The notes under the pieces are model-generated. The model was given only the letters and a program-made list of their open reading frames with translations, was not told the DNA's origin and ran no database searches. Below, one piece after another: positions 1 through 35,327 of a stretch of 35,327 bases of DNA. Within the stretch, counting starts at the first letter, position 1. Each line of letters begins with the position of its first letter. The stretch comes from Blastococcus sp. MG754426 (GTDB lineage: Bacteria; Actinomycetota; Actinomycetes; Mycobacteriales; Geodermatophilaceae), in NCBI RefSeq assembly GCF_021699055.1, contig NZ_SSXC01000042.1:1-35327 (forward strand), written 5' to 3'. Made by a program: the position numbers and the translations under genes.

Positions 1-1578
1 GGGCGGGGCCGCGGCCAGCGCGTCCCGCAGGTCGTCGGACAGGGCCTCGAAGCGCGAGCCGCCCTCACCACCGCCGCGCGTCAGCGACGCCAGCGTGAGC
101 ACGGTACCGTCGCCGTCGCCGGCGGGCTCGGCCCGGGCGAAGACGCGCTCGCGGCGGAGCAGCAGCATGCCGAGCAGCCCGCCCAGGAGGACGATCGAGG
201 CGCCCAGCACCCAGAGCTGCCCGGGGTCGTGCGAGTACTGCAGGGCGGCGAACTCCTTGACCCCGCTGAAGGTGATGCGGGTGCCGTCGGGCAGGTCGAA
301 CGACTCCCCCACCGAGAGGTTCGCCGAGCCGACCTCGGTGAGCCGGCCGCGCTCGATCTGGCTCTGGTCGATGGAGTACACCGACTGCGGCAGCCCCGAG
401 TCCAGGCCGAGGTAGCCGGAGTAGGCGATCAGCGCCACCTGCGGGGCCAGGGGCCGCGGGTCGATCGACGTGAGCACACCGCCCTGCACCAGACCCGTCG
501 GGGCGAGGAAGCCCTCCAGCGCCAGCTGCTCCTCCTGCCCCGGGACGTCGGGCAGCTTGAGCGCGCCCTCGCTGGCCATCGTCCCCTGGTCGGTGGGCAG
601 GAAGGGCACGGTCAGGTCGGTGAAGGTGGTCCCGTCCGGGACGGTGACGGTGAACGACGGGCTGAAGCCGTGGCCGGTGACGTAGACGCGGTCGCCGTCG
701 AGGCGCAGCGGGTCGTTCACGCCGATGGTGCGGGAGCGCTCCTCGCCGGCCGGGGCGCCGTAGCGGATGTCGGCGGTGAACGAGGCCGCCGTGAGGTTCT
801 CCTCGTACTCGGCGGTGAACTGGTCGAGGTCGACGCAGAGGGCGTTGAGGTCGCCGCTGTCCACCAGCGGGCCCGCGGAGTAGGTGTCGTACTGCTGGAA
901 CGAGTTGCAGAAGCCCTGCCCCTCGGTGACCAGGATGCTGCCCTCGTAGCCCCACAGCTTCCCGCCGGCGAGGCCGAGCAGGAGGGCGAGCAGGGAGAGG
1001 TGGAAGACCAGGTTGCCGGTCTCCTTGAGGTAGCCCTTCTCCGCGGAGAGCTCCGGGCCGCGCGCCCCCTCGCGGCGGACGACGCGGAAGCGGCGCACCC
1101 GGAGCTCCTCCTCGACGACGTCGAGCGCGGCGCCGGGGTCGGAGGGGGTGGCGAGGCGGCCGGCGTCGGGGAGCCGGAGCAGGTTGCGCGGGGCCGGCGG
1201 CGGCGGGGTGCGCAGCGCGCGGGCGTGCTCGGCGGCGCGCGGCACGACGCAGCCGATCAGCGAGACGAACAGCAGCAGGTAGACCGCCGCGAACCACGGC
1301 GAGCTGAAGACGTCGAACAGGTACAGCCGGTCGAGCACCGGGGCGAGTTCGGGGTGGTCGGCGAAGTACTGGTTGACGTTGTTCTGCGACAGCGAGCGCT
1401 GCGGCAGCAGCGAGCCCGGCACGGCCGCCAGCGCCAGCAGGAACAGCAGCACGATCGCCGTCCGCATGGCGGTCAGCCGCCGCCACCAGCGCAGCAGCAG
1501 CCCGCCGAACCGCCGGCCCGCGGAGGGCCCCGGCGGCGGGGCGGGCGCGGCCGGGCGCGAGGGTGCCTCGACGCTCAC
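1..1578 (-). CDS. resB: ResB, cytochrome c biogenesis protein (3' end cut by window edge)
   Basis: ResB (Ccs1) is one half of the System II haem-handling complex that carries haem across the membrane and attaches it to apocytochrome c; its partner CcsA would be expected just beyond the left edge. The frame is open from a GTG at 1578 to base 1, at least 526 codons. After a Pro/Ala-rich start there are membrane segments near residues 35-58, 91-113 and 180-205, a long extracytoplasmic domain, and a last membrane segment near 470-495 followed by a charged tail, the usual ResB layout. The GTG overlaps the ccdA stop by four bases (GTGA), so translation is probably coupled. Only a short C-terminal piece should be missing. 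The order tlpA-ccdA-resB supports the call. Confidence 0.93.
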   Translation of the reverse strand, partial: MSVEAPSRPAAPAPPPGPSAGRRFGGLLLRWWRRLTAMRTAIVLLFLLALAAVPGSLLPQRSLSQNNVNQYFADHPELAPVLDRLYLFDVFSSPWFAAVYLLLFVSLIGCVVPRAAEHARALRTPPPPAPRNLLRLPDAGRLATPSDPGAALDVVEEELRVRRFRVVRREGARGPELSAEKGYLKETGNLVFHLSLLALLLGLAGGKLWGYEGSILVTEGQGFCNSFQQYDTYSAGPLVDSGDLNALCVDLDQFTAEYEENLTAASFTADIRYGAPAGEERSRTIGVNDPLRLDGDRVYVTGHGFSPSFTVTVPDGTTFTDLTVPFLPTDQGTMASEGALKLPDVPGQEEQLALEGFLAPTGLVQGGVLTSIDPRPLAPQVALIAYSGYLGLDSGLPQSVYSIDQSQIERGRLTEVGSANLSVGESFDLPDGTRITFSGVKEFAALQYSHDPGQLWVLGASIVLLGGLLGMLLLRRERVFARAEPAGDGDGTVLTLASLTRGGGEGGSRFEALSDDLRDALAAAPP

Positions 1579-2405
1579 AGCGCCGACTCCCCGAGGCCGG
1601 TGGCGGCCAGCCACGCGCGCAGCCAGCCCATCATCTCGGTCCACGCGCCGGTGAGCAGCAGCAGCCCGATCAGCACCAGCACGGCGCCGCCGAAGCGGGT
1701 GACCGCGCGGGCGTGCCGGCGCAGGAACGAGGTGGCGCCGACCGCCCAGCGGGCGCCGAGCGCGACCAGCAGGAAGGGCACGCCCAGCCCCAGGCAGTAC
1801 GCGACGCCGAGCAGCGCGCCGCGGCCGGCGGTCGCCTCGGAGACCGCCAGCGAGTACACCGCGCCGAGCGTCGGCCCCAGGCACGGCGTCCAGCCCAGCC
1901 CGAAGACGATGCCGAGCAGCGGGGCGCCCGCCAGCCCGGCGACCGGGCGGGCGGTGAGGCGCTTGGTGCGCTGCAGCAGCGGCAGCCAGCCCAGGAAGCC
2001 CAGCCCGACGACGACGGTGATCGCGCCGAAGACCCGGTTGAGGGTGTCGGCGTGCTCCACCAGGAGCCGGCCCAGGCCGCCGAACGCGGCGCCGAAGGCC
2101 ACGAAGACGAGGGTGAAGCCGAGCACGAACAGGAGCGCGCCGAGCACCATGCGGCCCCGCGGCGCGCGCTCGTCCACCGGCGCGCGCACCGCCGTCGCCG
2201 TCCCGCCGCCGGCGGGTGTGGCGGTGGGCGCGGGTGCGGCCGTGCGGGCACCGCTGCCGACCAGGCCGGTGACGTAGGACAGGTAGCCGGGGACCAGCGG
2301 CAGCACGCACGGGGAGGCGAAGCTGATCAGCCCCACGAGCGCGGCGACGCCGGCCGCCACGAGCAGCGGCCCGTCGGCGACCAGGCCGGCGAAGGTCTCG
2401 CCCAC
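1575..2405 (-). CDS. ccdA: CcdA-type thiol-disulfide transporter for cytochrome c maturation
   Basis: CcdA passes electrons from cytoplasmic thioredoxin across the membrane to a TlpA/ResA-like protein that keeps the haem-binding cysteines of apocytochrome c reduced. The 276-residue product has six predicted membrane helices. The two conserved cysteines lie in FASPCVLPLVPGYLS (Cys33) and in GLGWTPCLGPTLG (Cys175), the DsbD-beta/CcdA signature. A Thr/Ala/Pro-rich loop of about 35 residues follows helix 1. The GTG at 2405 is chosen because a GGAGGGG ribosome site lies 8 bases upstream; the tlpA stop ends only two bases before it. An upstream in-frame extension would run into tlpA and is not needed. 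Confidence 0.95.
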   Translation of the reverse strand: MGETFAGLVADGPLLVAAGVAALVGLISFASPCVLPLVPGYLSYVTGLVGSGARTAAPAPTATPAGGGTATAVRAPVDERAPRGRMVLGALLFVLGFTLVFVAFGAAFGGLGRLLVEHADTLNRVFGAITVVVGLGFLGWLPLLQRTKRLTARPVAGLAGAPLLGIVFGLGWTPCLGPTLGAVYSLAVSEATAGRGALLGVAYCLGLGVPFLLVALGARWAVGATSFLRRHARAVTRFGGAVLVLIGLLLLTGAWTEMMGWLRAWLAATGLGESAL

Positions 2406-2407
2406 GG

Positions 2408-2980
2408 TCAGATCCCCTCCGCCAGCACCTGGTCCAGCACCGTCCGCAGGTCGTCCTGCTGCACGGCGGCGGTGTACACCGCGGCCACCCGGCCCTCCCG
2501 GTCCAGCACGATGGTGGACGGGATGGCGTTGGCGGGGTAGTCCCGGAAGGCGAGGGCGACCTCGCCGCGCGGGTCGAACAGCGACGGGAAGGTGATCTCC
2601 CCGCCGTCCAGGAAGGCCTGCGCGAGCTGCCGGTCGTCCTTGACGTTGATCCCGAGGAACTCCACGCCCTCGGCCCCCACCTCGCCGTAGACCTCCTCGA
2701 ACTCCGGCGTCTCCACCCGGCAGGGCGGGCACCAGGAACCCCAGAAGTTGATGACCGCGATCTCGCCGTCCAGCGTGGCCGAGTCGAACGAGCCGCCGTC
2801 GAGCAGCTCGCCGGTGAACCGCGGGGCGGCCTGCCGCTCGGCGGGCGGGATCACCTCGCCGGCCGGGGTACCGGCCACGAAGCGGAACTCCCCGCCGTTG
2901 TTGACGTCGACGGCGTCCGAACCCGTGCTGCACCCGGTGAGCAGCGCCGCCGCGAGGACGGCCGTGAGCACCCGCCTCAT
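2408..2980 (-). CDS. TlpA/ResA-like thioredoxin-fold lipoprotein
   Basis: This is an extracytoplasmic thiol-disulfide reductase expected to reduce the CXXCH cysteines of apocytochrome c, receiving electrons from the CcdA encoded next. The 190-residue protein begins with a lipoprotein signal peptide whose lipobox is LLTGC with Cys17, so it should be anchored on the outer face of the membrane. The thioredoxin active site is WCPPC with cysteines 84 and 87, and the cis-Pro loop reads AIPSTIVLD. The ATG at 2980 overlaps the stop of the upstream histidine phosphatase by four bases (ATGA). It is equivalent in position to Rv0526 of M. tuberculosis. Whether it is functionally ResA or another TlpA relative cannot be told from sequence alone. 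Confidence 0.93.
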   Translation of the reverse strand: MRRVLTAVLAAALLTGCSTGSDAVDVNNGGEFRFVAGTPAGEVIPPAERQAAPRFTGELLDGGSFDSATLDGEIAVINFWGSWCPPCRVETPEFEEVYGEVGAEGVEFLGINVKDDRQLAQAFLDGGEITFPSLFDPRGEVALAFRDYPANAIPSTIVLDREGRVAAVYTAAVQQDDLRTVLDQVLAEGI

Positions 2981-3609
2981 GCGCCCGGCACCGCGTCGGG
3001 GTCGGTGGCGCCGGCCGGCTCGGCGTAGGTGACGCCGACGAAGCGGTCGTCCTCGTAGGTGAGCGAGGTGACGCTGGCCAGCGAGCACTGGCGGCGGCGC
3101 GGGTCGTGGGCGAAGCGGCGCCCCTCGACGTGCAGCCGGGTGGTCCAGATGGGCAGCTGGTGGCTGACCAGCACCGCCTCGTGGCCCCGCGCGGCGTCCC
3201 GGGCGGCCTCGACCGCGGCGATCATCCGCGCGGCGATCTCGACGTAGGGCTCGCCCCAGGAGGGCGCGATGGGGTTGCGCAGCTTCCACCAGTTGCGGGG
3301 GGCCCGGAAGACGCCGCCCCCGCGGCCCACGACCGTGCCCTCGAAGGCGTTGCCCGCCTCGATGATCCGCTCGTCGACGGCGACCTCCAGCCCGGTGGCC
3401 TCGGCCAGCGGGCGGATGGTCTGCCGGGCCCGCTCCAGCGGGCTGGACACCAGGTGGACGACGTCCCGCCCGCGGAACCACTCCGCGGCCGCGACCGCCA
3501 TGGCCTCGCCGGCGGCGGACAGCCGGTACCCGGGCAGCCGGCCGTAGAGCACGCCGGCGGGGTTGTGCACCTCGCCGTGCCGGAGGAGGTGGACGACGGT
3601 GGTGGTCAC
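2977..3609 (-). CDS. Histidine phosphatase family protein (phosphoglycerate mutase-like)
   Basis: A 210-residue member of the histidine phosphatase superfamily. The phosphorylated histidine lies in LLRHGE (His11), with the usual [10 protein letters not shown] motif near residue 60 and the second catalytic histidine in [11 protein letters not shown]. The true glycolytic mutase of the window is gpmA at 28281-29039; this protein lacks gpmA's WNxxxLFTGW and LNERHYG motifs, so it is more likely a broad phosphatase of unknown substrate. The GTG at 3609 overlaps the hemL stop (GTGA). A homologous gene (Rv0525) sits at the same place between hemL and the thioredoxin gene in M. tuberculosis, which suggests a conserved but unassigned link to haem or cytochrome c formation. 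Confidence 0.88.
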
Positions 3610-4973
3610 GAGGAGCGCTCGCTGTCGACCGCGCCGGTGCGGTGGGTGTCGACCTCGGCGGCGGCGCGGGCCGCGGCGGGCAGCGCCTCGAGCACGCGGT
3701 CCAGCGCCTCGCCGTCGAGCTGGGCGTTGACGAACCACGCCTCGAACGCCGACGGCGGGAGGTAGACCCCGCGCGCCAGCAGCGCGTGGAAGAACGCGGT
3801 GTAGCGGGAGACGTCCTGCGTGCGGGCGTCGTCGTAGTCGCGCACCTGCCGCTCGTCGGGCACGAAGAAGACCGAGAACATGCTGCCGGCCTGCTGCACC
3901 CGGTGCGGCACCCCGGCGGCGAACAGCGCCGCGCTGGCGGCGCCGCGCAGCACCGCGGAGACCTCGTCGCAGCGCGCGTAGACCTCGTCGGTGCAGTTGC
4001 GCAGCGTGGCCAGCCCCGCCGCGACCGCCACCGGGTTCCCCGAGAGGGTCCCCGCCTGGTAGACCGGCCCGCTGGGCGCGAGGTGGTCCATGAGGTCGGC
4101 CCGGCCGCCGAACGCCGCGGCCGGCAGCCCGCCGCCCATGACCTTGCCGAAGGTGAACAGGTCGGCGTCGACCGGGTCCAGGCCGTACCAGCCCGACCGC
4201 GAGACGCGGAAGCCGGTCATGACCTCGTCGAGCACCAGCAGCGCCCCGTGCGCGGCGGTGATCCGCCGCAGCTCGGCGTTGAACCCGTCCAGCGGGGGCA
4301 CGACGCCCATGTTGCCGGGCGCGGCCTCGCTGACGACCGCGGCGATCTGCGACCCCCGCTCGGCGAAGACCGCCTCGACGGCGGCGACGTCGTTGTACGG
4401 CAGCACGACCGTGTCGGCGGCGGCGCCGGTCGTCACCCCGGGGGTGTCGGGCAGCCCGAGCGTGGCCACGCCCGACCCGGCCGAGGCCAGCAGCGCGTCG
4501 ACGTGCCCGTGGTAGTTGCCGGCGAACTTGACCAGCAGCGGCCGGCCGGTCACGCCGCGGGCCAGGCGCACGGCCGAGAGCACCGCCTCGGTGCCCGAGT
4601 TGACCAGCCGGACCCGTTCCACCGGGGCCACCCGGCTGCGGATCTCCTCGGCGAGCTCGAGCTCGCCCTCGGTGGGGGCGCCGAAGGAGAGCCCGCGGCG
4701 GGCGGCCGCGGTCACCGCCTCGACGACCGCGGGGTGCGCGTGACCCAGGATCATCGGCCCCCAGGAGCTGACCAGGTCGACGTAGCGCCGCCCGTCGGCG
4801 TCGGTGAGCCAGGGACCCGAGCCCTCGGCCATGAAGCGCGGCGTGCCGCCCACGGCGCGGAAGGCCCGCACCGGGCTGTTCACGCCGCCCGGGGTGATCG
4901 CCTGACCGCGGGCGAAGAGGCCGGCCGAGACGGGGGCCTCGTAGGTGTAGGGCGGGCTGTCCAACGAGGTCAC
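3606..4973 (-). CDS. hemL: Glutamate-1-semialdehyde 2,1-aminomutase
   Basis: HemL is the PLP enzyme that converts glutamate-1-semialdehyde, the product of HemA, into 5-aminolevulinate, the first committed tetrapyrrole precursor. The 455-residue length is normal. The signature [12 protein letters not shown] is at residues 28-39, the PLP-region [11 protein letters not shown] at about 247-256, and the Schiff-base lysine in TFGKVMGGG is Lys277. The GTG at 4973 is chosen because the family N-terminus starts there and the codon overlaps the stop of the upstream small membrane protein (GTGA); longer in-frame extensions are antisense-like sequence. Its ribosome site is weak, as expected for a translationally coupled gene. 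Confidence 0.97.
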
Positions 4974-5449
4974 GTCCCCAGTGTCCCCTCTGCGTCGGGC
5001 GAGCGGTCGGAGGCATCGCGCACACCCCCGAGCAGGGCGGCCCGCAGCGCCGCCGGGTCCCGCGTCGGGACCAGCACCGTCCGGCCGCCGGCCAGCCGCA
5101 GCGGCAGCCCCGTGCGGCCGCGCGGCAGCGACCAGCCCCCGCCGAGGACGGGGGCGCCGGCGTCCACCCCGGCGTCGGCACCGCGCAGCGCGCTCGCGTC
5201 GACGTCGCCCAGCGGCACCCGCTCGCGGCCCACCGCCAGGCCGTCGGCGTCCACCCGCACGGTCCACACCCGGCGGGCCGAGAGGCAGCCGATCGCGACC
5301 ACGCCCGGCACCGCGACCAGCGTGAGCACCCAGACCAGCGGGGGGACGTCGGGACCGGGCAGCAGCAGGTCCCAGACGGCGAAGAGCCCGAGGACCCCGG
5401 CGACCAGCCAGAACGGCCGCCAGGAGCCCCCGGGCTCGACGTACGTCAT
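4970..5449 (-). CDS. Small two-helix membrane protein, possibly DUF3093-like
   Basis: A 159-residue protein I do not firmly recognise. It has two hydrophobic segments (residues about 13-30 and 38-57), followed by a cytoplasm-sized domain of about 100 residues that reads like a small beta-rich fold ending in [14 protein letters not shown]. That ending resembles the DUF3093/PH-like membrane proteins of actinobacteria, an inference from wording only. The ATG at 5449 has a GGGCGGGGAC stretch in front of it and lies 19 bases after the hemB stop; its own stop overlaps the hemL start (GTGA). The position between hemB and hemL suggests co-expression with haem genes, but no role can be assigned. Confidence 0.75.
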
Positions 5450-5468
5450 GTCCCCGCCCACCCCGGGC

Positions 5469-6488
5469 TCAGCGGGCCAGCAGCCGCGCTGCCTCGACGG
5501 CCCAGTAGGTGAGCACCTGACCGGCGCCCGCACGGCGGATGGCGACCAGCGTCTCGAGGATCGCCCGCTCGCGGTCCACCCAGCCGTTGGCGGCGGCCGC
5601 CTCGACCATCGCGTACTCGCCGCTGACCTGGTAGGCGCTCACCGGCACCTCCACCGCCCCGGCGACCCGCGCCACGATGTCCAGGTAGGGCAGCGCCGGC
5701 TTCACCATGACCGCGTCGGCGCCCTCGGCGAGGTCCTGCGCCACCTCGCGCAGCGCCTCGTCGGCGTTCGGCGGGTCCATCTGGTAGGTCGACCGGTCGC
5801 CGAACTGCGGCGCGCCCTCGGCCGCCTCGCGGAACGGCCCGTAGAAGCCGGAGGCGTACTTGGCCGCGTAGGCCAGGATCGGCACCTCGGTGAACGCCGC
5901 GCTGTCCAGCCCGGCGCGGATCGCCGCCACCTGGCCGTCCATCATCCCGCTCGGCGCGACGAGGTGGGCGCCGGCCTGCGCCTGCGCGATCGCCACCGCG
6001 GCGTACCGGTCCAGCGTCGGGTCGTTGTCGACCACGCCCGCGGGCGTGACCACACCGCAGTGCCCGTGGTCGGTGTACTCGCACAGGCAGAGGTCCGCCA
6101 TCAGCACCAGCTCGTCGCCGAGGTCCGCCCGCAGGTGCTGCAGCGCCACGTTGACCACGCCGTCGGCGGCGTCGGCCTGCGAGCCGACGGGGTCCTTGCC
6201 CGACGGGATGCCGAAGAGCATGAGCCCGCCGATGCCGGCCTCGGCCGCCTCGTGCGCGGCCTTCCGCAGCGAGTCGTGGGTGTGCTGGACGACGCCAGGC
6301 ATCGAGCCGATCGCGACCGGCTCGTCGATGCCCTCCTTGACGAAGACCGGCAGCACCAGGTCGGCCGGGGCCACCCGGGTCTGCGCGGTCAGCCGCCGCA
6401 GCGCGGGCGTCGACCGCAGCCGGCGCCCGCGCGCGAAGCCCGGGCTGGCTCCCTGCAGCCGTCCCGCCCCGCCGCCCGCGCCCGTCAC
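5469..6488 (-). CDS. hemB: Delta-aminolevulinic acid dehydratase (porphobilinogen synthase)
   Basis: HemB condenses two 5-aminolevulinate molecules into porphobilinogen. The 339-residue product carries the metal-binding cysteine cluster in DLCLCEYTDHGHCG (Cys134, Cys136, Cys144), which marks a zinc-type enzyme rather than the Asp-rich magnesium type. The two active-site lysines are in AYAAKYASGFYGPFR (Lys210) and VMVKPALPYLD (Lys263). The GTG at 6488 overlaps the hemD stop (GTGA). About 15 N-terminal residues, rich in Gly and Ala, precede the family's usual start, so a later start cannot be excluded. Confidence 0.97.
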   Translation of the reverse strand: MTGAGGGAGRLQGASPGFARGRRLRSTPALRRLTAQTRVAPADLVLPVFVKEGIDEPVAIGSMPGVVQHTHDSLRKAAHEAAEAGIGGLMLFGIPSGKDPVGSQADAADGVVNVALQHLRADLGDELVLMADLCLCEYTDHGHCGVVTPAGVVDNDPTLDRYAAVAIAQAQAGAHLVAPSGMMDGQVAAIRAGLDSAAFTEVPILAYAAKYASGFYGPFREAAEGAPQFGDRSTYQMDPPNADEALREVAQDLAEGADAVMVKPALPYLDIVARVAGAVEVPVSAYQVSGEYAMVEAAAANGWVDRERAILETLVAIRRAGAGQVLTYWAVEAARLLAR

Positions 6489-8029
6489 CTGCCCTCGCCG
6501 TCCTCCGCCTCGCGCAGCGACAGGGCGTGCTCGGCGAGCGCGTCCACCAGCGGCCCGACGGCGGCCGTCTCGGGCTGCACGTCGACCCGCAGGCCGAACT
6601 CCTGCGCGCTGGCCGCCGTCGCCGGGCCGATCACCGCGACGACGGTCTTGGCGTGCGGCTTGCCCGCGATGCCGACGAGGTTGCGGACGGTGCTGGACGA
6701 GGTGAAGCAGACGGCGTCGAAGCCGCCGCCCTTGATCGCCTCGCGCACCGCGGCCGGCGGCGGGGCGGCCCGCACGGTCCGGTAGGCGGTGACGTCGTCG
6801 ATCTCCCAGCCGCGCTCGACCAGCCCGGCCGCGAGGGTCTCGGTGGCGATGTCGGCGCGGGGCAGCAGCACCCGCTCGATCGGGTCGAGCACGTCGTCGT
6901 ACTCGGGGAAGTCGGCGAGCAGGCCCTGGCTGGACTGCTCCCCGGTGGGCACCAGCTCCGGCTGGATGCCGAACTCCCGGACCGCGTCGGCGGTCTGCTC
7001 GCCGACGCAGGCGACCTTCACGCCGGCGAAGGCGCGGGCGTCCAGGCCCAGCTCGACGAACTTCTCCCGCACGGCCTTCACCGCGTTCACCGAGGTGAAG
7101 ACGATCCAGCCGTAGCGGCCGGTGACCAGGCCCTTGATGGCGCGGTCCATCTGCGCGGGGCTGCGCGGCGGCTCCACGGCGATCGTCGGCACCTCCACCG
7201 GCACCGCCCCGTAGGCGCGCAGCCGGTCGCTCATCTCCCCGGCCTGGTCCTTGGTGCGCGGCACGAGCACCCGCCAGCCGAACAGCGGGCGGCTCTCCCA
7301 CCAGGAGAGCCGGGCGCGCTTGTCGACGGCGGCGCCGACGGTGGCCACCACCGGCCCGCTGAGCGGGTCGAGCCCGGCGGTCTTCTCCGCCACGGCGGCC
7401 AGCTTGGTCACCAGGCTCTTCTGGCCGGTGCCCGAGCCGCCGGTGGTGACGACCACCGGGGTGCTGCCGGCCAGGCCGCCCTCCACCAGGCGCACGGCGG
7501 CGTCGGGGAGCTGGTCGGCGGTGCCCTGGAGCACCAGCGTGCCCCCCGTACCGGCAGCGGCGCCGGCCAGCGCGGGCAGGTCCACGTCGGTGCGCAGGTC
7601 CGCGGTCACCGCGGTGCTGCCCAGCGCGACGCCCGCGAAGGCGGGGACGGCGGTGGCGGTGGCGACCCCCGGCACCACGTCGAAGGGCACCGAGGTGCGG
7701 CCGACGGCGAGCACCTCCTTGACCACGTCGTCGGAGGTGTAGGGGTCACCGGTGACGAGCCGGACGACGACGGCGCCGTTCTTCGCGGCCGCCACGGCGC
7801 CCTTGGCCACCTCCGCGGGCTCGCCGGACACCGGCGTGAGCTCGGCCTCCGGGTTGGCCTCGCGGACGGCGTCCTGGACGGCGGAGGCGACGTCGGGGTC
7901 GACGAGCACCACCGCCGCCTCGGCCAGCGCGGCGCTCGCGCGGGCGGTGAGCATGCCCGGGTCACCCGGGCCGGCGCCGACGAACACGACCCGGCCGGAC
8001 TGGCCCGCGGTCTTGCGGAAGCGCGTCAT
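6485..8029 (-). CDS. hemD: HemD fusion: SUMT-like domain plus uroporphyrinogen-III synthase
   Basis: The 514-residue protein fuses an N-terminal tetrapyrrole-methylase-like domain (residues about 12-245) to a C-terminal uroporphyrinogen-III synthase (about 255-505), which closes hydroxymethylbilane into uroporphyrinogen III. The first domain keeps VGAGPGDPGMLT near its start and VVPGVATATAVP, but the stretch that normally reads like RLKGGDPFVFGRG is RLVTGDPYTSDD here, and the later part is also divergent. The same loss is known in HemD of mycobacteria, so methyltransferase activity is doubtful. The synthase half has VLVPRTKDQAGEM, IVFTSVNAV and FTSSSTVRNL. The ATG at 8029 has AGGAG seven bases upstream. 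Tandem hairpins lie just in front. Confidence 0.94.
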   Translation of the reverse strand: MTRFRKTAGQSGRVVFVGAGPGDPGMLTARASAALAEAAVVLVDPDVASAVQDAVREANPEAELTPVSGEPAEVAKGAVAAAKNGAVVVRLVTGDPYTSDDVVKEVLAVGRTSVPFDVVPGVATATAVPAFAGVALGSTAVTADLRTDVDLPALAGAAAGTGGTLVLQGTADQLPDAAVRLVEGGLAGSTPVVVTTGGSGTGQKSLVTKLAAVAEKTAGLDPLSGPVVATVGAAVDKRARLSWWESRPLFGWRVLVPRTKDQAGEMSDRLRAYGAVPVEVPTIAVEPPRSPAQMDRAIKGLVTGRYGWIVFTSVNAVKAVREKFVELGLDARAFAGVKVACVGEQTADAVREFGIQPELVPTGEQSSQGLLADFPEYDDVLDPIERVLLPRADIATETLAAGLVERGWEIDDVTAYRTVRAAPPPAAVREAIKGGGFDAVCFTSSSTVRNLVGIAGKPHAKTVVAVIGPATAASAQEFGLRVDVQPETAAVGPLVDALAEHALSLREAEDGEGR

Positions 8030-8045
8030 GGCGTGCTCCTGATCC

Positions 8046-8095
8046 TGGCCCGACGAGGTCGGGCGTCTGGTATGGCCCGAGTCGCTCGGGCGTCT
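8046..8095 (-). repeat. Two tandem hairpins in the hemC-hemD gap
   Basis: The only wide gap in the haem gene series (8030-8120) holds two perfect hairpins, GCCCGAC-GAG-GTCGGGC at 8048-8064 and GCCCGAG-TCG-CTCGGGC at 8075-8091 (plus-strand reading). They are exactly 27 bases apart and each is framed by TGGCCCGA and TCGGGCGTCT. The innermost base pair differs between copies but stays paired. In the minus-strand transcript they lie 17-45 bases before the hemD start, just upstream of its ribosome site. No U-run follows, so a classical terminator is not indicated; an attenuation, processing or protein-binding role is inference. Confidence 0.75.
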
Positions 8096-8120
8096 TCTGG
8101 GGTCTGGGTGGGGTGGGGGG

Positions 8121-9107
8121 TCACTCGCCGGCCGCCATCAGCGCGGCGGCGCCCCGGTCGAGCAGCTCCGCGGCGAGGCCCCGGCCGAGCGCCGCGGCGT
8201 CGGCCGGCGCGCCGGTGGCCGAGCCGCGGACGGAGTCGCTGCCGTCGATGGCGGTCACCGAGGCCCGGAGGAACAGCTCGGGGCCGGTCTCCCCCTCGGC
8301 GACCTCGGCGTAGGCGGCGACCGGGGCGCTGCACCCGGCCTCGAGCGCGGCCAGGGTGGCGCGCTCGGCCACCACGCAGGCGCGCGTGGCGGCGTCCTCG
8401 AGCCGGCCCAGGAGCTCGCGGGTGCGGGCGTCGCTGGTCCGGCACTCCACGGCCAGGGCCCCCTGGGCCGGGGCGGGGAGCACCTGCAGCGGGTCGAGGG
8501 TCTCGGTGATCCGGTCGGTGCGGCCGATCCGGCTCAGTCCGGCCCGGGCCAGGACGACGGCGTCCAGGTCACCGGGGCCGCCGGGCGAACCGGCCACCCG
8601 GGCGAGCCGGCTGTCGACGTTGCCGCGGATGGGCACGACCTCCAGGCCGAGGCCGAGGGCGCGCAGCTGGGCCACGCGCCGCGGGGCGCCGGTGCCGATC
8701 CGCGAACCGGGCGGGAGCTCGCCGAGGGTCAGCCCGTCACGGGCCACCAGGGCGTCGCGCGGGTCCTCCCGCACGGGCACGGCGGCGAGGGCGAGCCCCG
8801 GCTCGGGCGCGGTGGGCAGGTCCTTGTAGCTGTGCACGGCGAGGTCCACCTCGCCGTCCAGCAGGGCGCGGCGGATCGCCGTCACGAACACGCCGGTGCC
8901 GCCCAGCTGGGCGATCGCCGCCGAGGACCGGTCGCCCTCGGTGCTGATCAGCACCAGCTCGACCGGCACGCCGGTGGCCGCGGTCAGGGCGTCGGCGACC
9001 GCGCGGGACTGGGTCTGCGCGAGCACGCTGGCCCGGGTGCCCAGCCGCAGCGGGGTCGCGGCGCCCGCCGCCGCGGTCGCGGTGACCTGCACGTCGGTGG
9101 CGGTCAT
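8121..9107 (-). CDS. hemC: Hydroxymethylbilane synthase (porphobilinogen deaminase)
   Basis: HemC joins four porphobilinogen units on a covalently bound dipyrromethane primer and releases hydroxymethylbilane for HemD. The 328-residue product shows [11 protein letters not shown] at 20-30, the catalytic aspartate in VHSYKDLP (Asp96), the arginine-rich substrate loops [11 protein letters not shown] and IRGNVDSRL, and the primer-binding cysteine in LEAGCSAPV (Cys259). About 17 extra residues precede the conserved start. The ATG at 9107 overlaps the hemA stop (ATGA). A gap of 91 bases with tandem hairpins separates its stop from hemD, unlike every other junction upstream and downstream in this series. 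Confidence 0.97.
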
Positions 9108-10456
9108 GCCGGGCCTCCCGGGCGGTCGGGGTCGACGGTGACGGCGTCGGCCAGCCGACCGGCACCGGGGGTGACGTCGGCGTCGATGCCCAGCCCGAAC
9201 AGTGCCCGCAGCGCGCCCGCGTAGTCGGTTCCACCCGGCGTGGCGGCCAGTTCCTTGACCCGCACGGTGGGCTCGTGCAGCAGCTTGTCGACGACGCGGC
9301 GGACCGTGCGGGAGATCTCGGCGCGGGCGCGCGCGTCCAGGTCGGGCAGCCGGCCGGCGAGCCGCAGCAGCTCGGCGTCGACCACCTCGGCCGCCTGGCT
9401 GCGCAGCGCGGAGACGGTGGGCCCCACCTCGGCGGCCTGCCGCTCGGCGCGCAGCAGCGCCGCCTCCGCCTCGATCATCGCGCGGGCGGCGCTGATGTCG
9501 TCGGCCGCCACCGGGCCGGCGGTGGCAAGGCCGTCGTGCCGCTCGCCCTGGAGGAGGGCCAGGTCGACGACGTGCACGCCGGGCAGGGCGGCGACGCCGG
9601 GGTCCACGTCGCGGGGCAGCGCGAGGTCGATGACCACCAGCGGCCGGTCCCGGCGGCCGGTCATCGCCGGGGCGACGACGTCGGTGCCCACGACCAGCCC
9701 GGTGGCGCCGGTGCAGGTGACCAGCACGTCCGCGGCGGCGATCTCCCCGCCCATGCGCGACAGCGGCGCGGCGCGGCCCCCGACCGCCTCGGCCAGCCGC
9801 CCGGCCGACGCCGGGGTGCGGCTGCTGACCACCACGTCGGCGCCGCGGCGGGCCAGCGTGGTGGCGGCGAGCGCGCCCATGGAGCCCGCGCCGACGACGA
9901 GGACGGGGCGGCCGGCGAGCGCACCGATGCGGGCCTCGGCCCGGTCGAGGGCGACCGAGACCAGCGACGCGCCGGCCCGGTCGATGCCGGTCTCGGAGTG
10001 CACCCGCTTGCCCACGCGCAGCGCGCGCTGGGCGACCGGGTGCAGGGCGCGACCGACCGTGCCCTCCTCGCGGGCGAGGGCGTAGGCGGCACGGAGCTGG
10101 CCCAGCACCTGGGTCTCCCCGACCACCATGGAGTCCAGCCCGGCCGCCACGGTGAACAGGTGGGCCACCGCCTGGTCCTCGTAGTGCACGGTCACGTACG
10201 GGGAGAGCTCCTCGACCGTGGCGCCGGCCTGGCGGGCCAGCACGCGGCTGACGTCGGTGACGCCGCCGTGGAACCGCTCGACCTCGGCGAAGACCTCCAC
10301 CCGGTTGCAGGTGGCCAGCACCAGCGCCTCGCTGACGTGGTCGCTGCCGACGAGCTCGTGCAACGCCTTGACCCGGTCGTCGGCGCCCATCGCGAACTGC
10401 TCCAGCAGTGCGACCGGTGCGGTCTGGTGGCTCACGCCCACCGCCAGGAGGCTCAT
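9104..10456 (-). CDS. hemA: Glutamyl-tRNA reductase
   Basis: HemA reduces glutamyl-tRNA(Glu) with NADPH to glutamate-1-semialdehyde and is usually the controlled step of the C5 pathway. The 450-residue protein has the start [14 protein letters not shown], the nucleophile Cys50 in [12 protein letters not shown], the [11 protein letters not shown] motif, an NADPH Rossmann motif [14 protein letters not shown] near residues 180-195, and a helical dimerisation domain at the C-terminus. The ATG at 10456 overlaps the rex stop (ATGA), so translation is tied to that of its regulator. The rex-hemA-hemC-hemD order is that of the Streptomyces coelicolor rex-hemACD operon, known to be under Rex control. 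Confidence 0.97.
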
Positions 10457-11112
10457 GCCGACGCCTCCCCCACGGGCACCCGCTGCTGGCTCAGGAAGGC
10501 GAGCACCTGCAGCTCCACGGAGAGGTCGACGTGGCGGACGTCGACGCCCGCCGGGGCCGACAGGGTCACCGGCGCGAAGTTCAAGATGCTCCTCACCCCG
10601 GCCGCGGCGAGCCGGTCGCAGACCTGCTGGGCGACGTCGGCCGGCGTCGCGATGACCCCGATGGAGGCCTCGGTGGCCGCCACGACCGCCTCCAGGTCGG
10701 CCACGTCGCGCACGGTCAGCCCGCCGATGCACTGGCCGATGCGGTCCGGGGCGGCGTCGAGCAGGCCGACGAACTCGAAGCCGCGGCTGCCGAACCCCGC
10801 GTAGTCGGCGAGCGCCGAACCGAGGTTGCCGAGGCCCACGAGCACGCAGGCCCGCGAGCGCTCGGCGCCCAGCACGCGGGCGATCCGCTCGCGCAGCGCC
10901 CGCACGTCGTAGCCGACCCCGCGGACGCCGCAGGACCCCAGGTGCGAGAGGTCCTTGCGCAGCCCGGCGGGGTTGACGCCGGCCGCGGAGGCGAGGTCGC
11001 CGGAGGAGACGGTCGTCCGGCCGCCGTCGGCGAAGCTGGTCAGCACCCTCAGGTACACGGCCAGGCGGGCGACGGTGGCCTCCGGGATCGACCGGGGCCG
11101 CGGCTGGATCAC
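10453..11112 (-). CDS. rex: Redox-sensing transcriptional repressor Rex
   Basis: Rex senses the NADH/NAD+ ratio and releases its operators when NADH rises, as when oxygen is short. The 219-residue protein has an N-terminal winged helix (about 8-75) with the family signature [19 protein letters not shown], then a Rossmann domain with [12 protein letters not shown] (GLGNLG at 93-98) and a C-terminal swapped helix. The GTG at 11112 is chosen because a GGAGA ribosome site lies about five bases upstream and the family start matches; the longer in-frame extension is arginine-rich antisense-like sequence. A candidate operator in its own promoter implies autoregulation together with hemA and hemC. 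Confidence 0.96.
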
Positions 11113-11208
11113 GGGCTCTCCACAGCGGTCGCACCCGGGGGCCCGGCGGGCGCCGGGGGCGGGGCTGCGACATCGGGGACGCGGGCGCTCGACGCGCTCG
11201 CGTCCGCC

Positions 11209-11237
11209 ACGGTAACCGCTTGTGAACGCAGGAACAA
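11209..11237 (-). promoter_or_regulatory. rex-haem promoter with candidate Rex operator
   Basis: On the minus strand a -35 hexamer TTGTTC (11237-11232) and a -10 hexamer TACCGT (11214-11209) are separated by exactly 17 bases, giving a leader of about 90 bases before rex. Overlapping the -35 and spacer, 11220-11237 reads TTGTGAACGCAGGAACAA on the plus strand. The left half fits the Rex operator half-site TTGTGAAC perfectly; the right half matches only in its outer ACAA. Operator placement over the -35 fits repression. Function is inferred by analogy with rex-hemACD of S. coelicolor. Nothing else is evident in 11113-11337. Confidence 0.65.
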
Positions 11238-11337
11238 AGTCCCCAGGGCGGCAACGGGCCGCTGACCTGGACCGATCCGCCCAGAGATGTGGCGGACACC
11301 ACCGTAACCACCGGGGCGCCGCCACCCGGACGGGGGG

Positions 11338-11595
11338 TCAGCCCGCCGAGCCCTCCGGCAGGCCGAGGTCCCGGCGCAGCCGGGGGACGTCGAGCGTGAA
11401 GTAAGAGTGCTCCCGGCCGTCGACCAGCAGCACCGGCACCCGGTCGCCGTACTCGGCCTGCAGCTCCGGGTCGGTGTCGACGTCGACCTCCACCGGCGCC
11501 AGGCCGGCGCTCGCGGCGATCGGGGCCAGCTGCTCGGCCGCGGTCAGGCACAGGTGGCAGCCCTGGCGCACCAGCAGCTCCAGCCGCTCAGCCAC
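11338..11595 (-). CDS. Glutaredoxin-like small thiol protein (DUF836 type)
   Basis: An 85-residue thioredoxin-fold protein with the redox motif GCHLC (Cys13, Cys16) right after the first strand, and the cis-Pro motif DRVPVLLVDG near residue 55. It fits the glutaredoxin-2-like family found next to hemA in mycobacteria (Rv0508). Likely partners are mycothiol or thioredoxin systems; the substrate is unknown. The GTG at 11595 is preceded by a strong GAGGAGGG site and overlaps the end of the acyl-CoA synthetase gene by eight bases, so the two genes form one transcription unit that ends before the separate rex promoter. Confidence 0.88.
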   Translation of the reverse strand: MAERLELLVRQGCHLCLTAAEQLAPIAASAGLAPVEVDVDTDPELQAEYGDRVPVLLVDGREHSYFTLDVPRLRRDLGLPEGSAG

Positions 11596-13180
11596 CGGTG
11601 CCCTCCTCGCCCTCCGCCGACGCCGCAGGATCGGCGGTGCCCGTGAGCCCCAGCTCGCGCAGCCGGGCACGGCTGACCTTGCCGGTGAGCGAGTGCGGCA
11701 GCGACGGGAGGAAGTGCACCGACGTCGGCACCTTGTAGCGGGCCAGCGACCCCGCCGCGTGGGCCTGCAGCTCCCCCACCGTCAGCCGCTCCCCCGGCGC
11801 CAGGGCGACGACGGCGCGCACCGCGGACCCGGTGCGGGCGTCGGGGACGCCGATCACCGCGCTCTCCAGCACCGCCGGGTGCTGGTCCAGGACGCGCTCC
11901 ACCTCGGCCGGGTAGACGTTGAAACCGCTGACGAGCACCAGGTCGCTGCGCCGGTCCACCAGGTGCAGGTCGCCCTCGGCGTCGCGGTAGGCGAGGTCAC
12001 CGGTGCCGAGCCAGCCGTCGGCGTCCGGCCCGTCGGCCCCGTCGGGCCAGTAGCCGGAGAACAGGTTGGGGCCGCGCACCCAGATCTCGCCGGGCCCCTC
12101 GTCGGCGCTGTCCTCGGCGCCCTCGGTGCCGGCGTCGTCGTCGCCCGGGAGCGGCGCCGCGGCGGCGGTGTCGCGCAGCACCAGCTCCAGCCCCGGCACC
12201 GGGCCGCCGATGCAGGCGGGCTTGGCCCGCCCGGTGGCGAGGGTGCTGGCCACGACGGGCGCGGCCTCGGTGAGGCCGTAGCCCTCCCAGACCGTGACGC
12301 CGGCGCGCTCGCGCATCGCCGTCCACACCTCCTCGGGCAGCGGCGCGGCACCGGCGGAGGCGATGCGGACAGCGGCGAACGCGCGGCGCAGCTCGGCGTC
12401 GGGGTGGGCGGGGTCCGCGCGGTTGCCGGCGTCGGCCGCGGCGAGCCAGGCCTGGTACATCGGCGGCGCCCCCGGCACCGTGGTGACCCGCTCCTCGGCC
12501 ATGAGCGCCAGCGAGGCCCGCGGGTCGAAGGTCTCCTGCAGCACGGCGCAGGCGCCGGTGGCCGCGACCAGGCCGAAGCCGGCGTTGAGGCCGTACACGT
12601 GGAAGAGCGGCAGCACCAGCAGCACCCGGTCGTCGGAGCGCACCGGCGGCGGGGTCATGGCCAGGCACTGCTCCTGGTTGGCGCGCAGCGCACCCGAGGT
12701 GAGCATCGCGCCCCGCGGCCGGCCGGTGGTCCCGCTCGTGTAGCAGAGGAAGGCCAGCGCGGCGGGGTCGTCGGGCACCGCGGGCACCGGCCCCTCCGCC
12801 TCCGGCGGACCGGGGCAGACCGGCACCCCGGCCAGCTCGTCGCGCGTGCCGGGCGCGACCAGCAGCGAGGCGCCGGAGTCGGTGAGCACGTGCTCGAGCT
12901 CCGGGTCGGTGTAGGCGGTGTTCACCGGGACGACGACGAGGCCCACGCGCAGCCCGCCCAGCACCGCGCGCAGCCAGTCCACCCCGTTGGGCAGCTGGAC
13001 GGCGACCCGGTCCCCCGCCCGGAGCCCGCGGCCGGCGTAGCCCGCCGCGACCCGGTCCGCGGCCGCGTCGAGCTCCGCCCAGCTGAGCCGGCGGCCCCCG
13101 GCCACCACGGCGGGGGCGTCGGGGTCGCGCTGCGCGGCGGCGCGGACCAGCGCGGCCAGCGAGGTGCCTGCCTCGGGCAC
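11588..13180 (-). CDS. Acyl-CoA synthetase (class I adenylate-forming enzyme)
   Basis: A 530-residue AMP-forming acyl/aryl-CoA ligase that would activate a carboxylic acid through an acyl-adenylate. The phosphate-binding motif CYTSGTTGRPRGAML lies near residue 165, the adenine motif WEGYGLTEAAP near 305, GWLGTGDLAYRD near 400, and the C-terminal catalytic lysine in HSLTGKVSRARL near 505. A run of acidic and alanine residues (DDDAGTEGAEDSADEG) interrupts the region before IWVRGPNLFSGYW and is unusual. The substrate cannot be told; long- or medium-chain fatty acid is the default guess. The GTG at 13180 has AGGAG six bases upstream. Confidence 0.92.
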   Translation of the reverse strand: MPEAGTSLAALVRAAAQRDPDAPAVVAGGRRLSWAELDAAADRVAAGYAGRGLRAGDRVAVQLPNGVDWLRAVLGGLRVGLVVVPVNTAYTDPELEHVLTDSGASLLVAPGTRDELAGVPVCPGPPEAEGPVPAVPDDPAALAFLCYTSGTTGRPRGAMLTSGALRANQEQCLAMTPPPVRSDDRVLLVLPLFHVYGLNAGFGLVAATGACAVLQETFDPRASLALMAEERVTTVPGAPPMYQAWLAAADAGNRADPAHPDAELRRAFAAVRIASAGAAPLPEEVWTAMRERAGVTVWEGYGLTEAAPVVASTLATGRAKPACIGGPVPGLELVLRDTAAAAPLPGDDDAGTEGAEDSADEGPGEIWVRGPNLFSGYWPDGADGPDADGWLGTGDLAYRDAEGDLHLVDRRSDLVLVSGFNVYPAEVERVLDQHPAVLESAVIGVPDARTGSAVRAVVALAPGERLTVGELQAHAAGSLARYKVPTSVHFLPSLPHSLTGKVSRARLRELGLTGTADPAASAEGEEGTGG

Positions 13181-13261
13181 GGGTAGCTCCTGTCGTCGGG
13201 ACGGCGCGCAGCCCGGCCCGCCGTGCGCCCGGGGACGCGCGGGGGCAGGCTGCCGTGGACG

Positions 13262-13296
13262 GGCACGGGCGATGTTGTCACCATGGGGCCCGTGCC
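13262..13296. promoter_or_regulatory. Inverted repeat between divergent acyl-CoA synthetase and sigma genes
   Basis: Arms GGCACGGGC (13262-13270) and GCCCGTGCC (13288-13296) form a perfect 9-bp inverted repeat around an AT-richer centre containing TTGTCA (13275-13280). It lies in the 200-base divergent spacer 13181-13381, where promoters for both directions are expected. I could not find a convincing -10 partner, so it is recorded as a candidate operator only. Confidence 0.4.
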
Positions 13297-13381
13297 GCAG
13301 CCCGCGCGCGCCCTCCGGCGCGCCCGGCGAAACCAGGACGGTCCAGGCAGAGCGGGCCGAGGAGGAGGTCGAACGCCCCGC

Positions 13382-14116
13382 ATGCCGCACCCCCTGGACG
13401 CCGAGCGGTCGGCCGGCGCCGGCTCCCGCCCGCGTCCGACACCGTTCCCCCGGGCCAGCGCCGAGGCCCTGCCCGCGCCCCCGCCGCCCGCCGCCGCGGA
13501 GCTGGCGACCGAGGTCGTCGCGGAGCTCGCGGAGATCGCGGCCGCCGACCCCGGCCCCGTCGCGGCCGGCGACGTGGACGTGTGGGAGCTGGTGCGCCGC
13601 ACCCAGGCGGGTGACGCCGAGGCGTTCGGCCGGCTCTACGACCACTACGTGACGCTGGTGCACCGGTACGCCTACCACCGGGTCGGCGACCGGGCGACGG
13701 CCGAGGACGTCACCAGCGAGACCTTCGTGCGCGCGCTGCGGCGGATCGACTCGCTGTCGTTCCAGGGCCGCGACGTCGGCGCCTGGCTGGTGACGATCGC
13801 CCGCAACATCATCCGCGACCAGGTGAAGAGCAGCCGCTTCCGGCTGGAGGTCAGCACCGCGGACATGCGGGACGCCGACCGGGCCACCGACGGCCCCGAG
13901 GACGCCGTGCTGCAGCACCTCACGAACGAGCAGCTGCTGGCCTGCGTGAGGCAGCTGGGGAGCGAGCAGCAGGAGTGCATCGTGCTGCGGTTCCTGCACG
14001 GTCTGTCCGTCGCCGAGACTGCCGAGATCATGGGCAAGAAGGACGGCGCGATCAAGGCGCTCCAGCACCGGGCGGTCCGGCGGCTGGCGAGCCTGCTCCC
14101 CGAGGGCCTGCGGTGA
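13382..14116 (+). CDS. ECF-family RNA polymerase sigma factor, BldN-like
   Basis: A 244-residue sigma factor. After a Pro/Ala-rich N-terminal extension of about 65 residues come region 2 (about 78-148, with AGDAEAFGRLYDHYV, TAEDVTSETFVRALRRI and GAWLVTIARNIIRD) and region 4 (about 182-236, with EQQECIVLRFLHGLSVAETAEIMGKKDGAIKALQHRAVRRL). Phrasing such as FQGRDVGAWLVTIARN and VKSSRFRLEV closely recalls BldN of Streptomyces, which controls aerial development; the following DUF5667 membrane protein occupies the place of its anti-sigma partner RsbN. The ATG at 13382 is preferred although GGAGG lies about 13 bases upstream; an earlier in-frame ATG at 13283 has no ribosome site. Confidence 0.9.
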   Translation: MPHPLDAERSAGAGSRPRPTPFPRASAEALPAPPPPAAAELATEVVAELAEIAAADPGPVAAGDVDVWELVRRTQAGDAEAFGRLYDHYVTLVHRYAYHRVGDRATAEDVTSETFVRALRRIDSLSFQGRDVGAWLVTIARNIIRDQVKSSRFRLEVSTADMRDADRATDGPEDAVLQHLTNEQLLACVRQLGSEQQECIVLRFLHGLSVAETAEIMGKKDGAIKALQHRAVRRLASLLPEGLR

Positions 14117-14228
14117 CCACCGCGCCGCGACCGGCCGTAACCGGCGGGCCCGCCCCGTCGTTGGGCAGGTCGCGGCGGGCGTCCGTCGCGAGCGGGACGT
14201 GCGCCGAGGCGACGACGGGAGGTGGCGG

Positions 14229-15371
14229 GTGATCCGGCCCGAGGACGGCTCGACCCCGACCGGCCCCGACACCGGGACCGCGGTCATCGCCCGTCTGGAG
14301 TCCCTCGCCGACCAGCTCGACACCGGTCCCGATCCCCAGTTCCGGTCCCGGTCGCGCGCCCGGCTGGTGGCGATGGCCGCCGTCCGCACGCCCGAGCCGG
14401 CGCCGCGCTCCCTGCGCCACCGGCTGCTGGCCGCCCGGGCCGTGGACCGGCCCCCGTCGCGGTGGCGGGGACGGATCACCGCCGGGCTCGCCGGCGCGGC
14501 GGTCGGGGTGACCGGCCTGGCCGCCCTGGTCGCCGTCGCGGCCGGCGCGCAGCCGGGCGACCCCCTCTACGACCTCAAGCGCGGCACCGAGCAGACGCAG
14601 CTGGCGCTGGCCGGCGACAGCCGCGGGCAGACCCTCCTGGAGCTGGCCGGCACCCGGCTGGAGGAGCTGGCACTCCTCGTCGGGACCGGGGACCCGGTGC
14701 TGGTCGAGCGCACCCTGCGGACCATGGACGAGCACACCACCCAGGCAGCCGGCTGGCTCACCGCCCAGGCCGTCCGGTCGGTCGACACCGCGCCGCTGGA
14801 GGTGCTGTCCCGCTGGACCGCCGGGCAGTCCGGCGGGCTGGCCGCCCTGGCCGGCGAGGTGCCGGCCGGCGCAGCCCCCGCGTACGCGCGCTCGACCGAC
14901 CTGCTGGGCACCCTGGCCACCCGGGTGGAGGAGCTCCGCGGGACGCTGCGGTGCCCGACCGGGCCGGCCGTGGTGGGGGACGACGCCCTGGGCCCGGTCC
15001 CCGGGGTCTGCCTCGCCGACACGCCGGTGGCCGTCGTCGAGGAGCCCCCCGGCACGGTCCCGCCCGTCGCCGGCACCCCCGCCGACGTCCCGCCGTCGGC
15101 GGGGCCGTCCACACCGCCGGTGCCGGCGGCGCCTCCGGCGTCCGGCAGTCCGCCGGCCGGCGAACCGCAGCGGCCCGGGCCGGACGTGCGCACGGGCAGC
15201 CCGACGCCCACGCCGCGCACCCTCCCCCGGCCGCCGGTGCCCGACCTGCCGCAGCCCGAGCGCCCCGTCACCGGGCCGAGCGCCAGCACGCCCCCGCCGG
15301 TGGTGGCCGTCCCGCTGCCCGGTCCGCTGGAGGTCTGCCTGCCCCCGCTGATCACCGTGGGTGAGTGCTGA
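14229..15371 (+). CDS. DUF5667 single-pass membrane protein, candidate anti-sigma partner
   Basis: A 380-residue protein: a cytoplasmic N-terminal part of about 80 residues, one membrane helix (about 84-106), an outer helical DUF5667-type domain (GAQPGDPLYDLKRGTEQTQLALAGD onwards, to about residue 240), then a long Pro/Thr/Ser-rich tail (about 260-370) ending with a cysteine. Its place directly after a BldN-like sigma gene parallels rsbN, so anti-sigma activity through the N-terminal part is a reasonable inference, not shown. The GTG at 14229 is chosen because GGGAGGT lies about five bases upstream; a GTG at 14199 has no such site. Two cysteines in CPTGPAVVGDDALGPVPGVC could form a disulfide outside the cell. 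Confidence 0.82.
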   Translation: MIRPEDGSTPTGPDTGTAVIARLESLADQLDTGPDPQFRSRSRARLVAMAAVRTPEPAPRSLRHRLLAARAVDRPPSRWRGRITAGLAGAAVGVTGLAALVAVAAGAQPGDPLYDLKRGTEQTQLALAGDSRGQTLLELAGTRLEELALLVGTGDPVLVERTLRTMDEHTTQAAGWLTAQAVRSVDTAPLEVLSRWTAGQSGGLAALAGEVPAGAAPAYARSTDLLGTLATRVEELRGTLRCPTGPAVVGDDALGPVPGVCLADTPVAVVEEPPGTVPPVAGTPADVPPSAGPSTPPVPAAPPASGSPPAGEPQRPGPDVRTGSPTPTPRTLPRPPVPDLPQPERPVTGPSASTPPPVVAVPLPGPLEVCLPPLITVGEC

Positions 15372-15378
15372 CCGGGAA

Positions 15379-15407
15379 CTGACCGGGGGCAACGCCCCGG
15401 CTAGGGT
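15379..15407 (+). promoter_or_regulatory. Candidate promoter of the HAD-IB gene
   Basis: CTGACC (15379-15384) and TAGGGT (15402-15407) lie 17 bases apart, a fair match to the housekeeping pattern TTGACA/TAnnnT. The spacer holds a small GC hairpin, CCGGGG at 15383-15388 with CCCCGG at 15395-15400, which might also terminate the upstream transcript. The implied leader to the GTG at 15482 is roughly 65-70 bases. Confidence 0.5.
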
Positions 15408-15481
15408 CGACGGAGCGGTGCCCGGGCCGCGGCGGGGCCAGCCCCGGGACCGTCGAGCCGGATCGAGTGAGGGAGGTCGTC

Positions 15482-16384
15482 GTGCCGCGACTGTCGGTGC
15501 GCGGTCGCCGCGCCACGCAGCCCGCCGGGGAGACCCGCGCCCACGTCGCCGGCGCCGCCTCCGCGGCGGCCGCCGAGGTCGCGAGCCCGCCCGCCGTCGA
15601 GCCCGACCTCACCGCCGCGGCGTTCTTCGACGTCGACAACACGATGATGATGGGCGCGTCGCTGTTCTGGTTCGCCCGCGGGCTGGCGGCCCGGAAGTAC
15701 TTCTCCAACCGGGACCTCGCCCGGTTCGTCTGGCAGCAGGCGAAGTTCCGCATCGCCGGCAACGAGAGCGCCGACGACATGCTCACCATCCGCGAGAACG
15801 CCCTGGCCTTCGTCGCCGGCCGCGAGGTCGCCGAGATCCAGCAGGCCGGTGAGGAGATCTACGACGAGCTGATGGCCGACCGCATCTGGTCGGGCACCCG
15901 CGCGCTGGCCCAGCAGCACCTCGACGCCGGGCAGCGGGTGTGGCTGGTGACGGCGACGCCGGTGGAGCTGGCATCGATCATCGCCCAGCGGCTGGGCCTG
16001 ACCGGGGCGCTGGGCACCGTCTCGGAGATCGTCGACGGGCGGTACACCGGCCGTCTGGTCGGGGAGCTCATGCACGGGCCGGCGAAGGCCGAGGCGGTCC
16101 TGGCGCTGGCCGAGCGGGAGGGGCTGGACCTGTCCCGGTGCACCGCCTACAGCGACTCGGCCAACGACCTGCCCATGCTCTCCCTGACCGGCACCGCCGT
16201 CGCCGTGAACCCCGACACCGAGCTGCGGGCAGCGGCCCGGGCCCGCGGCTGGACGATCCGCGACTTCCGCACCGGCCGGAAGGCGGCGAAGATCGGCGTC
16301 CCCACGGTGGCGGCGGCCGCGCTCTCCGGCGGGCTCGTCGGGGGCGCGGTGGCGCTGCGGCGGCGCAACAAGCTGCCCTGGTAG
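15482..16384 (+). CDS. HAD-IB family hydrolase (SerB-like phosphatase)
   Basis: A 300-residue HAD phosphatase of subfamily IB. The nucleophile motif is FFDVDNT (Asp50 first), followed by a helical cap, motif II in WLVTATP, the motif III lysine near [10 protein letters not shown], and [11 protein letters not shown] supplying the metal-binding aspartates. A hydrophobic stretch near the C-terminus (about 275-292, between charged residues) could be a membrane tail. Paralogues such as Rv0505c (SerB1) lie in the same gene neighbourhood in M. tuberculosis, next to a PlsC-like acyltransferase; a lipid phosphate is as possible a substrate as phosphoserine. The GTG at 15482 has GGGAGGT five bases upstream; the GTG at 15467 lacks one. 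It converges on the acyltransferase with only 16 bases between stops. Confidence 0.9.
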
Positions 16385-16400
16385 ACCCCTGCGGAGGTCG

Positions 16401-17315
16401 TCAGCGGGCGAAGACGCCCGGGCGCCGCAGGAGGAGCTGGTACAGCGAGTGCTGGATGGTCTCGCGCACCTGGTCGGTCAGGTTGAACACCAGCATCGGG
16501 TCCTCCGCGGCGGCCGGGCCGTAGGACGCCGTCTCGATCGGCGCACCGAAGGCGATCAACCACTTCGAGGGCAGCGGCACCAGGCCGAGGGGACCCAGCA
16601 GCGGGAAGGTCGGTGTGACCGGGAAGTAGGGCAGCCCGAGGAGCCGGGCGAGGGTGCGGGCGTTGCCGACCATCGGGTAGATCTCCTCGGCGCCCACGAT
16701 GGCGCACGGGATGATCGGCGCCCCGGTGCGCAGGGCCGCGGAGACGAAGCCGCCCCGGCCGAAGCGCTGCAGCGTGTAGCGCTCGCGGAACGGCTTGCCG
16801 ATGCCCTTGAAACCCTCCGGGAAGACGCCGACCAGCTCGCCGCCGGTGAGCAGCCGCTCGGCGTCCTCGTTGCAGGCGAGGGTGGCGCCGAACTTCCGCG
16901 CCAGCGCGCCGACGACCGGCAGCTCGAAGACCAGGTCGGCGCCGAGCAGGCGGAACCGGCGGCCGGCCGGGTGCTCGTCGTGCAGCGCCACGGTGGTCAT
17001 GAGCGCGTCGATCGGCAGCGTGCCGGAGTGGTTGGCCACCACGAGGGCGCCGCTGTCCGAGGGCACGTTCTCCAGGCCGGAGGTCTCCACCCGGAACCAG
17101 GACCGGAACAGCGGGCGCAGCGCCGGCAGCAGGACGTGGTCGGCGAGGTCGGGGTCGAGCCCGAACTCGTCGGTCTCGTACTCACCGGTCAGCCGCCGCT
17201 GCAGGAACTCGACCGCGCCGGCCAGCTGCTCCTCCCACCCCGGGGGCGACGGAGGCGCGCTCACGCGGGGCTCGTCGTCCTCGGGGCGCAGCCGGATCAC
17301 CCGGGCCTCAGGCAT
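16401..17315 (-). CDS. PlsC-like lysophospholipid acyltransferase family protein
   Basis: A 304-residue acyltransferase expected to transfer acyl chains to a glycerol-phosphate-type or other lipid acceptor at the membrane. Motif I reads NHSGTLPID, so the spacing between His96 and Asp103 is six residues rather than the classic four; motif III is VFPEGFKG (FPEG at 165-168), and motif IV is within GAPIIPCAIVGAEE. The N-terminal 70 residues are charged with no signal peptide. The wide-spaced motif I also appears in Rv0502, the homologue at the same place in M. tuberculosis, so I take it as a family trait. The ATG at 17315 overlaps the epimerase gene by eight bases. Confidence 0.88.
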   Translation of the reverse strand: MPEARVIRLRPEDDEPRVSAPPSPPGWEEQLAGAVEFLQRRLTGEYETDEFGLDPDLADHVLLPALRPLFRSWFRVETSGLENVPSDSGALVVANHSGTLPIDALMTTVALHDEHPAGRRFRLLGADLVFELPVVGALARKFGATLACNEDAERLLTGGELVGVFPEGFKGIGKPFRERYTLQRFGRGGFVSAALRTGAPIIPCAIVGAEEIYPMVGNARTLARLLGLPYFPVTPTFPLLGPLGLVPLPSKWLIAFGAPIETASYGPAAAEDPMLVFNLTDQVRETIQHSLYQLLLRRPGVFAR

Positions 17316-18414
17316 CGCGCACCGCCCGCAGCGCCGGGGACGGCGGGGCCGGGCGCAACCGGTGCTCCACGGCCGAGGCGGTGTCGCCGATCCGCCCGAG
17401 CAGCGCGCGCAGGCCACCCCCCGCCGCCCGCACCACGGCCGGGTCCAGGACGGGCGGCACGGTGCGCGCGTAGTCGGCCAGCGCCGCCGCGGTGCTGTAC
17501 CGCGGGGTGTAGCCGAAGTCGCGGCGGAGCACCGTCGTGTCCACCACGCGGCCGAAGTTGAGGAAGCGCATCTGCTCCGGGGAGTAGTCGACGAAGCCGA
17601 ACCGGCGGGACAGCCGGCCGACCGAGCCCAGGGCGGGCGTCGGCACCGGGACCTCGAGGCGGCCCAGCCGGCGGATGGCCTGCGAGAGCAGGAGGGTGCC
17701 CTCGCCGCCCACGTTGACCGTGCCGGCGAACTCACCGGTGGTCGCCCGGGTCAGCACGGCGAGCGCGTCGTCCTCGTGCAGGAGCTGGACCCGGGCGTCG
17801 TACCCCAGGGCCGTCGGCACCAGCGGCATGCGCAGGAAGCCGGTCAGCAGCGAGTCGATGCGGGGGCCGATGAAGTTGGTGAACCGGAGCACGGCCACGT
17901 CGACGTCGGGACGGCGGCGGCCGAACGAGCGCACGTAGCCCTCGATGTCGACGCTGTCGCGGGCGAAGCCGCCGGCGGGCACCTGGCGCGCCTGCATGGC
18001 CTCGGTGAAGACCGCCGGGTCACGCGACGAGGCGCCGTAGACCGCGCTGGTCGACTTGAGGACGAACCGGCGGACCGACGACGCGCGCTGGCAGGCCGCC
18101 AGCAGCTGCATCGTGCCGATGACGTTGAGCTCCTTCATCGGCACCCGCCCGCCGGAGCCGGCGGGGGTGGAGCTGATGTTCATGTGCACCACGGTGTCGA
18201 CCGACGCCGCGGCGATGACCTTGCCGATCAGCGGGTTGCGGATGTCGGCACGGACGAACTCGGTGCGACCCAGCCGGCGCAGCACGGCCGGCGACGGGGG
18301 GACGGTGTCCACCCCGATGACCCGCTCGATGCGCGGATCGGAGGCGAGCTCGGCCGCCAGCGCGCCACCCAGCCACCGGCTCACGCCGGTGACGAGGACG
18401 ACCGCAGGCGGCAC
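17308..18414 (-). CDS. NAD-dependent epimerase/dehydratase-like protein (extended SDR)
   Basis: A 368-residue extended short-chain dehydrogenase. The N-terminal cofactor motif reads LVTGVSRWLGGALA, and VVHMNIS and RFVLKSTSAVYGASSRDP follow as in nucleotide-sugar epimerases, but I see no clear YxxxK catalytic pair: the region where it belongs reads DSVDIEGYVRSFGRRRP. The C-terminal part has LLHEDDALAVLTRAT and a proline-rich end. The homologue Rv0501 is labelled galE2; given the missing motif, UDP-glucose epimerase activity should not be assumed. The GTG at 18414 has GAGG shortly upstream. It leads an operon with the acyltransferase; the pairing suggests lipid or envelope work. Confidence 0.87.
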   Translation of the reverse strand: MPPAVVLVTGVSRWLGGALAAELASDPRIERVIGVDTVPPSPAVLRRLGRTEFVRADIRNPLIGKVIAAASVDTVVHMNISSTPAGSGGRVPMKELNVIGTMQLLAACQRASSVRRFVLKSTSAVYGASSRDPAVFTEAMQARQVPAGGFARDSVDIEGYVRSFGRRRPDVDVAVLRFTNFIGPRIDSLLTGFLRMPLVPTALGYDARVQLLHEDDALAVLTRATTGEFAGTVNVGGEGTLLLSQAIRRLGRLEVPVPTPALGSVGRLSRRFGFVDYSPEQMRFLNFGRVVDTTVLRRDFGYTPRYSTAAALADYARTVPPVLDPAVVRAAGGGLRALLGRIGDTASAVEHRLRPAPPSPALRAVRDA

Positions 18415-18424
18415 GAGCCTCAGC

Positions 18425-18523
18425 TCACTTCTTGTTGCGGCGCTGGACGCGCGTCTTCTTCAGCAGCTTGCGGTGCTTCTTCTTCGCCATCCGCTTGCGC
18501 CGCTTCTTGATGACCGAACCCAC
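18425..18523 (-). CDS. bS22-type small ribosomal protein (AURKAIP1/COX24 family)
   Basis: A 32-residue, extremely basic peptide, starting [19 protein letters not shown] and ending in RVQRRNKK. This is the AURKAIP1/COX24 signature; the mycobacterial homologue (Rv0500B type) was found on the 30S subunit as bS22, related to mitochondrial mS38. Nearly half the residues are Lys or Arg. The GTG at 18523 is supported by GGGAG six bases upstream and by exact family length. Its stop lies ten bases before the epimerase start, so the genes are probably cotranscribed, which matches the mycobacterial order. Confidence 0.9.
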
Positions 18524-18624
18524 GTGTGTCTCCCGACTTCGAAATGATCAGCTCGAACGCGGCCGCAGAGCCTGCCCTGCCGTCGCCCGGCGACCGAGCG
18601 TACCCGAGCCGCAGCGCGGCGATG

Positions 18625-18657
18625 ACACTGTCGCCCTCCGGGCGACACCGCGGCCGG
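18625..18657 (+). repeat. Hairpin repeat family, copy A
   Basis: The hairpin TGTCGCCC-TCC-GGGCGACA (18629-18647) is preceded by ACAC and followed by CCGCGGCCGG. Two further copies with the same frame occur at 28125-28157 and 33433-33464. Stem changes between copies are compensated on the other arm. The shared tail CCGCGGCC(A/G)G is outside the stem. Confidence 0.8.
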
Positions 18658-18744
18658 CTGGCGCACCCCGTGTCGCACCGAGCCGTTTCGTCACGCCTCC
18701 GCGCACCCCGCAGGGCGCGCTCGACGCGATCATGCGGCGAGCCA

Positions 18745-18768
18745 CCGGCTCCCGTCGGGTGGAGCCGG
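18745..18768 (+). repeat. Hairpin with GTCGGGT loop, copy A
   Basis: Perfect 8-bp arms CCGGCTCC and GGAGCCGG flank the loop CGTCGGGT. A partner with the same loop and inner arm lies at 33469-33491, beside another copy of the first repeat family. Confidence 0.6.
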
Positions 18769-18856
18769 CCGTCGTTCCCGCCCCGGCCGACCCGGACGAG
18801 CCGGGACGAGGGGCGGGGTGTCCTCGGAGGCGACGGCGCTGTCGCGCTCCCGTCCC

Positions 18857-19201
18857 TCAGGCGATGTCGGTGTAGGCGTCGCGCAGGTAGTCCTGGACGG
18901 CGCGCTCCGGCACGCGGAACGAGCGACCGACGCGGACGGCGGAGAGCTCGCCCGCGTGGACCAGGCGGTACACGGTCATCTTGGAGACGCGCATCATGGC
19001 GGCGACCTCGGCCACGGTCAGGAAGGTGACGGCGGCGCGGGGGGCCGGGACCGCGGGGCGGCCGATCGGCATGGCGGCGGGGTGCTGGGCCGGCACGGGG
19101 CGGGCGACGGCCGCGGCGGTCATCGGGCGACCCATCTGGCGGGGGACGGGCATCCCCGGGCGGACGACGGTGGCGGCAGCGTGGCGCTGGGGCATGGTCA
19201 T
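18857..19201 (-). CDS. Excisionase/MerR-type winged-helix DNA-binding protein
   Basis: A 114-residue protein: a Pro/Ala/Arg-rich N-terminal region of about 57 residues, then a compact winged helix (about 60-108) reading FLTVAEVAAMMRVSKMTVYRLVHAGELSAVRVGRSFRVPERAV. This core is nearly that of Rv0500A of M. tuberculosis, which lies in the same place between proC and the bS22 gene. Such domains resemble phage excisionases and BldC, which bind DNA repeats, but no integrase is present, so this is a chromosomal regulator rather than a mobile-element gene. The ATG at 19201 has GGAG eight bases upstream; a second ATG two codons later is less well placed. The long N-terminal extension is not in the mycobacterial protein. 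Confidence 0.88.
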   Translation of the reverse strand: MTMPQRHAAATVVRPGMPVPRQMGRPMTAAAVARPVPAQHPAAMPIGRPAVPAPRAAVTFLTVAEVAAMMRVSKMTVYRLVHAGELSAVRVGRSFRVPERAVQDYLRDAYTDIA

Positions 19202-19583
19202 GTCTTCGTCTCCGGTACCTAGCTCGTGTCGTGGCGCCGGCTTCCCCACCGGCAACTGAACACGCACGCGCTGGTACTGAGAGTAAGGGGACGCGCGTGA
19301 CTGAAGCGATGGGTGAAACGAACAGGCGGACCGGTCCGTCCTAGGCAGAACTACACCTATGCAACACGGTGCACACGCGTTCCGGCGCGTTTCGCGACAC
19401 GGTGAGAAGTGGGTGACGCGGGGTGACGTCGTTTCACCCGGAGGTGCACTACCGTGTTCGCCCGCTCACGACGGGTGCTCGTCGACGTGTCGACACGGGA
19501 AGGCGCCGGCACCGCGTCGGAGCCGGTCGACGTCAGGACTTGTCGACCGGCGCCGTCGTCCCGCCTCGTCGTCGGCGTCGCCG
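19202..19583. promoter_or_regulatory. Long upstream region of the winged-helix gene with repeated sites
   Basis: These 382 bases include a stretch clearly less GC-rich than the rest (about 19250-19440). GGGTGAAACG at 19311-19320 is an exact inverted match to CGTTTCACCC at 19430-19439, and GGGTGACG occurs twice in direct repeat at 19411 and 19421, ten bases apart. A 12-bp palindrome CGTGTCGACACG is at 19486-19497 and a 10-bp hairpin at 19522-19551. No ORF is convincing. It must hold the promoter of the winged-helix gene and the end of the proC transcript. Confidence 0.6.
19522..19551 (-). terminator. Candidate proC terminator hairpin
   Basis: Perfect 10-bp arms GCCGGTCGAC (19522-19531) and GTCGACCGGC (19542-19551) with a 10-base loop lie about 33 bases after the proC stop. 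There is no T-run, which is common for actinobacterial stem-only terminators. A dyad operator is the alternative reading. Confidence 0.5.
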
Positions 19584-20402
19584 TCAGGAGCTGTCGCGGC
19601 CCAGCTCGACGGAGCGCGCGTGCGCCGCCTCGATCGCGGCCATCAGCGCGGCCCGGACGCCGTGCTTCTCCAGCTCCCGGATGGCGGCGATCGTCGTGCC
19701 GCCGGGGCTGGAGACCGCCTCGCGCAGCTGGACCGGGTGCTCCCCCGAGTCGCGCATCATCACCGCGGCGCCCAGGGCCGTCTGCACGATGAGGTCCGCG
19801 GCCAGCGCGCGCGGCAGCCCCAGCAGGATGCCGGCGTCGACCATCGCCTCGACCAGGTAGAAGAAGTAGGCGGGCCCGCTGCCCGACAGCGCGGTGACGG
19901 CGTCCTGCTGCGTCTCCGGCACCCGGCGCACCTGCCCGACCGCCGCCAGCAGCGCCTCCGCCTCGTCGAGGTCCTGCTCCCCCGCGTGCGCACCGGCCGA
20001 GAGCACGCTCATGCCCTCGTCCACGAGCGCGGGGGTGTTCGGCATGACCCGCACGACCGGGACGCCGGACGGGAGCGCCGCCTCGATCCGCGCCGTGGGC
20101 ACGCCCGCGGCGACGGAGACGACGAGGTGCCCGTCGTCGACGTGCTCGGCGACCAGCCCGAGGAGGGCGTCGATGTCCTGCGGCTTGACCGCCAGCAGCA
20201 GCACCCGCGCCCGGGCCGCGGCCTCGCCGAGTTCCACCGCGGGGACCCCGTAGCGCCCGGTCAGCTCGGCGGCGCGCTCCGGGCTTCGCTCGACGACGAG
20301 CAGCCCGTCGGCCCCGCCGCGCCGGACCAGACCGGACAGCAGCGCCTCACCGATCTTCCCGCCGCCGACGATGGCCAGGCCACGGCGGCCGGTGGCGGTC
20401 AC
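19584..20402 (-). CDS. proC: Pyrroline-5-carboxylate reductase
   Basis: ProC reduces pyrroline-5-carboxylate to proline with NAD(P)H, the last step of proline synthesis. The 272-residue product has the Rossmann start LAIVGGGKIGEALLSGLVRRG, the LLLAVKPQD motif, VRVMPNTPALVDEGMS, and the C-terminal helical dimer domain with ALSGSGPAYFFYLVEAMVDAG and VSSPGGTTIAAI, the family signature. The GTG at 20402 has only a purine-rich run in front, and it overlaps the stop of a small ORF by four bases (GTGA), so coupling may replace a proper ribosome site. The homologue Rv0500 lies in the same order upstream of the winged-helix gene. Confidence 0.96.
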   Translation of the reverse strand: MTATGRRGLAIVGGGKIGEALLSGLVRRGGADGLLVVERSPERAAELTGRYGVPAVELGEAAARARVLLLAVKPQDIDALLGLVAEHVDDGHLVVSVAAGVPTARIEAALPSGVPVVRVMPNTPALVDEGMSVLSAGAHAGEQDLDEAEALLAAVGQVRRVPETQQDAVTALSGSGPAYFFYLVEAMVDAGILLGLPRALAADLIVQTALGAAVMMRDSGEHPVQLREAVSSPGGTTIAAIRELEKHGVRAALMAAIEAAHARSVELGRDSS

Positions 20403-20494
20403 CGCCGCACCCCCAGGGCGGGCACCTGCGCGCGGACGGCGTGGCCGGCGGCAGGCAGGCGGCGCTGCTCCCCGGTCGGTTCTCCCCAGGGCAT
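20399..20494 (-). CDS. Candidate 31-residue leader/small protein upstream of proC
   Basis: A 32-codon frame (MPWGEPTGEQRRLPAAGH and on to VRR) starts with ATG at 20494, has an excellent GGGAG site six bases upstream, and ends with a TGA that overlaps the proC GTG by four bases. Almost all codons end in G or C, as in the neighbouring genes. It has no membrane segment, cysteine or recognised motif, and no proline run that would mark a classic attenuator peptide. It may be a small protein, or a coupling ORF that delivers ribosomes to proC. Not recognised from any family; existence rests on the ribosome site and the coupled junction. Confidence 0.5.
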   Translation of the reverse strand: MPWGEPTGEQRRLPAAGHAVRAQVPALGVRR

Positions 20495-20542
20495 GACGTG
20501 CTCCCAGCTGTCGGGCGCGCTGCGGGGCGCGGGCGGGCGGGT

Positions 20543-20569
20543 ACGCCCGAAACCGTAGTGCTCGGGCGT
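20543..20569 (-). promoter_or_regulatory. Inverted repeat around a possible proC-operon -10
   Basis: Arms ACGCCCGA (20543-20550) and TCGGGCGT (20562-20569) enclose 11 bases. On the minus strand the loop contains TACGGT (20557-20552), a TAnnnT -10 hexamer that would start transcription about 50 bases before the small ORF. I see no good -35. The arms share GCCCGA/TCGGGCGT with the hemC-hemD hairpins. Confidence 0.35.
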
Positions 20570-20602
20570 GTGCCGGCTCCGGGCCCCGGGTAGCGCCGCC
20601 CC

Positions 20603-21169
20603 ATGGCAGGAGAACTGGACGGGATGAGGGTGGCCGTGCTGGCCACCGACGGAGTGGAGCAGGTCGAGCTGGACCGCCCCTGGCAGGCGCTCGAGGAGGC
20701 CGGCGCCGAGCCGGAGCTGGTGTCGTTCTCGACCGGCACCATCACCGCCTACGACCACATCGACAAGGGCGAGCGGCGGACGGTCGACACCGACCTGGGC
20801 TCGGCGGACCCGGACGACTACGCGGCGCTGGTCCTGCCCGGCGGCGTCATCAACGGGGACTTCGTGCGCGCCGACGCCGACGCGGTGGCGTTCGTGAAGG
20901 CGTTCTTCGACGCGGGCAAGCCGGTGGCGGCGATCTGCCACGCCCCCTGGGTGCTGATCGAGGCCGGGGTGGTGCGCGGCCGCCGGATGACCTCCTGGCC
21001 CTCGCTGCAGACCGACCTGCGCAACGCGGGGGCGAACTGGGTGGACGAGGAGGTCGTGGTCGACGGGAACCTCGTGACCAGCCGCAAGCCCGACGACCTC
21101 GACGCCTTCGGTGCGGCGATCGTCGACGAGTTCGCCGCCTCGCGCGACGCCGAGCCGGCCGACGCCTGA
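20603..21169 (+). CDS. DJ-1/PfpI family type 1 glutamine amidotransferase-like protein
   Basis: A 188-residue single-domain DJ-1/PfpI protein of the YhbO/PfpI type. It shows VAVLATDGVEQVEL at the start, YAALVLPGGVINGD near residue 75, and the nucleophile elbow AAICHAPWVL with Cys112 followed by His113. Relatives are described as stress-response proteases, chaperones or deglycases; which applies is uncertain. The ATG at 20603 matches the family N-terminus, although its ribosome site is poor; a second ATG at 20624 is possible. It converges on the membrane-protein gene with seven bases between stops, inside a perfect palindrome. Confidence 0.9.
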   Translation: MAGELDGMRVAVLATDGVEQVELDRPWQALEEAGAEPELVSFSTGTITAYDHIDKGERRTVDTDLGSADPDDYAALVLPGGVINGDFVRADADAVAFVKAFFDAGKPVAAICHAPWVLIEAGVVRGRRMTSWPSLQTDLRNAGANWVDEEVVVDGNLVTSRKPDDLDAFGAAIVDEFAASRDAEPADA

Positions 21170-21180
21170 CCCGGGGTCAG
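21166..21180. repeat. 15-bp palindrome spanning two convergent stop codons
   Basis: CTGACCCGGGGTCAG is a perfect odd palindrome that contains the TGA of the plus-strand PfpI-like gene and the TGA (TCA) of the minus-strand membrane-protein gene. It could act as a small bidirectional terminator; seven-base arms with a one-base centre are too tight for an RNA loop without opening the inner pairs. Confidence 0.5.
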
Positions 21181-21962
21181 GACGTCGCGAGGAGCGTGGC
21201 CGCCGGGGCGATCGTGAGCAGGGTGCCGGCGAACACCAGGACCGCGAGCAGGCGGGCCCCCACCGGTTCCGAGCCCTGGCGCTCGCGCCACGCGTTGACC
21301 CCCACCACCAGGCCGGTGACGGCCAGCGGGGCCAGGAAGACCGCCAGGTGCGGGATCAGCTCCCAGAGCACGGTGGCGGCGAAGTAGATGCCCACCCCCG
21401 CCGCGAGGGCGATGACCAGCTCGCCGGCGAACCGGAGCCAGGCCAGGGCGCTCTCGCGCGGGGTGGCGTCGAGGTCGGCGTCCTCGCCGCGCACCACGGG
21501 GATCGGCCCGGTGGACGCCACGCCGTCGCGGGCGGGCGCGCCGGCCGCCGTCGCCCCGCGGGCGGACCGGCGGTCGGGCCCGCGCTGCGCGCCGGCCGCC
21601 TCCGCCGCCTCGGCGGGACGACGCAGCGGGGGCACCGGGCCGGAGGGGTGCGGCACACCGGGCTTGCGGTCCGGGCGCAGACCCGGGATCGCGGCGGTGG
21701 CGGGGTCGGCGGCGCGGCCGGCCGGGCGGGCCGCCCGCGTGGCCAGGGGCTCGGCCTCGGGAGCCCGCAGGTCGCTCCGGCGCCGGCCGTAGCCGGCCCG
21801 GTCCGCGCCCGCATCGGCACGCCGCTGGCGGATGCCCGTGTCGTCCTCGTCGTCGGCGCGGCGGCGCCGGGCGGTGCGCGCCGCGGACTCGATGCCGGCC
21901 TCGCGCAGGATCTCGGCGAGCGAGCGCCCACCGGTGTCCGGGTTCCAGTCCGGTTCGGCCAT
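21177..21962 (-). CDS. Conserved membrane protein with arginine-rich N-terminal half
   Basis: A 261-residue protein. The first 20 residues (PDWNPDTGGRSLAEILREAGI) look like a conserved short motif, followed by about 140 residues of low-complexity Arg/Ala/Pro/Asp sequence likely to be disordered in the cytoplasm, then three membrane helices (about 179-200, 206-225, 237-258). It corresponds in place to Rv0497, next to the Ppx/GppA gene. Function unknown; the layout suits a membrane-anchored scaffold. The ATG at 21962 shares one base with the phosphatase stop (TGATG) and has GGGAGGGG just upstream, so the two genes are coupled. Confidence 0.82.
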   Translation of the reverse strand: MAEPDWNPDTGGRSLAEILREAGIESAARTARRRRADDEDDTGIRQRRADAGADRAGYGRRRSDLRAPEAEPLATRAARPAGRAADPATAAIPGLRPDRKPGVPHPSGPVPPLRRPAEAAEAAGAQRGPDRRSARGATAAGAPARDGVASTGPIPVVRGEDADLDATPRESALAWLRFAGELVIALAAGVGIYFAATVLWELIPHLAVFLAPLAVTGLVVGVNAWRERQGSEPVGARLLAVLVFAGTLLTIAPAATLLATS

Positions 21963-22906
21963 CACGCCCCTCCCAACGAGTCCAGCCGGCGGAGGATGAC
22001 CCCTTCGCGCAGCGCCCACGGACAGATCCGCACGCACGGTACGTCGAGCGCACGCAGAGTAGCGGCAGCCACGACGGCGCCGGCGGGAACCTGGTGCGCC
22101 CGCGCGGCGGACACGCCGGGCAGCTCCGCCAGGGCCGACGACTCGATCCGGGAGACGAAGCCGACCAGCTGCCCCAGCCCGGTCGCCGTGAGCTCGCGCG
22201 GGACCCGCAGCCCGCTCGCGGACGGCGCGGCGCCGGCGAGGCGGGCCAGCGTGCGGAAGGTCTTGCTCGTCGCGGCGACCAGGTCCGGCGGGCCGGCCGC
22301 GGCGATCTTCTCCGCGGCGGGCGCGAGCAGGTCGGAGGCATGGGCGGAGAGGGCCTCCAGCGCCGCGAGGTCGGGCCGGCCGCCCGCGTCCGCCCGCGGC
22401 AGGAAGCGCCGGCTCATCCGCCCCGCGCCCAGGGGCAGGGAGAGGGCGACGTCGGGGTCCTCGTCGATGCCCGCGGCGAGTTCCAGCGAGCCGCCGCCGA
22501 TGTCCAGGACGAGCAGCCGGCCGGCGCTCCAGCCGAACCAGCGCCGCACCGCCAGGAAGGTCAGCCGCGCCTCGTCCTCGCCGCTGAGCACCGTGAGGTC
22601 GACGCCGGTGCGCTGCCGGACCCGGTCCAGCACCTCCAGGCCGTTGGCCGCCTCCCGGATGGCCGAGGTGACCAGCGCCATCAGCTCGTCGCAGCCCTGC
22701 GCCTCCGCCTGGTCGCAGGCCCGCTGCACCGCGATGAGCAGCGCCTTCTCCCCCGCCTTGGAGAGCACGTCGTCCCTGCCCACGTGCTCCGCGAGCCGCA
22801 GCACCGACTTGTCGTCGTGCATCGGCGTGGGGTGCGCACCGCGGTGGGCGTCCACCACCAGCAGGTGCACCGTGTTCGAGCCGACGTCCAGCACACCCAG
22901 CCGCAT
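21962..22906 (-). CDS. Ppx/GppA family exopolyphosphatase/pppGpp phosphatase
   Basis: A 314-residue protein of the actin-like Ppx/GppA fold, which removes terminal phosphate from polyphosphate or pppGpp. The phosphate-1 motif LGVLDVGSNTVHLLVVD starts at residue 3, and phosphate-2 is LLVLDIGGGSLEL near 130. It lacks the C-terminal HD domain of longer family members and matches the short form represented by Rv0496 (Ppx1). The ATG at 22906 has no ribosome site, but CAGAAT lies six bases before it, a placement that suggests a leaderless transcript. Confidence 0.92.
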   Translation of the reverse strand: MRLGVLDVGSNTVHLLVVDAHRGAHPTPMHDDKSVLRLAEHVGRDDVLSKAGEKALLIAVQRACDQAEAQGCDELMALVTSAIREAANGLEVLDRVRQRTGVDLTVLSGEDEARLTFLAVRRWFGWSAGRLLVLDIGGGSLELAAGIDEDPDVALSLPLGAGRMSRRFLPRADAGGRPDLAALEALSAHASDLLAPAAEKIAAAGPPDLVAATSKTFRTLARLAGAAPSASGLRVPRELTATGLGQLVGFVSRIESSALAELPGVSAARAHQVPAGAVVAAATLRALDVPCVRICPWALREGVILRRLDSLGGA

Positions 22907-22970
22907 GGGGCGATTCTGCCTGGCTCCGCCCCGGGGCTCGCGCCGAGCGGAGCGGAGCAGCGGCTCCTCC

Positions 22971-22976
22971 TAGGCT
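22971..22976 (+). promoter_or_regulatory. -10 hexamer for a leaderless transcript
   Basis: TAGGCT lies six bases before the GTG at 22983, with no ribosome site between. This TAnnnT-N6-RTG arrangement is typical of actinobacterial leaderless genes. The short divergent spacer 22907-22982 also contains GCTCCGC (22923-22929) with two inverted copies GCGGAGC (22947 and 22952). Confidence 0.6.
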
Positions 22977-22982
22977 GGGCCG

Positions 22983-23831
22983 GTGGACGACGAGCCCCCC
23001 GCCGAGGTCGGACCGGACTTCGCCCGTGAGTGGGTGGAGTTCCCCGACCCGGCCGACCCCGAGCACGTCGTGCGGGCCGACCTCACGTGGCTCACCTCGG
23101 CCTGGACCTGCGTGTTCGGCCGGGGCTGCGCGGGCGTGGTGGCGGGGCGGCCGGACGACGGCTGCTGCAGCCACGGCGCCTTCTTCACCGACGAGGACGA
23201 CCTGCACCGGGTCACCGCGGCGGTGGCCGACCTGACCGACGAGGACTGGCAGCTCGCCGCCACCGGGCGCGGCGCCTGGACCGAGGTGGACGACGCCGAG
23301 GACCCGGAGGAGGGGGGCACGGCCGGGGGCGACGGCGGGCCCGTGCGGTCGCTGCGGACCCGCGTGGTCGACGGCGCCTGCGTCTTCCTCAACCGCCCGG
23401 GGTTCGCCGGCGGCACGGGGTGCGCCCTGCACCGGATGGCGCTGCGCACCGGGCTGCACCCCCTGACGACCAAGCCGGACGTGTGCTGGCAGCTGCCCGT
23501 GCGCCGCGAGCAGGAGCACGTGGACCGGCCCGACGGCACCCGGGTGCTGGTGTCGACGATCGGCGAGTTCGACCGGCGCGGCTGGGGGCCGGGCGGCCAC
23601 GACCTGCACTGGTGGTGCACCGGCTCGCCGACCGCGCACGTCTCCCCCGTGCCGCTGGTGGAGACCTACGCCGCGGAGCTGGTCGCGCTGCTGGGGGGAC
23701 CGGCCTACGAGGAGCTACGCCGGCTGACCGAGCTGCGGCTCGACCAGGGCCTGATCGCCCCCCACCCGGCCAGTCCCGCCCTCGCCGGGCCGGTGCCCGT
23801 CCAGCTGCACCGGCGCCGCCCCGAGGCGTGA
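22983..23831 (+). CDS. Cysteine-cluster protein, YkgJ/DUF3109-like
   Basis: A 282-residue soluble protein with conserved-looking cysteines: Cys43 and Cys49 ([11 protein letters not shown]), Cys61 and Cys62 ([11 protein letters not shown]), Cys133 (GACVFLN), Cys147 ([11 protein letters not shown]), Cys168 (KPDVCWQLP) and one in HWWCTG. The order CC-HG, C-FLN, CALH, KP-CW-LP fits the DUF3109/YkgJ zinc- or iron-binding family; a metal ligand set is likely, but the reaction is unknown. Acidic low-complexity residues 100-120 form an insert. The GTG at 22983 has no ribosome site and appears leaderless. Its last 117 bases overlap, on the opposite strand, the 3' end of the AraC-type regulator gene. 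Confidence 0.8.
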
Positions 23832-24827
23832 CACCGCACCGGCCCGGAAGGTCTGCCGGTAGGCCCGGGGGGAGACCCCGCGGCGGCGGGTGAACTGCTC
23901 GCGCAGCCCGGCCGCCGTCCCGAAGCCGACCAGCCGGGCGATCTCCTCCACCGGGGCGTCGCTGTTCTCCAGCAGCTCCTCGGCCGCTGCGAGCCGCTGG
24001 GCGAGCAGCCACGCGTGCGGCGTGGTGCCCGTGGTGGCCTTGAAGCGCCGGGCGAAGCTGCGCGGGCTCATCAGCGCCCGCCGGGCGAGGACGTCGACCG
24101 AGAGGTCCTCGGCGAGGTGCCGGCCGGCCCACTCCAGGACCAGGCCGAGCAGGTCGTCGGAGCAGGCCGGGACCGGCGCGTCGATGAACTGCGCCTGCCC
24201 GCCGTCGCGGTGCGGCGGGACGACCATCTCTCGGGCCAGCGCGTTGGCCGCGGCCGCACCCCACTCCCGGCGCAGCAGGTGCAGCAGCGCGTCGACGCCG
24301 GCCGCCGTGCCGGCCCCGGTGATGACCTGGCCGTTGTCGACGTAGAGGACCGAGGGGTCGACGTCCAGCGCGGGGAACCGCGTCGCGAGCTCGCCGGCGT
24401 ACTTCCAGTGCGTGGTCACCCGCCGGCCGTCCAGCAGCCCGGCGGCGGCGAGCACGAAGGCGCCGGTGCAGTGGCTCACCAGGATCGCGCCGCGGGCGGC
24501 CGCGGCCCGGAGGGCGTCGAGCAGGGCCGAGGAGGGGTCCTCCTCGAACACCTCCCAGGCCGTGACCAGCACGATGTCGGAGCGCTCGAGCCGCTCGAGG
24601 CCCTGCTCCACGACGATCGGGATGCCGGTGTCGGTGCGCAGCACGCCGGGCCGCTCGGTGACCAGCGCGAAGTCGAAGGCGGGCAGCCCCAGGGCCCGGC
24701 GGTCGTAGCCGAACACCTCGGCCGCGACGCCGACCCCGAAGCTGCCGACGAGACCGTCGGCCACGACCGCGCTGACGACGACGGGGGCCGCGCCGGTGTC
24801 GAGCGCGACGGGCAGGCTGCTGGTCAT
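23715..24827 (-). CDS. GlxA-type transcriptional regulator (DJ-1/PfpI domain plus AraC helix-turn-helix)
   Basis: A 370-residue regulator. Residues about 20-190 form a DJ-1/PfpI-like ligand domain with [16 protein letters not shown] and [17 protein letters not shown]; residues about 225-325 form an AraC DNA-binding domain with [29 protein letters not shown] and [29 protein letters not shown]. The usual end comes soon after that, but this frame continues about 40 residues (rich in Gly, Pro) over the 3' end of the cysteine-cluster gene. The ATG at 24827 is chosen for fit to the family; ATG 24836 is an alternative. A small divergent gene follows across an 82-base spacer. Target genes are unknown. 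Confidence 0.9.
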
Positions 24828-24909
24828 GCCCTGCATGATGGCAGAAAAGCTGCGGTAGTGGTCACTCCCGCCACTCGTGCGAGCGGGTGGACGGCGCCAC
24901 GCTTCTCCC

Positions 24910-25128
24910 ATGTTGCTGATCACCTGCCCCGTGACCCGGACCGACGAGCTGGTCGCCGACCGGCGCATCCGGTCGGTCACCAACCACCGGACGCACATCG
25001 CGCTGCACGTCGAGTGCCCCGCCTGCGGCGCGGTCCACGCCTACCCGACCGGCCGCCGGTGGGCGGCGACGCGGGCCGCCCGTGCCGCCGCTGCCGCTCG
25101 ACAGGCGCCGGAGCTGCACCCTGCCTAG
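24910..25128 (+). CDS. Small CxxC protein, unknown function
   Basis: A 72-residue product starting MLLITCPVTRTDELV, with a middle that reads HIALHVECPACGAVHAY (Cys36, Cys39) and an Arg/Ala-rich tail. The CPAC pair with a nearby histidine suggests a zinc-ribbon-like half site; Cys6 may add a ligand. Short proteins of this build occur in actinobacteria, but I cannot name a family. There is no clear ribosome site, and the stop codon TAG is part of the TAGCAT hexamer used by the next gene. Divergent from the GlxA-type regulator, so it could be one of its targets. Confidence 0.6.
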   Translation: MLLITCPVTRTDELVADRRIRSVTNHRTHIALHVECPACGAVHAYPTGRRWAATRAARAAAAARQAPELHPA

Positions 25129-25138
25129 CATCGAACAC

Positions 25139-25330
25139 ATGAGCGAAGCCAACTCCGCCGACCAGACCACCGAGAAGGACCCGGACGACTGGGTCACCGG
25201 GGACGAGCCCGCCACCGGTGCCCAGAAGAGCTACCTCGAGACGCTGGCGCGGGGCACCGGCGAGGAGATCCCCGAGGACATCTCGAAGGCCGACGCGTCC
25301 AAGAAGATCGACGACCTCAAGGACGACTGA
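25139..25330 (+). CDS. DUF3072 domain small acidic protein
   Basis: A 63-residue acidic, soluble protein with DDWVTGDEPATGAQKSYLETLARGTGEEIPEDISKADASKKIDDLK, the core of the DUF3072 family. No function is established for the family. The ATG at 25139 lies seven bases after TAGCAT (25126-25131), with no ribosome site, so translation is probably leaderless. The longer in-frame start at 25082 would overlap the upstream gene and add non-family sequence. A strong inverted repeat follows the stop. Confidence 0.85.
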   Translation: MSEANSADQTTEKDPDDWVTGDEPATGAQKSYLETLARGTGEEIPEDISKADASKKIDDLKDD

Positions 25331-25336
25331 CGAGAC

Positions 25337-25386
25337 GCCCGTCCGCCCGCCGCCCCTCGGCGCGCCGGGGGTGAGGTCGGACGGGC
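25337..25386. terminator. Bidirectional terminator between DUF3072 and regX3 genes
   Basis: Perfect 9-bp arms GCCCGTCCG (25337-25345) and CGGACGGGC (25378-25386) enclose a nested GC stem (CCCC 25353-25356 with GGGG 25367-25370). The whole element fills the 56-base convergent gap and ends directly at the regX3 stop codon. No T-run is present. Confidence 0.65.
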
Positions 25387-26076
25387 CTACGCCTCGAGCT
25401 TGTAGCCCAGGCCCCGCACCGTCAGCAGGTACTTCGGGTTCGCGGGGTCGGGCTCCAGCTTGGCCCGCAGCCGCTTGACGTGGACGTCGAGGGTCTTGGT
25501 GTCACCCACGTAGTCCGACCCCCACACGCGGTCGATCAGCTGCGCCCGGGTGAGCACGCGGCCGGCGTTGCGGAGCAGGAGCTCCAGCAGGTCGAACTCC
25601 TTGAGCGGCAGCGCCACCTGCTCGCCGTCCACCGCGACCACGTGCCGCTCGACGTCCATGCGGACCGGCCCGGCGGCCAGCACGCCACCCTCGGCGGGGG
25701 CCGCCTCGGCGGCCTCCCCCCGGCGACGCAGCACGGCCCTGATGCGGGCGACCAGCTCCCGCGCCGAGTACGGCTTGGTCACGTAGTCGTCGGCGCCCAG
25801 CTCGAGGCCGACCACCTTGTCGATCTCGGCGTCCTTGGCGGTCAGCATGATGATCGGCACGTTGCTGCGGGCGCGCAGCATGCGGCAGACCTCCGTCCCG
25901 GGCAGGCCGGGGAGCATGAGGTCGAGCAGCACGATGTCGGCGCCGCCGCGGTCGAACTCCGCCAGGGCGTCGGGCCCGGTGGCGGCCACGACCGTCTCGA
26001 AGCCCTCCCGCCGGAGCATGTAGGACAGGGCGTCGGAGAAGGACTCCTCGTCCTCGACGACCAGGACTCGGGTCAT
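25387..26076 (-). CDS. regX3: OmpR/PhoB-type response regulator, RegX3-like
   Basis: A 229-residue two-component regulator. The receiver domain has the acidic pocket VVEDEE, the phosphorylated Asp52 in LLDLMLPG, and TAKD and DDYVTKPYS for the Thr and Lys switch residues. The C-terminal winged helix has LKEFDLLELLLRNAGRVLTRAQLIDRVWG and TLDVHVKRLRAKLEPDP...VRGLGYKLE. The ATG at 26076 overlaps the kinase stop (ATGA). With the SenX3-like kinase and a divergent phoU it matches the mycobacterial SenX3-RegX3 phosphate-starvation system. The stop is TAG. Confidence 0.94.
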   Translation of the reverse strand: MTRVLVVEDEESFSDALSYMLRREGFETVVAATGPDALAEFDRGGADIVLLDLMLPGLPGTEVCRMLRARSNVPIIMLTAKDAEIDKVVGLELGADDYVTKPYSARELVARIRAVLRRRGEAAEAAPAEGGVLAAGPVRMDVERHVVAVDGEQVALPLKEFDLLELLLRNAGRVLTRAQLIDRVWGSDYVGDTKTLDVHVKRLRAKLEPDPANPKYLLTVRGLGYKLEA

Positions 26077-27275
26077 GAGTGCTCGTTCTCCAGATTCTCC
26101 GTTGCGGAGGCGGGCGATCCCGCCGCCGGGTTCTCCGCGGCACCGGCGAGCGGGATGCGCAGGGTGAACGTCGACCCCAGCCCCTCCTCGCTCCAGACCG
26201 TCACCGAACCACCGTGGTTGCTGGCCACGTGCTTGACGATCGCCAGCCCCAGCCCCGTTCCGCCGGTGCTGCTGGCACGGGACTGGTCCACGCGGTAGAA
26301 GCGCTCGAACACCCGGTGCCGGTCGGCCCGCGGGATGCCGATGCCGCTGTCGGTCACCGCGATCTCGGCGAACCCCGACCGCGCGCGGGCCGCGACCGCG
26401 ACCCGGCTGCTGCCGGTGCTGTACGCCACGGCGTTGGCCAGCAGGTTGGTGACCGCGGTGACCAGCTGGCTCTCCACCCCGCGCACCACCAGGCCCGCCT
26501 GCCCGCCGAGCACGATCTCCAGCCCCTTGGCGCGGGCCGCGGTGCGCGTGCGGTCCACCGCCTCCCCGAGCACCCGGTCCACCTCCACGGGCACCAGCTC
26601 CGGCAGCGGCTCGCCGCCCTGCAGCCGGGAGAGGTCGATCAGCTCGCGCACGAGCCGGCCCAGCCGGTCGGCCTCGTGGGCGATCCGCGCCGCGAAGCGC
26701 TGCACCGCCTCGGGGTCGTCGGCGGCGCCCTCGATCGCCTCGGCGAGCAGGGCCAGCGCCCCCACCGGCGTCTTCAGCTCGTGTCCGACGTTCGCCACGA
26801 AGTCGCGACGGACGGCCTCCACCCGGCGCGCCTCCGTGACGTCCTGCAGCACCAGCGCGACCGGCCCCGCCGGCGTGCCGGCGTCCCCGTCGAGCCGGAT
26901 CCCGTGGACGCCGACCAGCCGCGGCCCCGCGCCGACCAGGTCACCGGGCAGCCGGACGTCGGCCCGCCGGGTGCCCCCGCCGCGCACCGCCCGGGCCAGG
27001 GCGAGCAGCTCCGGCACCAGCAGGCGGGTGCCCCGGACGACACCCAGCGCGCGGGCCGCGGGGTTGGCCAGCAGCACGGCGTCGTCGATGCCCACGACGA
27101 CGAGGGCCGGATCCATCAGGTCCACGAGCCGCCGCGCCAGCGCCGCCTCGGGCGGTGGGACGGACGCCCCGTCGAGGGGGCGGCGCCCGCGGTCGGCGCG
27201 GGAGCGGAGGATGACGGTGGCGGCCACCACCCCACCCAGGAGGAGGCCGACCACCAGGGCGACCAGTGGACTCAC
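26073..27275 (-). CDS. senX3: Sensor histidine kinase, SenX3-like
   Basis: A 400-residue membrane kinase: one N-terminal membrane segment (about 4-23), a PAS-like region (about 50-145), the phospho-accepting His165 in FVANVGHELKTPVGALALLAEAI, and an ATPase domain with NLLANAVAYS, VTDSGIGI, FERFYRVDQSRASSTGGTGLGLAIVKHV. This phrasing closely matches SenX3, and its known role is to set RegX3 phosphorylation when phosphate is scarce, with PhoU as negative partner. The GTG at 27275 is preferred: TAGCAT lies seven bases before it (leaderless pattern) and the family's N-terminus is that short. The ATG at 27311 would add 12 residues and lies beyond that -10. Confidence 0.93.
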   Translation of the reverse strand: MSPLVALVVGLLLGGVVAATVILRSRADRGRRPLDGASVPPPEAALARRLVDLMDPALVVVGIDDAVLLANPAARALGVVRGTRLLVPELLALARAVRGGGTRRADVRLPGDLVGAGPRLVGVHGIRLDGDAGTPAGPVALVLQDVTEARRVEAVRRDFVANVGHELKTPVGALALLAEAIEGAADDPEAVQRFAARIAHEADRLGRLVRELIDLSRLQGGEPLPELVPVEVDRVLGEAVDRTRTAARAKGLEIVLGGQAGLVVRGVESQLVTAVTNLLANAVAYSTGSSRVAVAARARSGFAEIAVTDSGIGIPRADRHRVFERFYRVDQSRASSTGGTGLGLAIVKHVASNHGGSVTVWSEEGLGSTFTLRIPLAGAAENPAAGSPASATENLENEHS

Positions 27276-27324
27276 GGCCCAGATGCTAGGTGGGCCGCGG
27301 CGAGGCACCATGATCAGGCGAGAG

Positions 27325-27376
27325 GTTCACCGCTCGGACGGGTCACTGTTCACCGCCGGGTGGGGCGGAGTTCACC
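27325..27376 (+). promoter_or_regulatory. GTTCACC repeats (PHO-box-like) between senX3 and phoU
   Basis: GTTCACC occurs three times in direct orientation, at 27325, 27348 and 27370, that is 23 and 22 bases apart, close to two helical turns. This is the core of the Streptomyces PhoP box (GTTCACC in 11-base units). An extra GGTCAC at 27341 may be a degenerate unit. A -10-like TACTGT (27408-27413) for phoU lies about 31 bases beyond the last repeat without a good -35, which fits activator dependence. Binding by the neighbouring RegX3-like protein is inferred. Confidence 0.65.
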
Positions 27377-27442
27377 CCACCGCGGCCGGATCAGCCCCGG
27401 CCGCGCCTACTGTCGCCGGGGAACCACGACGAGAGGACGACC

Positions 27443-28111
27443 GTGCGGGACAGCTACCACGAGGAACTCGACGACATCAACACCTGCCTGGTGGAGATGG
27501 CCAACTCCGTGGGCTCGCAGATGAGCACGGCCACCACGGCGCTCCTGGACGCCGATGTCGCCCTGGCCGACCTGGTGATCGCCGGCGACGACCAGATCGA
27601 CGCGACCCGCGAGAGCATCGAGCAGCGCACCTTCACGCTGCTCGCCCGCCAGCAGCCGGTGGCCGGCGACCTGCGGACCATCACGACCGCCATGCGCATC
27701 GTCGCCGACCTCGAGCGGATGGGCGACCTCGCCGCCCACATCGCCAAGGTGGCGCGCATGCGCTTCCCCGACCACGCGGTGCCGCAGGAGGTCCGGCCGG
27801 CCTTCCTCGAGGCGGGCAACGTGGCGGAGCTGCTCATCACCAAGACCGCGACCGTCATCGCCAAGCGCGACGTCGAGGCCGCCCAGGAGCTGGAGACGGA
27901 CGACGACGCGATGGATCAGATCCACCGCGGGCTGTTCCGCCAGCTGCTGAGCGAGGACTGGCCGCACGGCATCGAGTCGGCCATCGACATCACGCTGCTC
28001 GGCCGCTACTACGAGCGCTTCGCCGACCACGCGGTCAGCGTCGCCCGCCGGGTCTGCTACCTGGTCACCGGCGAGCGCTACGACTCCGCGGTCTCGTCAG
28101 CCTCCGGCTGA
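27443..28111 (+). CDS. phoU: Phosphate signalling protein PhoU
   Basis: A 222-residue all-helical protein made of two PhoU repeats. It starts RDSYHEELDDINTCLVEMANSVGSQM and contains the metal-binding-type motifs ERMGDLAAHIAKVA in the first repeat and RYYERFADHAVSVARRV in the second, both classic PhoU signatures. PhoU links phosphate uptake to the two-component kinase and keeps it off when phosphate is plentiful. The GTG at 27443 has AGAGGA a few bases upstream. It diverges from senX3-regX3 across the GTTCACC repeats, so all three genes may answer to the same signal. Confidence 0.95.
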   Translation: MRDSYHEELDDINTCLVEMANSVGSQMSTATTALLDADVALADLVIAGDDQIDATRESIEQRTFTLLARQQPVAGDLRTITTAMRIVADLERMGDLAAHIAKVARMRFPDHAVPQEVRPAFLEAGNVAELLITKTATVIAKRDVEAAQELETDDDAMDQIHRGLFRQLLSEDWPHGIESAIDITLLGRYYERFADHAVSVARRVCYLVTGERYDSAVSSASG

Positions 28112-28124
28112 CACCGCTGCCATC

Positions 28125-28157
28125 ACACTGCCGTCCTCCGGGCGGCACCGCGGCCAG
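28125..28157 (+). repeat. Hairpin repeat family, copy B
   Basis: TGCCGTCC-TCC-GGGCGGCA (28129-28147) preceded by ACAC and followed by CCGCGGCCAGG, 14 bases after the phoU stop. One stem pair is a G-U type; others are fully paired. Two more hairpins follow in the same gap: TGCCGA-CTCC-TCGGCA (28188-28203) and CCCTGCG/CGCAGGG (28205-28211 with 28234-28240). Confidence 0.75.
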
Positions 28158-28247
28158 GAGCCGCGCCCGTTGCGCTGAACCCTGCCCTGCCGACTCCTCG
28201 GCAACCCTGCGGGCCCCGCTCGCCGCGGCGCCTCGCAGGGCGGCTCC

Positions 28248-28288
28248 AGCGCTGACGAGGGGACCCTCCGGGCCCCCTCGTCAGCGCT
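28248..28288. terminator. Strong bidirectional terminator between phoU and gpmA
   Basis: Fifteen-base perfect arms AGCGCTGACGAGGGG (28248-28262) and CCCCTCGTCAGCGCT (28274-28288) surround an 11-base loop. The right arm includes the gpmA stop codon. No T-run follows, but the long stem would fold in transcripts from either side. Confidence 0.8.
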
Positions 28289-29039
28289 TGCCCTGGTTCC
28301 TGACCGCCTCGATGGCGGCTGCCGCGGCGTCGGGGTCGAGGTACTCGCCGCCGGGCTTCACCGGGCGCAGGTCGTCGTCGAGGTCGTAGCGCAGGGGCAC
28401 GCCGGTCGGGATGTTGAGGCCCACCACCTCGTCGTCCGCCATGCCGTCGAGGTGCTTCACCAGCGCCCGCAGGCTGTTGCCGTGGGCGGCGACCAGCACG
28501 GTCTGGCCCAGCCGCAGGTCCGGGACGATCGCGTCGTACCAGTAGGGCAGCATCCGCACGACGACGTCGGCCAGGCACTCGGTCGCAGGCCGCGCCTCCG
28601 GCGGCAGGAACGCGTAGCGCGCGTCGCCGTCCTGGCTGTACTCGCTGCCCGGCTCGATGGGCGGCGGCGGGGTGTCGTAGGACCGCCGCCAGGTCATGAA
28701 CTGCTCCTCGCCGAACTCGGCGAGCGTGGCGGCCTTGTCCTTGCCCTGCAGCGCGCCGTAGTGCCGCTCGTTCAGCCGCCAGGAGCGCTTGACCGGGATC
28801 CACTGCCGGTCGGCCTCGTGCAGCGCGAGCTCGGCGGTCATGATCGCCCGGCGCAGCAGCGAGGTGTGCGAGACGTCGGGCAGCAGCCCGTGCTCGGCCA
28901 TCAGCCGTCCGCCGCGGGCGGCCTCCTCGCGCCCCTGCTCGGTGAGCGGCACGTCCACCCAGCCGGTGAAGAGGTTGGCCTTGTTCCACTCGCTCTCGCC
29001 GTGGCGGAGCAGCACCAGGGTTCCCGTGGAGGTCGTCAC
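28281..29039 (-). CDS. gpmA: 2,3-bisphosphoglycerate-dependent phosphoglycerate mutase
   Basis: The glycolytic mutase that interconverts 3- and 2-phosphoglycerate through a phosphohistidine. The 252-residue protein has [25 protein letters not shown] with the active His13, [29 protein letters not shown], a C-terminal second histidine in [16 protein letters not shown], and [14 protein letters not shown]; all are hallmarks of dPGM. The GTG at 29039 is preferred for family length; an ATG at 29048 is in frame but has its purine run immediately adjacent. In M. tuberculosis gpm1 (Rv0489) also lies beside senX3-regX3, though here it is convergent with phoU. Confidence 0.96.
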
Positions 29040-29079
29040 GGCGATCATCCTGCCCGACGCCGCCGCCACGGGCAGCGGG

Positions 29080-29115
29080 ACGGGTCGGCCCCGCGGCACC
29101 GCGGTCCGGACCCGT
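29080..29115 (-). terminator. Possible MFS-gene terminator hairpin
   Basis: Arms ACGGGTC (29080-29086) and GACCCGT (29109-29115) enclose two CCGCGG palindromes (29091 and 29099), between the MFS stop and the gpmA start. It could terminate the mshA operon or fold in the gpmA leader region. Confidence 0.35.
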
Positions 29116-29125
29116 TCCCTCCGGG

Positions 29126-30715
29126 TCAGCGCGGATCCGGCGCCGGCTTCGGGCGGCCGGGCAGCCAGATCAGCACCACGACCGCCGCGACCAGGGTGGC
29201 GGTGGCGGTGCCGATCGCCGTCAGGTGCATCGCGGTCACGAAGGCGTCGCGGGCCGGGTCGACGACCGCGACCGCGGCCCGGGCCACCTCCGGCGTCCCC
29301 TCCGCCTGCGCCCGGCGCACGGCCTCCAGCGTGGCGACGACGGACTGCCGGGCGTCGTCGCGCGCGCCCGCCGGCAGCCCGTCGGCCGCCGACCCCAGCT
29401 GCGCGGCGTAGGTCGCCGCGAGCAGCGAACCCAGGATCGCGACCCCGAGGGCGCCGCCGACCTGCCGGACCGAGTTGTTGACCGCGGCCCCGGCGCCGGC
29501 CTTCTCCCGCGGCACCACGGACATGATCGACTCGGTCGCGGGCGCCATGACCGCGCCCATGCCCAGCCCCTGGACGGAGAGCACCACCAGGAGCAGCCAG
29601 ACCGGCGAGGTCAGGTCGAGCAGCTGCACCCCGAGGAAGGACAGGGTGATCAGCAGGAAGCCGGTCGCGCAGACGGCCTTGGCCCCGAACCGCTCGGCCA
29701 GCCCGGAACTCCGAGGAGCCATGAGCGCCATGCCGAGCGCGACCGGGATCAGCGCCGCGCCGCTCTGCAGCGGGGAGTAGCCGCGCACGCCCTGCAGGTA
29801 GAACACCAGGTAGAACGTCGCGCCGAGCAGCGCGAAGAAGTTCAGGCCCAGCGCCGCCGCGGCGGCGGAGAAGGCCGGGTTGCGGAACAGCGAGACGTCG
29901 AGCGCCGGGTGGGCCGACCGGCGCTGCAGCCAGACGAAGACCGCGAGCAGGACCAGGCCGCCCAGGAGCGGCACGAGGACACCCGGCGTCGTCCAGCCCG
30001 CGCCGCCACCGCCGTGGATGATCCCGTAGACCAGGCCGGCGAGCGCCGCGATCGACAGCAGCACGCCCGGCAGATCCAGCCGGCCCGGGGAGGGGTCCTT
30101 CGACTCGGGGACGAAGGCCAGCACGGCGACGATGCCGAGCAGCGCCACGGGGACGCCGACGAGGAAGACCGCGCCCCACCAGAAGTGCTCGAGGACGGCG
30201 CCACCGGCCAGCGGGCCGCCCGCGACGGCGATCCCCGCCGTCCCCGCCCACACGCCGATGGCCCGGCCGCGCTCACGGGGCGGGAAGACGTTGGTGATGA
30301 CGGCGAGCGTCGTCGGCTGGACCGCCGCGCCACCGATGCCCATCACCGCCCGCCAGCCGATCAGCTCCAGCGGGCTGTCGCTCAGCGCCGCGAGCACCGA
30401 CCCCACCGCGAAGACGGACAGCCCGATGAGCAGCACCCGCCGGCGGCCGATCCGGTCACCGATCACGCCCCAGGTGAACAGCAGGCCGGCGAACACGAGG
30501 ATGTAGGCGTCCACGACCCACTGCAGCTCGCCCTGGCTGGCGTCCAGCTCCCGCTGCAGAGTCGGGAGGGCGACGTTGAGGATGGTGTTGCCCATGATCA
30601 CCACGAGCAGGCAGACCGTCATCGTGGCCAGGACCCACCAGCGGCGGGCGTAGCCGGGGGGCAGCTCGTCGCCGGGCGCCACCGCGCCCGGCCGGGACCT
30701 CTCGGTCGCCGTCAC
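29126..30715 (-). CDS. MFS transporter of the DHA2/EmrB drug:H+ antiporter family
   Basis: A 529-residue, 14-helix efflux-type permease. Helix 1 contains [25 protein letters not shown], followed by [34 protein letters not shown] (motif A) and [37 protein letters not shown], the usual DHA2 phrasing. Substrate unknown. The GTG at 30715 overlaps the YbjN stop (GTGA), placing it in the mshA operon, where mycobacteria have a LysE-type exporter gene (Rv0488) instead. An export role for a mycothiol-linked or other thiol compound is speculative. Confidence 0.92.
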
Positions 30716-31242
30716 GCCCTGCTGGTCGGGTCGGCGCCGGACCGGCGGGTGGGGTCGGCGAAGGCGGCGAACGCCTCCAGGTTGCGCAGCGACTCGCCGC
30801 GCTTGACCCGCCACTCCCACTCGCGGCGGATCGACGTGCCGAAGCCGATCTCCAGCATCGTGTTGAAGTGGTCGTCGGCGTAGCTGAGCACCGACCCGAG
30901 CAGCCGGTCCAGCTCCTCCGGCGTGACGGCGGCGTGCGGCAGCCGCCCGGTCAGGTAGACGTCACCGACGGAGTCGATCGAGTAGGCGACGCCGTACATG
31001 CGGGCGTTGTGCCGCAGCAGGTAGGTCCACAGCTGCTCGCGGTTCTCGTCGGGCTGGCGGCAGACGAACGCCTCCACCCGCAGCGCGTGGTCGCCCACGA
31101 TCAGGCCGCAGACCGTCTTGAGCTTCTTGGTGCCCGGCAGGTCGACCAGCCAGGTGCCCGGCCGCGGGTGCTCGTGCACCAGCTCCGTGTCGCGCAGCGC
31201 CCGGTCGATGACCTCGTCGAGCTCCTCGACGGTCCGGCTCAC
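30712..31242 (-). CDS. YbjN domain-containing protein
   Basis: A 176-residue soluble protein of the YbjN type, related in fold to type III secretion chaperones but of unknown role in actinobacteria. The core runs [72 protein letters not shown] and on to [17 protein letters not shown]. It matches Rv0487, also directly downstream of mshA. The GTG at 31242 overlaps the mshA stop and its own stop overlaps the MFS start, so the three genes are translated in a chain. Confidence 0.88.
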
Positions 31243-32576
31243 CGGGCCACCCCCATCTCCGGCAGGGCCCGGAGCCGCCCGGGCCGGCGGTCCCGCAGGG
31301 GCAGGGCCCGCGGTGCGGACATCTCGGCGGCCGCGGAGGTGTAGGCCGCGACGAGGGCGTCGGCGGTGCGGTCCCAGGAGAACGCGGCCGCGTGCCGGCC
31401 GGCGCCGGCGGCGAGCAGCTCCCGGCGGGCGAGGACCGAGCGCACCGCCGCGGCGTAGTCCCCGGCCCGGTGACCGTCGACGAGCACCCCGGAGACGCCG
31501 TCGCGCACCGCCGTCGGCAGACCGCCGACCGCCGCGGCCACGACCGGGGTGCCGCAGGCCTGCGACTCCAGGGCGACCAGCCCGAACGACTCGTTGTGGC
31601 TGGGCACGACCGTCACGTCCGCGGCGCGGTAGAACTCGGCCAGCCGGGCGGGCGGCTGCGGTGCGTGGAAGCGCACCAGGCCGTCGATGCCGAGCGAGCG
31701 GGCGAGCTCCTCCAGCTGCCGGGGGGCGTCCAGGCCGCTGCCGCTGGGCGCACCCACCACGTGCACCTGGAGGCGGGAGCGCAGCGCCGGGTCGTCGGCC
31801 ACCATGCGGGCGGCGGTGTGCAGCAGCACGTCCGGGGCCTTCAGCGGCTGGATGCGCCCGACGAAGAGCAGGACGACGGCGTCGTCGCGCACGCCGACGG
31901 CGCGGCGGGCGGCGGCCCGGCTGCCGGGGGCGAACCGGTCGAGGTCCACCCCGGGCGGGACGACGAGGGTGCGCGCGGGGTCGGCGCCGTAGAGGCGCAC
32001 CAGCTGGCGGGCCTCCTCGTCGGTGTTGGCGATCAGCCGGTCGGCCTCGGCCACGACCTGCTCCTCGCCGATGACCCGCGCGCGCGGCTCGGGCCGGTCG
32101 CCGTCGGCCAGCGCCTCGTTCTTGACCTTGGCCAGCGTGTGCGCGGTGTGCACCAGCGGCACGCCCCACCGGTCACGGGCCAGCCAGCCGACCTGCCCGG
32201 AGAGCCAGTAGTGCGAGTGGACGAGGTCGTAGTGGCCCGGCTCGTGCTGGGCCTCGGCACGGAGCACCGCCGCGGTGAACGCGCAGAGCTGGGCGGGGAG
32301 CTCCTCCTTGCCCAGGCCCTCGAAGGGGCCGGCGCTGACGTGCCGCACCGTGACGCCCGGGCTCATCTCGACCACCGGGGGCAGCTCGCTGGAGGTCGCC
32401 CGGGTGAAGACGTCGACCTCGATGCCGCGGGCGGCCAGCCGGCGGGAGACCTCGACGATGTAGACGTTCATGCCCCCGGCGTCACCGGCGCCGGGCTGGT
32501 CCAGCGGGCTGGTGTGCACCGACAGCGTCGCGACGCGCGCCGGGCGGCCGGGGGCGGGGAAGCCGCGAGGGGGCAC
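31239..32576 (-). CDS. mshA: D-inositol-3-phosphate glycosyltransferase (mycothiol synthesis)
   Basis: MshA transfers GlcNAc from UDP-GlcNAc to inositol 3-phosphate, the first step of mycothiol, the main low-molecular-weight thiol of actinobacteria. The 445-residue GT-B protein begins with [38 protein letters not shown], highly typical of MshA, and continues with [50 protein letters not shown] and the C-terminal [19 protein letters not shown] motif. Of two adjacent GTG codons (32579, 32576) I chose the second because GGAGG is then six bases upstream. Confidence 0.96.
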
Positions 32577-32659
32577 CACGGACCTCCGCTCTGCTCTGCG
32601 AGGGCCCCGACCAGCACCCCTGTCGGTCCTCCATCTTGCAACAGCGCCAGGATGGGGGC

Positions 32660-33433
32660 ATGTCAGGTAGCTCACCCCCCGCCCCCGGCTCCCTCCCCGG
32701 CACCGGTCGCACCGCCGTCGTCACGGGCGCCTCGAGCGGGATCGGGGCGGCGACGGCCCGGCGGCTCGCGGCCGAGGGTTTCGACGTCGTCGTCGGTGCC
32801 CGCCGGCTGGACCGCCTGGAGGAGCTCGCCGCCGCGATCGGCGGCCGGGCCCTGCCCCTGGACCTCACCGATCCCGAGTCCGTGGCCGCGTTCACCGCCG
32901 CGCTCGATCGGGTGGACGTGCTGGTCAACAACGCCGGCGGGGCGTTCGACACCAACCCCGTCGCCGAGGCCGACCTCGACTCCTGGGCCCGCACCTACGA
33001 GGTGAACGTGCTCGGCACCGTGCGGCTGACCAAGGCCCTGCTGCCGAAGCTGCGTGACTCCGGCGCGGGTGACGTGCTGTTCGTGGGCTCCACCGCCGGG
33101 CTGATCTCCTACGAGGGGGGCGCCTCGTACACCGCTGCCAAGCACGGGGTGCACACGCTGGCCGAGACGCTGCGGCTCGAGCTGTGCGGGGACCCGGTCC
33201 GGGTGATCGAGATCGCCCCCGGGATGGTGAGGACCGAGGAGTTCTCGCTCAACCGCACCGGCTCGCAGGAGCGGGCCGACGCCGTCTACCGCGGGGTGCG
33301 CGAGCCGCTGGTCGCCCAGGACGTCGCCGACTGCATCGCGTGGGCGCTCACCCGCCCGCACCACGTCAACGTCGACCTGCTGGTGGTCCGCCCGCGCGCC
33401 CAGGCCGCCCAGCACAAGGTCGCGCGCGAATGA
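32660..33433 (+). CDS. Short-chain dehydrogenase/reductase
   Basis: A 257-residue classical SDR. The cofactor motif TGASSGIG is at 22-29, an acidic-then-basic pattern GARRLDRL near 47-53 suggests NADP(H), NNAG is at 90-93, and the catalytic Ser144, Tyr157 and Lys161 are in [22 protein letters not shown]. The substrate is unknown. The homologue Rv0484c lies in the same place between murB and mshA. The ATG at 32660 is preceded by CCAGGATGGGGG; the upstream in-frame TTG (32636) is unlikely. Its TGA stop is the first part of hairpin repeat copy C. Confidence 0.9.
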
Positions 33434-33464
33434 CACCGTCGTCCTCCGGACGACACCGCGGCCA
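33431..33464 (+). repeat. Hairpin repeat family, copy C
   Basis: GTCGTCC-TCC-GGACGAC (33438-33454), preceded by TGACACC and followed by ACCGCGGCCAGG. The TGA at its left end is the stop codon of the SDR gene. Relative to copy A, a C:G pair has become T:A, conserving the stem. Confidence 0.8.
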
Positions 33465-33468
33465 GGTA

Positions 33469-33491
33469 GCGCCCTCCGTCGGGTGGAGCGC
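33469..33491 (+). repeat. Hairpin with GTCGGGT loop, copy C
   Basis: CTCC (33474-33477) pairs with GGAG (33485-33488) around the loop GTCGGGT, extended by GCG/CGC after a two-base bulge. The inner arm and loop are those of the hairpin at 18745-18768. It ends five bases before the murB stop. Confidence 0.5.
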
Positions 33492-33496
33492 GTCCG

Positions 33497-34543
33497 TCAC
33501 GCCTGCGCGGACCCCTCCGGGGCCCACCCGGCGCGACCGAGCTCCACGGCGGTCGGTTCGCGCTCCAGGGTGACGCCGAACCGCTCCTCGACCGCGGCCA
33601 CGACCTTCCCGGCGAAGGCGAGGAGCTCGGCCGCCGTCGCGCCGTCCTCGGTGGTGAGCGCGAGGCTGTGCCGCGACGAGGTGCCCACCCGCCCGTCGCG
33701 GGTGCCCCGCCCGAAGCCGGCGTGCTGCACCAGCCAGGCGGCGCTGAGCTTGAGCTGCCCGTCCCCGGCCGGCCAGCTCGGGCAGCCCTCGACCGCCCGG
33801 TCGGCGGCCACGATCGGGTTGGTGAAGAACGAGCCGGCGCTGCGCGAGTCGGGGTCGGCGGCGTCCCAGACCATGCCCTTGCCGCGGCGCAGCGCCAGGA
33901 CGGCGTCGCGGACGGCGGCCAGCGGCGCCCGCTCGCCGACCGCCACGCCCAGGGAGCGGGCCAGCTCCGCGTAGCCGACCGGGCGCGACAGCTCGCCGGC
34001 CTCCAGCGCGAACGTCACCTCGAGGACGACGAACCGGCCCGGCTCGCGCTTGAGCCGGCTGTCGCGGTAGGCGAAGCCGCACTCGGCCGGGCTCAGCGTC
34101 CGCTCGGCCTTCTCGGCGCGGTCGTACACGCGGACGGCGGTGATCGTCTGCGCGACCTCCTGGCCGTACGCGCCGACGTTCTGCACCGGTGTCGCCCCCG
34201 TGGAGCCGGGGATGCCCGAGAGCGCCTCCACGCCCGCCAGCCGCTGCTCGACGGTGTGCGCCACCAGCGCGTCCCAGTCCTCCCCCGCCTGGACCACGAG
34301 GGTCCCGCCGGTGCGCTCGATCCCCCGCGACCGGACGGCGACGACGTCGCCCGGCCACCCCTCGTCGGGGGCGATGAGGTTGGAGCCGCCGCCCAGGAGC
34401 AGCAGGGGCCGGCCGGACTCGTCGGCGTCGCGGACGGCGGCGACCAGCTCGGCGGCCGTCTCGACCTCCACCAGCCGCTCGGCGGGGCCGCCCACGGCCA
34501 GGGTGGTCAGCCCCGCGAGGGGGACGTCGGATCGCACCTGCAC
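33497..34543 (-). CDS. murB: UDP-N-acetylenolpyruvoylglucosamine reductase
   Basis: MurB is the FAD enzyme that reduces UDP-GlcNAc-enolpyruvate to UDP-MurNAc in peptidoglycan synthesis. The 348-residue product has the start DVPLAGLTTLAVGGPAERLVEV, the FAD-binding LLLLGGGSNLIAPDEGW, GIPGSTGATPVQNVGAYGQEV, YRDSRLK and SAGSFFTNPIV, the last with the catalytic serine. The GTG at 34543 has no ribosome site; TACCGT lies six bases upstream, so leaderless expression is likely. An in-frame GTG two codons later is an alternative. In M. tuberculosis murB (Rv0482) also ends this neighbourhood. Confidence 0.96.
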   Translation of the reverse strand: MQVRSDVPLAGLTTLAVGGPAERLVEVETAAELVAAVRDADESGRPLLLLGGGSNLIAPDEGWPGDVVAVRSRGIERTGGTLVVQAGEDWDALVAHTVEQRLAGVEALSGIPGSTGATPVQNVGAYGQEVAQTITAVRVYDRAEKAERTLSPAECGFAYRDSRLKREPGRFVVLEVTFALEAGELSRPVGYAELARSLGVAVGERAPLAAVRDAVLALRRGKGMVWDAADPDSRSAGSFFTNPIVAADRAVEGCPSWPAGDGQLKLSAAWLVQHAGFGRGTRDGRVGTSSRHSLALTTEDGATAAELLAFAGKVVAAVEERFGVTLEREPTAVELGRAGWAPEGSAQA

Positions 34544-34549
34544 GGCTCG

Positions 34550-34569
34550 ACGGTAGCCGGGGCTAGCCT
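34550..34569. promoter_or_regulatory. Back-to-back -10 hexamers of murB and the methyltransferase gene
   Basis: TACCGT on the minus strand (34555-34550) lies six bases before the murB GTG, and TAGCCT on the plus strand (34564-34569) lies eight bases before the methyltransferase GTG. Only eight bases separate the hexamers, in a 34-base divergent spacer, so each -35 region must fall at or inside the start of the other gene. Confidence 0.6.
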
Positions 34570-34577
34570 GTGACCCC

Positions 34578-35327
34578 GTGAACCAGCCGGGCGACGAGCA
34601 CAAGCGCCGGGCCTCGCTGTCCCCCCAGCCGCAGCGCCGGGCGCCCCGGCTGGCCGCCGGGCGGGCGCGCGCGCTGGGCCTGCCCACGCGCGGCACCACC
34701 AACGCTAACCGGCTGCGCCGGGTCGACCGCTGGCTGCTGGCCACGCAGGTGCCGCGGCTGCGCGACGCCGCCCGCCCGCTCGTGGTCGACCTCGGCTACG
34801 GGTCCTCCGCCGTCACCACGCTGGAGCTCGTCGAGCGCCTCGGGCCCGAGGTCGACGGCCTGGAGGTCGTGGGACTGGAGATCGACCCGGAGCGGGTGGC
34901 GGCCGTGGCCGCCGACCGCGACCCGCCGCGGGTGGACTTCCGCGTCGGCGGCTTCGAGCTCGCCGGGCTGCGCCCGGTGCTCGTGCGCGCCTTCAACGTG
35001 CTGCGCCAGTACGACGAGGAGTCCGCCGCCCGGGCCTGGGACACGATGCGCGGCGCGCTGGCGCCCGGCGGGCTGGTCGTCGAGGGCACCTGCGACGAGT
35101 GGGGACGGCGCTCGGCGTGGGTCGCGCTGGACGCCGACGGCCCGCTCACCCTCACCCTCGCGGCGCGGGTCTCCGACATCTCCGCCCCCTCCGACCTCGC
35201 CGAACGGCTGCCCAAGGCGCTCATCCACCACAACGTGCCGGGCCAGCCGGTCCACGAGTTTCTGCGCGCCTTCGACGCCGCCTGGGCGGTCGCTGCCGGC
35301 CTGAGCGCCTTCGGACCGCGCCAGCGC
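34578..35327 (+). CDS. Class I SAM-dependent methyltransferase-like protein (3' end cut by window edge)
   Basis: At least 250 residues, open at the right edge. After a basic N-terminal 50 residues comes PLVVDLGYGSSAVTTLELVERL, a motif I-like SAM-binding loop, then VVGLEIDPERVAAV with the acidic ribose-binding residue, and MRGALAPGGLVVEGTCDEWGRRSAWVAL as in Rossmann methyltransferases. Substrate unknown. The GTG at 34578 is used because TAGCCT is suitably placed for a leaderless transcript and no ribosome site precedes later starts. It diverges from murB, which gives no clear functional clue. Confidence 0.82.
   Translation, partial: MNQPGDEHKRRASLSPQPQRRAPRLAAGRARALGLPTRGTTNANRLRRVDRWLLATQVPRLRDAARPLVVDLGYGSSAVTTLELVERLGPEVDGLEVVGLEIDPERVAAVAADRDPPRVDFRVGGFELAGLRPVLVRAFNVLRQYDEESAARAWDTMRGALAPGGLVVEGTCDEWGRRSAWVALDADGPLTLTLAARVSDISAPSDLAERLPKALIHHNVPGQPVHEFLRAFDAAWAVAAGLSAFGPRQR

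Follow-up and report, generated by a model that had tools for sequence, protein, structure and literature searches.

A dispersed, REP-like repeat of two covarying hairpins at gene ends in the Geodermatophilaceae, with a possible role at RNA 3' ends

Short palindromes that recur between genes may be RNA structures, protein-binding dyads or dispersed repeats, and a 35,327-nucleotide stretch of the genome of Blastococcus sp. MG754426 (hereafter the window) raises the question of which of these a recurrent hairpin represents. The genus belongs to the Geodermatophilaceae, a family of soil and desert bacteria. The initial annotation of the window described three intergenic hairpins built on the frame ACAC, arm, TCC, arm and CCGCGGCC(A/G)G, with compensatory changes in the arms, and proposed either a selected structure or a REP-like element. 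All three copies are present at the places it gave (starts at 18624, 28124 and 33432, against 18625, 28125 and 33433 in the annotation). A degenerate pattern of 34 positions, allowing up to three mismatches, matches the window at exactly these three sites and gives no match in 100 dinucleotide shuffles.

Features of the three copies and of nearby hairpins in the window (bit scores and E values refer to model R1, defined in the text)
Feature	Position	Strand	Basis or details
Copy A, hairpin 1 and linker	18622..18691	+	R1 match, 70.6 bits, E 1.2e-11
Copy A, hairpin 1	arms 18629-18636 and 18640-18647		loop TCC at 18637-18639
Copy A, hairpin 2 (weak or degraded remnant)	18690..18730	+	by eye against family consensus
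Extra hairpin 1 ahead of copy B	28096..28112	+	GTCAGCC-TCC-GGCTGAC
Copy B, hairpin 1 (28129-28147) and linker	28122..28188	+	R1 match, 70.0 bits, E 1.7e-11
Perfect hairpin on the phosphoglyceromutase stop codon	28248..28288	.	tip CCCTCCGGG
Copy C, hairpin 1 (33438-33454) and linker	33430..33497	+	R1 match, 73.0 bits, E 3.7e-12
Copy C, hairpin 2	33496..33537	+	sequence, GTCACGCC ... CCCCTCCGGGG ... GGCGCGAC; family arms covary across 97 copies

Parts of the original description need adjustment. The arms had been given as eight bases long, but in copy C the outermost base is unpaired, according to the letters that the annotation itself listed, and the stem is therefore of 7 bp. The hairpin is real but is not the whole repeat, since a linker and a second hairpin follow it. 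The statement that all copies lie between genes is roughly correct: copy A lies between the genes for bS22 (18425-18523, minus strand) and an HTH protein (18857-19201, minus strand), antisense to both and upstream of bS22, and copy B lies 3' of phoU, convergent with the phosphoglyceromutase gene (gpm). However, the extra hairpin that precedes copy B carries the phoU stop codon (28109-28111) in its 3' arm, and copy C contacts genes on both sides, beginning on the TGA (33431-33433) that ends the upstream SDR gene and overlapping with its hairpin 2 the called 3' end (33497) of the convergent murB gene on the minus strand. The extra hairpin is identical in the related genome G015, and G005 has GTCATCC-GTC-GGATGAC at the same codons.

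Two side observations concern the surroundings of these copies. The called murB frame extends into the element (window 33497-33543, minus strand), and its NCBIfam match stops at residue 334 of 348, so that about 14 residues may derive from the other strand of the element. In addition, a motif CCTCGC(A/G)GGGCGGCTC recurs, as judged by eye, after several elements (window about 28226-28245, L009, L075 and L089, with a similar one in L071), which hints at further modules of this kind.

The complete unit is about 110 nt long and comprises hairpin 1, a conserved linker of about 40 nt and hairpin 2; aligned copies read (A/G)TGACAC, hairpin 1, CACCGCGGCCAGGWGCCGTSCCC...GCTGAGCC, hairpin 2. The stem of hairpin 1 is 7 bp long and its loop is mostly TCC; the hairpin starts near a stop codon and is flanked by TGACAC and CACCGCGG. 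In hairpin 2 the tip resembles CCCTCCGGG, the inner part contains a mismatch and the outer arms are of the type GTCGCGCC/GGCGCGAC. Of 119 full-length rows, 92 have this tip at 83-88 nt from the start, and in 15 the pattern used found none. The spacing of the two hairpins differs by single bases between copies, so that no reading frame is held across them. RNAalifold, applied to 18 long copies, recovered hairpin 1, but of hairpin 2 no more than a tip of 3 bp, because the outer arms differ in length. Single copies fold modestly (z -0.8 to -2.3). A third helix within the linker, GGCCAG/CTGAGCC, was considered and rejected, its own arms scoring 13.0 and swapped arms 12.8 (percentile 0.51). In the copies inspected by eye neither hairpin is followed by a U-run, and the ends of the unit are not inverted repeats of each other, again by eye.

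Units also occur in tandem. Among the named loci, as we call those recovered by the exact-pattern search described below (100 of 103 loci were scanned), neighbouring copies less than 250 nt apart have the same orientation in 32 of 33 cases and are head-to-head in one; one further pair resembling the head-to-head arrangement was seen in G015 (C230). The head-to-tail arrays have periods of 81-97 nt, and where hairpin 1 alone is repeated the period is about 29-34 nt. G012 and G002, for instance, each have an array of three units with a spacing of 85 nt, G008 has four partial units spaced by 84 nt, and G016 has four hairpin-1 units in tandem. Separately, a 90-nt tandem array of eight partial units was observed in Geodermatophilus sp. 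LHW52908 (L165 724-1409), a possible variable-number marker.

The repeat is dispersed through the genome and occurs in many genomes of the family. A covariance model of hairpin 1 and linker (R1), built from 23 copies, gave 38 matches at E <= 0.01 and 47 at E <= 1 in the genome of the window (G000; 4.71 Mb in 224 contigs). With up to three mismatches, the core pattern matched this genome 45 times, compared with 15 for the reversed pattern. A search for the exact pattern across 84,980 species returned 103 stretches, all from Geodermatophilaceae, with titles naming Blastococcus, Geodermatophilus, Modestobacter, Trujillonella and Geodermatophilaceae bacterium. In the window's genus, R1 found the repeat in 22 of 23 genomes (0 to 118 matches per genome), and it gave 16 matches in the sole other genome of the family in the sample. 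The one genus genome that lacks a match at E <= 0.01, G003, offers a natural control for loss. Beyond the family, two of 16 other genomes of the order gave one weak match each (E 0.003 and 0.0099). Among 197 genomes of the class, searched with stricter filters that may lose weak matches, only the window's own genome and three others were positive; these three had one match each, which by eye comprise one likely real copy (G060, L346) and two coding lookalikes. With one copy as query, blastn gave no match in plasmid and phage records.

The impression that the hairpin belongs to no described family stands as far as the sources covered extend. No family of Rfam 15 reached its gathering score over the element (in the window, in five loci at E up to 5 and in ten loci), and only the adjoining tRNA and SRP RNA genes did so. 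A literature search, with most subscription journals outside its scope, retrieved no report, and the available text of PMC2267715 and PMC3848588 contains nothing on this repeat. The suggestion of a REP-like element spread through the genome is likewise borne out by the many dispersed copies, mostly at gene ends. The REP-associated tyrosine transposase (RAYT) that the annotation suggested looking for elsewhere in the genome is not: the Y1_Tnp profile (PF01797) matched neither the window's own genome nor any of the 23 genus genomes at E <= 0.001, compared with 5 of 14 control genomes, and a RAYT-driven REP was accordingly rejected.

The stems of both hairpins vary with compensation. Neither outcome that the initial annotation had named as refuting its proposal, a lack of further copies or uncompensated stem variation, was observed. 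Among 23 copies from the window's own genome, 98.1% of the hairpin 1 cells pair and 23 cells carry double changes (0 of 500 shuffles as high). Two of the five measures are less striking in this set: 37 of 500 shuffles reach the observed number of pairs with a double change, and 93 of 500 the number of pair types. Circularity was checked with a sequence-only model, R2, in the complete genome G008 (75 matches), which lies outside the model set; the resulting alignment holds 77 matches, a few of them in two overlapping loci, and 69 distinct rows. Here 97.0% of hairpin 1 cells are paired, with 84 double-change cells against 25.9 in shuffles and a covariation of 0.424 against 0.152; none of 500 shuffles was as high and no slid version came near. 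Pair types, one of the five measures, do not exceed the shuffles (389 of 500 as high). Because the exact pattern used to choose the named loci fixes one arm, their stem variety is narrowed; the G008 set is free of this effect. For hairpin 2, the left arms fit their own right arm better than swapped ones (20.0 versus 17.5; sd of means 0.39; n=97, the rows with the tip at the expected place among 119 full-length rows from 140 matches). The same test gives 18.7 versus 14.3 for hairpin 1, and 18.3 versus 18.4 and 17.8 versus 17.8 for control segment pairs.

The position of the element relative to genes, called with a home-made gene caller, is far from uniform. In the window's own genome, 37 of the 38 copies were placed: 19 lie between convergent genes, 10 between co-directional genes in the sense direction, 7 likewise but antisense, one lacks an upstream gene and none lies between divergent genes. 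In G008, 68 matches form 53 clusters, of which 25 are convergent, 14 sense, 9 antisense and 3 divergent, with 2 inside ORFs. The background there, from gaps of at least 60 bp in fifteen 20-kb stretches, comprises 86 co-directional, 31 divergent and 19 convergent gaps; convergent gaps are thus enriched (25 of 51 clusters with two neighbours versus 19 of 136 gaps, p 1.7e-6) and divergent ones avoided (3 of 51 versus 31 of 136, p 0.006). The 108 clusters of the named loci behave alike, with 47 convergent, 34 sense, 10 antisense and 3 divergent, the remainder having a sense upstream gene and no called downstream gene (6), no upstream gene (2) or a position inside an ORF (6). Their gaps number 215 co-directional, 89 divergent and 71 convergent, so that 47/94 clusters are convergent and 3/94 divergent, compared with 71/375 and 89/375 gaps. 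When co-directional gaps are pooled, sense copies outnumber antisense ones (58 versus 26, p 0.0006); the bias is significant in the named loci (34:10) but not in G008 (14:9) or G000 (10:7) alone.

The start of the element keeps a register with the stop codon of the preceding gene. Where the upstream gene is in the sense direction, its stop codon ends between -5 and +7 of the model start in 61 of 87 copies in the named loci and in 26 of 39 in G008. In the named loci the offsets peak at +4, +1, -3 and -4, in G008 at +4; at the commonest offset (20 of 87 and 11 of 39) the element's own TGA serves as the stop. One copy in G007 directly follows the SRP RNA gene.

Individual sites show how readily the element comes and goes. 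The gap between phoU and gpm contains it in 16 of 23 genomes, as found with a short core pattern and counting degraded elements in G006, G020 and G011. Among the other seven genomes, two have the stop codons 0 and 1 nt apart with no hairpin between them, and the element is thus not required at this place. The remaining five have gaps of 63-186 nt that carry other inverted repeats, with long unrelated stems in G017, G003 and G007; folding is strong by shuffle score in G017 (z -3.6) and G003 (z -3.3), z is -1.8 in G007, and values for G001 and G013 are not significant. Gaps with the element have z below -2 in only 9 of 16 cases, the rest lying between -1.9 and +0.7, within an overall range of -4.3 to +0.7. 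Comparison of empty and filled sites at this locus by eye reveals no clear target duplication of the kind that accompanies a transposon-derived MITE. Following the SDR gene, the element was seen by eye only in G000, G005, G001 and G022 among 22 genomes; G015 lacks it there, with an SDR protein 98% identical, and in G005 and G001 the SDR frame continues into the element.

A comparison of 30 of the 39 matches in the closely related species G015 with the 37 copies of G000 gives the same picture. Sixteen G015 copies, on 14 G000 loci, share a site with a G000 copy, with flanks 92-96% alike, and the other 14 have no counterpart among the 37. The element lies the same way round at 12 of these 14 sites; at two (L319/L044 and L336/L034) it is reversed between colinear flanks, about 120 nt of L336 (1505-1623) and L034 (1499-1618) matching only in the opposite sense, at 81%. 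Either a flip in place or independent re-insertion would produce this arrangement. In a separate observation, about 95 bases 3' of the element (L054 about 1400-1500, minus strand, and L337) are nearly identical in two species, next to elements that differ strongly; this stretch has no Rfam match and is possibly an undescribed conserved site.

The shared sites also bear on the origin of the compensatory changes. Paired changes were counted at 11 sites with the same orientation (L325/L057, a tandem near a contig end, was omitted), where median identity is 0.77 in hairpin 1 and 0.94 in the upstream gene. As scripted, the 77 pairs comprise 52 unchanged, 15 with double, 7 with one-sided and 3 with broken changes; after correction of the L334/L055 registration by eye, these become 58, 13, 5 and 1. 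With a divergence of about 6%, point changes arising independently would not yield as many as thirteen double changes among 77 pairs; either arms have been brought in from other copies, or the sequence of one arm has been copied to its partner. The perfect hairpin on the gpm stop codon, possibly the terminator of that gene, provides a likely example of the latter. In the nine other genomes that keep the hairpin its left arm has TCCTC (TTCCTC, once CTCCTC), and only in the window's genome does it have GACGA, the exact complement of the right arm; this is a likely case of quasipalindrome correction. That template switching can give rise to compensatory changes has been described (PMC8794818), and it may explain part of the pairing here. 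Gene conversion as the sole source of new arms is doubtful, as no donor for two rare arm variants of G000 turned up in the G000 loci fetched, the set to which the search was confined. The selected structure of the initial annotation is therefore upheld in part: the stem is maintained, but its paired changes may arise by template switching at palindromes and do not speak for selection alone.

What, then, could the element do? The stop-codon register, the preference for convergent genes, the two covarying GC-rich hairpins and the fact that some relatives have different hairpins in this position suggest a dispersed, untagged REP-like element acting as an RNA 3'-end module, a reading to which we give a probability of about 0.5. 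The element would be transcribed together with the upstream gene, and its two hairpins would fold as RNA directly behind the terminating ribosome. The folded module could then stop or pause RNA polymerase without a U-run, or shield the 3' end of the mRNA, in both directions where it lies between convergent genes; U-less termination or 3'-end protection is the most likely action. Its spread would rely on recombination or on an enzyme other than a RAYT. A bolder and rather unlikely version of this proposal would make the element a portable terminator used across the family: a two-hairpin RNA module, mobile or recombinogenic, that settles on stop codons and supplies stop and 3' end together, swaps with other terminator hairpins between convergent genes, flips in place and, without any known transposase, has its stems kept perfect by template switching while their letters change fast.

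It is less likely that the element is instead selfish or neutral REP-like DNA that has no function, survives at 3' ends where it does least harm and has its stems repaired by template switching during replication. The high turnover between G015 and G000, the reversals at shared sites, the range of copy number within a single genus, the gpm-end hairpin and the donorless arm variants would all suit such DNA. It would not by itself lead one to expect that the TCC loop and the unpaired linker are conserved too, that the start is kept near the stop codon or that pooled co-directional copies favour the sense direction. Convergent enrichment, for its part, could be mere promoter avoidance. The reversed sites show that orientation is not a fixed property of a site, and they are compatible both with a module that works in two directions between convergent genes and with a selfish repeat.

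The stop-codon offsets, with their peaks, would also suit an action of hairpin 1 on the terminating ribosome, either insulating against re-initiation or stalling, as in a ribosome termination structure or a REP-like translation brake. Such structures have been described (PMC7518266), and REPs of E. coli within 15 nt of stop codons are said to stall ribosomes (PMC12306157). This role is improbable for the present element, about half of whose copies lie between convergent genes with no downstream start to insulate, and neither the linker nor hairpin 2 would be needed for it. Less probable still is a DNA-level binding site for a nucleoid protein or gyrase, or a BIME-like dyad. The perfect dyad with its conserved CACCGCGG core and the occurrence of both orientations at two shared sites would agree with one, but a dimer that reads sequence would hardly allow arm letters to change freely as long as they pair, and the register is set by genes. 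The stop-codon register and the placement tend to favour an RNA element over a dyad protein site.

The element can be set beside several known systems. Hairpin clusters acting as terminators lie close to the stop codon, need no poly-U and are favoured in GC-rich genomes (PMC8355165). The hairpins described here are likewise near the stop codon and, by eye, without the U-run of a canonical intrinsic terminator; in contrast, hairpin clusters form no sequence family and follow a rule of less than 15 nt between hairpins, whereas the linker here measures about 40 nt. Ribosome termination structures, stable structures right after the stop codon (PMC7518266), represent a general structural tendency, whereas the element is a dispersed repeat.

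Among actinobacteria, two repeats of mycobacteria offer parallels. MIRU units contact TGA. TRIT are lineage-specific repeated hairpin terminators at gene ends in M. tuberculosis. MIRU are interspersed units of 40-100 nt (PMC12548453, PMC2734929), and the element resembles them in its head-to-tail tandem growth in an actinobacterium, with periods of 81-97 nt. However, MIRU insert at start codons and carry a coupled ORF, whereas the element follows stop codons and is convergent in about half of its copies; a MIRU-like in-frame ORF was rejected on this ground and because hairpin spacing keeps no frame. The TRIT model is mentioned in PMC3526491. The element shares with TRIT, compared by description only, the character of a repeated, lineage-specific gene-end hairpin in an actinobacterium, its terminator role being putative.

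A tagless, RAYT-free family in stop-codon register in high-GC actinobacteria would allow tests of how repeats spread without a dedicated enzyme and of how these bacteria end transcripts without U-runs. At sites common to two close species, moreover, paired stem changes can be watched in place, so that selection becomes separable from template switching.

The nearest relatives in kind are the REP repeats. The REP/BIME, GTAG and CGTC super-families consist of multicopy short palindromes that are mostly found downstream of genes (Di Nocera 2013, PMC3733652). They sit between convergent or unidirectional genes, near the 3' ends of both ORFs where these converge, and sometimes provide the stop codon; their dimers are mostly head-to-head or tail-to-tail, and the repeats vary between species (PMC3733652). 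Tagged families have been surveyed mainly from Proteobacteria, and the spread of GTAG repeats is tied to RAYT enzymes (PMC3733652). The phyla given in the same paper do not include Actinobacteria, although REP-like families without a tag are mentioned for M. tuberculosis in its discussion; a newer tool paper predicts REPs in some Actinomycetota too (PMC12306157). Like REPs, the element is extragenic, located at 3' ends with a preference for convergent gaps, and may supply a stop codon. It differs in having two different hairpins joined by a linker in a unit of about 110 nt, in having no RAYT, in neighbours that lie the same way round (32/33) and do not form inverted dimers, and in lacking an unpaired GTAG or CGTC tag. 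CGTC occurs, as judged by eye, only paired, inside some arm variants, and membership of the CGTC-REPs was rejected for this reason. The element is regarded as representing a family of REP-like repeats that lacks a tag and is new, though similar in kind to the REPs already described.
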